Source: Paracoccus spongiarum
Lineage (GTDB): Bacteria; Pseudomonadota; Alphaproteobacteria; Rhodobacterales; Rhodobacteraceae
DNA length: 64,000 nt
Assembly: GCF_030732095.1 (NCBI RefSeq)
Contig: NZ_JAVAMQ010000009.1
Coordinates: 1 to 64,000, forward strand
Direction of reading: 5' to 3'
Shown here: positions 1 through 64,000 of the stretch, piece by piece
Layout of the letters: each line of letters begins with the position of its first letter
Numbering within the stretch: position 1 is the stretch's first letter
Position numbers and translations under genes: made by a program
Notes under the pieces: model-generated
What the model saw: only the letters and a program-made list of their open reading frames with translations
The model's database searches: none
What the model was told of the DNA's origin: nothing

Positions 1-55
1 GCGACTGCTCCACCAGCCGGATGATTTCAAGCCTTTCAGCGGCAGGGTATCTCAT
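1..55 (-). CDS. IS3-family transposase OrfB, N-terminal fragment
   Basis: Only the first 18 codons are present (starting MRYPAAERLEIIRLVEQS). This is the usual start of the DDE catalytic OrfB of one IS3 subgroup. The ATG at 53-55 overlaps the OrfA stop (ATGA), so translation would be coupled or use reinitiation. The catalytic DDE region lies beyond the window edge, so intactness cannot be judged. Confidence 0.75.
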   Translation of the reverse strand, partial: MRYPAAERLEIIRLVEQS

Positions 56-444
56 TCGTGGTCGCCCCCCAGCCCCGGTCGTGTTTTTTTGAGCAGACGG
101 TTTTCAAGGCTCAGATGGGCCAACAGTTCCTTCAGTGCCAAAGCCTCGGCACGCAGATCTTTCACCTCGCCTGTATTCGCCTGGCGGGCCGTATCACCGG
201 CCAGCCGCTTCTTGCCGGCCTCGAGGAATTCCTTCGACCAGCTGTAATACAGGCTTTGGGCGATCCCTTCCTTGCGGCACAGCTCGGCAAAGCTGTCTTC
301 GCCACGAAGGCCAGACAGCACGATTCGGATCTTCTCCTCGGAAGAATGCAATTTGCGCGTCGCGCGCCGGATATTCTTCACGACCTAATCGGCAGGGGCC
401 TTCGTCGTCACGGGTTTCGCTGACGCGGTCCTTCGGTTCTTCAT
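52..444 (-). pseudogene. IS3-family OrfA with an in-frame stop
   Basis: OrfA is the helix-turn-helix DNA-binding partner of the IS3 transposase. The open part runs from a GTG at 379-381 to the TGA at 52-54 (109 codons) and holds the typical HTH sequence (SSEEKIRIVLSGLRGE, then YYSWSKEFLEAGKKRLAGD). The natural start appears to be the ATG at 442-444. That frame runs 19 codons (MKNRRTASAKP onward) and hits an amber TAG at 385-387, after which the expected sequence VVKNIRRATRK continues. From memory, relatives read through this position. OrfA is therefore either nonsense-mutated or re-started at the GTG. Confidence 0.7.
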
Positions 445-539
445 CATCTTCAACTCCAGCCGGCGTAAAGATGAGCCGCAAACCCTCCGCTACGCAATCA
501 CGCCAGACTGTTCCATGGGCGCTGATGCCGTAAAGTCGC

Positions 540-830
540 GCCTCCCGTCCCGCTCCATGGCTCTAGCCTTCTTTCCAAAGAAGAGTTTGCCACAGCCATC
601 TCGCCCAATCCCGGCGTGGAACGCCTTGACCTGCGCATCGGCGATCGCGGGGTTCTTGCGGGACCCGCGCCCCAACATGCCCGACGCGCCGTCGAGCAGG
701 GCCGTTTCCCTGATGAATGATCGTTGGATGCATGCCGAACCGGCTCGCCACCTCGGCGGCGGCTTGCTCGCTCTCCAAGGCGTCCAGCGCGACCTTCGCC
801 TTGAATCCAGAGGCATGATATGTGCGTTTG
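540..830 (-). pseudogene. remnant of a second IS3-family OrfA, frameshifted
   Basis: Three reading frames must be joined to recover one OrfA-like protein. The first, at about 700-830, reads KRTYHASGFKAKVALDALES and continues with an HTH (AAAEVASRFGMHPT). The next frame gives ALLDGASGMLGRGSRKNPAI and DAQVKAFHAGIG. The last gives EMAVANSSLERRLEPW. That order matches the IS3 OrfA type ending in a leucine-zipper-like ELAVANDFL segment. At least two frameshifts make it dead. Its downstream end is cut near 500 by the neighbouring IS, which suggests nested insertion. Confidence 0.7.
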
Positions 831-1117
831 GAGCTGTCTGATCTTCGTCTCGTCGAGGATCAGCGGACTGCACCTTATCACTTGTGCCAAGGGGCGATCT
901 TGGGGGGGCAGCTTGGTGCTCTCGAACAACCGGACGACAGGATGCAGGACAAGACGGCTTCCGCAAGCTCCATGCCGAAACAGTTGCCGCTCAGCCTGCG
1001 ACGGGCGCCTGGCCTCTGTCCGTTGCGCCGGCACAACCCGACCGGGGGCATCGCGCCGCCGGCGAATTCTCCGGCAGGGCCCTCGTGTTGGTCGGGCAAT
1101 TCCGCCGGGCACAGCGA
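831..1117. other. intergenic stretch between IS debris and ftsH
   Basis: No supported gene is seen in this 287-base stretch. Open frames on both strands are short, low-complexity and unlike known proteins. It contains no clear U-tailed hairpin to end ftsH transcription. It may be further IS debris that has lost recognisable coding sequence. Confidence 0.4.
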
Positions 1118-3007
<1,890 letters not shown>

Positions 3008-3063
3008 GATGACTCCTCCGGCGGCATGCGGTTGTGCTGAAAATAGGGATTATCGCCGCAGGT

Positions 3064-4299
3064 TCAATGCGCCATCACCAGCCTGCGGAATTCTGCCGCG
3101 CCCCGGACCGGCCACAGCCGATGGCCGGCCGCGGATCGCAGCAGCGGGGCGGCGACCAGCCGCTGCCCCTCGCGGATCGCCGGGCTTGCGGCCGCCTCGT
3201 CCCGGGTCAGCCCCGCGCCGCGCCAGGGCTGCTGCGACAGGCCCTGCAGACCAAGCGCCGTGACCTGCTGGCCGGGGCGCAGACCCTCGACCTGCCAGCG
3301 GTTGTCCCAGACGGGGCCGGTGCTGGCCGGGGCGCGGGCCGCGGCGGCGGGTTCGCGCATGATCCGCAGCCGGTCGCCACTTGGCTCGATCAGCGCGCCG
3401 TCCAGCGTCACCCGGCTGCCGGCGGCCAGGGCCGCCAGCGCGTGCAGCACCGTCGCGCGGCGCGGCGGATAGTCGGCGCCGGTGATCCAGCGGCAGGCCG
3501 CGACCAGCAGGCGGCGCCGGATTTCCGAGGGGGCATCGCTGAACGGGCGGCGGGGCAGGATGATGCTGCCCTGCGCGACGATCGCGTCCTCGGCGGCGGC
3601 GGCTGCGAAATGCGACAGCGCGTCGCGGGCCTCGCCGATATGCGTCGCGGCACGGGCCAGCGCGGCGCTGTCGAGGCCGCATTCCGCGATGGCGCGGCGG
3701 ATGCGGATGCGTTCGAAATCGGCGTTCTCGTTGCTGGCGTCGTCGATCCAGCCGATCCCGCGGGCAGACAGCCAGTCGCGCAGTTCGGCCCTGCCGACCC
3801 CCAGCATCGGGCGCAGCCACTGAACGCCGAAGGCGTCGCGCCATTCCGCCATCGCGGCCAGCCCGTCGATGCCCGACCCGCGCGCCAGGCGCATCATCAG
3901 GGTTTCGGCCTGATCGTCGGCGGTATGGCCAAGCGCCACGGCCCGCAGGTCGTTGCGCTGCGCCCAGCCCGACAGCAGCCGCAGCCGCGCATCGCGGGCC
4001 GCGGCCATCAGGTTGCCGGCCTCGGTATCGCGCCGCCACAGCAGCGTGACATGCGGCAACTCCAGCGCCTTCGCGGCGCGGGCAACGCTGCGGGCCTCGT
4101 CGCCGCTGCCGGGGCGCAGGCCGTGATCCACGGTGGCCACCAGTACCCGCCGGCCGCGGGCCCAGTCGGCCAGCACATGCATCAGCGCGACCGAATCGCC
4201 GCCGCCCGAGACGGCGACCCCAAGCGCGGGCAGGTCGCCCGCCAGCCGGTCCAGCGCGGCGCGGATACGGGCGGCCGGGTCGGGCGCGGGGCGGTTCAC
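3064..4299 (-). CDS. tilS: tRNA(Ile)-lysidine synthetase TilS
   Basis: Modifies C34 of the CAU-anticodon tRNA-Ile to lysidine, using ATP and lysine; this is essential for decoding AUA. The N-type ATP pyrophosphatase loop SGGGDS is at 31-36, followed by the PP-loop fold. The C-terminal part is less conserved, as is usual. At 411 aa it is normal length for the family. It sits between the tol-pal genes and ftsH, 10 bp from cpoB, and is likely part of one long minus-strand transcription unit. Confidence 0.93.
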   Translation of the reverse strand: MNRPAPDPAARIRAALDRLAGDLPALGVAVSGGGDSVALMHVLADWARGRRVLVATVDHGLRPGSGDEARSVARAAKALELPHVTLLWRRDTEAGNLMAAARDARLRLLSGWAQRNDLRAVALGHTADDQAETLMMRLARGSGIDGLAAMAEWRDAFGVQWLRPMLGVGRAELRDWLSARGIGWIDDASNENADFERIRIRRAIAECGLDSAALARAATHIGEARDALSHFAAAAAEDAIVAQGSIILPRRPFSDAPSEIRRRLLVAACRWITGADYPPRRATVLHALAALAAGSRVTLDGALIEPSGDRLRIMREPAAAARAPASTGPVWDNRWQVEGLRPGQQVTALGLQGLSQQPWRGAGLTRDEAAASPAIREGQRLVAAPLLRSAAGHRLWPVRGAAEFRRLVMAH

Positions 4300-4309
4300 G
4301 GCAGCGCGG

Positions 4310-5254
4310 TCACTGATGCTCGGTCAGGTCGGCGGCGGCCTCGGGGTCCAGATCGCCGAAGTCGGCGCCCTCGGGCAGGGCAGCGTTGGGGGCCACGCCC
4401 TCCAGCTGCGCGCTGGCGCAGTCCATCACGGTCATGCGCCGCTCGGCCTCGGCGGCAGGTTCGCTGCCTGGAAAGCGCGCGGGAATTTCGGCGAGATAGA
4501 GGCAGGAGGCCATCGGATCGCCATCGGCCGCGATCACCCGCGCGATGCCCAGAAGGCTTTCCGCCGCGCGCGGCCCGTCCGGCGCGGCGGCAAATCCCTC
4601 AAGCCAGGCCGAAGCCGCGGCCTTGGGGTCACCCGCGCTGTCCAGTGCTGCGCCGCGCAGGAACAGCGCCTCGGCGGTCAGCGGCCCACCGGCATGGGTT
4701 TCGGCAACCGCGCCGAACATCTCGGCCGCGGTGCGGAAGTCGCCATTCGCCAGGGCCTCGCTGGCGCGGTCGAAATCCGCCTGTTCTCCGGCCGTGGTCG
4801 CCGCCGCGCCCGAGGGCCGCGCCGGCCGCGCCGAGGGTTGCACGGGGGAAAGCTGTGGCACGGTGCCGCCGCCTTGGGCCAGCCCGCCCAGATCGGGCGT
4901 GATCAGCGCGCCCAGATCGCAGGTTTCGTCCATCTCGCACAGCCGGAATTCGATGTCGCCGATGCGGCGGGTGCCATCCTCGACGATCCGGCCGACCCTG
5001 TTCTGCAACTGCTCGATCCGGTCGGTCAGCTGCATCAGCCGCGCCTCCATCGCGTTCATCCGGTCGATCGCGCCGTCGCCCCCGGCCGCCTGAAACCCGG
5101 CCGCGCCCGAGGCCACCAACTCGCCACGCAGCGACTGCAATTCGTCGCGCAGGCTGTAAAGTTCGGCCTTCAGGTCGGCCAGCGTGGGTTCCTGCGCGGC
5201 GACGGGCAGGGCCAGGAATCCGGCCAGCAGCAGCGCCGCCAGACGACGTGCCAT
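4310..5254 (-). CDS. cpoB: Tol-Pal system TPR protein CpoB (YbgF)
   Basis: A periplasmic protein that links the Tol-Pal machine with PBP1B/LpoB during septal peptidoglycan synthesis and outer-membrane constriction. A signal peptide spans residues 1-20 (cleavage after PVAA). A coiled-coil trimerisation region follows (about 25-110), then a low-complexity linker, then tetratricopeptide repeats in the last 150 residues. The start was set at ATG 5254 because it follows directly on the pal stop (TGATG overlap) and begins the signal peptide; an upstream extension of the frame is not protein-like. Length 314 aa. Confidence 0.88.
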   Translation of the reverse strand: MARRLAALLLAGFLALPVAAQEPTLADLKAELYSLRDELQSLRGELVASGAAGFQAAGGDGAIDRMNAMEARLMQLTDRIEQLQNRVGRIVEDGTRRIGDIEFRLCEMDETCDLGALITPDLGGLAQGGGTVPQLSPVQPSARPARPSGAAATTAGEQADFDRASEALANGDFRTAAEMFGAVAETHAGGPLTAEALFLRGAALDSAGDPKAAASAWLEGFAAAPDGPRAAESLLGIARVIAADGDPMASCLYLAEIPARFPGSEPAAEAERRMTVMDCASAQLEGVAPNAALPEGADFGDLDPEAAADLTEHQ

Positions 5255-5790
5255 CACGATCCGGCCCCGCTGTCGCTGACCACGGTAACCACCCGCCGGT
5301 TCTGGGCATAGCAGGCCTCGTCCGAGCAGGTCTCGGCCGGGCGTTCCTTCCCGAAGCTGAGCGTGCGGATGCGGCCGGCCGCGACTCCCTGCGCAATCAG
5401 GTATTCCTGCACCGCACCGGCGCGGCGGGCGCCAAGAGCCAGATTGTATTCGCGGGTCCCTGTCTCTTCCGCATGGCCCTGCAGGACGGCCGAGAAGTTC
5501 TGGTGGCGGTTCAGCCATTCGGCCTGCCGCGCCAGGATGGCCCGCGCGTCCGCGCCCAGCGTGGCTTGTTCGGCGCCGAACAGCACCGTATCGCCGACCT
5601 GCGTGCTGAAATACTGCGCGGTCGCCTCGGCGCCCAGGGTGCCCCCCGCAAGATCGCCCTGATACAGCGCCCCGGCCCCGGTGTTGGCGTAGGGATCGAC
5701 CACCTGCGGCGCGGTCGGCGCAGGCGGTTGGGCGCAGGCGGCCAGGGCCAGCAGGCAGGCGGCGGAAACGGGCTTCATCCAGGCAGTCAT
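5254..5790 (-). CDS. pal: peptidoglycan-associated lipoprotein Pal
   Basis: Outer-membrane lipoprotein that binds peptidoglycan through an OmpA-like domain and interacts with TolB and TolA. The start at 5790 has an AAGGA site 8 nt upstream; a second ATG is at 5778. The lipobox LAAC places the lipidated cysteine at residue 19. The OmpA domain covers the C-terminal 110 residues, with the NxxLGxxRA-type motif seen as YNLALGARRAGAVQEYL. Its TGA overlaps the cpoB ATG. Confidence 0.93.
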   Translation of the reverse strand: MTAWMKPVSAACLLALAACAQPPAPTAPQVVDPYANTGAGALYQGDLAGGTLGAEATAQYFSTQVGDTVLFGAEQATLGADARAILARQAEWLNRHQNFSAVLQGHAEETGTREYNLALGARRAGAVQEYLIAQGVAAGRIRTLSFGKERPAETCSDEACYAQNRRVVTVVSDSGAGS

Positions 5791-5828
5791 CGCGGCATCC
5801 TTCGGGCGATTCTCGCTTCGGGCGATCC

Positions 5829-7148
5829 TTACGGCATCAACGGTCCCCAAGAGGGGTCCGATGCGGCAAAGTCAAGGTCAAGGGGCCGCATGTTGCGGCC
5901 GGTGATATCGACGGAGTGCAGCTTGGGCTGACCATTTCCGCCCGGAGCGACGCGGGTGAACATCACCACGCGGCCATTGGGCGCCCAGGTCGGACCCTCG
6001 TCAAGGAAAGATTCGGTCAAGTTCTTCTCATCCGATCCGTCGACCCGCATCACCCCGATGTGAAAGCGTTCGCCAAGCTGCCTGGTATAGGCGATCAGGT
6101 CGCCCTTGGGCGACCAGGCCGGCGCGCCATAGCGTCCCTCGCCAAAGCTGATGCGCGCCGGCTCGCCACCGTCGAGGCCGACCACATACAGTTGGGGCGT
6201 GCCCGAGCGGTCGGATTCGAAGACAATGCGCTGGCCGTCCGGGCTGAAGCTGGGCGACGTCTCGATCGAGGGGCTGTCGGTCAGCGGCCGCTGCGCGCCG
6301 GTGGCCGAATCCATCAGCCAGATGTCGGTATCGCCGCCCTTTTCCAGCGAATAGGCAATCCAGCGGCCATCCGGCGAATAGCGCGGCGCAAAGGCCATGC
6401 TGTCGCCTCCCTGGGTCAGCGGCCGCGAGGTCACGCTGGCCACGTCCATCACCCGGATCTGCGGAAAGCCGCTGTCAAAGCTGGTATACAGCAGTGACTT
6501 GCCGTCCGGCGAGAAATAGGGCGCCAGCACCAGAGACGCGCTGTCGGTCATCCACAGGATGTTGGCGCCGTCGTAATCCATCACGCCGATCCGCTTGATC
6601 CGGGCGCTTTTGGGGCCGGTTTCCTGCACGAAGGCGACCCGGCTGTCGAAATAGGGGGTCTCGCCGGTCAGGCGGGCATAGATCTGGTCGGCGATCTTGT
6701 GCGCCGCGCGCCGCCAGTCCGCGGCGCGGGCGTCAAACTGCATCCCGTCGCCCTGAGGCTGCCCCGCGAACACGTCGAACAGCCGGAACTTGACGCTGAT
6801 CTGCTCGCCCGCGCCGGTAACCTCGGCCGCCACCAGTGCCTGCGCGTTGATCGCGCGCCAGTCGTCATAGGCGACCGCGGCGTCGAAGCTGTCGGGCCGC
6901 GCGATCATCGCCTCGGACGGGATCTCGCGGAAGAGCCCGGTTCCGGTCAGATCGTCGGCCACGACCTGCCGGATGCGTCCGGCGATCTCGGCGTCCCCGT
7001 GGAAGGCGGGAATGGCAATCGACATCGGCTCGACCACCCCGTCGGTGATCTCGATGCGCAGCGGCGCATCCTGCGCCTGTGCGCGCGGCGCGGCCAGCGG
7101 CAGGGCGGTCAGGCCAAGGGCAAGGGCGATCGTCAGGTGGCGGAGCAT
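5829..7148 (-). CDS. tolB: Tol-Pal system beta-propeller protein TolB
   Basis: Periplasmic protein (439 aa) that binds Pal and is displaced by TolA, coupling energy to outer-membrane constriction. A signal peptide ends at AQA about residue 24. The N-terminal TolB domain is followed by a six-bladed propeller with PD40 repeats (FSPDGKSLLYTS, YSPDGRWIAYS, FSPDGQRIVFES, WSPKGDLIAYT, WAPNGRVVMFT). The start at ATG 7148 was preferred over longer frames because it opens the signal peptide. pal follows after 38 bp. Confidence 0.95.
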   Translation of the reverse strand: MLRHLTIALALGLTALPLAAPRAQAQDAPLRIEITDGVVEPMSIAIPAFHGDAEIAGRIRQVVADDLTGTGLFREIPSEAMIARPDSFDAAVAYDDWRAINAQALVAAEVTGAGEQISVKFRLFDVFAGQPQGDGMQFDARAADWRRAAHKIADQIYARLTGETPYFDSRVAFVQETGPKSARIKRIGVMDYDGANILWMTDSASLVLAPYFSPDGKSLLYTSFDSGFPQIRVMDVASVTSRPLTQGGDSMAFAPRYSPDGRWIAYSLEKGGDTDIWLMDSATGAQRPLTDSPSIETSPSFSPDGQRIVFESDRSGTPQLYVVGLDGGEPARISFGEGRYGAPAWSPKGDLIAYTRQLGERFHIGVMRVDGSDEKNLTESFLDEGPTWAPNGRVVMFTRVAPGGNGQPKLHSVDITGRNMRPLDLDFAASDPSWGPLMP

Positions 7149-7209
7149 GAGGTCCTCTCTAGCCGGAATGGCGGCAGGTCGAAAGCCGAAGCTGCGGGCG
7201 GTGCGGCGC

Positions 7210-8943
7210 TCATTCGAAGCCGATCCCGTCGGGGCGGAAATCGACGATGACCTGGCGCCACCGGCCATATTTCCCGGCAGGCAGCGGATAGCCGTCGCGA
7301 CCGCACATGATGATCGCGCGGCGGGCGACCTCGAACGCGTTCTGGGCGGCCGCCTGCGATCCGCCGCGCTGGTCGACCAGTCGCAGGCTGGCCGGGTCGG
7401 GCCGGCCGTCGGGCGTCAGGCGGAACTCGATCGACACGTCCATCCGGGCAGCCTCCAGCGACAGCGCGCCGATGTTCCAGCAGTCCCGGATCGCCATGCG
7501 GAAGCCCTCGCGCTCGGCCAGCGACAGGGGCTGGCCCAGCGGTGCCTCGCCGTTCGCCTGCGGGTCTGCCGCGCTGCTCTGGTCGGCATCGGGCAAAGGC
7601 ACGGGGGTGATCGGGCTGGGCGCCAGTTGCAGCGGGTCGGGCGCCGGCTGCGGCTCGGCACTTGCCGCCTCGCCCTCGCTCAGCGCCCCCGCAAGGGCGG
7701 CGGCCAGCGGATCCTGCGCCGCCGATGCGCCGTCGCCGCCCTCGATGCGCTGGCGGCTATCGCCGCCCGTCGCGGCGCTGGCGGCGGGCGACGCGCCACC
7801 AGCCTGTTCCTGCTGCGCCTCGCGCAGGGCGTCCTCGAGGGCCTGGCGGTCGGCCGCCGCGGCTTCCTCGGCCCGGCGCTGCGCCTCGGCCTCCGCGGCG
7901 GCGCGCTCGGCCGCCTGCCGCTGCTGTTCGGCGCGTTCGGCCTCGACCCGCTCGGCCTCGACCCGCTCGGCCTCCATGCGTTCCGCCTCGAGACGCTCGG
8001 CTTGGGCACGCGCCGCCTCCGCACGCTCGGCTTCGGCACGGTCTGCCTCTTCGGCGCGGCGCCGGTCCTCGGCCACCCGCTCGGCGGCGGCACGGCGTTC
8101 ATCCTCGGCTGCGGCTGCGGCTGCCGCCTCGGCGGCGCGGCGTTGCTCTGCCTCGGCGGCTTCGGCCTGACGCTGTTCCTGCTGTCGCCGCGCGGCTGCC
8201 TCGGCCTCGGAGCGGGCGGCAGCAGCCTGTGCCTCGGCGGCTGCCGCGGCCTCGGCCTGTGCAGCCTCTGCCGCCGCGCGCGCAGCCTGTTCCGCGGCCT
8301 CGCGCTCGGCCTGTTGCGCGGCCTGTCGTGCCGCCAGCCGCGCGGCGCGGGCCGCCACCAGCCCCTCGGGGCGTTCGACCGGCCTGGCCGCGCGTTGCAG
8401 AGCTAGGGCCGAGGCCGGAGCGACCGGCTGGGCGGACTGGTCCTGCACCGGGGCCGCCGGCACGTCCGGGCGGGCGGGCACCGAGGGCGCCGCCGTCGCG
8501 GCCGGGGCGGCCGGCTCGGCCTCGACCGGCTGGGGTGCGGCGGGGGCGTCTGGCAGGGCGCTGGCCACGCTGACCGGCTCTTGCGGCGCGAAATCGCTGA
8601 GATCGGGCTGCGGTTCGGCCTCGGCCGGGGCGGCCAGCTCTTGTGCGGGGTCGGCGGCATCCGGGGCGCTGGCCGCGGCGGGGGCAGCGCCCGCCGCCTC
8701 GCCCGTGGCCGGTTCGCGCAGGTCGGGCAGGCTGGTCGCCTCGCCGCCGACCGGGCCGGCGCCGCGCGAGGCAGCGGCATAGGCCTCGAATTCGGCGCCG
8801 CTCATCGTGGCGACCTCGGTCATCCGCACGGGGGTCGAGGGCTGGGGGCGAAACAGCACGCCGCCCAACAGCGCCCAGAGGATCAGCGCCAGATGCGCCA
8901 CCCCCGAGACCCAGTAGCCGATGCGCCCTTCGCGGCCCTGCAT
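7210..8943 (-). CDS. tolA: TolA-like cell envelope protein with very long coiled coil
   Basis: Inner-membrane protein that spans the periplasm and transmits the TolQR proton-motive signal to TolB/Pal. One transmembrane helix is near residues 10-31. A proline/alanine-rich region follows, then an unusually long Ala/Glu/Arg coil (about 180-410) with repeated AERxEAER units. The C-terminal domain (about 480-577) contains the CWNIG motif and IEFRLTPDGRPD, typical of alphaproteobacterial TolA domain III. At 577 aa it is longer than the 421 aa of E. coli TolA. Imperfect repeats in the coil region (DNA about 7840-8340) make length variation among strains likely. Confidence 0.88.
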   Translation of the reverse strand: MQGREGRIGYWVSGVAHLALILWALLGGVLFRPQPSTPVRMTEVATMSGAEFEAYAAASRGAGPVGGEATSLPDLREPATGEAAGAAPAAASAPDAADPAQELAAPAEAEPQPDLSDFAPQEPVSVASALPDAPAAPQPVEAEPAAPAATAAPSVPARPDVPAAPVQDQSAQPVAPASALALQRAARPVERPEGLVAARAARLAARQAAQQAEREAAEQAARAAAEAAQAEAAAAAEAQAAAARSEAEAAARRQQEQRQAEAAEAEQRRAAEAAAAAAAEDERRAAAERVAEDRRRAEEADRAEAERAEAARAQAERLEAERMEAERVEAERVEAERAEQQRQAAERAAAEAEAQRRAEEAAAADRQALEDALREAQQEQAGGASPAASAATGGDSRQRIEGGDGASAAQDPLAAALAGALSEGEAASAEPQPAPDPLQLAPSPITPVPLPDADQSSAADPQANGEAPLGQPLSLAEREGFRMAIRDCWNIGALSLEAARMDVSIEFRLTPDGRPDPASLRLVDQRGGSQAAAQNAFEVARRAIIMCGRDGYPLPAGKYGRWRQVIVDFRPDGIGFE

Positions 8944-8946
8944 GGA

Positions 8947-9399
8947 TCAGCCATCCATGCGCGGTCCACCGGTATCGGTGACCAGCACGATATTGGTGTA
9001 TCCGGCGGCGTTCAGCGCCCCCATCACCTGAACCACGCGCGCATAGGGAATGGTGCCGTCGGCGCGCAGGAAGATGCGGTCGGTCTGGCGTTCCTGCAGC
9101 ACGGCGCGCAGCCTGCCCACCACCTCGTCATCGCCGACCGGCTCGTTCATCAGTTGCACGCTGCCCTCGGCCGGGATCGAGATCACCAGCGGCTCCTCGG
9201 GCTCGCTGGGGACCGCCGTCGCGGCGGTGCGCGGCAGGTTCAGCGGTACGCCGGCGGTCATCAGCGGCGCCGCGACCATGAAGATCACCAGCAACACCAG
9301 CATCACATCGACGAAGGGCGTGACGTTGATCTCGGACATGGGCGCGTTGCGCCGGCGCCCGCGCCCCTTGCGACTGACGCGCTTGACGACATCCGCCAT
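8947..9399 (-). CDS. tolR: Tol-Pal proton channel subunit TolR
   Basis: ExbD/TolR-family inner-membrane protein (150 aa). One transmembrane helix at about 25-47 carries the proton-conducting aspartate D31 (VTPFVDVML). The periplasmic domain ends IVLVTDTGG. It lies 5 bp after tolQ and 3 bp before tolA, so the three are tightly coupled in one operon. Confidence 0.95.
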   Translation of the reverse strand: MADVVKRVSRKGRGRRRNAPMSEINVTPFVDVMLVLLVIFMVAAPLMTAGVPLNLPRTAATAVPSEPEEPLVISIPAEGSVQLMNEPVGDDEVVGRLRAVLQERQTDRIFLRADGTIPYARVVQVMGALNAAGYTNIVLVTDTGGPRMDG

Positions 9400-9404
9400 C
9401 GGCC

Positions 9405-10100
9405 TCAGGCCTCGCCGTCAAGCTGGCGCGACAGCAGGGTCGAGAATTCGTCCGCGAAGGCCTCCCAGTTGCCGACCACGCGCTCGGCGTCGCCCGACAG
9501 CTTGTTGTAGAACACCACCGCCGGGATCGCCGCAAGAAGCCCGAGGGCGGTGGCCAGGAGCGCCTCGGCGATGCCCGGCGCGACCACGGCGAGGCTGGTG
9601 TTCTGCGACATCGCGATGCCCTCGAAGGCGGTCTTGATGCCCCAGACCGTTCCAAACAGCCCGATGAAGGGCGCGGTCGAGCCGACCGTGGCGAGGAAGG
9701 ACAGGCCGCGGAACAGCCGCGTCTCCTCGCGCTGGATGGCGACGTTCATCGCCCGGTCGATGCGCTGCGTTCCGCCGGGGATCAGCCCGCCATCGTCGCG
9801 GTGGCTGCGCCGCCACTCGGTCATCCCGGCCGCAAAGATGCGTTCGGATGCCCCCGAGGGCCGGTCGCCGAGCCGGTCGTAGAGATCGTCCAGCGGTTCG
9901 CCGGACCAGAACGAGCCGTCAAACCGCGCCGCCTCGCGCCGGGCGGCCGCAAAGGTCAGGATTTTCTGGACGATGATCGCCCAGCCCCAGAACGAGGCGA
10001 TCACCAGCAGGATCATCACGATCTTGACGGTCAGCGAGGCGCGGGCGAACAGCGCCACCAGCGAGAAATCGAGGGCCTGGGCGGCCTGAATGGGGTCCAT
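9405..10100 (-). CDS. tolQ: Tol-Pal proton channel subunit TolQ
   Basis: MotA/TolQ/ExbB-family channel protein (231 aa from the chosen start) with three transmembrane helices, the last two bearing the family pattern TVGSTAPFIGLFGTVWGI and GIAEALLATALGLLAAIPA. ATG 10100 was chosen because a GAGG lies 8 nt upstream; an in-frame GTG at 10106 is too close to it. It is the first gene of tolQRAB-pal-cpoB. Confidence 0.95.
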   Translation of the reverse strand: MDPIQAAQALDFSLVALFARASLTVKIVMILLVIASFWGWAIIVQKILTFAAARREAARFDGSFWSGEPLDDLYDRLGDRPSGASERIFAAGMTEWRRSHRDDGGLIPGGTQRIDRAMNVAIQREETRLFRGLSFLATVGSTAPFIGLFGTVWGIKTAFEGIAMSQNTSLAVVAPGIAEALLATALGLLAAIPAVVFYNKLSGDAERVVGNWEAFADEFSTLLSRQLDGEA

Positions 10101-10188
10101 GGTCACTGCCTCATCGTCACGGGCCGTTTCGCGGGCCTTCTAGCCCTTAACTAGCAGGGGTTTCATCCCCCGCCGCAACACAATGCCG

Positions 10189-10635
10189 TCACATATCCGC
10201 GCGCGGCCGGTCCGTCGAGCCTGTCTCCCGCCCGCCGGGGGGCGCGCGGTGCAGCGCAGCCGCCAGATCCGGGGGCAGGCGGGTCGGCCGGCCCTGCGCG
10301 TCGAGGCAGGCGATGGTCACCCGCGCGGCGAACAGCGTCTCGGTCCCGCGCAGCACCGACTGGGACAGGATGACCCGCGCCGGGCGTGCCTCGGCCAGGT
10401 CGGTCGTCACCGTCAGCAGGTCGTCGAAGCGCGCCGGGCGCAGATAGTCGGCCTCGACGCGGCGCACGGCGAAGACCTGCCCGCCCTCGGCCTTCATCGC
10501 CGCCTGATCGACGCCCAGATCGCGCAGCCATTCCGAGCGGGCGCGCTCGATGAATTTCAGATAGTTCGCGTAGTAGACGATGCCGGCAAGGTCGGTATCC
10601 TCGTAATAGACGCGCAACGCGAAGCGGTGGGGCAT
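10189..10635 (-). CDS. ybgC: acyl-CoA thioesterase YbgC
   Basis: Hot-dog fold thioesterase of the Tol-Pal cluster. The signature YYEDTDLAGIVYYANYLKFIERAR contains the catalytic aspartate (D12 region). At 148 aa the length is typical. The start at 10635 (MPHRFALRVYYEDTD) leaves 10 bp to the preceding gene. It heads the tol genes as in many proteobacteria; the substrate here is unknown. Confidence 0.92.
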   Translation of the reverse strand: MPHRFALRVYYEDTDLAGIVYYANYLKFIERARSEWLRDLGVDQAAMKAEGGQVFAVRRVEADYLRPARFDDLLTVTTDLAEARPARVILSQSVLRGTETLFAARVTIACLDAQGRPTRLPPDLAAALHRAPPGGRETGSTDRPRADM

Positions 10636-10645
10636 GGCGGGCCTT

Positions 10646-11266
10646 CTAGCCGTGTTCGGGGGCATTTGCGCCGAAGGATGCCGGAGCGGCGGGCTGCGCC
10701 GCAAGCCGGGCGGCCAGGCGCAGCGCATGGGCGGGATCGGTCGCGGCGGCGGGCAGCACCGGATCATAGGCGGCGCGGATCAGGCCGGCCAGCGCCGCCG
10801 AGGGCGTCACCTCGCGCGCAAAGCTCAGCGCGCTGCGCATCATCAGTGCCTCGGCCAGTTGCGCCGGATGCGCCGTGGCCAGGGCGCCACCAAGACGCAC
10901 GAAGATCATGCAGGCGCGGATTGCGCTGTCTGGGTCAAAGCGGAACAGCCTGTAGTGGTCGGCGCGGCCTGCCGCCAGCCGCCCCGCCAGGCCGCGCTGG
11001 CCGGTCAGGCGGTCCAGATCGGGGATGTCGGCCAATTCGGACCAGTCGCGCATGAAGAACAGCATCAGGTTGCTGCCCATCTCGGGGTCGGTCCCGGCCA
11101 GCGGATGCCCGGCATGGGCGAAGCCCGCCCGGATCGCGGCGCGGAAGATGTCCAGGCTTTCCTCGGCAAGACCAAACACCACCGGTGCCACCGGCCGGCC
11201 CCAGCGGGCGCACAGGAAGCTGCCATCCTCGCGGGTGAACAGCGCGGCGATCTGATCGGCGGTCAC
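10646..11266 (-). CDS. conserved-looking protein of unknown function next to ybgC
   Basis: A 206-residue soluble protein with no signal peptide or transmembrane segment, and no family I recognise. It is well-formed coding sequence: mixed composition and charged helices, with a distinctive GREDGSFLCARWGRPVAP-like N-terminal section (residues 9-28) followed by a GSNLMLFFMRDW segment. It starts with GTG at 11266, without a clear ribosome site. The 10-bp gap to ybgC suggests co-expression with ybgC and the tol genes. A role in envelope maintenance would be a guess from position only. Confidence 0.7.
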   Translation of the reverse strand: MTADQIAALFTREDGSFLCARWGRPVAPVVFGLAEESLDIFRAAIRAGFAHAGHPLAGTDPEMGSNLMLFFMRDWSELADIPDLDRLTGQRGLAGRLAAGRADHYRLFRFDPDSAIRACMIFVRLGGALATAHPAQLAEALMMRSALSFAREVTPSAALAGLIRAAYDPVLPAAATDPAHALRLAARLAAQPAAPASFGANAPEHG

Positions 11267-11290
11267 GGCCGGGATCCATCCTCGAAATGC

Positions 11291-11351
11291 GGGCGGCCCG
11301 TGCCATGTCCGGCCCGGGCCGCCCTCGCGTCCCGCCCGCTGGCCGGGACGC
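11291..11351 (-). terminator. two GC-rich hairpins downstream of scoB
   Basis: Two perfect inverted repeats follow scoB on the minus strand: 11327-11334 with 11344-11351 (8 bp) and 11291-11299 with 11316-11324 (9 bp). Neither has a T-run, so they could be a weak terminator or an mRNA 3-prime stabilising structure between scoAB and the gene at 10646-11266. Confidence 0.4.
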
Positions 11352-11365
11352 GGCAGCCCTGCGGG

Positions 11366-11992
11366 TCAGTCGACGATCTTCGCCTCGGTGGCGGCGCGGA
11401 GCTCGTCCTCGGTGACGCCATCGGCGGTCTCGACGATCTTCAGCCCGCCCGGCACCACGTCCAGAACGCCCAGATTGGTGATGATCCGGTCCACCACGCC
11501 GCGCCCGGTCAGCGGCAGGGTGCATTCGCGCAGGACCTTCGATTCACCGGCCTTGTTGGTGTGGTCCATGACCACGATCACCCGGCCGACGCCGGCCACC
11601 AGGTCCATCGCGCCGCCCATGCCCTTGACCAGCTTGCCGGGGATCATCCAGTTCGCCAGATCGCCGTTCTCGGCCACTTCCATCGCGCCCAGGATCGCCG
11701 CAGCGATCTTGCCGCCGCGGATCATCCCAAAGCTGGTGGCGCTGTCGAAATACGAGGTCCGTGCCAACTCGGTGATGGTCTGCTTGCCGGCATTGATCAG
11801 GTCGGGATCCTCCTCGCCCTCGAAGGGGAAGGGGCCCATGCCCAGCATGCCGTTTTCGGATTGCAGGGTGATGTCCTTGTCGCCGACATAGTTCGCCACC
11901 AGAGTGGGGATGCCGATGCCCAGATTGACATACATCCCGTCTTCCAGTTCCTCGGCCGCGCGGGCGGCCATCTGATTGCGGTCCCAGGGCAT
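11366..11992 (-). CDS. scoB: 3-oxoacid CoA-transferase subunit B
   Basis: Beta subunit of succinyl-CoA:3-ketoacid CoA-transferase, which activates acetoacetate with succinyl-CoA. The catalytic glutamate lies in QSENGML (E46). Length 208 aa, as expected. The start was placed at ATG 11992, overlapping the scoA stop (TGATG); an in-frame GTG three bases upstream is also possible. With scoA it supports use of ketone bodies and mobilisation of poly-hydroxybutyrate, fitting the ccrA/ecm genes nearby. Confidence 0.95.
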   Translation of the reverse strand: MPWDRNQMAARAAEELEDGMYVNLGIGIPTLVANYVGDKDITLQSENGMLGMGPFPFEGEEDPDLINAGKQTITELARTSYFDSATSFGMIRGGKIAAAILGAMEVAENGDLANWMIPGKLVKGMGGAMDLVAGVGRVIVVMDHTNKAGESKVLRECTLPLTGRGVVDRIITNLGVLDVVPGGLKIVETADGVTEDELRAATEAKIVD

Positions 11993-12696
11993 CACGCGGT
12001 CTCCTTCTTGCGGGTGGTGCGCTGCTCGATGCGCTTCTCGTGCTGGCCCTGGATGATCCGGTGCACATAGATGCCGGGCAGGTGGATGTGGTCGGGGTCA
12101 AGGCTGCCGCGCGGGACGATCTCCTCGACCTCGACGACGCAGACCTTGCCGCACATCGCGGCGGGCGGGTTGAAGTTGCGCGCGGTCTTGCGGAACACCA
12201 GGTTGCCGGTGTCGTCGGCCTTCCATGCCTTCACGATCGACAGGTCGGCGACGATGCCGCGTTCGAGGATATAGTCCTGGCCATCGAAATTCTTGACGTC
12301 CTTGCCCTCGGCGATCACCGTTCCGACGCCGGTCTTGGTGAAGAAGCCGGGAATGCCGCAGCCGCCGGCGCGCATCCGTTCGGCCAGCGTGCCCTGCGGG
12401 TTGAACTCCAGTTCCAACTCACCCGACAGGTACTGGCGCATGAATTCGGCGTTCTCGCCGACATAGGACGAGATCATCTTGCGGATCTGGCGGGTGTCCA
12501 GCAGCTTGCCGAGGCCGAAGCCGTCCACGCCGCAATTGTTGCTGGCGATGGTCAGGTCCTTCACGCCCGACTTCACCAGCGCGTCGATCAACAATTCGGG
12601 GATCCCGCACAGGCCGAAGCCGCCGGCGGCGATGAACATCCCGTCCTTCAGAAGGCCGTCAAGGGCCTCGTCCGCATTGTCAAAGACCTTCTTCAT
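11992..12696 (-). CDS. scoA: 3-oxoacid CoA-transferase subunit A
   Basis: Alpha subunit of the same CoA-transferase (234 aa). It shows the glycine-rich CoA-binding segment [10 protein letters not shown] at 25-34 and the family block [19 protein letters not shown] 12696 is preceded by a G-rich ribosome site (AGGGGGGA). A TTGACA hexamer on the minus strand at 12753-12758 may be part of its promoter, though no good -10 box is evident. Confidence 0.95.
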
Positions 12697-12972
12697 CGGT
12701 CCCCCCTGCTGATGATAACGTCCGGGCAAGTCATGGCCCGCAGGGCAACCCGTGTCAATCGCGCCACACCCTGTTAGCGCCATGACTTGACATGCGGCCG
12801 CCGCTGCGCGCGTCACGCGCGCATGAACCGCATCCATGCCGCCCTTCGTGCCGATTGCCGCCCGCCGCCATGGCGGCGGCGGCATTCTGTGGACCGCGCA
12901 GGACCCGGCGGTCGAGGACAGGCAGAACCCCTTCCCGCGCAAGCCCAGGCAGATGCTGCGATTTCCCCTGAA
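12697..12972. other. intergenic region upstream of scoA
   Basis: Divergent space between scoA and the prephenate dehydrogenase remnant. It holds a minus-strand TTGACA at 12753-12758 and a plus-strand TTGACA at 12787-12792, each a possible -35 element. No gene is seen. Confidence 0.4.
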
Positions 12973-13428
12973 TTCGGCGGCATCATCATCGGCTTCGGCG
13001 CCTTCTGGCCGCTGATCGCCCGCGCCCTGCGCCTCTGCATCGGCGATCCGGCGGTGTCTGGCAGCGATCTGCCGCCGAGCGATCTGCGCAGCACCGCGTG
13101 CTGCCCCTTGGTCATCCTCGCGGTGCCGCTGGCGCAGGTCGGGGCGGCCTTGCGGGGCATCGCGCCGCATCTTGCGCTCGGCGCGCCGGTCGTCACGCGG
13201 CATCGGTCAAGATCGCCCCGGCGGCGCTGATGCGGCAGGTGCTGCCTGCGCGTGCTGACGACGACGCCCGACCAGCATGATCGCGACATGGCCGTGGTGC
13301 AGGGGCTGACCCATCTGGTCGCGCGGGCGCTGGCCGCGGTCGGCCCGTTGGCCGACCGGCTGACGATCGCCAGCTTTCGCGCGCTGGCCAAGGCCGCGCC
13401 GATCGGCGGCGGCGCGGGGCCCGCCTAG
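12973..13428 (+). pseudogene. decayed prephenate/arogenate dehydrogenase (tyrA-like)
   Basis: Joined frames recover a Rhodobacteraceae-type prephenate dehydrogenase. The Rossmann start reads [19 protein letters not shown], followed by [20 protein letters not shown] in the same frame. After a one-base loss near 13197, [16 protein letters not shown] continues in the next frame. LRVLTTTPDQHDRDMAVVQG and LTHLVARALAAVGPL then appear in the original frame, ending at TAG 13426-13428. About 50 residues between the QVLP and LRVL segments are gone (the GTHPLFGP catalytic region), as is the C-terminus. It cannot be functional. Tyrosine synthesis must rely on another gene elsewhere. Confidence 0.75.
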
Positions 13429-13436
13429 TCGGCCTC

Positions 13437-16166
13437 CTAGCCGGGTGCCTTGCCGGTCGCCTTCGCCGTCGATCGGGCAGCCGCCTTGCCCGCGGCTGCC
13501 TTCTTCGCCGCCGGCTTCTTCCCGCCCGCTTTCCCGGCAGCGGGCTTTTTGGCCGCGGCAGATTTCGCCGCAGGCTTGCGCGCGGCCTTGGCCGGCGATT
13601 TTGCCGCTTTTGCCGCAATCAGTTCCAGCGCCTGATCCAGCGTGAGATCCTCGGGCGTGACATCGCGCGGCAGCGTCGCATTGACCTTTTGCCATTTGAC
13701 ATAAGGGCCATAGCGGCCGTTCATGACCTGGATTCCGCCCCCGTCGGGATGCTCGCCCAGGTCCTTCAGCGGTGCGGCTGCGGTGGCCCGTCCGCGGCTC
13801 TGCTTGGCGGCCAGAACCTCGACCGCGCGGTTCATGCCGATGGTGAACACCTCGTCGGCATCCGGCAGGTTGGCGTATTTCGCGCCATGTTTGACATAGG
13901 GACCATAGCGGCCGATCCCCGCCTCGATCAGTTCGCCATCCTCGGGATGCGGCCCGACCGGGCGCGGCAGCGACAGCAGCTGCACCGCGCGGTCCAGATC
14001 CAGCGCGGCCGGGTCCCAGCCCTTCGGGATCGAGGCGCGCGGCGGCTTCGGGGTCTCTTCGCTGGCCTCGCCGCGCTGGACATAGGGGCCGAAACGCCCG
14101 GTCTTCAGGCTGATCTGGTCGCCCGCGTCGATGCCGAGGATGCGGTCGCCCACCGGCTCGTCGCCATCCGGCGCCGAGAGCGGGCGGGTATAGCGGCATT
14201 CGGGATAGTTCGTGCAGCCGATGAAGGCCCCGCCCGAGCGCGCCGTCTTGAGATTCAGCCTTCCGGCACCGCAGACCGGGCACAGCCGCGGATCGCCGCC
14301 ATCCGCCCGCGGCGGATAGAGATGCGGTGCCAGCGCGTCATCGATCGCCTCCAGCACCTCGGTGATGCGGAGTTCGGACGTGCCTTCCAACGCCTTTGAA
14401 AAATCTTTCCAGAAACGGCCCAGAACCTCGCGCCACATCAGGTCGCCAGCGCTGATCTCGTCCAGTTCGTTTTCCAGATCGGCGGTGAAGTCATAGCTGA
14501 CGTAGCGCGGGAAGTATTTCAGCAGGAAGATGGTCACCAGCCGCCCCTTGTCCTCGGGGATCAGCCGGTTCTTGTCCTTGCGGACATAGTCGCGGTCCTG
14601 GATCGTGGTGACGATGCTGGCATAGGTCGAGGGGCGGCCGATGCCCAGTTCTTCCATGCGCTTGACCAGGGTCGCCTCGGTATAGCGGGGCGGGGGCTGG
14701 GTGAAATGCTGACGCGCGGCCGTCGATGCGGCGTCGTTCACCAGCAATCCCGGCGCAGCGCGCTGACCGGCCGGCGCGGCCGGTGCGTCATCGCCCTTCT
14801 CGGCGGCCTTCGCGAACTCCGTCTCGAAGGCAGTGGCGACCAGCCGAGCCGCCTCGCCCTCGGCGATCGCGGGCAGGCGGGCGCCATCCTCGCCCTCCTC
14901 GTCGTCGCGGCCCTGATCGTAGACGCGCAGGAAGCCGTCGAACAGCATCACCTGGCCGGTTGCCCGCAGGCCGACCTGACGGTCCGGGCTTTCGATCTCG
15001 ACCGTGGTGCGCTCCATCCGGGCGGCTTCCATCTGGCTGGCGATCGTCCGCTTCCAGATCAGGTCGTACAGCTTGCGCTGGTCATCCGCCGCGACCTTCA
15101 GCCTGTCGGGCGACAGCATCATGTCGGTCGGCCGGATGCATTCATGCGCCTCTTGCGCGTTCTTGGCCTTGTTCCTGTACATGCGGGGCGATTTCGGCAG
15201 GTACTCCTCGCCGAAGCGGGCGCGGATCGCATCGCGCGCGGCCATCACCGCCTCGGGCGCCATGTCGATGCCGTCGGTCCGCATGTAGGTGATCAGCCCG
15301 GCCTCATACAGCCGTTGCGCCGCGGACATGCAGGCCTTGGCGCCCATCCCCATCTTGCGGCTGGCCTCCTGCTGCAGGGTCGAGGTCATGAAGGGCGGCC
15401 AGGGGTTGCGGCTGGCCGGCTTGGCGGTGACGCTGGCCACCGTCAGGTCGCGGCTTGCCACCGCACTGACGGCCATCGCGGCGGCGTCAGCATCGGCCAG
15501 ATCGAAACGGTCCAGCTTCCTGCCGGCCAGCGAGACCAGCTGCGCGTCGTATTCCTGCCCGCCCGGCGTCGCCAGGCGCGCGTGGACCGACCAGTATTCG
15601 CGCGCCCGGAACGCCTCGATCTCCATCTCGCGATCGACGATCAGTCGCAGGCAGACGGATTGCACCCGGCCAGCCGATTTCGCGCCCGGAAGCTTGCGCC
15701 ACAGCACCGGCGACAGGTTGAATCCCACCAGATAGTCCAGCGCACGGCGGGCCAGATAGGCGTCGACCAGCGGCTGGTCGATCTGGCGCGGCTGCTTCAT
15801 CGCATCGGTCACGGCGGCCTTGGTGATGGCGTTGAAGGTGACGCGGTGCACCGCGCTGCCCTTCTTCAGCGCCGGTTGCAGCGCCTCCAGCAGATGCCAG
15901 CTGATCGCCTCGCCCTCGCGGTCGGGGTCGGTGGCCAGGATCAGGTTCTGGTCGTCCTTCAGCGCATCCTTGATCGCCTTCAGATGCTTGCGGCTGTCGG
16001 CTGCGACCTCCCACTTCATGTCGAAATCCTGGTCGGGATCGACGCTGCCATCCTTCGGGGGCAGGTCCCGCACATGGCCGAAACTGGCCAGCACGCGATA
16101 GTCGCCGCCAAGATATTTCTCGATGGTCTTGGCCTTGGCCGGGGACTCGACGACGACGACAGGCAT
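13437..16166 (-). CDS. topA: DNA topoisomerase I
   Basis: Type IA topoisomerase relaxing negative supercoils (909 aa). The TOPRIM domain carries TDPDREGEAI at about 79-88 and the catalytic tyrosine is Y294 in LITYMRTDG. A C4 zinc finger (CPVCG...CTNYPEC) and several topo-repeat motifs of the form GRYGPYVK follow. The last 60 residues are a Lys/Ala-rich tail (KKPAAGKAGGKKPAAKK), probably non-specific DNA binding. The start was set at ATG 16166 with GAGG 5 nt upstream; a GTG two codons earlier is less likely. Confidence 0.96.
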   Translation of the reverse strand: MPVVVVESPAKAKTIEKYLGGDYRVLASFGHVRDLPPKDGSVDPDQDFDMKWEVAADSRKHLKAIKDALKDDQNLILATDPDREGEAISWHLLEALQPALKKGSAVHRVTFNAITKAAVTDAMKQPRQIDQPLVDAYLARRALDYLVGFNLSPVLWRKLPGAKSAGRVQSVCLRLIVDREMEIEAFRAREYWSVHARLATPGGQEYDAQLVSLAGRKLDRFDLADADAAAMAVSAVASRDLTVASVTAKPASRNPWPPFMTSTLQQEASRKMGMGAKACMSAAQRLYEAGLITYMRTDGIDMAPEAVMAARDAIRARFGEEYLPKSPRMYRNKAKNAQEAHECIRPTDMMLSPDRLKVAADDQRKLYDLIWKRTIASQMEAARMERTTVEIESPDRQVGLRATGQVMLFDGFLRVYDQGRDDEEGEDGARLPAIAEGEAARLVATAFETEFAKAAEKGDDAPAAPAGQRAAPGLLVNDAASTAARQHFTQPPPRYTEATLVKRMEELGIGRPSTYASIVTTIQDRDYVRKDKNRLIPEDKGRLVTIFLLKYFPRYVSYDFTADLENELDEISAGDLMWREVLGRFWKDFSKALEGTSELRITEVLEAIDDALAPHLYPPRADGGDPRLCPVCGAGRLNLKTARSGGAFIGCTNYPECRYTRPLSAPDGDEPVGDRILGIDAGDQISLKTGRFGPYVQRGEASEETPKPPRASIPKGWDPAALDLDRAVQLLSLPRPVGPHPEDGELIEAGIGRYGPYVKHGAKYANLPDADEVFTIGMNRAVEVLAAKQSRGRATAAAPLKDLGEHPDGGGIQVMNGRYGPYVKWQKVNATLPRDVTPEDLTLDQALELIAAKAAKSPAKAARKPAAKSAAAKKPAAGKAGGKKPAAKKAAAGKAAARSTAKATGKAPG

Positions 16167-16352
16167 GTGCACCTCGGGGGACCGTTCAATGGGGCGGCAA
16201 CATGGGTGCGGGGCGGGGCACTGTCAACGGCCCCTGAATCCCCGTCGCCAAGGGCCGGTGCCAGCGGCGGCGCCCGAAAGCGCCGCGCCGGCCGCCCGCA
16301 TGGGGCGCGCCGGCGCGGCCTGGGTGGTCAGCGGGGCAGGCCCGGTCGCTGC

Positions 16353-17525
16353 CTATCCCAGCGCCAGCCGGCCGCCTGCCAGGCGGGTCAGCCGGCCCTG
16401 AAGCTCCAGCGACAGGATGGCGGCGCAGGCGCTTGCCGCCGGCACGCCAAGGTCGCGGATCAGGTCGTTCTCGTCGGTGGGGCTGGGCGTCAGGCGCGAC
16501 AGGATGCGCGCCTCGAGCTGCACCGGCCCGCCCGCGTCGCGCAAGGCGGCAGGTGCCGCGCTTGCGGTCGGGCGTGCCGCGCGCCCGGCGGCGGGTTCGG
16601 CGCCTGCAGCGGCCTCGGCTTCGCGGTCGTCGTTGCGATCCAGCGCCTCGACCACATCGGCAGAGCTGCGCACCAGCAGGGCACCGTCGCGGATCAGCAG
16701 GTTGCAGCCCGCCGCCCGCGCATCCATCGGATGCCCCGGCACCGCCATCACGTCGCGCCCCTGGTCCAGCGCGCTTTTCGCGGTGATCAGCGTGCCCGAG
16801 CGGTGCGCGGCCTCGATAACCACGACGGCGCGCGACAGGCCCGAGATGATGCGATTGCGGGTCGGAAAATGCCGCGCCGCAGGTTCGGTGCCGGGCGGCT
16901 GCTCCGAGACAAGCGCCCCCTGTTCGGCGATCTGCGCGGCGAGGATCACGTTTTCGGCAGGGTAAATCACATCGACGCCGCCGGCCATCACCGCCACCGT
17001 CCCGGTGGGCAGGGCAGCGTTGTGGGCGGCGGTATCGATGCCGCGCGCCAGCCCGGCGATGACCGTGCAGCCGGCCTCGCCCAGACCCGCCGACATGCCC
17101 CGCGCCATCCGCAGCCCCAGCGAAGATGCGTTGCGCGCGCCGATCACCGCGACCGGCTGGCGGGTCAGCCAGGCGGGATCGCCGCGCAGCCACAGCACCG
17201 GCGGCGCGCCGTCGATCTCGCGCAGCGAGGCGGGGTAGTCGGGCGAATCGCAGCGGATCAGCCGCGCACCGGCCTTGCGGCCCGCCGCAAGTTCGGCCGC
17301 CGCGACGCCTTCGGGGCAGACCTCGTAATCGGCGATGCCGGCCGCCGCCGCGATGTCGGGCAGCGCGTCCAGCGCCGCGGCGACGCTGCCATGTTCCTCG
17401 ACCAGGCGGTGGAAGGTCGCAGGACCGACCCGCCTGGACCGGATGAGACGCAGAAAGCCAAGGTCGTCATCCTTGGCGGTGGGGAGGGTGTTGGTGGTGC
17501 CGAAGGGAAGGTAACCGGTGTCCAT
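16353..17525 (-). CDS. dprA: DNA-processing protein DprA
   Basis: Loads RecA onto incoming single-stranded DNA during transformation and, in Rhodobacterales, on DNA received from gene transfer agents. The extended Rossmann fold shows GARNASSLGLRMARGM, GGVDVIYP, SEQPPG and FPTRNRIISGLS; a DprA winged-helix-like domain closes the 390-aa protein. ATG 17525 has GGAG 8 nt upstream. A CtrA-like site lies 46-60 bp upstream of the start, in keeping with CtrA control of competence genes in Rhodobacter capsulatus. Confidence 0.94.
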   Translation of the reverse strand: MDTGYLPFGTTNTLPTAKDDDLGFLRLIRSRRVGPATFHRLVEEHGSVAAALDALPDIAAAAGIADYEVCPEGVAAAELAAGRKAGARLIRCDSPDYPASLREIDGAPPVLWLRGDPAWLTRQPVAVIGARNASSLGLRMARGMSAGLGEAGCTVIAGLARGIDTAAHNAALPTGTVAVMAGGVDVIYPAENVILAAQIAEQGALVSEQPPGTEPAARHFPTRNRIISGLSRAVVVIEAAHRSGTLITAKSALDQGRDVMAVPGHPMDARAAGCNLLIRDGALLVRSSADVVEALDRNDDREAEAAAGAEPAAGRAARPTASAAPAALRDAGGPVQLEARILSRLTPSPTDENDLIRDLGVPAASACAAILSLELQGRLTRLAGGRLALG

Positions 17526-17570
17526 GGCGTGTCTCCGTCTCATCCGGACTCCGGCATAGCGCAACAGTGG

Positions 17571-17585
17571 TTAACGCTTGGTTAG
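17571..17585. promoter_or_regulatory. CtrA-like box upstream of dprA
   Basis: The sequence TTAA-N7-TTAG (spacer CGCTTGG) differs at one base from the CtrA full site TTAA-N7-TTAA. It lies between tldD and dprA, 46-60 bp before the dprA start, where a response regulator could contact the promoter. The same GGTTAACGCT core recurs at 59659-59668. Confidence 0.45.
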
Positions 17586-17599
17586 CGGGGGCGAAGATT

Positions 17600-19021
17600 T
17601 CACGCCGCCGAGCCGCCGACCGTCAGCCCTCCGATCAGCAGCGTGGGCTGGCCCACGCCGACCGGGACCCATTGGCCCTGCTTGCCGCAATTGCCGATGC
17701 CGGGGTCCAGCGCCATGTCGTTGCCCACGGCCCGCACCTGCCGCAGCGCGGTCGCCCCGTCGCCGATCAGCGTGGCGCCGCGGATCGGATCGCCCACCAC
17801 GCCGTTGCGGACCCGGTATGCCTCGGTACAGGAGAACACGAACTTGCCGTTGGTGATGTCGACCTGGCCGCCGCCGAAGCCCACCGCATAGATGCCGTCG
17901 GCCAGGTCCGCGAGGATCGCGGCCGGGTCTGCCTCGCCGCCGGGCATGTAGGTATTGGTCATCCGCGGCATCGGCGCATGGGCAAAGCTTTCGCGCCGGC
18001 CGTTGCCGGTGGGCGCCACGCCCATCAGCCGCGCATTCTGGCGATCCTGCATGTAGCCCACGAGGATGCCGTCCTCGATCAGCACGTTGCGGGCCGGGGG
18101 GGTGCCCTCGTCGTCCACGCTGATGCTGCCGCGCCGGTCGGGGATGGTGCCGTCGTCGATCACCGTGACGCCCGGCGCCGCGACGCGCTGTCCCATCAGC
18201 CCGGCGAAGGCCGAGGCCTTCTTGCGGTTGAAATCGCCCTCGAGCCCGTGGCCGACCGCCTCGTGCAGCAGGATGCCCGGCCAGCCCGGCCCAAGGACCA
18301 CATCCATCACCCCCGCCGGCGCCGGGACCGAGCGCAGGTTGACCAGCGCGATCCGCAGCGCCTCGTCGACCGCCGCCTGCCAGTGCGCGGGCTGCATCAG
18401 CCCGGCCAGCGAGACCCGCCCGCCGCCGCCATGGCCACCGCTCTCGCGGCGGTCGTTGTTCTCGACGATGACCGCGACATTCAGTCGCGCCATGGGCCGG
18501 ATATCGGTGACCAGGCCGCCCTCGGGGCGCAGGATCGCGACCTCCTGCAGCGACGAGGCGATCGAGGCCGTCACCTGCACCACCCGCGGGTCGCGGCTTC
18601 GGGCGTAGTCGTCGATCTCGCGCAGAAGGGCGATGCGCCGGGCCACCGGGATGCCCTCGGCGGGGTCGGCGTCGGCATAGAGCGGGTGCCGGATCAGCGT
18701 CGCGGGCGGTGCCATGCTGCCGCCTCCATCGCCCACGGCAAGGCGCGCGGTGCGGGCGGCGCGGCGCAGCGATTCAGCCGTGATTTCCGTGGAATGCGCG
18801 TATCCCGTCACCTCGCCGCGCACCGCGCGCAGGCCAAAGCCCTGTTCGGCCGTATAGCCCGAACTGCGCAGCCGCCGGTCGTCGAAGACCAGCGTCTCTG
18901 ACACCGAGCGTTCCAGGAACAGCTCGCCATCATCGGCGCCGGCCACCGCCTCGCGCAGGATCGCAAGCGCCTGGTCGCGATCCAGAAAATGATCGAAGGG
19001 CGCAAAGCGGTCGCGGCTCAT
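17600..19021 (-). CDS. tldD: metalloprotease TldD
   Basis: Subunit of the TldD/TldE (PmbA) zinc protease, which matures modified peptides and degrades unfolded ones. The zinc motif HEAVGH (HExxxH) is at 253-258, followed by GLEGD. Length 473 aa, complete. ATG 19021 has a textbook AAGGAG 8 nt upstream; longer frames reach into the ctaC promoter region and were rejected. It is divergent from ctaC. Confidence 0.94.
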   Translation of the reverse strand: MSRDRFAPFDHFLDRDQALAILREAVAGADDGELFLERSVSETLVFDDRRLRSSGYTAEQGFGLRAVRGEVTGYAHSTEITAESLRRAARTARLAVGDGGGSMAPPATLIRHPLYADADPAEGIPVARRIALLREIDDYARSRDPRVVQVTASIASSLQEVAILRPEGGLVTDIRPMARLNVAVIVENNDRRESGGHGGGGRVSLAGLMQPAHWQAAVDEALRIALVNLRSVPAPAGVMDVVLGPGWPGILLHEAVGHGLEGDFNRKKASAFAGLMGQRVAAPGVTVIDDGTIPDRRGSISVDDEGTPPARNVLIEDGILVGYMQDRQNARLMGVAPTGNGRRESFAHAPMPRMTNTYMPGGEADPAAILADLADGIYAVGFGGGQVDITNGKFVFSCTEAYRVRNGVVGDPIRGATLIGDGATALRQVRAVGNDMALDPGIGNCGKQGQWVPVGVGQPTLLIGGLTVGGSAA

Positions 19022-19215
19022 CGGGCAGTCTCCTTGCTGGCGGGCTGGGGATGTCGCGCGGCGCGGCGGTCTGCCCGAAAAACGCGCTTCCGTCCCAGGT
19101 ATCCCTTGCCCGAGAGCACGAGATATGGTCTTAGAACGGACCATGTAAAAGGGAAAGGGGCAGCCTTGCGGCGGCCCTTGCGGCCGTTTCGGCCGGGCCA
19201 ACGGAACGGGATGGA
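19022..19215. promoter_or_regulatory. divergent tldD/ctaC promoter region
   Basis: A 194-bp region between the two diverging genes. It contains an interrupted palindrome ATGGTC-N8-GACCAT (19125-19130 and 19139-19144), about 75-90 bp before ctaC, which could be an operator. No clear -10/-35 pair could be assigned. Confidence 0.4.
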
Positions 19216-20118
19216 ATGATGGCAAAAGCGATGATTCGCCACGCAGCCGGAACAGCGGCGCTGCTTGCGACCGGGGGAATGCTGGCCGGCGCGGCCTGGG
19301 CGCAGGACGTGCTGGGCGACCTGCCCACGATCGGCAAGCCCGTCGCGAAGGGCACGGGCTTCCAGCCCGCCGTGACCGAGATCGCCCGCGACCAGCAATG
19401 GCTGGATCACTTCGTGCTCATCATCATCGCCGTCATCACGGTCTTCGTCTGCGCCCTTCTGCTGATCGTGATCTTCCGTTTCAACAGCCGTGCGAACCCG
19501 GTTCCGGCCAAGTTCACCCACAACACCCCGATCGAGATCGCCTGGACGCTGATTCCGGTGCTGATCCTCGTGGTGATCGGCGCCTTCTCGCTGCCCGCCC
19601 TGTTCCGCAGCCAGGAAATGCCCGAGGACCCCGATGTCGTCATCAAGGCGATCGGCAACCAGTGGTACTGGTCCTACGAATATCCCGACAATGATCTGGG
19701 CTTCGATTCGCTGATGCTGGCGAAGGAAGAACTGGCCGATGCGGGCTACGCCGAGGATGAATACCTGCTGGCCACCGACACGGCCGTGGTCGTGCCCGTC
19801 GGCAAGACCGTGCTGCTGCAGGTGACCGCCAACGACGTGATCCACAGCTGGACCATTCCGGCCTTCGCCATCAAGCAGGACGCGGTTCCCGGCCGGATCG
19901 CGCAGGCCTGGTTCAACGTCGAGCGGGAGGGCGTCTATTTCGGCCAGTGCAGCGAACTGTGCGGCATCAACCACGCCTACATGCCGATCGTCGTGAAGGC
20001 CGTCAGCCCCGAGGTCTATGCCCGCTGGGTGACCGAACAGGGCGGCACCCTGTCCGAGGACCAGCTGGCCCGCCTCGGCGTCGAGGGCGCGGCCGTCGAA
20101 CTGGCCCAGGCAGAGTGA
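19216..20118 (+). CDS. ctaC: cytochrome c oxidase subunit II
   Basis: CuA-bearing subunit of the aa3-type oxidase that accepts electrons from cytochrome c. A signal peptide ends AWA at residue 29. Two transmembrane helices lie at about 65-88 and 108-130. The aromatic electron-entry patch is QWYWSYEY (149-156). CuA ligands are H210 and, in [15 protein letters not shown]245, E247, C249, H253 and M256. Start is ATG 19216 or the adjacent ATG 19219. It is first in the order ctaC-ctaB-small protein-ctaG-ctaE. Confidence 0.97.
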
Positions 20119-20155
20119 CCGGCCCGGGACACAGGGCCGTGGGCAGGACCGCGCG

Positions 20156-21073
20156 ATGACCGAGATTCACGCATACGAAGGTGCCCCCGAGGCCGAGTTC
20201 CGCGACTATGTCGCGTTGCTGAAGCCGCGGGTGATGTCGCTGGTGGTGTTCACGGCCTTTGTCGGGCTGTGGGTCGCGCCCGGCGACATGCATCCCTTCG
20301 TGGCCTTCTGTGCGGTGCTGTTCATCGCGCTGGGCGGCGGGGCCTCGGGCGCGCTGAACATGTGGTATGATGCCGACATCGACGCGGTGATGCGCCGCAC
20401 CCGCAGCCGGCCGGTTCCCTCGGGCCGGGTGACGGGCGGCGAGGCCCTGGGCCTTGGCCTCGTGTTGTCGGGCCTGTCGGTGATGATGCTGGGTCTTGCG
20501 GCAAACTGGTTCGCGGCCGGCCTCCTGGCCTTCACGATCTTCTTCTACGCGGTGATCTACACGATCTGGCTGAAACGCTGGACACCCCAGAACATCGTCA
20601 TCGGCGGTGCGGCGGGCGCGTTTCCCCCGATCATCGGCTGGGCCTGCGCCACCGGAGGCGTGGGGATCGAGCCGCTGCTGATGTTCGCGCTGATCTTCTT
20701 CTGGACGCCGCCGCATTTCTGGGCGCTGGCGCTGTTCATGAAAGAGGATTACCACAACGCCGGCGTGCCGATGCTGACCGTGACGCATGGCCGCCCCGCC
20801 ACCCGGCGCCACATCTTCGCCTATACGCTGGTCCTGGCGCCCTTCGCGATCTGGCTGGGCCTGACCTCGGTCGGTGGGCCGATCTACCTGGCGGTGGCGA
20901 TCGTGGCGAACATCCTGTTCATCCATGGCGGCTGGCGCATCCTGCGGCGCGACGAGCAGGCGGCGGTCGCCGATGGCTACCGGGTCGAGAAGCAGGTGTT
21001 CCGGCTGTCGCTGTATTACCTGTTCGTTCATTTCCTTGCCCTGCTGGTGCAGGGCTGGGCGGGGGCTTGGTGA
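20156..21073 (+). CDS. ctaB: protoheme IX farnesyltransferase (heme O synthase)
   Basis: UbiA-family integral membrane prenyltransferase converting heme B to heme O for the aa3 oxidase. The Asp-rich prenyl-diphosphate site is [20 protein letters not shown]; a second conserved loop is [12 protein letters not shown]. About nine hydrophobic segments. 305 aa. An AGGA lies 7 nt before ATG 20156. Confidence 0.96.
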
Positions 21074-21312
21074 TGCCGATGCAGGCCGAACACGAGCTTC
21101 ATGGCCGCCGCCGCTCGCGCAATGTCGGGCTGGGGCTGGTGCTTGTGGCCTTCGCGGCGCTGGTCTTCGGACTGACCGTGGTGAAGGTGCGCCAGGGCGA
21201 CATGATGGAGGCCTTTGACCATCAGCCGCGTGTCTCGGCCCTGCCGAAGGAGGCCCTGGCCCCTGCTGGCTCGGCCGCCGGTGTGACCCCGGCGCCGGAG
21301 GCGTCGGAATGA
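21073..21312 (+). CDS. small membrane protein of the cytochrome oxidase operon
   Basis: A 79-residue protein with one transmembrane helix (about 17-38) after a basic N-terminus (HGRRRSRN), suggesting N-in topology with a C-terminal tail outside. Small proteins occupy this slot between ctaB and ctaG in other Rhodobacteraceae; function is unproven but probably oxidase assembly or stability. ATG 21073 overlaps the ctaB stop (TGATG) and its own stop overlaps ctaG (ATGA), so translation is fully coupled. Confidence 0.8.
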
Positions 21313-21872
21313 CCCGCGAGACCCGCACCGTCGCGGCCCTTGTCGGGGTCGTGGTCACGATGGGCGCGCTGGCCTGGGCGGCGGTGCCGTTCTACAACTG
21401 GTTCTGCCGGGTGACCGGCTTCGGCGGCACCACGCAGGTGGCGGACTCGGCGTCCGAGGTGGTGCTGGACGAGGTGGTCCGGGTGCGTTTCGACGCCAAT
21501 GTCGAGCCCGGCCTCGACTGGACCTTCCGGCCGATGCAGACGCGGATGGATCTGAAGATCGGCGAGAACGGCCTGGCCTTTTATGAGGCGATCAACAACA
21601 GCGACGAGCCGATCACCGGCACGGCGAGCTACAACGTCGCCCCCGAGGTGTCGGGCTATTACTTCGACAAGATCCAGTGCTTCTGCTTCAACGAGCAGAC
21701 GCTGCAGCCCGGCGAACGCGTCGAGATGCCGGTCAGCTTCTATGTCGATCCAGAACTGGTGAACGACCGCGACGCAGGCTGGGTCAGGGACATCACGCTG
21801 TCCTACACCTTTCACCGGACCGAGCCGAAGCAGGCGGCGCTTGACGCCGCGCCGGCCGATAACGTCAACTGA
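21309..21872 (+). CDS. ctaG: cytochrome c oxidase copper chaperone CtaG (Cox11)
   Basis: Inserts copper into the CuB site of subunit I. One N-terminal transmembrane helix (about 8-28) is followed by the conserved C33 and the periplasmic Ig-like domain with the copper motif CFCF (C124, C126). 187 aa, normal for the family. Start overlaps the preceding gene by ATGA. Confidence 0.95.
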
Positions 21873-21898
21873 TCAAGGAAGCCGACGGGGACCCGCAC

Positions 21899-22699
21899 AT
21901 GGCGCACGCAAAGAACCACGACTACCACATCCTGCCGCCCTCGATCTGGCCCTTCATCGGTGCGATTTCGGCCTTCATCATGCTGTTCGGCGCGGTGATG
22001 TGGATGCAGGACAGCGGCCCCTGGATGTTCCTGATCGGCTTCGTCGGCGTGCTGTACGTCATGTACAGCTGGTGGGCCGACGTGATCCGCGAGGGCGAGA
22101 CCGGCGACCACACCCCGGTCGTGCGGCTGGGCCTGCAATACGGCTTCATCCTGTTCATCATCTCCGAGGTGATGTTCTTCGTCGCCTGGTTCTGGAACTG
22201 GTTCAAGAACGTCCTTTATCCGATGGGTCCGGAAAGCCCGATCAAGGACGGCGTCTGGCCGCCCGAGGGCATCGTGACCTTCGATCCCTGGCACCTGCCG
22301 CTGATCAACACGCTGATCCTGCTGCTGTCGGGCGTCGCCGTCACCTGGGCCCACCACGCCTTCGTCCATGAGGGCGACCGCAAGACGGCGATCAACGGCC
22401 TGATCGTCGCGATCGTGCTGGGCGTCGCCTTCTCGGCCCTGCAGGCCTATGAATACAGCCACGCGGCTTTCGGCCTCGCCGATACTGCCTATGCCAGCGC
22501 CTTCTATCTGGCGACCGGGTTCCACGGGCTGCACGTCATCATCGGCACCATCTTCCTCGCGGTCTGCCTGTTCCGCTTCAAGAGCGGCCAGATGACCCAG
22601 ACCCAGCATGTCGGCTTCGAGGCCGCGGCCTGGTACTGGCACTTCGTCGACGTGGTCTGGCTGTTCCTGTTCGGCGCCGTCTATATCTGGGGCAGCTGA
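21899..22699 (+). CDS. ctaE: cytochrome c oxidase subunit III
   Basis: Seven-helix subunit III (266 aa) that stabilises the proton-pumping core of aa3 oxidase. The conserved membrane glutamate sits in [14 protein letters not shown]. The C-terminus [17 protein letters not shown] is diagnostic. It is the last gene of the operon, closed by the strong terminator 20 bp downstream. Subunit I is not in the window, as in Paracoccus, where ctaD is separate. Confidence 0.97.
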
Positions 22700-22719
22700 C
22701 CGCGCCCCATCTGCCTGTG

Positions 22720-22754
22720 ACGCGCGGGGCCCGTTCCCCGCGCGTTTTCGTTTT
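22720..22754 (+). terminator. rho-independent terminator after ctaE
   Basis: A perfect 10-bp stem (22720-22729 with 22736-22745), a 6-nt loop and the tail TTTCGTTTT. It separates the oxidase operon from surf1. Confidence 0.85.
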
Positions 22755-22784
22755 GCCCGCTTGCACAGACCAGGTTCCCGCACC

Positions 22785-23456
22785 ATGCGCCGCTATCTGT
22801 TTCCCGCGATCCTCGGTATTGTCGGATGCGCCATCCTCATCAGCCTCGGGCTGTGGCAATTGCGGCGGCTGGACTGGAAAGAGGCGATGCTGGACCAGAT
22901 CCGCGCGCGGATCGAGGCGCCCGCGGTCGCGCTGCCCGATCGCGTCGATCCGTCGATGAAATACATGCCGGTGACCGTCACCGGCACCACCTCGGGCGCC
23001 GAGATCGACGTGCTGTCGGGCAGCAAGGAACAGGGCGGCGGCTATCAGGTCGTGTCGCGCTTCGTCACCGATGACGGCCGCGCGATCCTGCTGGACCGCG
23101 GTTTCGTCCCGCAGGAGCTGCGCCGCGCCGAACGGGGCCCGACCCGGCTGCGGGTGCGCGGCAACCTGCACTGGCCCGACGAGGCCGGCAGCGCCACCCC
23201 CGCGCCCAATCTTGACGAGAACATCTGGTTCGCCCGCGACGTGCCGGCGATGGCCGCACAGCTGGATACCGAGCCCGTCCTGGTGGTCGCAAGCTTCGTC
23301 GAGGGCGACGCGCAGGGCGTTCAGCCGGTCCCCGTCGCCATCGAGGGGATCCCCAACAATCACCTCTCCTACGCCGTGCAGTGGTTCCTGATCGCCGCCA
23401 CATGGGCAGGGATGACAGTGGCGCTGATCTGGCGTATCAGGCAGCGGAAATACTGA
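22785..23456 (+). CDS. surf1: SURF1-family oxidase assembly protein
   Basis: Helps insert heme a into subunit I of aa3 oxidase. Transmembrane helices at each end (about 4-22 and 196-214) flank the periplasmic domain; conserved blocks are LGLWQLRRLDWK near the N-terminus, LLDRGFVP and NNHLSYAVQWF. 223 aa. A terminator lies upstream, so it needs its own promoter or read-through; thrC starts 10 bp later. Confidence 0.94.
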   Translation: MRRYLFPAILGIVGCAILISLGLWQLRRLDWKEAMLDQIRARIEAPAVALPDRVDPSMKYMPVTVTGTTSGAEIDVLSGSKEQGGGYQVVSRFVTDDGRAILLDRGFVPQELRRAERGPTRLRVRGNLHWPDEAGSATPAPNLDENIWFARDVPAMAAQLDTEPVLVVASFVEGDAQGVQPVPVAIEGIPNNHLSYAVQWFLIAATWAGMTVALIWRIRQRKY

Positions 23457-23466
23457 AGGAACGGCG

Positions 23467-24843
23467 ATGCGCTACGTCTCGACGCGGGGAGAGGCCCCGG
23501 TTCTCGACTTCGAACAGGCGATGCTGTCGGGGCTGGCGCGGGATGGCGGGCTGTACCTGCCGCAGACGGTTCCGGCGCTGTCCGGCCTTGGCGACCTGGA
23601 CGGGCTGCCCTACGAGGAGGTCGCCTTGCGGGTGATCCGCCCTTTCACCGGCGACAGCTTCTCTGACGACGAACTGCGCGGGGCGATCGACCGCGCCTAT
23701 GCCCGCATCGCCCATGCCGCCCGCGCGCCGCTGGTGCAGCTTGCCCCCGGCCATCACCTGCTGGAGCTGTTCCACGGGCCCACGCTGGCCTTCAAGGACT
23801 TCGCGATGCAACTGATCGCCCAGCTGTTCCGGATCGCGCTTGCGCGGTCGGGGCAGCGGATCACGATCGTCGGCGCGACCTCGGGCGATACCGGCAGCGC
23901 CGCGATCGAGGCGTTCCGCGGCATCGACAATGTGGACGTGTTCATCATGTTCCCGCATGGCCGCGTCAGCGAGGTGCAGCGCCGCCAGATGACGACGCCC
24001 GACGCGCCGAACATCCATGCGCTGGCCGTCAGTGGCCATTTCGACGATTGCCAGGCGCGGCTGAAGGACCTGTTCAACGACCATGCCTTCCGCGACCGGG
24101 TGGGTCTGGCCGGCGTCAACAGCATCAACTGGGCGCGGGTCGTGGCCCAGGTGGTCTATTACGTCACCGCCGCCGCCAGCCTGGGGATGCGGCAGACGGA
24201 TTTCTGCGTGCCGACCGGCAATTTCGGCGACATCTTCGCGGGCAGCATCGCCCGGGCGATGGGCGTGCCGATCCGCCGCCTGATCGTGGCGACGAACCAG
24301 AACGACATCCTGCACCGCGCGCTGACGACCGGCGACTACCGGACGGGCGAGGTGCATCCCTCGATCAGCCCCTCGATGGACATCCAGGTCAGCTCGAATT
24401 TCGAACGCGCGCTCTACTGGGCCTATGGTGGTGACGCGGGCGCGATCGCGCAGTTGATGGCCGAGCTGAAATCGGGCGGCTTCACGATCAGCCAGGGCGC
24501 GTTGCAGGCGCTGCGCGAGCAGTATCTGTCGGGCCGCGTCGGCGAGGACGAGACGCTGGCGATGATCCGCACCATCCGCGAGGAAACCGGCGAGGTCCTG
24601 TGTCCGCACAGCGCCGTCGGCGTGGCCGTCGCGCGACAGCATCTTGAACCCGGCGTGCCGATGGTGACACTGGCCACCGCGCATCCCGCAAAGTTTCCGG
24701 ATGCGGTCGAACGGGCGGTCGGCATCCGCCCGGACCTGCCGCCGCATATGGCCGGGCTGTTCGACCGGCCCGAGCGTGTGACGCGGGTTGAAAACGACGT
24801 CGAGGCGATTAGATCGCTGATCCTTGAACGGAGAACCAATTGA
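23467..24843 (+). CDS. thrC: threonine synthase
   Basis: PLP enzyme converting O-phosphohomoserine to threonine (458 aa). The PLP lysine is K110 in LAFKDFAMQ, and the phosphate-binding ATSGDTGSAA loop follows near 138-147. The N-terminal MRYVSTRGEAP is typical of the proteobacterial long form. Its stop overlaps the TTG start of the next gene. Confidence 0.96.
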   Translation: MRYVSTRGEAPVLDFEQAMLSGLARDGGLYLPQTVPALSGLGDLDGLPYEEVALRVIRPFTGDSFSDDELRGAIDRAYARIAHAARAPLVQLAPGHHLLELFHGPTLAFKDFAMQLIAQLFRIALARSGQRITIVGATSGDTGSAAIEAFRGIDNVDVFIMFPHGRVSEVQRRQMTTPDAPNIHALAVSGHFDDCQARLKDLFNDHAFRDRVGLAGVNSINWARVVAQVVYYVTAAASLGMRQTDFCVPTGNFGDIFAGSIARAMGVPIRRLIVATNQNDILHRALTTGDYRTGEVHPSISPSMDIQVSSNFERALYWAYGGDAGAIAQLMAELKSGGFTISQGALQALREQYLSGRVGEDETLAMIRTIREETGEVLCPHSAVGVAVARQHLEPGVPMVTLATAHPAKFPDAVERAVGIRPDLPPHMAGLFDRPERVTRVENDVEAIRSLILERRTN

Positions 24844-26114
24844 CCAGCGACCCCCATCTGCGCCTGACCACCCTGCCGAACGGACTGCGCATCGCCACGC
24901 GCGACATGCCGGGCCTGCATTCGGCCGCGCTTGGCGTCTGGGTGAATGCGGGGGGCCGCAACGAACGGGTCGAACAGAATGGCATCGCGCATTTCCTCGA
25001 GCACATGGCGTTCAAGGGCACCGCGACCCGTAGCGCGCTGCAGATCGCCGAGGCGATCGAGGATGTCGGCGGATTCATCAACGCCTACACCTCGCGCGAT
25101 GCGACCGCCTATTACGTCCGCGTGCTGGAAAACGATGTCGATCTGGCCTTCGACGTGATCTCTGACATCGTGCTGAACCCGATCTTCGACGAGCGCGAGA
25201 TCGAGGTCGAGCGTGGCGTGATCCTGCAGGAGATCGGGCAGGCGATGGACACGCCCGACGACATCATCTTCGACTGGCTGCAAGAGGCCGCCTATCCCGA
25301 CCAGCCCATCGGCCGGCCGATCCTTGGCCCGGCCGACCGGGTCAGCGGCTTCGGGCGCGCCGATCTCTCCGGTTTCGTGGCCGAGAATTACGGTCCCGGC
25401 CAGATGATCGTGGCGGCCGCGGGCGCCGTCGATCACGACCGCATCGTCCGGCTTGCCGAGGCCGCCTTCGGGCATCTGGCGCCGATCCTTCAGAGGCCGC
25501 GCGAAAGCGCCGTCTGGCTGGGGCGCGAGGAGCGCCGCGTCAAGAAGCTGGAACAGGCCCACTTCGCGCTGGCGCTGGAGGGACCGGGCTATCTGGCCCC
25601 CGATTTCTATGCCGCGCAGATCTTCTCCGCCGCGCTTGGCGGGGGCATGTCCTCGCGGCTGTTCCAGAAGATCCGCGAGGAACGCGGGCTGTGCTACACG
25701 ATCTTCGCGCAGTCGGGCTTTCACGACGATACCGGGATGCTGACCATCTATGCCGGCACCGGTGCCGAGGACATTGCCGATCTCGCGAACCTGACCATCG
25801 ACGAGATGCGCCGCGCCGCGGGCGATCTGACCGAGGCCGAGGTCGCCCGTGCCAAGGCGCAGCTGCGCGCGGGCCTGCTGATGGGGCTGGAGAGCCCGTC
25901 CTCGCAGGCCGAGCGCATCGCCCGCGTGCTGGCCATCTGGGGGCGCGTGCTGGACCCGACCGAGGTGGCCGAGCGCATTGCCGCCGTCAGCCTTGCCGAT
26001 GTGCGCGGCCATGCCGAACGGCTGATCGGCAGCGCCCGTCCCGCCCTGGCGCTGTATGGCCCGGTCAAGGCGGCGCCGAGCCTGGACCGGCTTGCCGAGC
26101 GGCTTGCCGCCTGA
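24840..26114 (+). CDS. M16-family zinc peptidase (processing-peptidase-like)
   Basis: Pitrilysin-family protease related to mitochondrial processing peptidase beta. The inverted zinc motif HFLEH (H51, E54, H55) is intact and followed by AFKGT. 424 aa, two M16 domains. It starts with TTG at 24840, overlapping the thrC stop (TTGA), with GGAG 7 nt upstream. thrC followed by an M16 peptidase and a GNAT is a common alphaproteobacterial order. The substrate is unknown. Confidence 0.93.
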   Translation: MTSDPHLRLTTLPNGLRIATRDMPGLHSAALGVWVNAGGRNERVEQNGIAHFLEHMAFKGTATRSALQIAEAIEDVGGFINAYTSRDATAYYVRVLENDVDLAFDVISDIVLNPIFDEREIEVERGVILQEIGQAMDTPDDIIFDWLQEAAYPDQPIGRPILGPADRVSGFGRADLSGFVAENYGPGQMIVAAAGAVDHDRIVRLAEAAFGHLAPILQRPRESAVWLGREERRVKKLEQAHFALALEGPGYLAPDFYAAQIFSAALGGGMSSRLFQKIREERGLCYTIFAQSGFHDDTGMLTIYAGTGAEDIADLANLTIDEMRRAAGDLTEAEVARAKAQLRAGLLMGLESPSSQAERIARVLAIWGRVLDPTEVAERIAAVSLADVRGHAERLIGSARPALALYGPVKAAPSLDRLAERLAA

Positions 26115-26695
26115 TGTTCTCACGGCGGCGCACCGTCCGGCTGGAAACCGAGCGGATCGTCCTGCGGCTGCCCGTCCATTCAGACTTTGCCGCCTGGACC
26201 GCGCTGCGCATCGAAAGCCGCGACTTCCTCACCCCGTGGGAGCCGGTCTGGTCCGCCGATCACCTGTCGCGCAAGAGTTTCACCAACCGCGTCTACTGGG
26301 CCGGCCGCGCCAGCCGGGGCGGCACCGCCCTGCCGCTGTTCCTGCTGCGTCGCGACGGTGTGCTGCTGGGCGCCATCACGCTTGACAACATCCGCCGCGG
26401 TCCGGCGCAGACCGGCACCATCGGCTACTGGATCGGCCAGCCCTTCGCGCGGCAGGGCTATATGCGCGAGGCGATCGGGGCGCTGGTGCATCACGCCTTC
26501 TCGGCGCTGGACCTCAGCCGCGTCGAGGCCGCCTGCCTGCCCGAGAACGCCGCCTCGCGCGGCGTGCTGGAACGGTCGGGCTTCAAGTATGAGGGGGTGG
26601 CGCAAAGCTATCTTCAGATCAACGGGCGCTGGCGCAACCATGTGCTTTACGCCAATCTGCGCGGCGACCGGCGCGGCCGCAGCGAGGCGCGCTGA
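26114..26695 (+). CDS. GNAT acetyltransferase, RimJ/RimL type
   Basis: Acetyl-CoA dependent N-acetyltransferase (193 aa) of the RimJ-like group: LETERIVLRLP opening strand, GTIGYWIGQPFARQGYMREA acetyl-CoA loop and ENAASRGVLERSGF near the C-terminus. Its ATG overlaps the stop of the M16 gene (TGATG). It could acetylate a ribosomal protein N-terminus; the target cannot be told from sequence. Confidence 0.88.
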   Translation: MFSRRRTVRLETERIVLRLPVHSDFAAWTALRIESRDFLTPWEPVWSADHLSRKSFTNRVYWAGRASRGGTALPLFLLRRDGVLLGAITLDNIRRGPAQTGTIGYWIGQPFARQGYMREAIGALVHHAFSALDLSRVEAACLPENAASRGVLERSGFKYEGVAQSYLQINGRWRNHVLYANLRGDRRGRSEAR

Positions 26696-26725
26696 CCCGC
26701 CCGCGCGGGTGCCGAAGGAGGGCAC

Positions 26726-28132
26726 ATGATGGATCTGGCCGCGGCCGACAGGCATCTGGCCGCAAGGCTGCCCCAGGGCGTGCTGCGCCCCGTCGCCCCC
26801 GCCTATCTGGAAGAACCGCGCGGCCGCTATCAGGGCCAGGCAGGGCTGATCGCCGCGCCGCGCGATCTTGACGAGGTCGCGGCCGTCATCCGCGCCTGCG
26901 CCGAGGCCCGCGTGCCGGTGGTGCCGCGCGGTGGCGGCACCGGGCTGGTGGGCGGGCAGGTCATGCCCCAAGGGCCGCTGCCGCTGATCCTGTCGCTGGA
27001 ACGGATGCGCCGCATCCGCGGGGTGCATGCCGACGAGGCGGTGATGATCGCCGAGGCCGGCGTCTCCCTGCACGAGGCGCGGGCGGCTGCGGCGGACGCG
27101 GGCCGTCAGTTCCCGCTGTCGCTGGCCTCGCAGGGCAGCGCACAGATCGGCGGGGTGCTGTCGACCAATGCCGGCGGGGTGAACGTGCTGCGCCACGGCA
27201 ATGCCCGCGCGCTGTGCCTGGGGATCGAGGCGGTGCTGCCGTCGGGTGAGATCCTCCACGACCTCAAGCGGCTGCGCAAGGACAATACCGGCTACGACCT
27301 GCGCGACCTGCTGATCGGGGCCGAGGGCACCCTGGGCGTAATCACCGGCGCCGCGCTGGTGCTGGCCCCGGTGCCGGCCGAGTCCGGCGTGGCGATGCTG
27401 GTCGTCGAAAGCCCCGAGGCGGCCCTGCGGCTTCTGTCGATGGCGCAGACCCGCCTGGCCGGCTGCGTGACCGCGTTCGAACTGATCGCCGGGCAGGGGC
27501 TGGAATTCCTGGCCGAACATTTTCCGCAGACGCGGCAGCCCTTTGCCGTCCGGCCCGAATGGGCGGTTCTCGTCGAGGTGGGCCTGCCCGAGGGGCTGCC
27601 GGCGCAGGACGCGCTGGAACGCCTGTTCGGGGCGGGTTGCGAGGCCGGCCTCGTCTCGGACGGCGTGATCGCCCAATCGGGTCAGCAGGCCGCCGAGGTC
27701 TGGGCCCTGCGCGAGACGATCCCGCTGGCCAATCGCGCCGTCGGCGCCATCGCCAGCCACGACATCAGCCTGCCGCTGTCGGGGGTGGCCGACTTCATCC
27801 GAGAGGCCGGCGCGATGCTGGGGGCCGAGGGCGACATGCGGATCAACTGCTTCGGCCATCTGGGCGATGGCAACCTGCATTACAACCTGTTCCCCGCCGC
27901 GGGCCGCCAGCGCGGCGATTACGACGCCGTGCGGCACGACCTGTCCCGGCGCATCCACGAGATGGTGGTGGCGCGCGGCGGCTCCTTTTCGGCTGAGCAC
28001 GGGGTGGGGCGGCTGAAGGTGGCCGATCTCGCCCGCTGGGGCGATCCGGGCCGTCTGGCCGCGATGCGCGCCATCAAGGCCGCGCTGGACCCGGCCGGGA
28101 TCATGAATCCGGGTGCGGTGCTGAGCTTCTAG
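26726..28132 (+). CDS. FAD-linked D-2-hydroxyacid dehydrogenase (GlcD/D2HGDH family)
   Basis: Flavoprotein of the VAO/PCMH family (468 aa). The FAD-diphosphate loop is PRGGGTGLVGGQ; other blocks are GAEGTLGVIT, HLGDGNLHYN (metal/substrate site) and AEHGVGRLK at the C-terminus. The set fits D-2-hydroxyglutarate dehydrogenase or a glycolate oxidase GlcD-like enzyme; glcE/glcF are not adjacent, which favours the former. A strong AAGGAGG precedes the two adjacent ATGs at 26726 and 26729. Confidence 0.88.
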   Translation: MMDLAAADRHLAARLPQGVLRPVAPAYLEEPRGRYQGQAGLIAAPRDLDEVAAVIRACAEARVPVVPRGGGTGLVGGQVMPQGPLPLILSLERMRRIRGVHADEAVMIAEAGVSLHEARAAAADAGRQFPLSLASQGSAQIGGVLSTNAGGVNVLRHGNARALCLGIEAVLPSGEILHDLKRLRKDNTGYDLRDLLIGAEGTLGVITGAALVLAPVPAESGVAMLVVESPEAALRLLSMAQTRLAGCVTAFELIAGQGLEFLAEHFPQTRQPFAVRPEWAVLVEVGLPEGLPAQDALERLFGAGCEAGLVSDGVIAQSGQQAAEVWALRETIPLANRAVGAIASHDISLPLSGVADFIREAGAMLGAEGDMRINCFGHLGDGNLHYNLFPAAGRQRGDYDAVRHDLSRRIHEMVVARGGSFSAEHGVGRLKVADLARWGDPGRLAAMRAIKAALDPAGIMNPGAVLSF

Positions 28133-28207
28133 GCAGTCCTGCCGCTATGTAATCTTAAGACTTGCGTGCTATCCCTGTCTGGTCATTGCCCGGGACCGGA
28201 GGAAGGG

Positions 28208-29842
28208 ATGCGCCTGCGCTTTACCCACGCGACCGAATTTGCGCGGCATTACGAACGCTATCTGCCCTTTGCCGTGGCGGTCCTGCTGATTCCGATGGGG
28301 CTGTTGCTGATCGGCCCCGCGCCGGTGCTGGGCGTGTTCGTCGCACTGCTGGGCCTCGCCGGCACGGCGGTCGGCATCCACGACCTGACCCAGACCCAGC
28401 ACGCGCTGATGCGCAACTACCCGCTGTCGTCGCGGATGCGCTATCTGCTGGAACATTTCCGGCCCGAGATCCGGCAGTATTTCGTCGAGGACGATCACGC
28501 CGAGACGCCGTTTTCGCGCGAACAGCGGGCGGTCGTCTATCGCCGCTCGAAGGGGATCGAGGGCGTGCGGCCCTTCGGCACGCTTTGCAATGTCTACAGC
28601 GACGGCTATGAATGGCTGAACCACTCGATGGCGACGACGCATCTTCCCGACCAGGATTTCCGCATCCGCGTCGGCGGGCCGGACTGCACCCGACCCTATG
28701 ACAGTTCGGTGGTCAACATCTCGGGCATGTCCTACGGCGCGCTGTCGCCCAATGCGATCGAGGCGCTGAACCGCGCGGCGAAGGCCGGCGGCTTTGCCCA
28801 CACCACGGGCGAGGGATCGATCTCGCGCTATCACCGGATGGGGGGCGATCTGGTCTGGCAGATCGGCTCGGGCTATTTCGGCTGTCGCGACGCCGATGGC
28901 GGCTTCAGCGCCGAACGCTTCACCGAGGCCGCCGCCGACGAGGCCGTGAAGATGATCGAGATCAAGCTGAGCCAGGGCGCCAAGCCGGGCCATGGCGGCA
29001 TCCTGCCCGGACCCAAGGTCACGACCGCCATCGCCGAGGCGCGGGGCGTGCCGGTGGGCGTGGACTGCATCAGCCCGTCGTCGCATTCGGCCTTTTCCAC
29101 GCCGCGGGGTCTGTGCAGCTTCATCGCGCGCCTTCGCGAGATGTCGGGCGGAAAGCCGGTCGGCATCAAGATGTGCGTAGGCCATCCCTGGGAATGGTTC
29201 GCGCTGGCCAAGGCGTTCCGCGAGACCGGGATCGCCCCCGATTTCATCACCGTCGATGGCGGCGAGGGCGGCACCGGCGCCGCGCCGGTCGAGTTCGCCG
29301 ACCACAAGGGCGCGCCGCTGCGCGACGGCCTGATGCTGGTCCACAACACCCTCGTGGGCCTTGGCATCCGCGACCGGATCAAGCTTGTCGCCTCGGCCAA
29401 GATCGTGACCGCCTTCGACATCTGCCGCATCTCGGCGCTGGGTGCGGATGGCGTGAACATGGCGCGGGGGTTCATGTTCGCGATCGGCTGCATCCAGGCG
29501 CAGGCCTGCCATACCGGCAAATGCCCGACCGGCATCACCACGCAGGACCCCGACCGCTATCGTGCGCTGGTCGTGCCCGACAAGGCCGTGCGCGCCGCCC
29601 GCTTTCACGCGGCCACCATGCATGCGCTGAAGGAAGCCTGCGAAAGCTCGGGGCTGCGCCATCCCGACCAGTTCACGCCTCATCACCTGATGATCCGAAC
29701 AGGCCCGCGCGAGGTGCGGTCCGCCGCAAGCCTCTATGACTGGCTGCAGCCGGGCGAACTGGTATCGGGCGCGGTGGCGCATCCGGCCTTCGCGAAATAC
29801 TGGCACCGCGCGCAGGTCGACAGCTTCGCGATGACCGCGTGA
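28208..29842 (+). CDS. FMN-binding glutamate synthase family protein
   Basis: Stand-alone version of the FMN/Fe-S synthase domain of glutamate synthase (544 aa), without the glutaminase domain. Two N-terminal transmembrane helices (about 18-60) anchor it. Core motifs: SGMSYGALS, GEGSIS, KPGHGGILPG, DGGEGGTGAAP, and the cysteine cluster C-x5-C-x4-C (CIQAQACHTGKC) that binds the 3Fe-4S centre. ATG 28208 has GGAGGAAGGG directly upstream. In other bacteria such proteins act in glutamate or methylated-amine metabolism; the reaction here is not established. Confidence 0.88.
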   Translation: MRLRFTHATEFARHYERYLPFAVAVLLIPMGLLLIGPAPVLGVFVALLGLAGTAVGIHDLTQTQHALMRNYPLSSRMRYLLEHFRPEIRQYFVEDDHAETPFSREQRAVVYRRSKGIEGVRPFGTLCNVYSDGYEWLNHSMATTHLPDQDFRIRVGGPDCTRPYDSSVVNISGMSYGALSPNAIEALNRAAKAGGFAHTTGEGSISRYHRMGGDLVWQIGSGYFGCRDADGGFSAERFTEAAADEAVKMIEIKLSQGAKPGHGGILPGPKVTTAIAEARGVPVGVDCISPSSHSAFSTPRGLCSFIARLREMSGGKPVGIKMCVGHPWEWFALAKAFRETGIAPDFITVDGGEGGTGAAPVEFADHKGAPLRDGLMLVHNTLVGLGIRDRIKLVASAKIVTAFDICRISALGADGVNMARGFMFAIGCIQAQACHTGKCPTGITTQDPDRYRALVVPDKAVRAARFHAATMHALKEACESSGLRHPDQFTPHHLMIRTGPREVRSAASLYDWLQPGELVSGAVAHPAFAKYWHRAQVDSFAMTA

Positions 29843-29849
29843 CTCAAGG

Positions 29850-29866
29850 ACGGCGGAACGCCGTTT
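29850..29866 (+). terminator. short hairpin after the glutamate-synthase-like gene
   Basis: ACGGCG-GAA-CGCCGT followed by TT only. It lies between convergent genes and could act as a weak terminator on either strand. Confidence 0.3.
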
Positions 29867-29896
29867 GCGGCGATCCGTTTCTGCCCCGATGGCGCG

Positions 29897-30430
29897 TCAA
29901 TCCCCCTCGAAGGCTGTCAGCACATGCACGGGCATGCCCAGCGCCTCGAGCCGCGCCCGGCCACCAAGGTCGGGCAGGTCGATCACGAAGGCGCAGCCGA
30001 TAACCTCGGCACCAAGCCTCCGGCACAGGCGGATGCCGGCCTCGGCGGTGCCGCCGGTCGCCAGCAGGTCATCGACGATCAGCACCCGTTCGCCCGGCAC
30101 GATGGCGTCGTCATGCAGTTCCATCACCGCTTCGCCATATTCCAGCTGATAGGCTTCCGAGATCACCGTGCCGGGCAGCTTGCCCTTCTTGCGCACCGGC
30201 ACGAAGCCTGTCGACAGCTGATGGGCCACCGCCCCGCCAAGGATGAATCCGCGCGCCTCGAGGCCGGCCACCTTGTCGATGGCGATCCCGGCATAGGGAT
30301 GCAGCAACTGGTCGATGGCCATGCGGAAGCCGCGCGGGTCGGCAAACAGTGTGGTCACGTCGCGGAACATGATCCCCTCATGGGGGAAATCGGCGATGGT
30401 GCGGATATAGTCTCGGACCGTGCGCGTCAT
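29897..30430 (-). CDS. apt: adenine phosphoribosyltransferase
   Basis: Salvages adenine to AMP using PRPP (177 aa). The PRPP-binding motif [17 protein letters not shown] is at 116-132; [11 protein letters not shown] near 57-67 binds the base and pyrophosphate. The ATG overlaps the stop of the upstream flavin reductase gene (ATGA), so the two are translated together. Confidence 0.96.
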
Positions 30431-31029
30431 GCCGGGCGCTCCATCTCGAACAGCTCGGTCACGGTGGCATAGTCCTTGTAGCCCAGCCGGGCGATCCAGC
30501 CCCCCGCGGCGCGCGGGTCGAAGCGGCCCTCGACAATACAGTCGTCGCGCAGATGCACGCCCGTCACCGCGCCCAGCACCATGAAGTTCGCTTCGCCGGC
30601 CAGCGGGATGATCCGCGTCATGCGGCATTCCAGCGCCGCCGCCGCGCCCGCCACGCGCGGACAGTCGATGCTGTGGCATTCCGCGGCCTCGATACCCGTG
30701 GCCTCGAATTCGCTGCGCCCGGCCGGCAGCGGCGCGGATGAGGCATTGACCTGGTCGCGCAGATCGCCCGTCGCGATGTTCACGCAGAACACCCCCGTCT
30801 CGGTGATCTGGGCCACGCTGTCCTTGGTGCCGCGCCGGTCGGGCTTGGTGCTGGTCGAGGCGAACATCACCTGCGGCGGCACATAGGCCACCGCGTTGAA
30901 GAAGGAATAGGGGGCGAGGTTGTCGCCCAGCCGGCCCCGCGTCGAGATCCAGCCGATCGGACGCGGCGCGATCAGCGCGTTGAAGGGGTTGTGGGGCAGG
31001 CCGTGGCCGGCTTCGGGGCGATAGAACAA
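30427..31029 (-). CDS. flavin reductase-like domain protein
   Basis: FMN-binding split-barrel protein of the flavin reductase family (200 aa): [19 protein letters not shown], then [20 protein letters not shown], the FMN-binding block. No ATG fits; the best start is TTG at 31029 with AGGAGG 6 nt upstream. Members transfer hydride from NAD(P)H to free flavin or act as uncharacterised flavoproteins. Overlap with apt suggests joint expression, not a joint pathway. Confidence 0.88.
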
Positions 31030-31138
31030 GGGCTGCCTCCTGTCATGGTCCGGCCCAACCTGCCACCGCTTTTCGAAAGCCGCAATGTTCCGCCTGCCTG
31101 CGCGGCATGTTAAGGGCGCCGCAGGACAGGGATGCGCG

Positions 31139-31684
31139 ATGTACGAGATCTGCACCGAAACGCCTGACGACGAGCCCGAGGTCGAGGCCCTCTATGACCT
31201 GTGCTTCGCACCGGGCCGCACGGCGCTGTCGTCCTATCGGCTGCGCGAGGGCGTGCCGCGCGTGGCCGATCTGTGCCTGCTGCTGCGCGGCGAGGGGGGC
31301 AGCCTGCAGGCCGCGATCCGCTACTGGCCGGCCCGGATCGGCGCGCATCGAGTGCTGCTGCTGGGTCCGATCGCGGTGCACCCGATCGCCCAGGGCGAAG
31401 GGCTGGGTGCGCTGCTGATGCGCGACAGCCTGGCCCGCGCCGCCCGCGCCGGGTGGGAGCGTGTCCTGCTGGTCGGCGATGCGCCCTATTATTCGCGGTT
31501 CGGCTTCACCCGCCTCGACCATGTCGAGATGCCGCCGCCGACCAATCCCGACCGCGTCCTGGGGCTGGAACTTTGCGAGGGGGCCTGGGTTGACGTCGCG
31601 GGGCCGGTCACCCGCGCCGACACCGCCGCGCCGCCGGCGGGGCTGGCGCAGGGCGGACCGGTCCGCCATATCGACAGGACCTGA
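31139..31684 (+). CDS. GNAT acetyltransferase, YhbS-like
   Basis: A 181-residue N-acetyltransferase: short N-terminal strand (EICTETPDDEPEVEALY), then LLLGPIAVHPIAQGEGLGALLM with the acetyl-CoA pyrophosphate loop, then VLLVGDAPYYSRFGFTR typical of the YhbS group. Start ATG 31139. It is divergent from the flavin reductase and 31 bp before the EcsC gene. Confidence 0.87.
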   Translation: MYEICTETPDDEPEVEALYDLCFAPGRTALSSYRLREGVPRVADLCLLLRGEGGSLQAAIRYWPARIGAHRVLLLGPIAVHPIAQGEGLGALLMRDSLARAARAGWERVLLVGDAPYYSRFGFTRLDHVEMPPPTNPDRVLGLELCEGAWVDVAGPVTRADTAAPPAGLAQGGPVRHIDRT

Positions 31685-31715
31685 AACAACGTCGCGCATC
31701 CGAGAGAGCAGACAG

Positions 31716-32513
31716 ATGGTGCCAACAGCCCAGGCGGTCCTGCCGCCGATCCGTGACCCGGGCGTTCACGACCAGATCGACCGTCTCGCCCGCCGCTATC
31801 TTGACGCGGGCGGGCTGGGAATGGAGGTCATGGCGATTGTCGGCGACAGCGCCGAAAGCCTGATCGGCCGTCTGCCCGCCTTCGTGCGGGCCCGGCTGGA
31901 TCGCATCACCCGTACTGCGCTGAACCGCGCCTTCGGGGCCGCCGCTTCCTCGCGGCGTGTGCTGCGGGACCGGGGCGACTGGTTCAACCGGCTCGCCTCG
32001 ACGGTCAGCGGCGCGGCGGGCGGTGTCGGCGGGCTGCCCGGCGCGATGATCGAACTGCCGGTGACGGTGACGCTGCTGCTGCGCGCCATGCTGGACATCG
32101 CCTCCGAACACGGGCTTGATCCCGACAGCGAGGAGGTGCGGATGGAGTGCCTGCGAATCTTTGCCGCCGCCGGGCCGATGTCCGAGGATGACAGCACCGA
32201 CCTGGGCCTTCTGGCGGCCCGCATGTCGGTCACCGGGCAGACCGTGCAGGGCCTGATCAGCCGCGTCGCGCCCCGCCTGTCGGTGTCGTTGGGCCAGAAG
32301 CTGGCCGCGCAGGCGGCGCCGATCTTCGGCGCGGTGGTCGGCGCCTCGATCAACTACACCTTCGCACGCTATTATCAGGAACTGGCGCGGGTCCATTTCG
32401 GCATCCTGCGGCTTGGCCGCGAAACCGGCCTGCCGCACGAGGCGCTGGTCGAGGCGCTGCGCCTTGCCATCGACCGTCGTGCGCGGCGCGCGCCCCCGCC
32501 CGCGACGGGCTGA
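31716..32513 (+). CDS. EcsC-family protein
   Basis: A 265-residue protein matching the EcsC family in layout: an amphipathic N-terminal helix pair, a central hydrophobic segment GAAGGVGGLPGAMIELPVTVTLLLRAM, and a C-terminal region with QAAPIFGAVVGASINYTFARYYQELA. Family members are associated with membranes or transport but have no defined activity. It likely shares a transcript with the preceding GNAT gene. Confidence 0.8.
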   Translation: MVPTAQAVLPPIRDPGVHDQIDRLARRYLDAGGLGMEVMAIVGDSAESLIGRLPAFVRARLDRITRTALNRAFGAAASSRRVLRDRGDWFNRLASTVSGAAGGVGGLPGAMIELPVTVTLLLRAMLDIASEHGLDPDSEEVRMECLRIFAAAGPMSEDDSTDLGLLAARMSVTGQTVQGLISRVAPRLSVSLGQKLAAQAAPIFGAVVGASINYTFARYYQELARVHFGILRLGRETGLPHEALVEALRLAIDRRARRAPPPATG

Positions 32514-32541
32514 GCGCGGGCAGCCGATCCCGCCCCCGCGT

Positions 32542-34089
32542 TCAGTCCGCGGTCTCGTCCAGCTCCAGCGCGGGGGCCGGCACCGCCAGATCCTCGGTAC
32601 TCAGCGGGCGGGTCGGGCGGGCCAGCCGCGCCCGCGTCACCCAGATCAGCCGGTGCTGCGCGCGGGTGATCGCCACATAGGCCAGCCGCTTCCACAGCGC
32701 GATCCCGGCCTCGCTGCGGTTCGACCATGCGGCGGCCGAGATGTCGGGAGCGAAGACCTGCACATCGGGCCACTGGCTGCCCTGCGACTTGTGGATCGTC
32801 ACCGCGGCGCCGTGCAGGAAGGCCGCGCCCATGCGCGCGGCATAGGGAATGAAGGGTTCGTCCTGATCGGGCATCTCGATCTTGACGATGCTGGCGGCCG
32901 AGAGGCGCGGGTCCTCGGCACGGATGACGTGCAGGCGTGAGAAGCCCGGCTTGCGGCCCGGTCCCAGATAGACGACCTGCGCACCCTTGATCAGCCCGCG
33001 CGCCTCGAGGTCGATGCGCTTCTTGCGGTATTTCAGCGGCAGTTCCAGGCCGTCGCAGATCAGCGGCTCGCCCGGCAGCAGCGCGTCTCCGGGGGCGCCA
33101 TAGGCGGCCCGGAAGGCGTGGATCAGCCGGATCCGCGTGGCGTTGCGCCAGACCAGCACAGGGCTGCGGGACAGAAGGTCGCTGTCCACGCGCTCGGCCC
33201 AGATGACGCGATCGTCGCGGCGGGCGGCGTCTCGGACCATGCGCTCGAAATCGTCGAAGCCCAGCGCCTCGTCGGCCAGCGCATGGGCGAGGTCAAGGAT
33301 CGGGCTGTCATCGGCCTGCCTGTGGATGCGGTTCAGGATCAGCCGCTGCGGGGCGGCAAGGCGGTCGAACACCATCTCGCCCGATTGCCCGACCGGGGCA
33401 AGCTGCGCGGGATCGCCGAACAGCACCAGCACCGGGAAGATCTCGCGCAGGTCGTCGAACTGCCTTTCGTCCAGCATCGAGGCCTCGTCGATCAGCCCGA
33501 CATCCAGCCCCTCCTCGCGCCGCTTCCATCCCTTGATGAAATCCGACCCGCGCAGCCCCGCGGCCGCCAGCGCGCCGGGAACCGAGGCATGGGTGTCATA
33601 GAACGCCTTGGCGCGATCCAGTGCCTCGTCGGGCATGGTATCGGTCTTGGGGCGCGCGCCCTCGCCGGCCAGCCATTCGGCGATCCGTTCGTATTCGGGA
33701 TCGTAGACCGGCGTGTAGAGGATGCGGTGGATGGTCGTTGCGGGCACGCCGCGCATGCGCAGCACGAAGGCCGCCTTGTTGGTCGGCGCCAGCACGGCGA
33801 GACTGCGGCGATCCTTGCGGCGCCGGCCCTCGTAATCGGCGCTGACGATCTCGACCCCGGCCTCTCGCAGCGCGCGGGTGATCTGCGCCAGCAGCAGCGT
33901 CTTGCCGGACCCGGCCTTGCCGATCACCGCCATCACCCGGCCCTTGCCGGGCTGCGGCGGGTGCAGTTCTTCGGCGGTCAGGTCGATCCCCGCCTGGGCG
34001 AAGGTTTCGGCCAGCGCGTCCCAGGCGTCGGCCTGGTCGGGCGACAGGGCAGGAGGCGAGGTCGCGGGGGCGGGGGTCTGGCCGGTCAT
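32542..34089 (-). CDS. RecD-like ATP-dependent DNA helicase
   Basis: Superfamily 1B helicase (515 aa). Walker A GKAGSGKT is at 57-64, motif II is LIDEASML, and motif III region is VLFGDPAQLAPVGQ. The UvrD-like C-terminal part has TIHKSQGSQW and YVAITRAQHRLIWV. The N-terminal region is short, unlike RecD2, and no RecBC partner is adjacent. Such stand-alone proteins occur widely in Rhodobacteraceae. The start was taken at 34089 (MTGQTPAP). Confidence 0.87.
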   Translation of the reverse strand: MTGQTPAPATSPPALSPDQADAWDALAETFAQAGIDLTAEELHPPQPGKGRVMAVIGKAGSGKTLLLAQITRALREAGVEIVSADYEGRRRKDRRSLAVLAPTNKAAFVLRMRGVPATTIHRILYTPVYDPEYERIAEWLAGEGARPKTDTMPDEALDRAKAFYDTHASVPGALAAAGLRGSDFIKGWKRREEGLDVGLIDEASMLDERQFDDLREIFPVLVLFGDPAQLAPVGQSGEMVFDRLAAPQRLILNRIHRQADDSPILDLAHALADEALGFDDFERMVRDAARRDDRVIWAERVDSDLLSRSPVLVWRNATRIRLIHAFRAAYGAPGDALLPGEPLICDGLELPLKYRKKRIDLEARGLIKGAQVVYLGPGRKPGFSRLHVIRAEDPRLSAASIVKIEMPDQDEPFIPYAARMGAAFLHGAAVTIHKSQGSQWPDVQVFAPDISAAAWSNRSEAGIALWKRLAYVAITRAQHRLIWVTRARLARPTRPLSTEDLAVPAPALELDETAD

Positions 34090-34178
34090 GGCCCAGCCTT
34101 AGCCCGGCGCGCGGCGAAAGCGAAGGCCCCCGCAACCATTCGCCGCCCCGCGCGTGTATCCCGGCGGGAGGAGCGCGC

Positions 34179-34385
34179 ATGATCGAGTTGTTTTTCGTCA
34201 CCTGCCTCATGGGCGAGCCCGAGGCCTGCGAGGATCACAGCCTTCTGTTCGAGATGCAGAACGGCCTGTTCTCCTGCATGCTGCAGGGCCAGAACGAACT
34301 GGCCCGCTGGGTCGCGACGCATCCCCGCGAGGTGGTGCGCGAATGGAAATGCCGTCCCGCCCGGCAGGACGGCCGGAAGATCTGA
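34179..34385 (+). CDS. small four-cysteine protein, copy 1
   Basis: A 68-residue protein of unknown function starting MIELFFVTCL. It has four cysteines (C9, C17, C33, C58) and a conserved C-terminal VREWKCR motif. The hydrophobic start is too short for a clear signal peptide. It is paralogous to the gene at 34568-34774: 36 of 68 positions agree, and all four cysteines match. The cysteine pattern suggests disulfides or metal binding, which is inference only. Confidence 0.75.
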   Translation: MIELFFVTCLMGEPEACEDHSLLFEMQNGLFSCMLQGQNELARWVATHPREVVREWKCRPARQDGRKI

Positions 34386-34567
34386 GGCCGCCCCATGCCT
34401 TGGATGGCAAAGATGCAGTCAGCGTCCGCCTGCGGCGGCCGGATTTTCCGGCAGCGGTCGAACTGACCCTTTCGGCAACTGCGTTCTGCGGCCGATTCGG
34501 ATTATCATCCTTTAGTATGAGGGCTGGGGAGCCATGCGTCAGGGAGGAGCCATGAAAGGACGATCCG

Positions 34568-34774
34568 ATGATCGAACTGTTCTTCGTCACCTGCCTGTCG
34601 GCCGATCCGTCGCAGTGCCGTGACCGCAGCCTCGTCTATGCCGATGAGATCGGCGTGATGACCTGCATGATCCGCAGCCAGTCCGAACTGGCCGAATGGA
34701 TCGAACGCCATCCGGCCGAGCGTGTCCGCGAATGGAAGTGCCGGATCCTGGGCGAGGATGGCCGCACCGCCTGA
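34568..34774 (+). CDS. small four-cysteine protein, copy 2
   Basis: Second 68-residue copy, same start, same cysteine spacing and the same ELAxWxxxHPxExVREWKCR ending as copy 1. AAGGA lies 7 nt before its ATG. The 182-bp spacer between copies is non-coding apart from a 23-codon frame starting at 34552 behind an AGGGAGGAG; that short frame overlaps this gene and is unlikely to matter. A convergent terminator follows. Confidence 0.75.
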   Translation: MIELFFVTCLSADPSQCRDRSLVYADEIGVMTCMIRSQSELAEWIERHPAERVREWKCRILGEDGRTA

Positions 34775-34798
34775 GCGGATGCGCCGCGCAACGCAAGA

Positions 34799-34819
34799 CA
34801 CCGCCCTTTCGGGGCGGTG
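34799..34819. terminator. hairpin between convergent genes
   Basis: An 8-bp perfect stem (CACCGCCC at 34799-34806 with GGGCGGTG at 34812-34819) with a 5-nt loop. It can serve both the small-protein gene (plus) and ccrA (minus); T-tails are poor on both sides. Confidence 0.55.
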
Positions 34820-34847
34820 CCTGACGGGTCACCTCGATGCCGGGCGA

Positions 34848-36137
34848 TCAGGACCGGCCCGCCTCCAGCGCATCCTCGAAGGTGCGCAGTCCGGTCGTCG
34901 GCGCCTGCACCAGCACCGACATGTTGCCCGGCTTGTGCTGGTTGCGGTACATCTTCATATGCGCCTCGGGGATGTCCGCCCAGGGGAAGACCTCTGACAT
35001 GCAGGGGTCGAGGCGGCGTTCCAGCATCAGCTTGTTGGCCGCGCTGGCCTGCTTGAGATGCGCGAAATGGCTGCCCTGCACGCGCTTCTGGTGCATCCAC
35101 AGGTAGCGCACGTCGAAGGTGCAGTTGAAGCCGGTGGTGCCGGCGCAGATCACCACCATGCCGCCCTTCTTGCAGACGAAGGTGCTGACCGGGAAGGTCG
35201 CCTCGCCGGGATGCTCGAAGACGATGTCGACATTGTTGCCCTTGCCGGTGATGTCCCAGATCGCCTTGCCGAACTTGCGGACCTCGTTGAACCACTCCTT
35301 GTATTCAGGCGTGTTCACCGTGGGCAACTGGCCCCAGCACTTGAATTCCTTGCGGTTGATGACGCCTTTCGCGCCAAGGCCCATCACGAAGTCGCGCTTG
35401 TCCTCTTCGCTGATGACGCCGATGGCGTTGCCGCCGGCCGCGTTGATCAGCTGGATCGCATAGGATCCCAGCCCGCCCGAGGCGCCCCAGACCAGCACGT
35501 TCATGCCCGGCTTCAGCTCGTGCGGCTCATGCCCGAACAGCATCCGGTAGGCGGTGGCCAGGGTCAGCGTGTAGCAGGCCGATTCCTCCCAGGTCAGGTG
35601 GCGCGGGCGCGGCATCAGCTGCTGCGACTGGACGCGGGTGAACTGGGCAAAGCTGCCGTCCGGCGTCTCGTAGCCCCAGATGCGCTGGGTGGGCGAATAC
35701 ATCGGATCGCCGCCGTTGCATTCCTCGTCGTCGCCGTCGTCCTGGTTGCAGTGGATCACGACCTCGTCGCCGACCTTCCAGCGTTTCACCTTGTCGCCGA
35801 CCGCCCAGACGATCCCCGAGGCGTCCGAGCCGGCGATGTGGTAGGGCTGCTTGTGCACGTCGAACATGCTGATCGGAACACCCAGGCCAGCCCAGATACC
35901 GTTGTAGTTGACGCCGGCCGCCATCACCAGGACCAGCACCTCGTTGCTGTCGATGGTCGGAACGTCCACCACCTCAAGCTGCATGGCCTGGGTCGGCTCA
36001 CCCTGCCGTTCGCGGCGGATCGCCCAGGCATGCATCTGCTTGGGCACATGGCCGAGGGGCGGCATCTCGCCGACGTCATACAGGTCCTTCACGGGTGCGT
36101 CGTAGGGCGCGATCGGGGTCGGGGCGTCCAGAGCCAT
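34848..36137 (-). CDS. ccrA: crotonyl-CoA carboxylase/reductase
   Basis: Key enzyme of the ethylmalonyl-CoA pathway: reductive carboxylation of crotonyl-CoA to (2S)-ethylmalonyl-CoA with NADPH and CO2. It is a medium-chain dehydrogenase/reductase (429 aa) with nucleotide loop GASGGLG at 218-224. The insertion HCNQDDGDDEECNGGDPMYS at 129-148 is typical of Ccr and absent from simple quinone reductases. ATG 36137 has AAGGAG 6 nt upstream. It diverges from ecm, the usual pairing. Confidence 0.96.
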   Translation of the reverse strand: MALDAPTPIAPYDAPVKDLYDVGEMPPLGHVPKQMHAWAIRRERQGEPTQAMQLEVVDVPTIDSNEVLVLVMAAGVNYNGIWAGLGVPISMFDVHKQPYHIAGSDASGIVWAVGDKVKRWKVGDEVVIHCNQDDGDDEECNGGDPMYSPTQRIWGYETPDGSFAQFTRVQSQQLMPRPRHLTWEESACYTLTLATAYRMLFGHEPHELKPGMNVLVWGASGGLGSYAIQLINAAGGNAIGVISEEDKRDFVMGLGAKGVINRKEFKCWGQLPTVNTPEYKEWFNEVRKFGKAIWDITGKGNNVDIVFEHPGEATFPVSTFVCKKGGMVVICAGTTGFNCTFDVRYLWMHQKRVQGSHFAHLKQASAANKLMLERRLDPCMSEVFPWADIPEAHMKMYRNQHKPGNMSVLVQAPTTGLRTFEDALEAGRS

Positions 36138-36200
36138 CAGCATCTCCTTGGCGTCGTGCCGCGGCGCAGAATCGCCACAGCGGATCGGCATGGTCCTACG

Positions 36201-36250
36201 ATGCAATAAGAAACATTGCAACCGGATTGGCGCAAAAATTGTAATATTAT
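36201..36250. promoter_or_regulatory. AT-rich divergent promoter with spaced GCAA boxes
   Basis: Within the 213-bp ccrA/ecm intergenic region there is an AT-rich core containing TGCAAT-N7-ATTGCA (36202-36207 and 36215-36220) and a third GCAA at 36232, spaced 14-15 bp. Rhodobacter PccR-type (ScfR) regulators bind TTTGCAAA-like repeats, so an acyl-CoA-responsive regulator could bind here. The core is also where promoters for both genes should lie (for example TTGCAA at 36216). Confidence 0.4.
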
Positions 36251-36295
36251 GTCCGAAAGTCCCATTCGATTGCCGCGCCGCGGCGAATTGACGGC

Positions 36296-36339
36296 GCAGC
36301 AATCTTTCGGTATCCACAGGTCAACCGAAAGATTGTTGC
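36296..36339. promoter_or_regulatory. 16-bp inverted repeat in the ecm leader
   Basis: Arms 36296-36311 (GCAGCAATCTTTCGGT) and 36324-36339 (ACCGAAAGATTGTTGC) pair at 15 of 16 positions around a 12-bp spacer. The right arm ends one base before the ecm ribosome site. It can be a dimer-binding operator, or in RNA a hairpin close to the SD. Confidence 0.6.
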
Positions 36340-36350
36340 GAGGGACCGCG

Positions 36351-38309
36351 ATGGCCGAGAAGGACAAACCCTGGCTGTTCCGCACCTATGCGGGCCATTC
36401 CACCGCCGTCAAATCGAACGCGCTGTATCGCGGCAACCTGGCGAAGGGGCAGACGGGGCTGTCGGTCGCGTTCGACCTGCCGACGCAGACCGGATATGAC
36501 AGCGACCATGTGCTTGCGCGGGGAGAGGTGGGCAAGGTCGGCGTGCCGGTCTGCCATCTGGGTGACATGCGCGCGCTGTTCGACCAGATCCCTCTGGAAC
36601 AGATGAACACCTCGATGACGATCAACGCGACGGCGCCCTGGCTGCTGTCGTTGTATATCGCCGTGGCCGAGGAACAGGGCGCCGATGTCGCGCGGCTGCA
36701 GGGCACCGTGCAGAACGACCTGATCAAGGAATATCTGTCGCGCGGCACCTATATCTGCCCGCCCAAGCCCAGCCTGGCGATGATCACCGACGTGGCGGCC
36801 TACACGCGCGAGCATCTGCCGAAATGGAACCCGATGAATGTCTGTTCCTATCATCTGCAAGAGGCCGGGGCGACGCCGCAGCAGGAACTGGCCTATGCGC
36901 TGGCCACGGCCATCGCCGTGCTGGACGACCTGAAGGGCAAGGTTCCCGAGGCCGAGTTTCCGGCGATGGTCGGGCGGATCAGCTTTTTCGTGAATGCCGG
37001 CATCCGCTTTGTGACCGAGCTGTGCAAGATGCGCGCCTTTACCGAGTTGTGGGACGAGATCTGCCGCGACCGCTATGGCATCGCGGAGGAGAAGTTTCGC
37101 CGCTTTCGCTATGGCGTGCAGGTCAACAGCCTCGGCCTGACCGAGCAGCAGCCCGAAAACAACGTCTATCGCATCCTGCTGGAAATGCTGGCCGTCACGC
37201 TGTCAAAGAACGCGCGGGCGCGGGCGGTGCAATTGCCGGCCTGGAACGAGGCCCTGGGCCTGCCGCGTCCCTGGGATCAGCAGTGGTCGTTGCGGATGCA
37301 GCAGATCCTGGCCTACGAGACCGACCTGCTGGAATTCGGCGACCTGTTCGACGGCAACCCCGCCATCGCCGCGAAGGTCGAGGAACTGAAGCAGGGCGCC
37401 CGCGACGAATTGCGCCTGCTGGACGAGATGGGCGGCGCCATCGCGGCCATCGACTACATGAAATCCCGGCTTGTCGAATCGAACGCCGAGCGGCTGAACC
37501 GGGTCGAGGCCGGCGAGACGGTCGTGGTCGGGGTGAACCGCTGGCAGCAGGGCGAGGATTCGCCCCTGACCGCGGGCGATGGCGGCATCATGGTCGTCGA
37601 TCCCGCAGTCGAGCAGGATCAGATCGGCCGGCTGCGGGACTGGCGCGACAGCCGCGACGAGGCGGCGGTGCAGGCCGCGCTGGCGGCTCTGCGCGAGGCG
37701 GCGCGGGCCGGGCGGAACATCATGCCGCCTTCCATCGCCGCGGCGAAGGCGGGTGCCACGACGGGCGAATGGGCCGGGGTGATGCGCGCGGTGCATGGCG
37801 AATATCGCGGCCCGACCGGCGTCTCGGCGAGCCCCTCGAACCGCACGGAAGGGTTGGATGACATCCGCGAGGCCGTCGATGCAGTCAGCGCGCGGCTGGG
37901 GCGGCGGCTGAAATTCGTGGTCGGCAAACCGGGCCTGGACGGCCATTCCAACGGCGCCGAACAGATCGCGTTCCGCGCCCGCGATTGCGGCATGGACATC
38001 ACCTATGAGGGGATTCGCCTGACGCCCGAACAGATCGTCGCGCGGGCGGTGGAACAGGACGCGCATGTGATCGGGCTGTCGATCCTGTCGGGCAGCCACC
38101 TGCCATTGATCGAGGAGGTGATGGAGCGGGTCCGGGCCGCGGGCATCGGCCACATCCCGGTGATCGTCGGCGGGATCATTCCCGATGACGACGCGCGGCG
38201 CCTGCTGGCGATGGGCGTGGCGCGGGTCTATACCCCCAAGGATTTCCAGCTGAACGGCATCATGATGGATATCGTGGCGCTGGTCGAGCCGGGCGCCGCG
38301 GCGGCCTGA
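36351..38309 (+). CDS. ecm: (2R)-ethylmalonyl-CoA mutase
   Basis: Coenzyme B12-dependent mutase turning (2R)-ethylmalonyl-CoA into methylsuccinyl-CoA, the third committed reaction of the pathway begun by Ccr. N-terminal TIM-barrel domain opens MAEKDKPWLFRTYAGHST; the B12-binding domain near residue 530 has the DxHxxG signature (GLDGHSNGAEQ). 652 aa, single polypeptide. ATG 36351 was chosen over an upstream frame because it matches the usual start and has GAGGG 6 nt before it. Confidence 0.96.
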   Translation: MAEKDKPWLFRTYAGHSTAVKSNALYRGNLAKGQTGLSVAFDLPTQTGYDSDHVLARGEVGKVGVPVCHLGDMRALFDQIPLEQMNTSMTINATAPWLLSLYIAVAEEQGADVARLQGTVQNDLIKEYLSRGTYICPPKPSLAMITDVAAYTREHLPKWNPMNVCSYHLQEAGATPQQELAYALATAIAVLDDLKGKVPEAEFPAMVGRISFFVNAGIRFVTELCKMRAFTELWDEICRDRYGIAEEKFRRFRYGVQVNSLGLTEQQPENNVYRILLEMLAVTLSKNARARAVQLPAWNEALGLPRPWDQQWSLRMQQILAYETDLLEFGDLFDGNPAIAAKVEELKQGARDELRLLDEMGGAIAAIDYMKSRLVESNAERLNRVEAGETVVVGVNRWQQGEDSPLTAGDGGIMVVDPAVEQDQIGRLRDWRDSRDEAAVQAALAALREAARAGRNIMPPSIAAAKAGATTGEWAGVMRAVHGEYRGPTGVSASPSNRTEGLDDIREAVDAVSARLGRRLKFVVGKPGLDGHSNGAEQIAFRARDCGMDITYEGIRLTPEQIVARAVEQDAHVIGLSILSGSHLPLIEEVMERVRAAGIGHIPVIVGGIIPDDDARRLLAMGVARVYTPKDFQLNGIMMDIVALVEPGAAAA

Positions 38310-38330
38310 TCCGCGCGATGCATCGGGGTG

Positions 38331-38356
38331 AAAAAAGGGGGCCGAACGGCCCCCTT
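38331..38356 (-). terminator. terminator of the fasciclin gene
   Basis: Stem GGGGGCC/GGCCCCC (38337-38343 and 38348-38354). On the minus strand it is followed by six T's (38331-38336), making a good terminator for the gene ending at 38381; it may also stop ecm transcripts. Confidence 0.8.
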
Positions 38357-38380
38357 CGTCATGCGCGCGACTGGTCGGCC

Positions 38381-38902
38381 CTACATCGCCGGCATCAGCA
38401 CGCCGTCGATGACATGGACGACACCATTGCCCGCGGCAAGATCGGCGGCGGTCACGGTGACCACATCGTTGATCTTCACCATGCCATCGGCCACGGTCAG
38501 GTTCAGCTTGCAATTGCCGACCGTGGTCACTTCGGCGGTGCCGCCGCCCTGTTCCACCATCGCGATCACATCGGCCGCCATCGCCTTGGCCGCGACCGCA
38601 TGACAGCCGAGAATGGCCTTCAGCGTGTCCTTGCTTTCCTCGGCCAGCGCGGCGTCAAGCGCACCGGCAGGCAGCGCGGCGAAGGCCGCGTCGGTGGGGG
38701 CAAAGATCGTGAACGGTCCCTCGCCCGACAGGGTCTCGGCCATGCCCGCCTCGACCACGGCGGTTTCAAGCGTGGTGTGATCGTCCGAATTCACGACAAT
38801 GTCGACGACCGTTGCGGGCATGTCCCCGTGCATGTCGGCATAGGCGACCGACCCCATCAGGACGGCGCTGGCGGCGAGGGCGGTGATCTTGGTCAGCTGC
38901 AT
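38381..38902 (-). CDS. secreted fasciclin-domain protein
   Basis: Single FAS1-domain protein (173 aa) with signal peptide MQLTKITALAASAVLMGSVAYA (cleavage after A-Y-A, residues 20-22). FAS1 boxes are TIFAPTDAAFAALPAG (H1) and VVHVIDGVLMP (H2). Family members are extracellular or periplasmic adhesion or stress proteins; the role here is unknown. GGAGG lies 6 nt before ATG 38902. Monocistronic, with its own terminator. Confidence 0.9.
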   Translation of the reverse strand: MQLTKITALAASAVLMGSVAYADMHGDMPATVVDIVVNSDDHTTLETAVVEAGMAETLSGEGPFTIFAPTDAAFAALPAGALDAALAEESKDTLKAILGCHAVAAKAMAADVIAMVEQGGGTAEVTTVGNCKLNLTVADGMVKINDVVTVTAADLAAGNGVVHVIDGVLMPAM

Positions 38903-39015
38903 CGTGATCCTCCATCTATCGAAGCATGTGCGCACAGACACGGACCGCCCGTCGCGGGCGGTGCAGGGGATGACGAATTCGTGATGGGCGCGTCGCGCGC
39001 CGCGCGATGCACATG

Positions 39016-39042
39016 AAAAACGCCGCCCGGATCGGGGCGGCG
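39016..39042 (-). terminator. terminator after rpmE
   Basis: Stem CGCCGCCC/GGGCGGCG (39021-39028 and 39035-39042); read on the minus strand it ends in TTTTT (39016-39020). It closes the rpsP-rimM-trmD-rplS-rpmE transcript. Confidence 0.85.
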
Positions 39043-39066
39043 TCCTGCGTCGCGATGGCCGTCGGA

Positions 39067-39288
39067 TCAGAAGCCGAGGCCGGCGTATTTGTTCTTGAAC
39101 TTGGACACGCGCCCGCCGGTATCCATCAGGCGCGACGAGCCGCCGGTCCAGGCCGGGTGCGAGGTCGGGTCGATGTCCAGCGACATGGAATCGCCCTCGG
39201 CGCCCCAGGTCGAACGGGTCTGATACACGGTCCCGTCGGTCATCTTGACTTCGATCAAGTGGTAGTCGGGGTGAATGTCTTTTCTCAT
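39067..39288 (-). CDS. rpmE: 50S ribosomal protein L31
   Basis: Ribosomal protein bL31 (73 aa), starting [19 protein letters not shown]. It lacks all cysteines and so is the zinc-free type. The conserved HPAWTGG and [10 protein letters not shown] blocks are present. It is 11 bp after rplS on the same transcript. Confidence 0.96.
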
Positions 39289-39299
39289 CGGGTGACCTC

Positions 39300-39677
39300 T
39301 CAGGCGTCGGCTTTGGGGCGGTAGTTGGTTTTCTCGGCGATGCGGGCCGATTTGCCGCGACGGTCGCGCAGGTAGTACAGCTTGGCCCGGCGGACCTTGC
39401 CGCGGCGCACCACCTCGATCGAATCGATGTTGGTCGAATACAGCGGGAACACCCGTTCCACGCCTTCGCCAAAGCTGATCTTGCGCACGGTGAAGCTGGC
39501 GCCGATGCCGCTGCCGCCCTTGCGCGAGATGCAGACGCCTTCATAGTTCTGCACGCGCGACCGGGTGCCCTCGGTCACCTTGTAGCCGACGCGGATGGTG
39601 TCGCCGGCCTTGAAGTCGGGGATGGTCTTGCCGAGCTGGGCGATCTGCTCGGCTTCGAGTTCTGCAATCAGGTTCAT
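39300..39677 (-). CDS. rplS: 50S ribosomal protein L19
   Basis: Ribosomal protein bL19 (125 aa) at the 30S/50S interface: [36 protein letters not shown] and [20 protein letters not shown]. Its ATG overlaps the trmD stop (ATGA). Confidence 0.97.
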
Positions 39678-40549
39678 CGCCTGGGTTCCTTGTCATGCTC
39701 GCGGCGGTCCCGCGATTGGTCTGATGCGCCCGAGAGCTGTCGGTCCTTTGCCGGGTCCATCTGCGTCTGCGCAAATGCCCGCCACAGGTCGGGGCGGCGT
39801 TCCTTGGTCAGCCTTTCGGCCTCACGCGCCCGCCAAGCGGCAATGGCCGCGTGATGTCCCGAAAGCAGAACCTCGGGGATCTCGCGGCCGTCCCATCGGG
39901 CGGGCTTCGTGTACTGGGGGGCTTCCAGAAGGCCCCGATTGCCGATGGAAAAGGATTCCTCGGCCAGAGAATCCTGATTCCCCAGCACGCGCGGTATAAG
40001 CCGGACCGTCGCATCGATCAAGACCTGAGCCGCGATCTCGCCCCCGGTCAGGACATAGTCGCCAATGCTGATTTCCTCGATCTCGTGGGCGTCCAGAACG
40101 CGCTGGTCCACCCCCTCGAAACGGCCGCAGATGAGGGTGACGCCCGGCCCCTCGGCCAGTGTCCGCGCGCGGGCCTGGGTCAGCGGCGTGCCGCGCGGGG
40201 ACATGTAGATCACCGGGCCGGGCGCTGCCTGGCGCGCCTCGCGCAGGGCCGCGTCCAGCACGTCGGCGCGGATCACCATGCCGGCGCCGCCCCCGGCGGG
40301 CGTGTCATCGACATTGCGATGCCGGCCGATCCCGAAGTCCCGCAGCGGGATCATGCGCAGGTTCCACAGCCCCTCGGCCAGCGCCTTGCCGGTCAGCGAC
40401 AGGCCGAGGAGGCCGGGAAAGGCCTCGGGAAACAGCGTCACAACGCTGGCCGTCCATGCGCCCGCGACCTGCGGCTCGGACATCAGGTCGCGCGGGCGCA
40501 GGCTGGGCCGGATCGCCAGTCGCCCATGCGATTTCGGCGCGTCGGTCAT
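39674..40549 (-). CDS. trmD: tRNA (guanine-N1)-methyltransferase TrmD
   Basis: Methylates G37 of tRNAs to prevent +1 frameshifting. The trefoil-knot SAM site is seen in YMSPRGTPL and [25 protein letters not shown] is the conserved loop. 291 aa; the N-terminal 25 residues extend beyond most homologues, and an internal ATG at about 40483 is an alternative, but the chosen start overlaps the rimM stop (ATGA). Confidence 0.95.
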
Positions 40550-41046
40550 TCGTCGCTGTCCGGTGGGTCGGCGATGATGCGCCGCGCCGTCAGGTCGACG
40601 GTCGGCACGACGGCGCGGGTGAAGGGCAGCAGCAGGATCTGGCTGCCGCCCACCACCTCCAGAATGTCGCCGGCACCGTGGTCATAGATCGCCCGGACCC
40701 GGCCCAGAACCTGCCCGCCGGTATCCACCACCTCCAGCCCGATCAGGTCGGCGTGGTAGAATTCTTCGTCGGGCAGCGAGGGCAGGGCGGCCCGCCGGGC
40801 CCACAGCGTGACGCCCTTCAGCGCCTCGGCATCCTCGCGCGTGGCAACTCCCGACAGCCGCGCGCCCAGCCCGCCGGTGACCGGCCGCGTCAGCCTGACA
40901 GTGAAGCTGCGCCTGCCATCCTCGGTCGTCAGCGGGCCATAGCCCGCAATGTCGGCGGGTTCGGCGCAGAAGCTTTTCAGCCGCACTTCGCCTTGGACCC
41001 CGAAGGCCCCGGCGATCGCGCCGACGCAGATGCGCTCGCTGGTCAT
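40546..41046 (-). CDS. rimM: ribosome maturation factor RimM
   Basis: Assists 30S head assembly around S19 (166 aa). The N-terminal RimM domain starts [22 protein letters not shown]; the C-terminal PRC barrel has [17 protein letters not shown]. It lies between rpsP and trmD in the standard order. Confidence 0.95.
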
Positions 41047-41103
41047 GCGGCCCCCTCGGGATCGGGGGCTGGCGAGGGCGGCCCGCCAGCCCGGATTGCC
41101 GGA

Positions 41104-41460
41104 TTACTCGGCTTCGGCGGGGGCGGCGGCCTTGGCGGCCTTTTCCTCGGCGCGCTTCTTGGCCTTGGCGCCCGGCTCGGCCTTCTTCATGTTCTTGCGC
41201 TCGGCCTTGTCCTTGACGCCGGCGGCTTCCAGGAAGCGGGCGACGCGGTCGGTCGGCTGCGCGCCCTGTCCCAGCCAGTACTGCACGCGCTCGACATTCA
41301 TCTTGATGCGATCCTCGCTGTCTTTGGCCAGCAGCGGGTTGTAGGTGCCGAGCTTCTCCAGGAAGCGGCCGTCGCGCGGCATGCGCGAATCCGAGGCGAC
41401 GATGGAATAGTGGGGGCGCTTCTTCGAACCACCACGGGCGAGACGGATCTTCATGGCCAT
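41104..41460 (-). CDS. rpsP: 30S ribosomal protein S16
   Basis: Ribosomal protein bS16 (118 aa): [20 protein letters not shown] at the start and [13 protein letters not shown]. An Ala/Lys/Glu-rich tail of about 35 residues extends beyond the core, as often in alphaproteobacteria. Confidence 0.97.
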
Positions 41461-41503
41461 TTGGGTTACTCCTTTGAAATGGCGGTCGGGCGCGGGTAAC
41501 GCC

Positions 41504-41800
41504 CTAGGATTGAAAGATTTCGTGATGCCGGATGACTTCCTCGATCACGAAGTTCAGGAATTTGCGCGCGAATTCCGGGTCCAGGTCGGCCTCGCGCGCG
41601 AGGCGTTCCAACCGCTCGATCTGCTGCGCCTCGCGGGCAGGATCGGACGGAGGAAGGTCGTGGTCGGCCTTGAGACGGCCGACGGATTGGGTGTGCTTGA
41701 ACCGTTCGGCAAGCGTATAGACAAGGATCGCATCCAGCCGGTCGATGCTGGCGCGATGCTCCTTCAGCAGCGCGGCGGCGCGGGCAACGGGATCGGTCAT
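41504..41800 (-). CDS. chorismate mutase
   Basis: AroQ-class chorismate mutase (98 aa), all-helical, converting chorismate to prephenate for Phe/Tyr synthesis. Key residues follow the pattern: R18 region ([21 protein letters not shown]), K43 region ([20 protein letters not shown]) and the C-terminal helix with EEVIRHHE. Its ATG overlaps the GNAT stop (ATGA). It sits just upstream of rpsP. Confidence 0.92.
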
Positions 41801-42345
41801 GGCAGGCTCCGTTCGCTGCGGGCGGGCGCGGGGTGGCGGAAGACGAGGCAGGATTCGTCGAAGTCCGGTGCCGCCGCATCGCGGTCAAGGGTCGCGCCAA
41901 GCCGCCTTGCCAGCGCAATCGACCGGGCATTGTCGGCATTGACATAGCTGACCGCGGTGTCCCAGCCCAGGGTGCCGAACGCAAAGTCACGGGCGGCGGT
42001 CGTGGCCTCAAGGGCGTAGCCCTTGCCCTCGGCCTCGGCCGTCCAGATGGTCCAGCCGATCTCGCGTTCGGGCCAGCCCTCGGGAAACCACGGACCCGCC
42101 ATTCCAAGCGGGCGGTCCTCGCCGCGAAGGGCGATGACGAACATGCCATAGCCGCGCAGGACCCAGTGGCCGACGGCATGGCCGAGCACCCGCCAGGCGA
42201 AGGAGGGATCGGTGTTGCCGTCCAGGATGAAGGCGGCGCGGTCGGATTGCGCAAAGGCCAGCCAGTGCGGCCAGTCCGCCGCAACCGGCGCGCGCAGGAT
42301 CAGCCGCGCGGTGGTCAGCACGGGCGTGGGCTGCAGGCCGGTCAT
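41797..42345 (-). CDS. GNAT acetyltransferase, first of two in tandem with chorismate mutase
   Basis: RimJ-type N-acetyltransferase (182 aa): LTTARLILRAPVAADWPHWL, then IGWTIWTAEAEGKGYALEA with the acetyl-CoA loop, then NADNARSIALARRLGA. The start was set at ATG 42345, overlapping the stop of the next upstream GNAT gene. The two GNATs are clear paralogues in layout; targets unknown. Confidence 0.88.
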   Translation of the reverse strand: MTGLQPTPVLTTARLILRAPVAADWPHWLAFAQSDRAAFILDGNTDPSFAWRVLGHAVGHWVLRGYGMFVIALRGEDRPLGMAGPWFPEGWPEREIGWTIWTAEAEGKGYALEATTAARDFAFGTLGWDTAVSYVNADNARSIALARRLGATLDRDAAAPDFDESCLVFRHPAPARSERSLP

Positions 42346-42878
42346 GCCCCGGCCTCCGCAGTCTGGATCGCATGGATGTCCCGGTCGATGCCATCGGGGA
42401 ACGTCGCGCGTCCCAGCCGCTGCCCGCCAAGCGCCCGTGTCAGCCGCAGCGCGGCACTGTTGTCGTCGTGAAAATGCGTCTCGACATCGGCAAGACCGAG
42501 AGCGTCGCGCGCCCAGCCCAGCACCGCGCGCGAGGCTTCTGTGGCAAGGCCGGCGCCGCGCGCCTCGGGCAGCAGCCACCAGGTCAATTCGTGGCGTGGC
42601 CAGCCCTCGGGATGCACGATTCCGCAGCCGCCGACGGTCCGGCCGTCGCGGATGACCGCGAACTTGCCGAAGCCGCGCAGGGACCAGTGACCGATGTCGC
42701 GGCAGAGGATGGCAAAGGCCTGATCGCGCCGCAGCGGGCCACCATAGAAATGTGACGCCTCGGCATCGGCGAAGAAGGCGGCATAGGCATCGGCATCATC
42801 CGCGCAGGGCAAGCGCAGGCGCAGGCGCTGCGTGTGCAGGACCTGCGGCGGCTGGTGACGGGGCGCGGCGATGGACAT
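42342..42878 (-). CDS. GNAT acetyltransferase, second copy beside ffh
   Basis: RimJ-type N-acetyltransferase (178 aa): LHTQRLRLRLPCADDADAYA, ELTWWLLPEARGAGLATEA and HDDNSAALRLTRALGG. It starts 4 bp after ffh ends, so it is probably read with ffh. No strong ribosome site; coupling from ffh is likely. Confidence 0.87.
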   Translation of the reverse strand: MSIAAPRHQPPQVLHTQRLRLRLPCADDADAYAAFFADAEASHFYGGPLRRDQAFAILCRDIGHWSLRGFGKFAVIRDGRTVGGCGIVHPEGWPRHELTWWLLPEARGAGLATEASRAVLGWARDALGLADVETHFHDDNSAALRLTRALGGQRLGRATFPDGIDRDIHAIQTAEAGA

Positions 42879-42882
42879 GCGG

Positions 42883-44379
42883 CTATTTCTTGCCAAACAG
42901 GCCCGACAGGCCGCCGGGCAGTCCGGCCTTGCCCAGATCGCCGCCAAGGCCCTTGGGGTCCTGCAGCATCTTCGTGGCCTCGGCCAGTTTCGCGGGATCC
43001 ATGTTCTCCATGTCGGGCAGCCCGCCGCCGCGGCCGGTCATCGCGCGCATGGCCTGTTTCAGCATTCCGCCCTTGCCCATCTTGCCCAGCTTCTTCATCG
43101 TGTCGGCCATCTGGCGCTGCATCTTCAGCAGCTTGTTCAACTCGGCCACGTCCATGCCGGCGCCCTGCGCGATGCGCTTCTTGCGGCTGGCCTGAAGGAT
43201 CGCGGGGTTGGCGCGTTCCTTCCTGGTCATCGAGTTGATCAGCGCGATCTGCTGGCGGATCGCGCTGTCGTCCATGCCGGCGGCCTCGGCCTGCTTGGCC
43301 ATCTTCTGCATGCCGGGCATCATGCCCATGATGGATTGCAGCCCGCCCATCTTCTGCATCTGTTCCAGCTGGCCCTTGAGGTCGTTCATGTTGAACAGCC
43401 CCTTCTGGAACCGCTTCATCATGCGTTCGGCCTGCTCGACCTCCAGCACTTCCTGGGCCTTCTCGACCAGCGCGACAATGTCGCCCATGCCGAGGATGCG
43501 GCCGGCGATGCGCTGCGCGTCAAAGCCTTCCAGCGCGTCCATCTTTTCGCCAAGGCCGACGAAGCGGATCGGCTTGCCGGTGACGGCGCGCATCGACAGC
43601 GCCGCGCCGCCGCGCCCGTCGCCGTCCATCCGGGTCAGCACGACGCCCGAGATGCCCACCTTGCCGTCGAACTCGGTCGCGACATTGACCGCGTCCTGGC
43701 CGGTCAGCCCGTCGACGACCAGCAATGTCTCGCGCGGCTGGGCGATGTCGCGGACGGCCTGCACCTCGTCCATCAGCACCTGGTCGATATGCAGCCGCCC
43801 GGCGGTGTCCAGCATGTAGACGTCATAGCCGCCAAGGCTGGCCTGCTGTTTCGCGCGGCTGGCGATCTGGGTGGCGGTCTGGCCGGGCACGATCGGCAGG
43901 GTGTCCACGCCGATCTGCTGGCCCAGGATCGCCAGCTGTTCCATCGCGGCAGGACGGTTGGTGTCCAGCGATGCCATCAGGACGCGCTTCTTCTCGCGGT
44001 CCTTGAGGCGCTTGGCCAGCTTGGCAGTAGTCGTGGTCTTGCCCGAGCCCTGAAGGCCGACCATCAGGATCGGCGCGGGCGGGTTGTCGATGCGCAGCGC
44101 CTCGGGCTGGCCGTCGCCCTGCAGGACCTTGATCAGCTCGTCATGGACGATCTTCACGACCTGCTGGCCGGGCGTCACCGACTTCGTGACCGCCGATCCG
44201 GTGGCCTTCTGCGTCACCGATTTCACGAAGCTGCGCGCGACTGGCAGCGAGACATCGGCCTCGAGCAGCGCGACCCGCACCTCGCGCATGGCGGCGGCCA
44301 CGTCATCCTCGGACAGCGCGCCCTGCTTGGTCAGCCGGTCGAAGACGCCGCCAAGCCGGTCGGACAGGTTCTCGAACAT
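42883..44379 (-). CDS. ffh: signal recognition particle protein Ffh
   Basis: SRP GTPase targeting membrane proteins co-translationally (498 aa). N domain, then G domain with GLQGSGKT at 108-115, LDTAGR and TRMDGDGRGG, then the methionine-rich M domain (about 320-440). The Gly/Met/Pro-rich C-terminal tail ends GLPGGLSGLFGKK. ATG 44379 has AGGAGG 6 nt upstream. It heads the run ffh-GNAT-GNAT-chorismate mutase-rpsP. Confidence 0.97.
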   Translation of the reverse strand: MFENLSDRLGGVFDRLTKQGALSEDDVAAAMREVRVALLEADVSLPVARSFVKSVTQKATGSAVTKSVTPGQQVVKIVHDELIKVLQGDGQPEALRIDNPPAPILMVGLQGSGKTTTTAKLAKRLKDREKKRVLMASLDTNRPAAMEQLAILGQQIGVDTLPIVPGQTATQIASRAKQQASLGGYDVYMLDTAGRLHIDQVLMDEVQAVRDIAQPRETLLVVDGLTGQDAVNVATEFDGKVGISGVVLTRMDGDGRGGAALSMRAVTGKPIRFVGLGEKMDALEGFDAQRIAGRILGMGDIVALVEKAQEVLEVEQAERMMKRFQKGLFNMNDLKGQLEQMQKMGGLQSIMGMMPGMQKMAKQAEAAGMDDSAIRQQIALINSMTRKERANPAILQASRKKRIAQGAGMDVAELNKLLKMQRQMADTMKKLGKMGKGGMLKQAMRAMTGRGGGLPDMENMDPAKLAEATKMLQDPKGLGGDLGKAGLPGGLSGLFGKK

Positions 44380-44462
44380 CGCGGGCCTCCTGCGGTCCAA
44401 AACAGTGACGCCCCCGTGGGCGCAACGCGCTGACGGGGGGCGATCCCCGCAGATGACGGGGA

Positions 44463-44483
44463 CCGGAAGGGCGATCCTTCCGG
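44463..44483 (-). other. hairpin in the ffh leader
   Basis: CCGGAAGG-GCGAT-CCTTCCGG, an 8-bp perfect palindrome about 85 nt upstream of the ffh ATG and downstream of the predicted start of transcription. It would fold in the 5-prime UTR; function unknown. Confidence 0.5.
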
Positions 44484-44494
44484 GAATTGGGGGT

Positions 44495-44523
44495 CAGATA
44501 GGCAGAAGCGGCGGCAGAGTCAA
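44495..44523 (-). promoter_or_regulatory. sigma-70-like promoter of ffh
   Basis: On the minus strand, TTGACT (44518-44523) and TATCTG (44495-44500) are separated by exactly 17 bp, a good housekeeping-type promoter, placing the start of transcription about 110 nt before ffh. Confidence 0.65.
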
Positions 44524-44525
44524 CC

Positions 44526-44552
44526 GGGCGGCGCCGCGGCCGGGCGCCGCCC
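44526..44552 (-). terminator. GC-rich hairpin after azoR
   Basis: GGGCGGCGCC/GGCGCCGCCC, a 10-bp perfect stem with a 7-nt loop, 26 bp downstream of azoR on the minus strand. It has no T-run, so termination would be inefficient or factor-dependent. Confidence 0.5.
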
Positions 44553-44577
44553 CGTCCCGGCGCCGCCGCGCCGCCGG

Positions 44578-45165
44578 TCAGGCGGCCAGCCGGTCCAGAG
44601 CCTCCTGCGCGCGGGCAAGGCCCGCCTCGCGATCCATCGCCAGCCGGTCGGCGGCGACGAATTCCACATCGGTGATGCCCAGGAAGCCCAGGATATGGCG
44701 CAGATAGCCCGAGGCGTGGTCGATCTCGGACCCGATCGGCGTGCCGGCCGAGGTATAGGCGATGATCGCGCGCTTGCCCTTCAGAAGGCCCTCGGGGCCG
44801 GTTTCGGTATAGCGGAACGACACGCCGGCCCGGGCGATCTGGTCCAGCCAGTTCTTGAGCTGCGCGGTCAGCGTGAAGTTGTAGATCGGCAGGCCGATGA
44901 CCAGCACGTCTGCGTCCTGCACGTCCTTCAGATAGGCGTTGGACACGTCGATCAGCGCCTGCTGTTCGGGGCTCGGGTCCTCCGGCGCCAGCCGGACGGC
45001 GTTGAACCAGGCGGTGTCGATGGCCGGCACGCCCTCGTTGAGGTCGCGATAGGTGACGCTGGCCTGCGGGTCGGCCCGCAGCAGCCGGGCGACGATTTCG
45101 GCGGTCAGCTTGCGCGAGACCGAAGCCTCGCCGGTGATGGCGCTGTCGAGGTGGAGAATGTTCAT
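44578..45165 (-). CDS. azoR: FMN-dependent NADH-azoreductase
   Basis: Flavodoxin-fold quinone/azo reductase (195 aa): NILHLDSAITGEASVSRKL binds the FMN phosphate; GLPIYNFTLTAQLKNWLDQ and AYTSAGTP are family blocks. It is transcribed away from a LysR regulator, the usual arrangement for AzoR-type detoxification genes, so the LysR protein probably controls it. Confidence 0.93.
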   Translation of the reverse strand: MNILHLDSAITGEASVSRKLTAEIVARLLRADPQASVTYRDLNEGVPAIDTAWFNAVRLAPEDPSPEQQALIDVSNAYLKDVQDADVLVIGLPIYNFTLTAQLKNWLDQIARAGVSFRYTETGPEGLLKGKRAIIAYTSAGTPIGSEIDHASGYLRHILGFLGITDVEFVAADRLAMDREAGLARAQEALDRLAA

Positions 45166-45194
45166 CGGGGTTCTCTTGCGGTTTTCCAAGGGGT

Positions 45195-45223
45195 CGATCC
45201 GGATTTAGGACTTTGCAGGATCG
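45195..45223. promoter_or_regulatory. interrupted palindrome in the azoR/lysR intergenic region
   Basis: CGATCC (45195-45200) and GGATCG (45218-45223) flank a 17-bp spacer roughly midway between the divergent genes, a plausible LysR-type binding site. The arms are short, so chance is possible. Confidence 0.35.
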
Positions 45224-45260
45224 AACGGAATGGCGATAACTGCGCAAGCTTTGTGCGGGG

Positions 45261-46112
45261 ATGCACATGAACATCGACAGCTGGGACGACATCCGCGTGG
45301 CGCTGGCGGTGGCCCGCCGGGGCATGGTCAGTGCCGCCGCCACCGATCTGGGCGTGCATCACGCGACCGTCATCCGCCGCATCGACGCGCTGGAGGCGCG
45401 GCTGAAGGCGCGGCTGTTCCAGCGCCATCCGCGCGGTTATGCGCTGACCGAACCGGGCCGGGCGCTGCTGAAGGCGGCGACCGAGGCCGACGAGCGCTTC
45501 GGCCAGATGGCCGCGCAGATCGCCGGCGCGGGCGAGCGGATCGAGGGTGAACTGGTCATCACCTCGCTTCCCGACCTGTGCGACGTGGTGATGCCCCGAC
45601 TGCTCGAACTGATGCGCCGCCACCCCGGCCTTCGGCTGCGCTATCTGACCGATGTGCGCCTGTTCCGCCTCGACGCGGGCGAGGCGCATGTCGCGATCCG
45701 GGCCGGGTCCGAGCCGACCGAGCCCGACTATGTCGTGCGGCCGATGGGGGTGGTGCAGCACCGCCTGTATGCCACGCAGGGCTATCTTGACCGGCATGGC
45801 CCCGTGACCGACCTTGCGCGCCACCGCCTTGCGCTGCCCGGTCCCGAGGCGGAGCGCGCCCCGGTGATGCGCTGGCTGGCCGAACGGGTGCCGGCAGGCA
45901 GCCCGGCGATGGTCAGCAACGACGCCGATGCGCGCGAGGCGGCGATCCGCGCGGGCCTCGCCATCGGTCTGGTCGCGGGCCACCGGGCCGAGGGGCTGGT
46001 CGAGGTGATGTCGCTGCCCGAATGGGATTCGCGTCTGTGGCTCGTCACCCATGTCGACCTGCACCGCACGATGAAGGTGCAGGCCGCGCTGGCCGCGCTG
46101 CGGCAGGGCTGA
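45261..46112 (+). CDS. LysR-family transcriptional regulator
   Basis: 283 aa. N-terminal winged HTH (about 5-64: DDIRVALAVARRGMVSAAAT, then RRIDALEARLKARLFQRHPRG) and a C-terminal periplasmic-binding-like effector domain. Start ATG 45261, or ATG 45267 two codons on. Divergent from azoR, which it likely regulates in response to quinones or electrophiles (inference from context). Confidence 0.92.
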   Translation: MHMNIDSWDDIRVALAVARRGMVSAAATDLGVHHATVIRRIDALEARLKARLFQRHPRGYALTEPGRALLKAATEADERFGQMAAQIAGAGERIEGELVITSLPDLCDVVMPRLLELMRRHPGLRLRYLTDVRLFRLDAGEAHVAIRAGSEPTEPDYVVRPMGVVQHRLYATQGYLDRHGPVTDLARHRLALPGPEAERAPVMRWLAERVPAGSPAMVSNDADAREAAIRAGLAIGLVAGHRAEGLVEVMSLPEWDSRLWLVTHVDLHRTMKVQAALAALRQG

Positions 46113-46170
46113 TCCGGCCGCCTTCCCTTCGCGCGCGGCCTGTCGCACTCTGCCGCCGAAGGAGGACCCC

Positions 46171-46746
46171 ATGACCCAGACCCCGCCCGTCAGCCGATTT
46201 CCGATCCCCGACCTCGCGACCCTGCCCGAGGACATCCGCGCCGCCATCGCCACGGTCGCCGAGAAGTCGGGCTTCGTGCCGAACATCTTCCTTGCGCTGG
46301 CGCATCGCCCGGCCGAGTTCCGGGCCTTCTTCGCCTATCACGACGCGCTGATGGACCGCGACGAGGGTCTCGGCAAGGCCGAGCGCGAACTGATCGTGGT
46401 GGCCACCAGCGGGCTGAACCGCTGCCAGTATTGCGTGGTCGCGCATGGCGCGATCCTGCGGATCCGCGCCCGGAACGCGCTGATCGCCGATCAGGTGGCG
46501 GTCAACTGGCGCAAGGCGGATCTGAGCCCGCGCGAACAGGCCATGCTGGCCTATGCCGAAAAGGTCGCGCTTGCGGCGCAGGATATCGTCGAGGCCGATC
46601 ACCACGCCCTTCGGCAGGCGGGCTTCACGGAGGACGAGATCTGGGACATCGGCGCGATCGCCGCCTTCTTCGGGATGTCGAACCGGCTGGTGAATGCGGG
46701 CGACATCCGGCCGAACGACGAATTCTACATGCTGGGCCGGCAATGA
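46171..46746 (+). CDS. AhpD-like carboxymuconolactone decarboxylase family protein
   Basis: Peroxidase-related alkylhydroperoxidase fold (191 aa). The active-site CxxC-x3-H is C85, C88, H92 (RCQYCVVAHG). The opening KSGFVPNIFLALAHRPAEF segment is typical of the peroxidase-related subgroup. AAGGAGG lies just before ATG 46171. It follows the LysR gene and may belong to the same redox-stress unit. Confidence 0.9.
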   Translation: MTQTPPVSRFPIPDLATLPEDIRAAIATVAEKSGFVPNIFLALAHRPAEFRAFFAYHDALMDRDEGLGKAERELIVVATSGLNRCQYCVVAHGAILRIRARNALIADQVAVNWRKADLSPREQAMLAYAEKVALAAQDIVEADHHALRQAGFTEDEIWDIGAIAAFFGMSNRLVNAGDIRPNDEFYMLGRQ

Positions 46747-46780
46747 GGCGGCCCGGATCGCGCCCGCGGGACGCGCACCC

Positions 46781-47680
46781 ATGAGCCTGCCTGCCCGACG
46801 CGAGGCGCTGCGCGGCCATGCGGCAATGCTGCTGTTCTCGGTGCTGGTCGCGGGCTCCTTCTCGCTGGGCGCACGGGCGGCGAACCTGATCGATCCGGCG
46901 GCGATCACGGCGGCCCGCTTCGTTATCGCGGCCGCGGTGATCGGCACCATCGCGCTCGCAGGGCCGGGCGGCGTGCCCTCGGCCGCGTTCCGGGCCCCTT
47001 GGCGCTATCTGTTGCTGGGCGGGGTCTTCGCATCCTATTTCGTGCTGATGTTCGAGGGTCTCAAGACCGCCGCGCCGGTCAGCGCGGGCGCCGTGTTCAC
47101 CCTGACGCCGCTGATGGCCGCGGGCTTCGGCTGGTTGCTGATGCGCCAGCGCATGACCCTGCGGATGGCCGCCGCGCTGCTGCTGGGCGGGCTGGGGGCC
47201 CTGTGGGTGATCTTTCGCGGCGACCTGGCGGCGATGGCGCGGCTGCAACTGGGCCGCGGCGAGGCGATCTATCTGGCGGGCTGCGCGGCCCATGCGCTGT
47301 ACACCCCGCTCGTGCGGCGCCTGAACCGGGGCGAGACGCCGCTGGTCTTCAGCCTTGGCACGCTGCTGGCGGGGGCGGGGCTGCTGATCCTGTGGGGCTG
47401 GCAGGCGATCGTCGTCACCGACTGGGCGCATCTGCCCGGCATCGTCTGGATCACCCTGCTTTATGTGGCGATCTTCGCCAGCGCGGCGACCTTCGTGCTG
47501 GTGCAGTTCGCCACGCTGCGGCTGCCCGCCGCGAAGGTCATGGCCTATACCTACCTGACGCCGATCTGGGTGATCGCACTCGAGGCGGGGCTGGGCCAGG
47601 GGCTGCCCGGTGCGATCGTGCTGCCGGGGCTTGCCGCCACGGTCGTTGCCCTGGCGCTGCTGTTGCAGGCCGACCGCTAA
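46781..47680 (+). CDS. DMT-superfamily (EamA) transporter
   Basis: Inner-membrane permease (299 aa) with ten hydrophobic segments in two EamA halves, e.g. LLGGVFASYFVLMFEGLKTA and AAKVMAYTYLTPIWVIALEAG. Such proteins export amino acids or metabolites; the substrate cannot be predicted. Start ATG 46781, 35 bp after the AhpD-like gene. Confidence 0.9.
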   Translation: MSLPARREALRGHAAMLLFSVLVAGSFSLGARAANLIDPAAITAARFVIAAAVIGTIALAGPGGVPSAAFRAPWRYLLLGGVFASYFVLMFEGLKTAAPVSAGAVFTLTPLMAAGFGWLLMRQRMTLRMAAALLLGGLGALWVIFRGDLAAMARLQLGRGEAIYLAGCAAHALYTPLVRRLNRGETPLVFSLGTLLAGAGLLILWGWQAIVVTDWAHLPGIVWITLLYVAIFASAATFVLVQFATLRLPAAKVMAYTYLTPIWVIALEAGLGQGLPGAIVLPGLAATVVALALLLQADR

Positions 47681-47773
47681 GGGGCCGGCTGGCCGGGCGG
47701 ATGGCGCGGCTTTCCTTCGCCCGGCGCACTCGCTAGGGTCCGCGCAACCAGAGGGACAAGGGCGAGGCGGGCG

Positions 47774-48544
47774 GTGGCGCATATCATCGTTGTGGGCAAC
47801 GAAAAGGGCGGTTCGGGCAAGTCCACGACCTCGATGCATGTGGCGACCGCGCTGGCCCGGATGGGACACCGTGTCGGCGGCCTGGACCTTGACGTGCGAC
47901 AGCGCAGCTTTGGCCGCTATCTCGAAAACCGGGCCGCCTTCATCGCCCGCAAGGGGCTGGACCTGCCGATGCCGGTGATGGGCCAGCTGGGGCAGGGTGC
48001 CGATCCGCTCAGCCCGGCGCTGACCGCGCTTGAGGCCGAATGCGACTTCATCCTGCTGGACTGCCCCGGCTCGCACACCCAGCTGAGCCAGATGGCGCAT
48101 ACCGTGGCCGACACGCTGCTGACACCGATGAACGACAGCTTCGTCGATTTCGACCTGCTGGCCCGGCTGACGCCCGAGGGTAAGGTGCTTGGCCCCTCGA
48201 TCTATGCCGAGATGGTCTGGGCGGCGCGGCAGATGCGCGCGCAGGCCGGCGCCGGGCCGATCGACTGGCTGGTGCTGCGCAACCGGTTGGGCACGCAGGC
48301 CATGCACAACAAGCGCAAGGTCGGCGGGGCGCTGGCCACGCTGTCGCGGCGCATCGGCTTTCGCGTCGCGCCGGGCTTTTCCGAGCGGGTGATCTTCCGC
48401 GAGCTTTTTCCTCGCGGACTGACCCTTCTGGACCTGAAGGACATCGGCACCGAACAGTTGTCGATGTCGAACATCGCCGCACGGCAGGAATTGCGCGACC
48501 TGATCGCAACGCTGAACCTGCCGGGGGTCGAGGTCAGCTTCTAG
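47774..48544 (+). CDS. mipZ: division-site regulator MipZ (ParA/MinD family ATPase)
   Basis: Forms a polar gradient with ParB that keeps FtsZ at mid-cell in alphaproteobacteria that lack Min. The deviant Walker A is KGGSGKST (11-18), followed by a GLDLDVRQRSFGRYLENR segment characteristic of MipZ and the LDCPGSHTQLS Walker B region. 256 aa. It starts with GTG 47774 behind GAGG. Not linked to parAB here. Confidence 0.93.
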   Translation: MAHIIVVGNEKGGSGKSTTSMHVATALARMGHRVGGLDLDVRQRSFGRYLENRAAFIARKGLDLPMPVMGQLGQGADPLSPALTALEAECDFILLDCPGSHTQLSQMAHTVADTLLTPMNDSFVDFDLLARLTPEGKVLGPSIYAEMVWAARQMRAQAGAGPIDWLVLRNRLGTQAMHNKRKVGGALATLSRRIGFRVAPGFSERVIFRELFPRGLTLLDLKDIGTEQLSMSNIAARQELRDLIATLNLPGVEVSF

Positions 48545-48668
48545 CCCCATGCGGCCTCTTTCCGGGTCACGGTCCGGTGAGCCGGTCGGTCCTGCCGTCG
48601 GGTTCAAGATTGACGTGGCGCGGGGTGTCTGAAACACCCGTTGAGGTACAAGCCGTCAGGAATTCACG

Positions 48669-49940
48669 ATGTTTCGCATCCTCTCCGGCGTTCTGGCCCT
48701 TGCGCTGCTTGCGACCCCGCTGCGTGCCGATGACGGCGCCGCCACCCCGGCCGAGCGGCCGGTGCCCTCGGTGACCACCGCCGCCGTCGAGACGGCCGAG
48801 GTGCAGGCCCGCGTGCCGGTGTCGGGCACGCTGGTCGCCCGACAGCAGGTGCAGGTGTTCGCGCAGGTCAGCGGCTTCGAGATTACCGAGATCCTCGCCG
48901 AGGCCGGGGATCATGTCGAACAGGGACAGGTGCTGGCCCGGCTGGCGACCGATACGCTGGCCGCGCAGCTTGCGCAGGCCGAGGCCGAGTATCAGCGTGC
49001 CGAGGCCGGCGTCGGGCAGGCGCAAAGCAATATCGACAGCGCGGCCGCCACGCTGACGGAGGCGCAGACCTCGCTGGACCGCGCGCAGCGGCTGCGCCAG
49101 GGCGGCAATGCCTCGCAGGCCGCGCTGGACCAGGCGGTCGCGGCCGAGGCCGGCGCCCGTGCCAGCGCCGCATCGGCCGCCGACGGGCTGGCGGTCGCCC
49201 GCGCCGCGCTGGCCCAGGCCGAAGCCGCGCGACGCATCGCGCGGCTGAACCTGTCGCGCGCCCAGATCGCCGCGCCGGTCGCCGGCGTGGTGGTCGCGCG
49301 CACGGCCGAGCGCGGCGCCTTGTCGGGCGCCTCGGCGCAGCCGCTGTTCACGCTGATCGCCGATGGCGCCATCGAGATGGAGGCCGAGGTGATCGAGACC
49401 GCACTGCAATCGCTGTCGGCGGGGGATCCGGCCGAGATCACGGTCGCCGGGCTGGGCGAGGTCGCCGGCCGGGTGCGCCTGATCCCGGCCTCGGTCGATC
49501 CGGTCACCCGCCTGGGGCTGATGCGGATAGCCCTCGACGAGCAGCCCGGACTGCGCCTTGGTCTTTTTGCCAGCGGCTGGGTTGTCACCGCGCGCCGCGA
49601 GGCGCTGACGGTTCCGGCGACGGCGCTGCTGTCCGATGTCTCGGGCGACCGGGTCCAGCTGGTGCGCGACGACCGGGTCGAAACCCGCGAGGTCCGGGCG
49701 GGCCTGCTGTGGCAGGGCCGGCGCGAGATCGTCGAGGGGCTGGCCGAGGGCGATCAGGTCATCGCGCGATCCGGCGCCTTCTTTCGCAGCGGCGATGCAG
49801 TCCGCGCGGTGGACGCGGAGGCCGAGCCCGAGGCCCCGGCGTGGGGGGGCATGGCCACGCCCATGCCGCCCGCCAGCGAGGGCGGGCGTGCCGTCGCCTC
49901 TCCCGCCGGCTCGGCCGAGGCAGGGACACCCGGGCCATGA
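48669..49940 (+). CDS. RND efflux periplasmic adaptor (membrane fusion protein)
   Basis: HlyD/AcrA-type adaptor (423 aa) with signal peptide (1-20), lipoyl/barrel-sandwich domain (VPVSGTLVARQQVQVFAQVS; later APVAGVVVARTAERG), and a long alpha-helical hairpin between them (about 100-205), then a beta-barrel and membrane-proximal domain. The stop overlaps the pump gene (ATGA). No TolC partner is adjacent. Confidence 0.93.
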   Translation: MFRILSGVLALALLATPLRADDGAATPAERPVPSVTTAAVETAEVQARVPVSGTLVARQQVQVFAQVSGFEITEILAEAGDHVEQGQVLARLATDTLAAQLAQAEAEYQRAEAGVGQAQSNIDSAAATLTEAQTSLDRAQRLRQGGNASQAALDQAVAAEAGARASAASAADGLAVARAALAQAEAARRIARLNLSRAQIAAPVAGVVVARTAERGALSGASAQPLFTLIADGAIEMEAEVIETALQSLSAGDPAEITVAGLGEVAGRVRLIPASVDPVTRLGLMRIALDEQPGLRLGLFASGWVVTARREALTVPATALLSDVSGDRVQLVRDDRVETREVRAGLLWQGRREIVEGLAEGDQVIARSGAFFRSGDAVRAVDAEAEPEAPAWGGMATPMPPASEGGRAVASPAGSAEAGTPGP

Positions 49941-52900
49941 ACATGTCCACCTGGTCGATCCGCCATCCGGTGCCGCCCATCGCGCTGTTCCTGGTGCTTC
50001 TGGTCGTCGGCTTGTTCAGCTTTTCGCGGCTGCCGGTCACGGCGATGCCCAATATCGACCTGCCCATCGTCAGCGTCAGCATCGCCCAGCCCGGAGCGGC
50101 GCCGTCGGAGCTGACCAGCCAGGTGATCCGCCCCGTCGAGGACAGCATCTCATCGGTCACCGGCGTGCGCCACATCACCTCGTCGGCCACCGACAGCGCC
50201 GCCAGCATCACCGTCGAATTCGAACTGGAGACCGACAGCGACCGCGCGGTGAACGACGTGAAGGACGCGGTGTCGAATGTGCGCGCCGAACTGCCCGAAA
50301 GCATCAGCGAGCCCATCGTGCAGCGCGTCGACGTGACCGGCTTTCCGATCCTGACCTATGCCGTGAGCGATCCGACCCAGACCATCGAGGGGCTGTCGAA
50401 ATTCGTCGATGACGTGATCGGGCGCGAGCTGTCGACCGTGGACGGGGTGGCCAAGACCACGCGGATCGGCGGCGCCGAGCGCCAGATCAAGGTCGAACTG
50501 GACCCCGACCGGCTGCTGGCGCACGGGCTGACCGCCGCCGATGTGTCCAATCAGTTGCGGGCCAAGAACATCGACATGGGGGGCGGGCGCGGCGATCTGG
50601 CCGGCACCGAATATTCGATCCGCACCCTTGGCGCCGCCGACAGCGTTGCGCAGCTTGCCGCGACGCCCATCGCCATCGCCAATGGCCGCACGATCCGGCT
50701 GGACCAGCTGGGCGAGGTGATCGACGGCGCCAGCGAGGAACGGACCTTCGCCCTGCTGGACGGCCAGCCCGTCGTCGCCTTCGGCGTCTATCGCGGCTCG
50801 GGCGAATCCGATCTGGCGGCGGGGGACGCGACCAAGGCGAAGCTGGCCGAGATCGCGGACCGTTTCCCGAACACCCGCATCATCCTGATCGACGACAGCA
50901 CGACCTATACCGCCGCCAGCTATCACAGTGCGATGGAGACGCTGTACGAGGGTGCGGCGCTGGCGGTGATCGTGGTGTTCCTGTTCCTGCGCAACTGGCG
51001 CGCGACGCTGATCGCGGCCGTCGCGCTGCCGCTGTCGATCATCCCCACCTTCTTCGTGATGCACTGGCTGGGCTTCACGCTGAACGGCATCAGCCTTCTG
51101 GGGATCACGCTGGTGACCGGCATCCTTGTCGACGATGCGATCGTCGAGATCGAGAACATCGTCCGCCATATCGGCATGGGGGCGCCGCCCTACGAGGCCA
51201 GCGAGGAGGCCGCCAACGAGATCGGCCTGACCGTCATCGCGATCAGCTTTTCCATTGTCGCGGTGTTTGCGCCGGTCAGCTTCATGGGTGGCATACCGGG
51301 CCAGTATTTCAAGCAGTTCGGCCTGACGGTTGCGGTCTCGGTGCTGTTCTCGTTGCTGGTGGCGCGGATCATCACGCCGATGATGGCGGCCTATTTCATG
51401 CGCGGCACGGCCCATGAGGACACGCCGCGCGACGGGGCCGTCATGCGCGTCCTGATGCGGGTGCTGCGCTGGACGATGCGGCATCGCGGGCTGACGCTGT
51501 TGGGCGGGGTCGGCATCTTCGCGGTGTCGATCTGGTCGGCGACGCTGCTGCCGACCGAGTTCATTCCGGCCTCGGATGTCGGGCGCAGCCAGATCGAGGT
51601 CGAACTGCCGCCCGGATCGACCATCGCCGAGACCGAGGATGCCGGCCGCCGCCTGACCCGCGCCATCGCCGGGACCCCCGAGGTGCAGTCGGTCTTTGCC
51701 TATTCCGATGGGTCGGACGTGACCCGCGCGCGGATGATGATCAATTACGGCAAGAAGGAAACGCGCGACCGGTCGCAATTCGCGCTGGAGGCCGAGTTGA
51801 AGCAGCGGCTGGCGCCGACGCCCGACATGCGGATCAATTTCCAGAACGAGAACGGCCAGAACGACCTGACCATCAGCGTGCTGGGCGAGACCGAGGAGGG
51901 TGCCGCGCTGGCTGCCGAAAGGCTGGCCGCGGCGATGGCGGGCCTGGCCGAACTGGAGGGCGTGTCGTCCTCGGCCAGCCTCGAGCGGCCCGAGATCCAG
52001 ATCCGACCGCGCCCCGATGTCGCGGCTCAGCTTGGCGTGACGGCCAGCGCCATGGCAACGACCCTGCGCATCGCCACCCTGGGGGACACCGAGGCAAACC
52101 TCGCCAAGTTCAACACCGGCGACGAACAGCTGCCCATCGTGGTGCGGCTGAACCAGGCGGCGCGGGCCGACCTGATGCAGGTCCAGAACCTGCGGGTGCC
52201 CAGCTCGTCTGGGCAGGTACCGCTGGCCAGCGTGGCCGAGGTCACCCTGGCCGCCGGCGCGACCGAGATCGGGCGCTATGACCGCCAGTATCAGACGACG
52301 GTCAGCGCGAACCTCGCCGACGGCGCCCTGCTGGGTCCGGTGAGCGCGCAGGTGACGGCCCTTCAGGAGCAGGTCGAGATGCCGCCCGGCACGCGCATCC
52401 AAGCCGCGGGCGATGCCGAGATCATGGGCGAGGTCTTCGGCGCCTTTGGCACGGCGATGGGCGCCGGGATCATGCTGGTCTATGTCGTGCTGGTGCTGCT
52501 GTTCCACAATTTCGTCACGCCGGTGACGATCCTGCTGTCGCTGCCGCTGGCCATCGGCGGCGCGATCCTGGCGCTGTTCGTGACCGGCAACTCGATCAGC
52601 ATGGCGGTGGTGATCGGCTTCCTGATGCTGATGGGGATCGTCACCAAGAACTCGATCATGCTGGTCGAGTTCGCACTGACCTCTATGGCCGCCGGCACGC
52701 CCAAGCGCGAGGCGATTCTGGACGCGGTGCACAAGCGGGCGCGGCCCATCGTGATGACCACCATCGCGATGAGCGCGGGCATGATCCCCTCGGCGCTGGC
52801 CACCGGCGAGGGCGGCGAGTTCCGTGCGCCGATGGCGATCGCGGTGATCGGCGGGCTGCTGTTGTCCACGGTGCTGTCGCTGCTGTTCGTGCCCTCGCTG

Positions 52901-52993
52901 TTCTCGGCGATCCACGGCGCGCAGGGGCGGGTGTTCGGCTGGATCGCGCGTCGGATCGGCCTGAACCGGGCGCGCCAGGCGCCTGCCGAATAG
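49937..52993 (+). CDS. RND-family efflux pump, HAE1 type
   Basis: Inner-membrane proton/drug antiporter (1018 aa) of the AcrB/MexF superfamily, with twelve helices in two repeats. Markers: PVTAMPNIDLPIVSVSIAQP near the N-terminus, GILVDDAIVEIENIVRH with the membrane aspartates of TM4, and MLMGIVTKNSIMLVEFA in TM10-11. Likely exports toxic compounds with the preceding adaptor. No TetR-type repressor gene is adjacent; a small palindrome (GGGTGT-N5-ACACCC, 48623-48639) upstream of the adaptor could be an operator. Confidence 0.94.
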   Translation: MNMSTWSIRHPVPPIALFLVLLVVGLFSFSRLPVTAMPNIDLPIVSVSIAQPGAAPSELTSQVIRPVEDSISSVTGVRHITSSATDSAASITVEFELETDSDRAVNDVKDAVSNVRAELPESISEPIVQRVDVTGFPILTYAVSDPTQTIEGLSKFVDDVIGRELSTVDGVAKTTRIGGAERQIKVELDPDRLLAHGLTAADVSNQLRAKNIDMGGGRGDLAGTEYSIRTLGAADSVAQLAATPIAIANGRTIRLDQLGEVIDGASEERTFALLDGQPVVAFGVYRGSGESDLAAGDATKAKLAEIADRFPNTRIILIDDSTTYTAASYHSAMETLYEGAALAVIVVFLFLRNWRATLIAAVALPLSIIPTFFVMHWLGFTLNGISLLGITLVTGILVDDAIVEIENIVRHIGMGAPPYEASEEAANEIGLTVIAISFSIVAVFAPVSFMGGIPGQYFKQFGLTVAVSVLFSLLVARIITPMMAAYFMRGTAHEDTPRDGAVMRVLMRVLRWTMRHRGLTLLGGVGIFAVSIWSATLLPTEFIPASDVGRSQIEVELPPGSTIAETEDAGRRLTRAIAGTPEVQSVFAYSDGSDVTRARMMINYGKKETRDRSQFALEAELKQRLAPTPDMRINFQNENGQNDLTISVLGETEEGAALAAERLAAAMAGLAELEGVSSSASLERPEIQIRPRPDVAAQLGVTASAMATTLRIATLGDTEANLAKFNTGDEQLPIVVRLNQAARADLMQVQNLRVPSSSGQVPLASVAEVTLAAGATEIGRYDRQYQTTVSANLADGALLGPVSAQVTALQEQVEMPPGTRIQAAGDAEIMGEVFGAFGTAMGAGIMLVYVVLVLLFHNFVTPVTILLSLPLAIGGAILALFVTGNSISMAVVIGFLMLMGIVTKNSIMLVEFALTSMAAGTPKREAILDAVHKRARPIVMTTIAMSAGMIPSALATGEGGEFRAPMAIAVIGGLLLSTVLSLLFVPSLFSAIHGAQGRVFGWIARRIGLNRARQAPAE

Positions 52994-53063
52994 GCCGCGC
53001 CCGGAACCCGATGCTGCCGGGGCGCATTGGGCCCCCGACACAACGAAAGGAAAGGAGGCGATC

Positions 53064-53582
53064 ATGGCCAGGGTCCTGATCATGGCATCCGACGGCTTCG
53101 AGCAGTCCGAACTGTTCGTGCCGCTGGAGACTCTGAAGGCGGCAGGCCACGAGGTTGCCGTTGCCGCGCCCGAAACCGGCGAGATTCGCGCGTGGGGCAA
53201 GGATGGCTGGGGCAAGGCCGTCCAGGCGACCGCGACGATCGGTGCCGCGGAGGCGGGGGCGCATGACGCGCTGGTCCTGCCGGGCGGCGTCATCAACCCC
53301 GACACGCTGCGCCAGGACGAGAAGGCGATCGGGCTGATCCGCGGCTTTGCCGAGGCGGGCAAGCCGGTCGCGGCGATCTGTCACGCGCCCTGGCTGCTGG
53401 TCGAGGCGGGGCTTGCGCAGGGTCGGCGGATGACCGGCTATGGCTCGATCCGCACGGACCTGCGCAATGCCGGGGCCGAGGTGGTGGACGAGGCGGTCGT
53501 CGCCGATCGCGGGGTCATCACCAGCCGCGATCCGGGCGACCTGAAGGCCTTTGTCGGTGCCATCGAGGAGGCGCTGGCCTGA
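53064..53582 (+). CDS. DJ-1/PfpI-family protein
   Basis: Class I glutamine-amidotransferase-like protein (172 aa) of the PfpI/YhbO/YraA group. The nucleophile is C106 in AAICHAPW, with the acidic partner E14 in DGFEQSEL. Members are reported as deglycases, chaperones or stress proteins. A purine-rich AAAGGAAAGGAGG lies just upstream of ATG 53064. Confidence 0.92.
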   Translation: MARVLIMASDGFEQSELFVPLETLKAAGHEVAVAAPETGEIRAWGKDGWGKAVQATATIGAAEAGAHDALVLPGGVINPDTLRQDEKAIGLIRGFAEAGKPVAAICHAPWLLVEAGLAQGRRMTGYGSIRTDLRNAGAEVVDEAVVADRGVITSRDPGDLKAFVGAIEEALA

Positions 53583-53600
53583 TTGCGTCCCGCGACGGAC

Positions 53601-53631
53601 GGGGGGACCGCGTCCCCCCGCCCCCCCCCCC
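53601..53631 (+). repeat. G6 / C6-G-C11 homopolymer tract
   Basis: GGGGGG (53601-53606), ACCGCGT, CCCCCC (53614-53619), G, then eleven C's (53621-53631). The first two blocks can pair as a 6-bp hairpin. Such tracts are slippage-prone; sequencing length error is possible. Confidence 0.6.
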
Positions 53632-53661
53632 GGGTCGCGCCCGGCATCGCCGTCAATGCGC

Positions 53662-53685
53662 AAAGGGGGCCTCGCGGCCCCCTTT
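53662..53685. terminator. terminator between the DJ-1 gene and pdhC
   Basis: AAAGGGGGCC-TCGC-GGCCCCCTTT, a 10-bp perfect stem with T/C-rich flank on the plus side (TTTCTTGT). It probably ends both convergent transcripts. Confidence 0.75.
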
Positions 53686-53730
53686 CTTGTCCGTGCGATC
53701 TTGCGCGGCAGCGTGCGGGCCCGCGCCGGC

Positions 53731-55062
53731 TCAGGCCAGCATGCCCATCGGGTTTTCCAGATGCCCGACGATGGCCTGCAGCAGTTGCGCGCCAAGTGCC
53801 CCGTCGATCACGCGGTGATCGACCGACAGCGTCATCGACATGACGTTGCGGATCACCACCTCGCCATTCTCGACCACCGGGGTCTGGATGCCCGCCCCGA
53901 CCGCGAGGATCGCGCCATGCGGCGGATTGATGACGGCGTCGAAATTCTCGATCCCGAACATGCCCAGATTGCTGATCGCGAAGCTGCCGCCCTGATATTC
54001 ATGCGGGGCCAGCTTCTTGGTCTTGGCGCGGTTTGCCAGGTCCTTCATCTCGGCCGACAGGGTCGAGAGGGTCTTCTGCTGCGCGTCCTTCAGCACCGGC
54101 GTGAACAGCCCGCCCTCGACCGCGACAGCGACGGCCACGTCCGACGGCTTCAGCTTGATGATCCGGTCGCCCGCCCAGACGGCATTGGCGTCGGGCACCT
54201 CCTGCAGGGCCAGGGCGCAAGCCTTGATAACGAAGTCATTCACCGACAGCTTGACCCCGCGGCCTTCCAGTTGCTTGTTCAGCGTGGCCCGGAACTTCAT
54301 CAACTCGTCCAGCTTGGCCGAGCGGCGCAGGTAGAAATGCGGGATGGTCTGCTTGGCTTCGGTCAGGCGCGCTGCGATTGTGCGGCGCATGCCGTCCAGC
54401 TGCACCTCCTGCGTTTCGCGGTCGGCATAGATCCTGGCGATGGCGTCGGCCGAAGCGCCTTTCGGCGCGGCGGCGGCAGCGGCGGGCGCGGCGGCGGCAG
54501 CGGCAGCGGCGGGCGCGCCTGCGGCCTTGGCCGGCGCGGCGCCGGAGCCGGCACCTTCAACGTCGGCCTTGACGATCCGCCCGCGCGGACCCGATCCGGT
54601 GATGCCCGAGAGGTCCAGCCCCCTCTCGGCCGCGATCCGGCGGGCGAGGGGCGAGGCAAAGACCCGCCCGCCCTTGTCCGACGAGGGCGCCGGAGCGGTA
54701 GCCGCGCCACCTTCGGCGCGCGTCACCTTCTGGCCGGAATCGTTCGGATGGGCCTGGCTGTCGTCGGCCTTTGCTGGCGCGGCTTTCGGCGCGGCGCTGC
54801 CGATGTCATCGGCGCTTTCGCCGTCCTCCAGCAGCACGGCGATGGGCGTGTTCACCTTCACCGCGGCACTGCCTTCGTCGACGAGGATCTTGCCGATCCT
54901 GCCTTCGTCCACGGCCTCGAACTCCATCGTCGCCTTGTCGGTCTCGATCTCGGCGAGGATGTCGCCGGACTTGACCTCGTCGCCCTCCTTCACCAGCCAT
55001 TTGGCCAGCGTGCCTTCCTCCATGGTCGGGGACAGCGCGGGCATCAGGATTTCTGTGGGCAT
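53731..55062 (-). CDS. pdhC: pyruvate dehydrogenase complex E2, dihydrolipoamide acetyltransferase
   Basis: Core of the PDH complex (443 aa), transferring the acetyl group to CoA. One lipoyl domain with lysine K43 ([11 protein letters not shown]), a peripheral-subunit-binding domain near 133-170 ([28 protein letters not shown]), Ala-rich linkers, and the catalytic domain ending with the active-site [14 protein letters not shown]. Its first 50 residues are nearly identical to those of pdhB, a sign of domain duplication. E3 is not in the window. Confidence 0.95.
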
Positions 55063-55074
55063 CGCGTCGCTCCC

Positions 55075-56445
55075 TTACCTGTAGGTGACTTTTTTGACCG
55101 CCTCGACCACCTCGGCCGGGGTGATGAGGGCGTGCTTTTCAAGATTGGCGGCATAGGGCATGGGCACGTCCTTGCCGGTGCAGTTGATCACCGGGGCGTC
55201 CAGATGATCGAAGGCGTTTTCCATGATGTAGGCCGAGATGTGGTTGCCGATCGAGGCGACGGGGAAGCCCTCCTCGACGGTCACGCAGCGATTGGTCTTC
55301 CTGACCGACTCGATGATCGTGCCGTAGTCCAGCGGGCGCAGGGTGCGCAGGTCGATCACCTCGGCCTCGATGCCGTCCTGGGCCAGCTTGTCGGCGGCCT
55401 CCAGCGCATGGGCCATGCCGATGCCGAAGCTGACGATGGTCACGTCGCTGCCCGACCGCGCGATGCGGGCCTTGCCGAAGGGGATGGTGAAGTCGTCCAT
55501 GTCCGGCACCTCGAAGCTGCGGCCATAGAGGATCTCGTTTTCGAGGAAGATCACCGGGTTCGGATCGCGGATCGCCTGCTTCAGCAGGCCCTTGGCGTCG
55601 GCTGCGCTGTAGGGGATCACCACCTTGAGACCGGGGATCTGCGCATACCAGGCCGAATAGTCCTGGCTGTGCTGGGCCGCGACGCGCGCGGCCGCGCCGT
55701 TCGGGCCGCGGAACACGATGGGGCAGCCCATCTGCCCGCCCGACATGTAAAGCGTCTTGGCGGCCGAGTTGATGATGTGGTCGATGGCCTGCATGGCAAA
55801 GTTGAAGGTCATGAACTCGACGATCGGGCGCAGGCCGGCCAGCGCGGCGCCGGTGCCGATGCCCGCAAAGCCGATCTCGCTGATCGGGGTGTCCACCACG
55901 CGGCGCGGGCCGAACTTGTCCAGAAGCCCTTGGCTGATCTTGTAGGCGCCCTGGTATTCGCCGACTTCCTCACCCATCAGGAACACGGTCTCGTCGCGCT
56001 CCATCTCTTCGGACATGGCCTCGCGAAGGGCTTCGCGCACGGTCATGGTCTTCATCTTCGTGCCTTCGGGCCAGTCGGGGCTGCGGTCGGGCTCGGGGGT
56101 TCTGACCTCTTCGACGGCGGATGCGGCAGGGCTTTCGGCCTTCGCCTCGGCGGGCGCGGCGGCGGGTTTGGCGGCGGGCGCCTTGATGTCGTCCGCGCTT
56201 TCGCCTTCCTCGACCATCACGGCGATGGGCGTGTTGACGGCCACGCCCTGGGTGCCCTCGGCAATGAGGATCTTGCCGAGGATGCCCTCATCCACGGCCT
56301 CGAATTCCATCGTCGCCTTGTCGGTCTCGATCTCGGCGATGATGTCGCCGGACTTGACCGCGTCGCCTTCCTTCTTCAGCCATTTCGCCAGCGTGCCCTC
56401 TTCCATCGTCGGCGACAGGGCGGGCATCAGGATTTCGGTTGCCAT
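55075..56445 (-). CDS. pdhB: pyruvate dehydrogenase E1 beta with N-terminal lipoyl domain
   Basis: Transketolase-like beta subunit (456 aa). Residues 1-80 are a lipoyl domain with lysine K43; an Ala/Pro/Glu linker leads to the E1-beta proper (about 130-456: [32 protein letters not shown]). The extra lipoyl domain is known in several alphaproteobacteria and gives the complex a second kind of swinging arm. 12 bp separate it from pdhC. Confidence 0.95.
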
Positions 56446-56461
56446 TCTCGTTCACCCTCCC

Positions 56462-57496
56462 TCAGGCGTGTTCTTCGGCGCTGCCCTGCGGCAGGTCGTC
56501 GGCGTAGATGTCGGTCCACAGTTCGTCCAGCGCGGGTTCGGGGCTTTCCTTGGCGAATTCGGCCGACTCGTTGACGATCTCCTTGATCTCCTTGTCGATC
56601 GCCTTGAGGTCGTCCTCGCTGGCATGCTTGCCCTGCAGGATCAGGTCGCGGACATGTTCGATGGCGTCGCGTTCATCGCGCATCTTCTGCACCTCCTCGC
56701 GGGTCCGGTACTTCGCCGGGTCCGACATCGAGTGGCCGCGATAGCGATACGTCATCACCTCGAGGATATAGGGTCCCTTGCCGGCGCGGCAGTGCGCCAC
56801 CGCCTTCTCGCCCGCGGCCTTCACCGCCAGCACGTCCATGCCGTCGACCTGCTCGCCGGGGATACCGAACGCCTCGCCGCGCCCGAACAGCGTCGTGGAC
56901 TTGGTGGACCGCTTCATCGAGGTGCCCATGGCATACTGGTTGTTCTCGATCACGAAGATCACCGGCAGGTCCCACAACTCGGCCATGTTGTAGGTCTCGT
57001 AGACCTGGCCCTGGTTCGAGGCGCCGTCGCCGAAATAGGTGAAGGTGACGTTGTCATTGCCCAGATACTTGTCGGCGAAGGCCAGCCCCGCGCCCAGCGG
57101 CACCTGCGCCGCGACGATCCCGTGGCCGCCATAGAAGTGCTTTTCGCGGCTGAACATGTGCATGCTGCCGCCCTTGCCCTTGGAATAGCCGCCCTCGCGC
57201 CCGGTCAGCTCGGCCATCACGCCGTTGGGGTCCATGCCGCAGGCCAGCATGTGGCCGTGATCGCGATACGAGGTGATGCGCTTGTCGCCCTCTTTCGCGG
57301 CCGCCTCGAGGCCCACGACCACCGCTTCCTGGCCGATGTAGAGATGGCAGAAGCCGCCGATCAGACCCATGCCGTAAAGCTGCCCGGCCTTCTCCTCGAA
57401 TCGCCGGATCAGCAGCATGTCGCGGTAATATTTGAGCAGCTCGTCCTTGGACGTGTTGGACGGCGCGGCGGTGCCGCCTGCGGGTCTTCTGGCCAT
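56462..57496 (-). CDS. pdhA: pyruvate dehydrogenase E1 alpha
   Basis: TPP-dependent decarboxylase subunit (344 aa). The thiamine diphosphate motif runs from GDG (156-158) to NN (185-186); the phosphorylation-loop region YRYRGHSMSDP follows. ATG 57496 with AGGAGG (57506-57511 on the minus strand) 9 nt upstream. First gene of pdhABC. A promoter overlapped by an inverted repeat lies just upstream, and the SD is complementary to the CCTCCT core of the sRNA array at 58819-59266. Confidence 0.95.
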   Translation of the reverse strand: MARRPAGGTAAPSNTSKDELLKYYRDMLLIRRFEEKAGQLYGMGLIGGFCHLYIGQEAVVVGLEAAAKEGDKRITSYRDHGHMLACGMDPNGVMAELTGREGGYSKGKGGSMHMFSREKHFYGGHGIVAAQVPLGAGLAFADKYLGNDNVTFTYFGDGASNQGQVYETYNMAELWDLPVIFVIENNQYAMGTSMKRSTKSTTLFGRGEAFGIPGEQVDGMDVLAVKAAGEKAVAHCRAGKGPYILEVMTYRYRGHSMSDPAKYRTREEVQKMRDERDAIEHVRDLILQGKHASEDDLKAIDKEIKEIVNESAEFAKESPEPALDELWTDIYADDLPQGSAEEHA

Positions 57497-57523
57497 GCGG
57501 GCATTCCTCCTGGCAGCTGGTTC

Positions 57524-57574
57524 GGGATAGTTCAGCGTTAAACTATCCCTAGCGCATCGCTTCGGGGGGTGCAA
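57524..57574 (-). promoter_or_regulatory. pdhA promoter overlapped by an operator-like palindrome
   Basis: Minus strand: TTGCAC (57569-57574), 17 bp, TAGGGA (57546-57551) as a candidate promoter. The perfect repeat GGGATAGTT-N8-AACTATCCC (57524-57532, 57541-57549) overlaps the -10 and start region, where a bound repressor would block transcription; as RNA it could also form a hairpin in the leader. Confidence 0.55.
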
Positions 57575-57616
57575 TGCGCGAAACCCGGCGCGCCGGCGGG
57601 CCGCCGCCAGAGGCCG

Positions 57617-57910
57617 TCAGCGCAGGATGATTTCGTCGGCGCGCACCAGTCCCAGGACCTCGCGCGCGCGCTCGTCCAGAAGGTCCAGATCGAGGAAGTC
57701 GTCGGACAGGCGCCGGGTCAGGTTCTGCATGCGGTCCACCTCGACGCGCAATTCGTCGCGCTCGGCCACGATCTCGGCGGTCTCGGATTCGATCTGGATG
57801 CGGCGCAGGATGCCCGACGGGCCCTGCACCGCCGCGAAGGCGAAATAGAGGCCCAGACACAGCGTCAGGACAAAGAAGATGGTGGCGCTGATGGAAAGTC
57901 GCTGTGGCAT
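57617..57910 (-). CDS. ftsB: FtsB/DivIC-like septum formation initiator
   Basis: Small bitopic division protein (97 aa): N-terminal transmembrane helix (about 7-25), then a coiled coil (IQIESETAEIVAERDELRVEV) and a short C-terminal region. The layout and the position next to pdhA are typical for alphaproteobacterial FtsB-like proteins. The start at 57910 lacks a good SD; an upstream ATG at 57943 would add 11 residues. Confidence 0.82.
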   Translation of the reverse strand: MPQRLSISATIFFVLTLCLGLYFAFAAVQGPSGILRRIQIESETAEIVAERDELRVEVDRMQNLTRRLSDDFLDLDLLDERAREVLGLVRADEIILR

Positions 57911-57979
57911 GGGCGGACCGTGGCTGTTGGCAGCGTGGATCATGCCACAGCGGTCGGGCCGAGGGAATCCCCGAACCCG

Positions 57980-58759
57980 TCAGCCGTGGCGGCGGAACAT
58001 CTGCTCGAGCCGCGCGGCCTCGTCGGCCAGGCCGAAGGGCGCGTTCAGCACCCACAACCCCGATCCGATCATCGCATGGCCCGGACGCGCGGGCGCGAAG
58101 CCGACCTCGGATCGCAGCGCATCGGGGAAGGCTTGCGCCAGCGCCGCCAGCATCGGCGCGTGCCGCCCATCGGCCAGCAGCGGATACCACAACGCGATCA
58201 CGCCAACATTCCACTTGCGCGCCAGCAGCCCGATCTGGCGCGGGATCGCCGTGTAATCGGTCTTCACCTCGTAGCTGGGGTCGATCAGCAGCAGGCCGCG
58301 GCGCGGCGTCGGCGGACAGACCGCCTGCGCCATGTCAAAACCGTCCCTGGCGTGCAGCGTGGCGAACCCTGCGACCTCGGCCAGTGCCGCGTGTTCGGCC
58401 GGGTGCAATTCGGCCAGATGCGCAGTGTCGCCCGGGCGCAGGAACTGGCCCGCGATCAGCGGCGAGCCGGGATAGCTTGCCGCGCCGTGCCGTGTCCGCA
58501 CCGCGCGGACCGTCCGAAGCAGGGGATGGTTCGCGGGCAGCCAGCCCTGCGCATCGGCCCTCAGGATCCCCGCCTGCGCCTCGCCGGTCTTCAGCGCCTC
58601 GGGGGCGTCCAGCCTGTACAGCCCGCGCCCGGCATGGGTTTCCAGGTAGCTCAGCGGCTTGGCCTTGCGGGTCAGGTAGTCCAACGCCGACGCCAGCAGC
58701 GCGTGCTTGTGCAGATCGGCCGCATTCCCGGCGTGATAGGCGTGTTGATAGCTCAGCAT
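57980..58759 (-). CDS. rlmJ: 23S rRNA (adenine2030-N6)-methyltransferase RlmJ
   Basis: 259 aa. N-terminal MLSYQHAYHAGNAADLHKHA is diagnostic; LETHAGRGLY is the SAM-binding loop and DPSYE (160-164) the N6-methylase catalytic motif (DPxYE). No SD is evident before ATG 58759. It lies 60 bp downstream of the last hairpin of the sRNA array on the same strand, so it may receive read-through from that transcript. Confidence 0.93.
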   Translation of the reverse strand: MLSYQHAYHAGNAADLHKHALLASALDYLTRKAKPLSYLETHAGRGLYRLDAPEALKTGEAQAGILRADAQGWLPANHPLLRTVRAVRTRHGAASYPGSPLIAGQFLRPGDTAHLAELHPAEHAALAEVAGFATLHARDGFDMAQAVCPPTPRRGLLLIDPSYEVKTDYTAIPRQIGLLARKWNVGVIALWYPLLADGRHAPMLAALAQAFPDALRSEVGFAPARPGHAMIGSGLWVLNAPFGLADEAARLEQMFRRHG

Positions 58760-58818
58760 CGCGCCCAGATAGCCTGTCGGGACGGGGCAGGAAAGATTTC
58801 ATCGTGTCGAGGAGGATT

Positions 58819-58885
58819 GCGGCGGCACCCAGGGAGGAGGAGGGGGTGCCGCCGCTCAACGCTGGCCCGGGGAGGAGGGAGGGCC
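58819..58885 (-). ncRNA. CcsR/cuckoo-type sRNA unit 5
   Basis: Last unit of the array. First hairpin: GGCCC/GGGCC (58864-58868, 58881-58885). Second: a perfect 12-bp stem (58819-58830, 58844-58855). Both loops read CCTCCTCCC on the minus strand. Below 58819 another CCTCCTC occurs without a stem, and no T-run follows, so the 3-prime end probably arises by processing. Confidence 0.72.
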
Positions 58886-58896
58886 GCGTATGGGGT

Positions 58897-58968
58897 GCGG
58901 TGCAGGCCAGGGAGGAGGGGCCGACACCGCCTGCGAGCGCGCCCCGGGAGGGAGGAGGAGGGGGCCCG
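58897..58968 (-). ncRNA. CcsR/cuckoo-type sRNA unit 4
   Basis: First hairpin: GCCCC/GGGGC core (58941-58945, 58961-58965), loop with CCTCCTCCCTCCC. Second: outer 6-bp GCGGTG/CACCGC (58897-58902, 58925-58930), a 2x2 mismatch, inner GGCC/GGCC, loop CCTCCTCCCT. The 11-nt linker to unit 5 reads ACCCCATACGC on the minus strand. Confidence 0.7.
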
Positions 58969-59005
58969 TCGCATCGATGTGCCGCAAATGAGGCGGCTAT
59001 GGGGT

Positions 59006-59076
59006 GCGGCAACGCCCAGGGAGGAGGAGGGGCCTTGCCGCCTGCGCCCGGCCAGGGAGGAGGGAGGGCGGGCGCA
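59006..59076 (-). ncRNA. CcsR/cuckoo-type sRNA unit 3
   Basis: First hairpin: 8-bp TGCGCCCG/CGGGCGCA (59043-59050, 59069-59076) plus two inner pairs, loop TCCCTCCTCCCT. Second: GCGGCAA/TTGCCGC (59006-59012, 59035-59041), one mismatch, then four inner pairs, loop CTCCTCCTCCCT. The linker to unit 4 begins ACCCCATAG, like the unit 4-5 linker. Confidence 0.72.
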
Positions 59077-59111
59077 ATCGGGTGCCGCATGCGGGGCGGC
59101 TATGTCTTTTC

Positions 59112-59181
59112 GCGGCGGCCCCGGGGAGGAGGGAGGCGGGGCCGCCGCAGTCACGAGAAACCCTGGGGAGGAGGTCGGGTT
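59112..59181 (-). ncRNA. CcsR/cuckoo-type sRNA unit 2
   Basis: First hairpin: AACCC/GGGTT (59159-59163, 59177-59181), loop with CCTCCTCCC. Second: an 11-bp perfect stem GCGGCGGCCCC/GGGGCCGCCGC (59112-59122, 59138-59148), loop with CCCTCCTCCCC. The 35-nt linker to unit 3 shares CATAGCCGCC and GCGGCAC with the unit 3-4 linker. Confidence 0.72.
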
Positions 59182-59196
59182 CCGTCGCGGTCTTTG

Positions 59197-59266
59197 GGCG
59201 GCATCCTCCAAGGGAGGAGGAGGGGAGGATGCCGCCGGTCCCGGCCCCGGGAGGAGGTGGGGCGGG
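59197..59266 (-). ncRNA. CcsR/cuckoo-type sRNA unit 1
   Basis: Directly after the DUF1127 stop. First hairpin (59240-59266): CCCC/GGGG core with a bulged outer stem, loop ACCTCCTCCC. Second: a 13-bp perfect stem (59197-59209, 59224-59236), loop with CCTCCTCCCTT. Its stem itself contains CCTCC. Linker to unit 2 is 15 nt. Confidence 0.74.
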
Positions 59267-59278
59267 AATTCGGTTCGC

Positions 59279-59506
59279 TTACTTCGTGACGCCCCAGGCC
59301 GCCTCGTGGGCGATGCGGGTGATCATCGAGCGGTTGATGCCCAGATCGTCCAGATCGCGGGTCGTCAACGCGTTCAGTTCGCGGACGGTCTGGCGATACA
59401 CGGCGTTGCGGGCGCGGTTTTCCTGATGGCGCTGAACCGCGGCCAGCAGGCGAGCGCGCAGGCCGGCATTGGCCGGGGCGACATGTGCTTGGGCGATAAC
59501 GGTCAT
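59279..59506 (-). CDS. DUF1127 small protein heading the sRNA array (CcaF1-like)
   Basis: A 75-residue basic protein ending with the DUF1127 helix motif RELNALTTRDLDDLGINRSM. In Rhodobacter sphaeroides the equivalent gene (ccaF1) precedes and is co-transcribed with the CcsR sRNAs, and its product is an RNA-binding protein acting in sRNA processing and turnover. AAGGA lies before ATG 59506. The stop is 12 nt before unit 1, so one transcript from its promoter would carry all five units. Confidence 0.9.
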   Translation of the reverse strand: MTVIAQAHVAPANAGLRARLLAAVQRHQENRARNAVYRQTVRELNALTTRDLDDLGINRSMITRIAHEAAWGVTK

Positions 59507-59570
59507 TGCGGTATTCCTTTCGGTCTTGCCTCTCGCCAGACCCGGATGGTCCGGCGCTTCGTTGGATTAA

Positions 59571-59598
59571 AGATGGCGCTAATGCTGCAGTTGCACAA
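59571..59598 (-). promoter_or_regulatory. heat-shock-sigma-like promoter of DUF1127/sRNA array
   Basis: Minus strand: TTGTGC (59593-59598), 16 bp, CCATCT (59571-59576) preceded by CG. The -10 fits the RpoH CCATNT pattern and the -35 keeps TTG. In R. sphaeroides the CcsR operon is driven by RpoHI/RpoHII, so this is where such a promoter is expected, about 65 nt before the start codon. Confidence 0.45.
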
Positions 59599-59660
59599 TA
59601 GCCGCCTCGCCAATGCTGCCATGCAGCAATCGCATGGCTGAAAATCTGGAAAGGCAATGG

Positions 59661-59675
59661 TTAACGCTGATTTAA
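59661..59675. promoter_or_regulatory. CtrA full-site-like box TTAA-N7-TTAA
   Basis: TTAA-CGCTGAT-TTAA matches the CtrA consensus spacing exactly. It lies about 65 bp upstream of the predicted -35 of the DUF1127 gene and about 170 bp before apbC. The extended repeat TTAACGC-N4-TTAACGC supports a dimeric site. Confidence 0.5.
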
Positions 59676-59842
59676 CGCGATATTTTCACGTCATATGACA
59701 AACGGGTGAAGCTCGCCCCCTGTCGAAAGCCCAGCATTTGAAGGCGCTTAGCGGCCCGCTTGACAGCTTGTCGCAGGGGGTGGCGGCGGGCGGGCGGCGG
59801 ATGCATCATGCGGGCCGCACCGCAAACGCACAGGGAAGTCAG

Positions 59843-60919
59843 ATGGCCGTGGATCGCGAAGTTGCCCTTAGGGAAGTCTCGGATATCGTCCTGCCGCAGG
59901 GTGGGACGCTTGGCGCGGCCGATCTGCTGCGGGCCGTGACGCTTGAGGCGGGGGTGCTGCGCCTGGTGATCGAGGTGGCTGATTCGGAGGCGGCGCGGGC
60001 CATCGCCCCGGTCGAGGCCGAGATCCGGCGGCGTCTCGAGGCGCTGCCGGGGGTGGACAGGGTACAGATCGTGACGACGGCGCCGGCCGGCCGGCCGCAG
60101 CCCGCGGGCGGCGCGCCCTCGCTGCAGATCGGCCGCCACCCGACACGGCAGGCGGGGCCGCAGCCGATTCCGGGGGTGCGCAACATCATCGCCATCGGGT
60201 CGGGCAAGGGCGGGGTCGGCAAGTCGACGCTGACCTCGAACCTTGCCGTCGCGCTGGCGCGGGCCGGGCGGCGTGTCGGGCTGCTGGACGCCGACATCCA
60301 CGGCCCCTCGCAGCCGCGCATGATGGGCGTGTCAGGGCGTCCGGCCAGCCCCGACGGCCAGCGCATCGAGCCCCTGCGCGCGCATGGCGTCACCATCATG
60401 TCGATCGGCCTGATGCTGACAGAGGGCGAGGCCGTTGTCTGGCGCGGGCCGATGCTGATGGGGGCCTTGCAGCAACTTCTGCAACAGGTGAACTGGGGCG
60501 AGCTGGACGTGCTGCTGATCGACCTGCCGCCCGGCACCGGCGATGTCCAGCTGTCGCTGTGCCAGAAGGCGGCCGTCACCGGGGCCATCATCGTCTCGAC
60601 ACCGCAAGATGTCGCCCTGCTGGACGCGCGTCGGGCGATCGACATGTTCAACAAGCTGAAGGCGCCGGTCCTGGGGCTGGTCGAGAACATGTCCAGCTAT
60701 GTCTGCCCGAACTGCGGACACGAGGCGCATCTGTTCGGTCATGGCGGCGTGGCCGCCGAGGCGCGGGCCCTGGGGCTGCCCTTCCTCGGCGAGATCCCCC
60801 TGCAACTCGAGGTCCGGCTGGCCGGCGATTCGGGACGACCGGTCGCCCTGGGCGAGGGCGAGGTGTCGGACGCCTATGGGCGCCTGGCGCAGCGCCTGAT
60901 CGCGCAGGACTTGGCCTGA
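59843..60919 (+). CDS. apbC: Mrp/ApbC Fe-S cluster carrier ATPase
   Basis: P-loop ATPase that carries and inserts Fe-S clusters (358 aa). N-terminal MIP18-like domain (1-80), then GSGKGGVGKST at 119-129, LIDLPPGTGD, and the cluster-binding CPNC (CxxC) followed by GHEAHLFG. Start ATG 59843 behind AGGGA. Complete length. Confidence 0.95.
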   Translation: MAVDREVALREVSDIVLPQGGTLGAADLLRAVTLEAGVLRLVIEVADSEAARAIAPVEAEIRRRLEALPGVDRVQIVTTAPAGRPQPAGGAPSLQIGRHPTRQAGPQPIPGVRNIIAIGSGKGGVGKSTLTSNLAVALARAGRRVGLLDADIHGPSQPRMMGVSGRPASPDGQRIEPLRAHGVTIMSIGLMLTEGEAVVWRGPMLMGALQQLLQQVNWGELDVLLIDLPPGTGDVQLSLCQKAAVTGAIIVSTPQDVALLDARRAIDMFNKLKAPVLGLVENMSSYVCPNCGHEAHLFGHGGVAAEARALGLPFLGEIPLQLEVRLAGDSGRPVALGEGEVSDAYGRLAQRLIAQDLA

Positions 60920-61552
60920 GGGCCGGCGGCCTGATGGCCTGTCCGGGAATTCGGGACACTCGAGGCGCGGCCTTGGGATTTCGGGCCACCATGCAGATCT
61001 GTGCGCTCTCGTCCGCGTGATTCGGCGTGATTGGCGGGCTGGAACGGGCAAGCTGGCCCTCATCTTGCCGCGCCTCGGCGGAATCCGTCGGCAGTCTGGG
61101 AATGCTTGCCACCTGACGCCCTGCCGGTTGCCTTGGCTAGATATGGTGTTCCAAAAAGTCTCTGCTTCCACTGGTGGTATCCATCGACCTGCCTCCACGA
61201 CATTGCCTTGGGTGCGGCCGTCGCCAAGGTGGCGCGAACTCGCTTTGAGGGCGAAGATTTCCATTGCTTCCCATCAAATCCCATGTCACTACTTGATCAC
61301 GAAGACGGGCAGTGAAGGGGCAACAAGACCCCGCAAGGCGACGCAGGTTTCATGCAGGCACCCGTTTTCCAACACAGATCCGCCCGCGCGTGCGAGCAGC
61401 ACCTCCCCCAGGTGGCGCGCGACAGGGTGGACACCCCCGAAAGGGGCCCAGGCAATGGGAACGAGGGCGGCGGATCGGGCAGTGGCAGCGGCCCGATCCG
61501 CCCTTTCTCTTTCGGAAGGGCGAAACGGGCGGGACAGTGAGGGCGGGCCGGC
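60920..61552 (+). promoter_or_regulatory. long leader of the dcw cluster with likely UpsM-type sRNA
   Basis: 633 bp without a protein gene. In R. sphaeroides the dcw operon has an unusually long 5-prime leader from which the sRNA UpsM is released by partial termination upstream of mraZ. Here the expected terminator is at 61469-61512. A TAGATA at about 61138 could be the -10 of the leader promoter, but no good -35 accompanies it, so the sRNA start is not defined. Confidence 0.5.
61469..61512 (+). terminator. strong intrinsic terminator/attenuator before mraZ
   Basis: GGCGGATCGGGC/GCCCGATCCGCC, a 12-bp perfect stem (61469-61480, 61491-61502) with a 10-nt loop, followed by CTTTCTCTTT. It stands 40 bp before the mraZ start on the same strand, so it must be partly read through for dcw expression. 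Confidence 0.8.
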
Positions 61553-62101
61553 GTGGCGCGGAAATTCAGAGGCACGGAGACCGTGAAGGTCGATGGCAAG
61601 GGGCGGATGTCGGTCCCGGCCAGGATGCGCAAGCATTTCGAGCTTTGTGACCCCGATTTCGCGACATCGAACACCGGCCGGGCGCAACTGGTCGCCGTCC
61701 ACGGCCCCGACTGGTGGAACTGGCTTGAACTGTACACCATCGACGCCATCGCAGAGATCGACGAACAGATCGACGGGCTGACTCGCGGCAGCATCGAGCG
61801 GCGCTGGCTGGAACAGCTGATGAACGGCCAGTCGATCGAACTCGAGATCGACCGGGAGGGGCGGCTGATGCTGCCGCAGAAGCTGCGCGAGAAGCTGGGC
61901 TTTGCCAATGGCGCCGAGGTGACCTTTGCCTCCAGCGGCGACTATCTGAAGGTCTATCTGCCCGAATCGCCGCCCAAGGACGTGGCCGAGGTCGAGGAAT
62001 TCGCCGCCGCGAAGGGCGACGGCTTCGATCCCCGCGTCTATGTCGGCCAGGCCGCAACCGAGGCCGGAACCCATGGCCCCATCTCGGGCAGCGGAACCTG
62101 A
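61553..62101 (+). CDS. mraZ: transcriptional regulator MraZ
   Basis: First gene of the division and cell wall cluster; a ring-forming DNA-binding protein that represses its own operon. Two SpoVT/AbrB-like halves carry the repeats KVDGKGRMSVPARMRKHF and EIDREGRLMLPQKLREKLGF. GTG start at 61553. 182 aa, about 30 longer than E. coli MraZ owing to a C-terminal tail. Confidence 0.94.
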   Translation: MARKFRGTETVKVDGKGRMSVPARMRKHFELCDPDFATSNTGRAQLVAVHGPDWWNWLELYTIDAIAEIDEQIDGLTRGSIERRWLEQLMNGQSIELEIDREGRLMLPQKLREKLGFANGAEVTFASSGDYLKVYLPESPPKDVAEVEEFAAAKGDGFDPRVYVGQAATEAGTHGPISGSGT

Positions 62102-62104
62102 CCG

Positions 62105-63088
62105 ATGACCGACCCGCACATCCCTGTCCTGCTGACGCCGCTTCTCGGGGCGGTGGCGCCGGTGTCGGGCGTCTGGCTTGACGGCACGTTCGGTGCCGGC
62201 GGCTATGCGCGCGGCCTGCTGGAGGCGGGCGCCGAGACCGTCATCGGGGTTGATCGCGATCCCTCGGTCTTCGCGATGGCGCAGGGCTGGGCCGCGGCGC
62301 ATGGCGATCGGCTGCGGCTGGTCGAGGGCAGGTTCTCGGAGCTGGACCGGCTGGCTGCGGCGGTGTTGCCGGGCGTCTCGCTGGACGGCGTGGTGCTGGA
62401 TCTGGGCGTCAGCTCGATGCAGCTGGATCAGGCCGAGCGCGGCTTTTCCTTCCTTCGCGACGGCCCGCTGGACATGCGGATGGGCCAGGACGGACCCTCT
62501 GCCGCCGAGCTTCTGAACGAGGCCGACGAGGCCGTGATCGCCGACGTCCTCTATCACTATGGCGAAGAACGCGCCGCCCGCCGGATAGCCCGCGCCATCG
62601 TCGCGGCCCGTCCGCTGCACCGCACCGACGAACTGGCCGAACTGGTCGCCGGCTGCCTGCCGCGCCCCAAGCCCGGCCAGAGCCATCCGGCGACCCGCAG
62701 CTTTCAGGCCATCAGGATCTGGGTGAACGACGAATTCCGCCAGCTGGTCGACGGTCTGGCCGCGGCCGAACGCGCGCTGAAACCGGGTGGCCAGCTTGCG
62801 GTCGTCAGCTTTCATTCTCTGGAGGACCGGATCGTCAAGCGGTTCATGCAGGCGCGGTCCAACAGCGCCGGCGCCGGCAGCCGTCACGCGCCGGTGCAGG
62901 ACAGCGCGCCCGCCGCCTTCACCATGCCGTTCCGCCGCGCCATCGGGCCGGACCCCCACGAGATGGAGGCCAACCCGCGCGCCCGTTCGGCATTGCTGCG
63001 CGTGGCCGTTCGCACGGACGCGCCGGCCGGCGGTGTCGGGGCGGATGCCCTGGCCATGCCCCGGCTGCCCCGAAAGGCAGGCGGGTGA
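62105..63088 (+). CDS. rsmH: 16S rRNA (cytosine1402-N4)-methyltransferase RsmH
   Basis: N4-methylates C1402 of 16S rRNA in the P-site (327 aa). The SAM loop is [12 protein letters not shown] near 23-34; [17 protein letters not shown] and [15 protein letters not shown] are conserved blocks. 3 bp after mraZ; its stop overlaps ftsL (ATGA). Confidence 0.96.
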
Positions 63089-63429
63089 TGCGGCCATTGA
63101 CCTACGTGGCGGTGCTGCTTGCGGTGATGGCCCTCGCCTTCTGGGCCTATCGAGAGAATTACCGCACCCAGGCCGCGATCAGCGAGATGTCTCAGCTGCG
63201 CCGCGAGATCGCGGGACTGCGCGAGGAGCTGGGCGTGCTGCGTGCCGAATGGGCCTATCTCAACCGCCCCGACCGCCTGCGCGATCTGGTGAACCTGAAT
63301 TTCGACCGCCTTCGTCTGGTTCCCGTCGATTCGGGCCAGTTTCTCGATCTGGGCCAGATCGACTATGCCAAGCCGCCCGCTGCCCCCGAAACGGATGACA
63401 GCGACAGTTCCAAGGAGCAACAGCCATGA
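63085..63429 (+). CDS. ftsL: cell division protein FtsL
   Basis: Bitopic divisome protein (114 aa) with an N-terminal transmembrane helix (about 4-20) and a coiled coil ([20 protein letters not shown]) that pairs with FtsB, followed by [18 protein letters not shown], the usual FtsL C-terminal motif in this group. Overlaps rsmH and ftsI by ATGA. Confidence 0.9.
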
Positions 63430-64000
63430 TCCGCACCCCCCTGCGCCCGCTGGCCCGCATCCTGCGCGCGCGCGAACGCGGCGAGAACCCCGACGAGATC
63501 GAGGCCGAGAACCGCCGCCTGCGCCACGAGGCGATCCAGGACCAGGCCCGCCGCCGGGCCGAAGGGCGACTGATCCTGATGGCAAGCTGCTTCGTGCTGG
63601 CCTTCGGCACGGTCGGGCTGCGCATGGGCGCCCTTGCCTCCAGCGAGCCAAGCGAGCCGCGCGCGCAGGTCCTGTCGGCCAAGATCATGTCGCAGCGCGC
63701 CGACATCACCGACCGCAACGGGCGGGTGCTGGCCACCAACCTGCTGACCCATTCGATCTACGCCCATCCGCACCAGATGGTCGATCCGCAGCGCGCCGCG
63801 CGGGAACTGGCCCGGATTTTCCCCGACCTTGACCAACAGAAGCTGCTGCGGGATTTCACCGGCAGCAGGAAGTTCCTGTGGATCAAGCGCAAGATCAGCC
63901 CCGAACAGATGCAGGCCGTCCATGACATCGGCGAGCCGGGCCTGCTGTTCGGCCCGCGCGAGATGCGGGTCTATCCCAACGGCCATATCGCCAGCCACAT
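63426..64000 (+). CDS. ftsI: peptidoglycan transpeptidase FtsI (PBP3), 5-prime part
   Basis: The first 191 codons of the septal transpeptidase; the rest lies beyond the window. A cytoplasmic basic region is followed by a transmembrane helix (about 55-75) and the start of the pedestal domain (RADITDRNGRVLATNLLTHS, a class B PBP motif). The catalytic SxxK is outside the window. Confidence 0.93.
   Translation, partial: MIRTPLRPLARILRARERGENPDEIEAENRRLRHEAIQDQARRRAEGRLILMASCFVLAFGTVGLRMGALASSEPSEPRAQVLSAKIMSQRADITDRNGRVLATNLLTHSIYAHPHQMVDPQRAARELARIFPDLDQQKLLRDFTGSRKFLWIKRKISPEQMQAVHDIGEPGLLFGPREMRVYPNGHIASH

Follow-up and report, generated by a model that had tools for sequence, protein, structure and literature searches.

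A small DUF1127 gene in Paracoccus spongiarum is followed by an array of ten hairpins, and by its sequence this locus is a member of the broad cuckoo RNA/CIN1 kind, which is already known and whose studied case is ccaF1-CcsR1-4. The array is a real, well-conserved and ordinary-sized member of that kind, with a notable block order and notable spacer hairpins. The reading that we prefer, and that we consider probable, is that of a CcsR/cuckoo-type locus in which one RpoH-type promoter would serve the DUF1127 gene and the ten hairpins in the order 4+2+4, RNase E would cut the transcript, and the products would act by pairing with Shine-Dalgarno sequences. The DNA itself displays the hairpins, conserved and covarying, the block order, likewise conserved, the promoter element and the DUF1127 gene.

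Results

Ten motif hairpins follow the DUF1127 gene

Within the 64-kb stretch of DNA that we analysed (the window), ten exact copies of CCTCCTCCC lie at 58832-59257, all on the minus strand; the motif is found neither on the plus strand nor outside the array anywhere in the window. The Paracoccus spongiarum genome holds 26 copies in total, 16 of them dispersed outside the array, which is the sole cluster; since the reversed motif, used as a control, occurs 34 times in the same genome, isolated copies are uninformative. Each of the ten copies lies in a hairpin loop, nine of them in the MFE structure of the whole region and that of H1 by local folding. When the hairpins were folded as pairs against 200 dinucleotide shuffles each, pairs 1-5 gave z scores of -5.7, -6.2, -4.0, -2.6 and -5.3, with 0, 0, 1, 6 and 0 shuffles folding as well as the real pair, the advantage of pair 4 being modest; the matching pieces of the plus strand gave -4.8, -1.1, -2.6, -1.1 and -4.3. 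With the motif in the loop in ten of ten cases and folding that beats the shuffles, the ten minus-strand hairpins that a preliminary description had placed after the DUF1127 stop codon are borne out. Some of its details need correction: cores described as slightly shorter in part are all the full CCTCCTCCC, and the units, given as 70, 70, 71, 72 and 67 nt, measure 71, 79, 72, 77 and 74 nt.

All ten hairpins are on the minus strand and fall into three blocks. The first comprises H1 (59239-59267, placed by folding and by its CCTCCTCCC at 59257-59249), H2 (59197-59236), H3 (59152-59189) and H4 (59111-59149); the second, H5 (59042-59077) and H6 (59006-59041); the third, H7 (58932-58973), H8 (58897-58930), H9 (58857-58892), which opens a conserved terminal unit, and the terminal hairpin H10 (58819-58855). 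H2 to H10 were assigned from motif and folding, and H9 and H10 also from the alignment of relatives.

One promoter element, the DUF1127 gene and its neighbours

The DUF1127 gene (59279-59506, minus strand) encodes a CcaF1-like protein of 75 aa (PF06568, E 3.7e-12), relatives of which were found in 108 of 125 Paracoccus genomes; a motif pair is present in 123 of the 125. Upstream of the gene we predict an RpoH-type promoter at 59571-59598 on the minus strand, with TTGTG at 59598-59594, a 17-nt spacer and CCATCT at 59576-59571. In 101 aligned upstream regions of the genus, TTGTG and, in the second element, CAT are each 99-100% conserved. The pattern TTG[TA][GC]-N14-19-CCAT[CAT][TA] lies upstream of 73 of 112 arrays, with a spacer of 17 in 72 of them, and is absent from the other 39. 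The TTG of the -35 element is reported as essential for RpoHI/HII of R. sphaeroides (PMC3441632), and TTGTG-N17-CCATCT is likely the RpoH-type promoter of the array. An inverted repeat of the GCTGC-ATG-GCAGC type was also seen in the mrp/DUF1127 intergenic region (59627-59615, minus strand); over the 101 upstream regions its conservation is 84-99% in most columns and 64-67% in two. It resembles what we take to be a CTGC-N3-GCAG regulator site (PhaR), a putative assignment.

The gene order is mrp (divergent), DUF1127, array and rlmJ, with rlmJ following 109 of 112 main loci and all three genes present in 89. Among the loci listed as L157-L310, 120 of which are the matches listed by a single scan, DUF1127 lay within 700 nt of 49 of 51 arrays of at least six hairpins; for arrays of three to five hairpins it lay at most 700 nt upstream in at least 30 of 104, some of these loci starting near the array. 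Further downstream on the same strand, at a distance of about 1.2-3.7 kb from the array, the window also carries a dehydrogenase E1 gene (pdhA-like, PF00676) and a putative pdhB (55075-57574, minus strand).

No TTTT follows H10 in the Paracoccus spongiarum array, and the rlmJ start is 60 nt past H10; in the absence of a T run, some transcripts would read on into rlmJ. Across the genus, 77 of 112 arrays have a TTTT at most 45 nt from their last core. That frequency, together with a start of H1 only 11 nt past the DUF1127 stop codon, is what a structured 3' UTR would look like if it protected the DUF1127 mRNA or stopped transcription and released free RNAs as by-products. We regard this as very improbable, given that the loop motifs stay constant while the stems change, that a single terminator hairpin would suffice, and that processed CcsR RNAs have been described in R. 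sphaeroides (PMC10253847, PMC8625941).

The array belongs to the broad cuckoo/CIN1 family

The Rfam model of CcsR1 (RF02791) matched the array in four places, with E values of 8.1e-11, 1.3e-8, 5.9e-7 and 1e-3. The best match, at 59107-59192, covers H3 and H4 and scores 49.3 bits against a gathering score of 65.3, so the array fails the strict RF02791 test; correspondingly, a scan at gathering thresholds returned no CcsR1, ar14 or 6C entry for the array. Two ar14 matches (E 1.4e-5 and 6.5e-5) and one weak match to 6C, an unrelated C-rich family (E 7.8e-4), are likewise under their cuts. The same Rfam scan found the ffh sRNA (RF01793) elsewhere in the window (44403-44454, minus strand, 63.4 bits). 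The broad cuckoo RNA/CIN1 family is defined by at least two adjacent CCUCCUCCC-loop hairpins with variable stems, which we found in ten of ten hairpins, and by association with a short DUF1127 gene, here the PF06568 gene described above, which lies directly upstream. Because the CcsR1 score is below the gathering cut, we file the array under this broad family only. The assignment to CcsR/cuckoo RNAs made in the preliminary description thus stands at the level of the broad family, on the DUF1127 gene, the paired hairpins, the CcsR1 E values and the RpoH-like element; the covariance-model search that it had proposed did locate CcsR1 four times and did not carry the array past the strict Rfam cut.

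Similar loci have been described in other alphaproteobacteria, where CcsR-like RNAs are reported to adjoin short DUF1127 genes (Reinkensmeier and Giegerich 2015, as cited in PMC10253847). In R. sphaeroides, ccaF1 is a small DUF1127 gene with the CcsR RNAs in its 3' UTR (PMC10253847, PMC8625941), and these RNAs reportedly influence the pyruvate dehydrogenase complex (PMC8307010) and modulate C1 metabolism (PMC10253847). Our locus shares with ccaF1-CcsR1-4 the small DUF1127 gene, a predicted RpoH-like promoter element, the position of the hairpins 3' of the gene and the two stem loops with an aSD motif that are described for each CcsR RNA (PMC3927594). It differs in having five pairs, whereas R. 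sphaeroides has four RNAs, and in ending without a T run, a Rho-independent terminator being a feature of the R. sphaeroides locus and not of the family. The Paracoccus spongiarum pairs are grouped 4+2+4 by motif-free hairpins. The Sinorhizobium RNAs SmelA075/SmelA099 (ar14, NfeR1) also carry CCUCCUCCC in each loop on variable stems (PMC3927594, PMC10746234), but they have three and four aSD hairpins, unlike the Paracoccus spongiarum array. The main text of a paper on Paracoccus denitrificans sRNAs contains no CcsR, DUF1127, cuckoo or CCUCC (PMC5107571).

Ten hairpins are an ordinary number for the genus

We counted hairpins by exact CTCCTCC cores in 112 of the 125 genus genomes, a few of whose arrays are cut by contig ends (e.g. 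G057). The median is 10 per array (range 2-20): 26 genomes have ten, as Paracoccus spongiarum does, 54 have more and 32 have fewer. This comparison of unit number across Paracoccus, which the preliminary description had called for, gives no support within the genus to its proposal of an enlarged set; the array exceeds only the four R. sphaeroides RNAs. The count is even in 95 of the 112 arrays, which fits a two-hairpin unit. In an order-wide sample, 196 of 390 genomes, from 83 of 139 genera, had at least three motifs in a row.

Several arrays depart from the usual setting. Plasmids carry DUF1127-arrays in P. jeotgali (pCBA4604-01, eight hairpins, L308 6160-6506) and in Paracoccus sp. AK26 (pAK2, five hairpins, L307 6168-6387), and further short arrays without an adjoining rlmJ occur in G018, G019, G030, G076, G086 and G122. 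A phage origin was considered and rejected, there being no DUF1127 match among 50,697 phage records. The genomes G011, G024 and G025 have three-hairpin arrays with mrp and rlmJ present and no DUF1127 match (L067, L079 and L080), likely through natural loss, and a natural loss of the array is also likely in G020, a Paracoccus genome that is 99% complete and has neither a DUF1127 match nor a motif pair. In Streptomyces bohaiensis (L163), four CTCCTCC hairpins at an exact spacing of 33 nt and with no DUF1127 are probably a coding or simple repeat outside the cuckoo/CIN1 family.

Units keep their position between species

To follow single units across the genus we took the 93 genomes whose hairpin count is even and no smaller than eight, 521 pairs in all. 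The best cross-genome match of a unit was the one at the same position for 90 of 93 first units, 76 of 93 second, 76 of 93 next-to-last and 86 of 93 last units, and for 107 of 149 inner units. With matches of at least 85% identity dropped, the same-position counts were 86, 71, 76 and 64 of 93, and 88 of 149 for inner units. When only matches below 80% identity were allowed, the pattern of the last unit was lost (16 of 93) and that of the remaining units was weaker (53, 55 and 61 of 93; inner 75 of 149). By these comparisons the units hold a positional identity between species, and in most relatives the hairpin order is retained. Each unit is therefore likely to be maintained for its own stem or partner, not for mere dose.

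The opposing idea, that of the preliminary description, is that the units are interchangeable and that the array simply multiplies the anti-Shine-Dalgarno loops per transcript. It can draw on the one motif common to all loops, on the reported redundancy of the three NfeR1 loops (PMC10746234) and on the near-identical inner blocks of some genomes, such as G064, which has 20 hairpins and three identical spacers. We find it doubtful, since the best matches sit at the same position across genomes, a copy in the unit's own genome was the best match for 56 of the 521 units only, and the hairpin number in Paracoccus spongiarum is no more than the genus median.

Within the pairs, the second hairpin is the stronger in 412 of 527 (96 genomes). 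The terminal pair was aligned from 49 of the 98 distinct sequences found; in this alignment 98.7% of cells are paired, and 8 of 21 base pairs changed on both sides. None of 500 shuffles equalled the share paired, and slid versions of the structure were 30-53% paired. The covariation lies mostly in H10, with H9 nearly invariant. ORFs on the minus strand (152 and 251 aa) overlap the array and might encode a proline-rich protein whose codon repeats would give rise to the hairpins; we rejected this reading and assign it a negligible chance, because the hairpin spacings of relatives vary in steps that are not multiples of three and the stems covary.

Motif-free hairpins separate the blocks

The gaps from motif to motif come in two sizes, about 32-53 nt and about 70 nt, and we defined blocks by splitting at gaps of at least 58 nt. 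The resulting order of 4+2+4 in Paracoccus spongiarum is found overall in 13 of 112 genomes; the other commonest orders are 4+4+4 (14) and 4+4 (12), and some arrays are undivided, with ten hairpins (10) or eight (6). Of the 112 arrays, 89 contain a gap of 60-76 nt. The other 23 have none of this length, ten of them being ten-hairpin arrays without any long gap, so the punctuation is not universal.

Each of the two long gaps of Paracoccus spongiarum contains a hairpin of the form GCCGC-N7-GCGGC on the minus strand, P1 at 59100-59084 with no CUCC motif and P2 at 58997-58981, likewise motif-free, both placed by folding and by the helix count in the genus. The inventory in the preliminary description had overlooked these two. 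Ahead of each lies a CAUA (59101-59104 for P1 and 58998-59001 for P2, minus strand) that we predict to be an RNase E site from its A+T enrichment and from the CATA of genus gaps, where this sequence occurs in 91 of 148 segments.

RNAalifold applied to a mixed alignment of the punctuation hairpins gave almost no consensus (-1.5 kcal/mol), an uninformative result because the stem registers differ, and the punctuation was tested instead by counting helices against shuffles. A helix of at least 5 bp is present in 136 of 148 distinct genus gaps, whereas 100 shuffles gave 15.5 on average and at most 26; of the 130 gaps without any CTCC, 120 have one. CTCC occurs in the remaining 18 segments, four times in the loop, so a few of them may derive from motif hairpins that have decayed. 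In 94 of 148 gaps the stem reads GCCGC/GCGGC; others are CCGCC/GGCGG, GCCGG/CCGGC, CCCGC/GCGGG and the like. Outside the genus, 30 of 39 gaps (25 loci) have such a helix, against a mean of 7.9 and a maximum of 13 in shuffles, and the stems there are unrelated (GGGCC/GGCCC, GGACC/GGTCC, CCCCG/CGGGG). The A+T fraction in the genus is 0.74 in the 5 nt before the helix and 0.45 after it, compared with 0.30 over whole arrays, and about 7,000 of 23,000 RNase E sites in R. sphaeroides are reported to show AU enrichment (PMC6238624).

From sequence comparison, then, the motif-free hairpins are likely punctuation between blocks, and we infer that they would guide cleavage. A broader rule for the Rhodobacterales can be put forward tentatively, as a possibility that we would not yet favour: an AU-led motif-free hairpin, conserved in structure though not in sequence, would separate the blocks of anti-Shine-Dalgarno hairpins and direct RNase E, a single stress transcript then yielding ordered and individually conserved RNAs of two and four hairpins with separate jobs. 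Spacer hairpins of this kind are unnamed in the literature that we searched, the original publications on CcsR1-4, CcaF1 and the cuckoo family being outside its scope, and we make no claim to a first report.

Genes behind GGAGGAG Shine-Dalgarno sequences are candidate targets

The pattern GGAGGAG-N4-9-ATG occurs at 65 sites in the Paracoccus spongiarum genome, and its reversed control at 5. The opposite strand of the array accounts for two of the 65, and merging of overlaps left 60 separate sites, 46 of which led into an ORF of 60 aa or more and 14 into none. Solute-uptake ORFs, a class drawn up after the Pfam names were known, make up 12 of the 46 behind GGAGGAG and 1 of the 28 behind AAAGGAG (Fisher p 0.014), a small control set taken from the first 30 of 51 sites and from whose uptake class four heavy-metal or P-type ATPase proteins were excluded. 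The twelve comprise four DctP, one each of NMT1-like, permease and TctA, and five further solute-binding ORFs, of the families Peripla_BP_4, SBP_bac_5, TctC, Peripla_BP_6 and SBP_bac_1. DctP alone accounts for 17 genes in the genome, and finding four of them in the GGAGGAG set has a hypergeometric p of 1.3e-4 when the genome is assumed to hold 3,800 genes, with 62 sites. The enrichment of uptake genes is a correlation, and strong Shine-Dalgarno sequences may have other reasons. A GGAGGAG Shine-Dalgarno was also seen ahead of a GFA-family gene (PF04828, glutathione-dependent formaldehyde-activating enzyme; L358, G000:C45:228885-230240). In Sinorhizobium, NfeR1 is reported to have three hairpins whose loops silence mRNAs, and its predicted targets, two of which were tested, are mostly ABC transporters (PMC10746234).

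The loops could in principle act with no chosen targets, either titrating a protein (Hfq, the DUF1127 protein or S1) or braking initiation generally. Each loop contains CCUCC, the core of the 16S rRNA anti-Shine-Dalgarno; the 16S 3'-end pattern itself was not found in the draft assembly of Paracoccus spongiarum. CcsR1-4 are moreover reported as Hfq-dependent or Hfq-bound (PMC7866481, PMC8307010). Defined targets are nevertheless on record, flhR mRNA for CcsR1-4 (PMC8307010) and others for NfeR1 (PMC10746234), and we judge such a general sponge distinctly unlikely.

Discussion

In the CcsR/cuckoo-type locus that we propose, a single RpoH-type promoter likely drives one transcript of the DUF1127 gene and the array, and by analogy with R. 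sphaeroides this transcript would be induced by stress. RNase E likely cuts it at the predicted AU-rich sites preceding the motif-free hairpins; the R. sphaeroides case further suggests that maturation would involve RNase E with assistance from the DUF1127 protein. The predicted mature products are RNAs of two and four hairpins, whose CCUCCUCCC loops would pair with Shine-Dalgarno sequences and mask them. Their main targets are predicted to be mRNAs with a GGAGGAG Shine-Dalgarno, many of them for solute-binding proteins and transporters, and the outcome under stress would be a drop in nutrient uptake.

These results shift the question from the copy number of the hairpins to the reason for their fixed order. 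If the block order and the punctuation prove to be genuine signals, it would become possible to predict the mature RNAs in many genomes of the Rhodobacterales and to test what makes selection retain near-identical loops on distinct stems. The link to uptake genes suggests that anti-Shine-Dalgarno RNAs may restrain nutrient uptake in Paracoccus under stress, comparable to what is predicted for NfeR1/AbcR in rhizobia.
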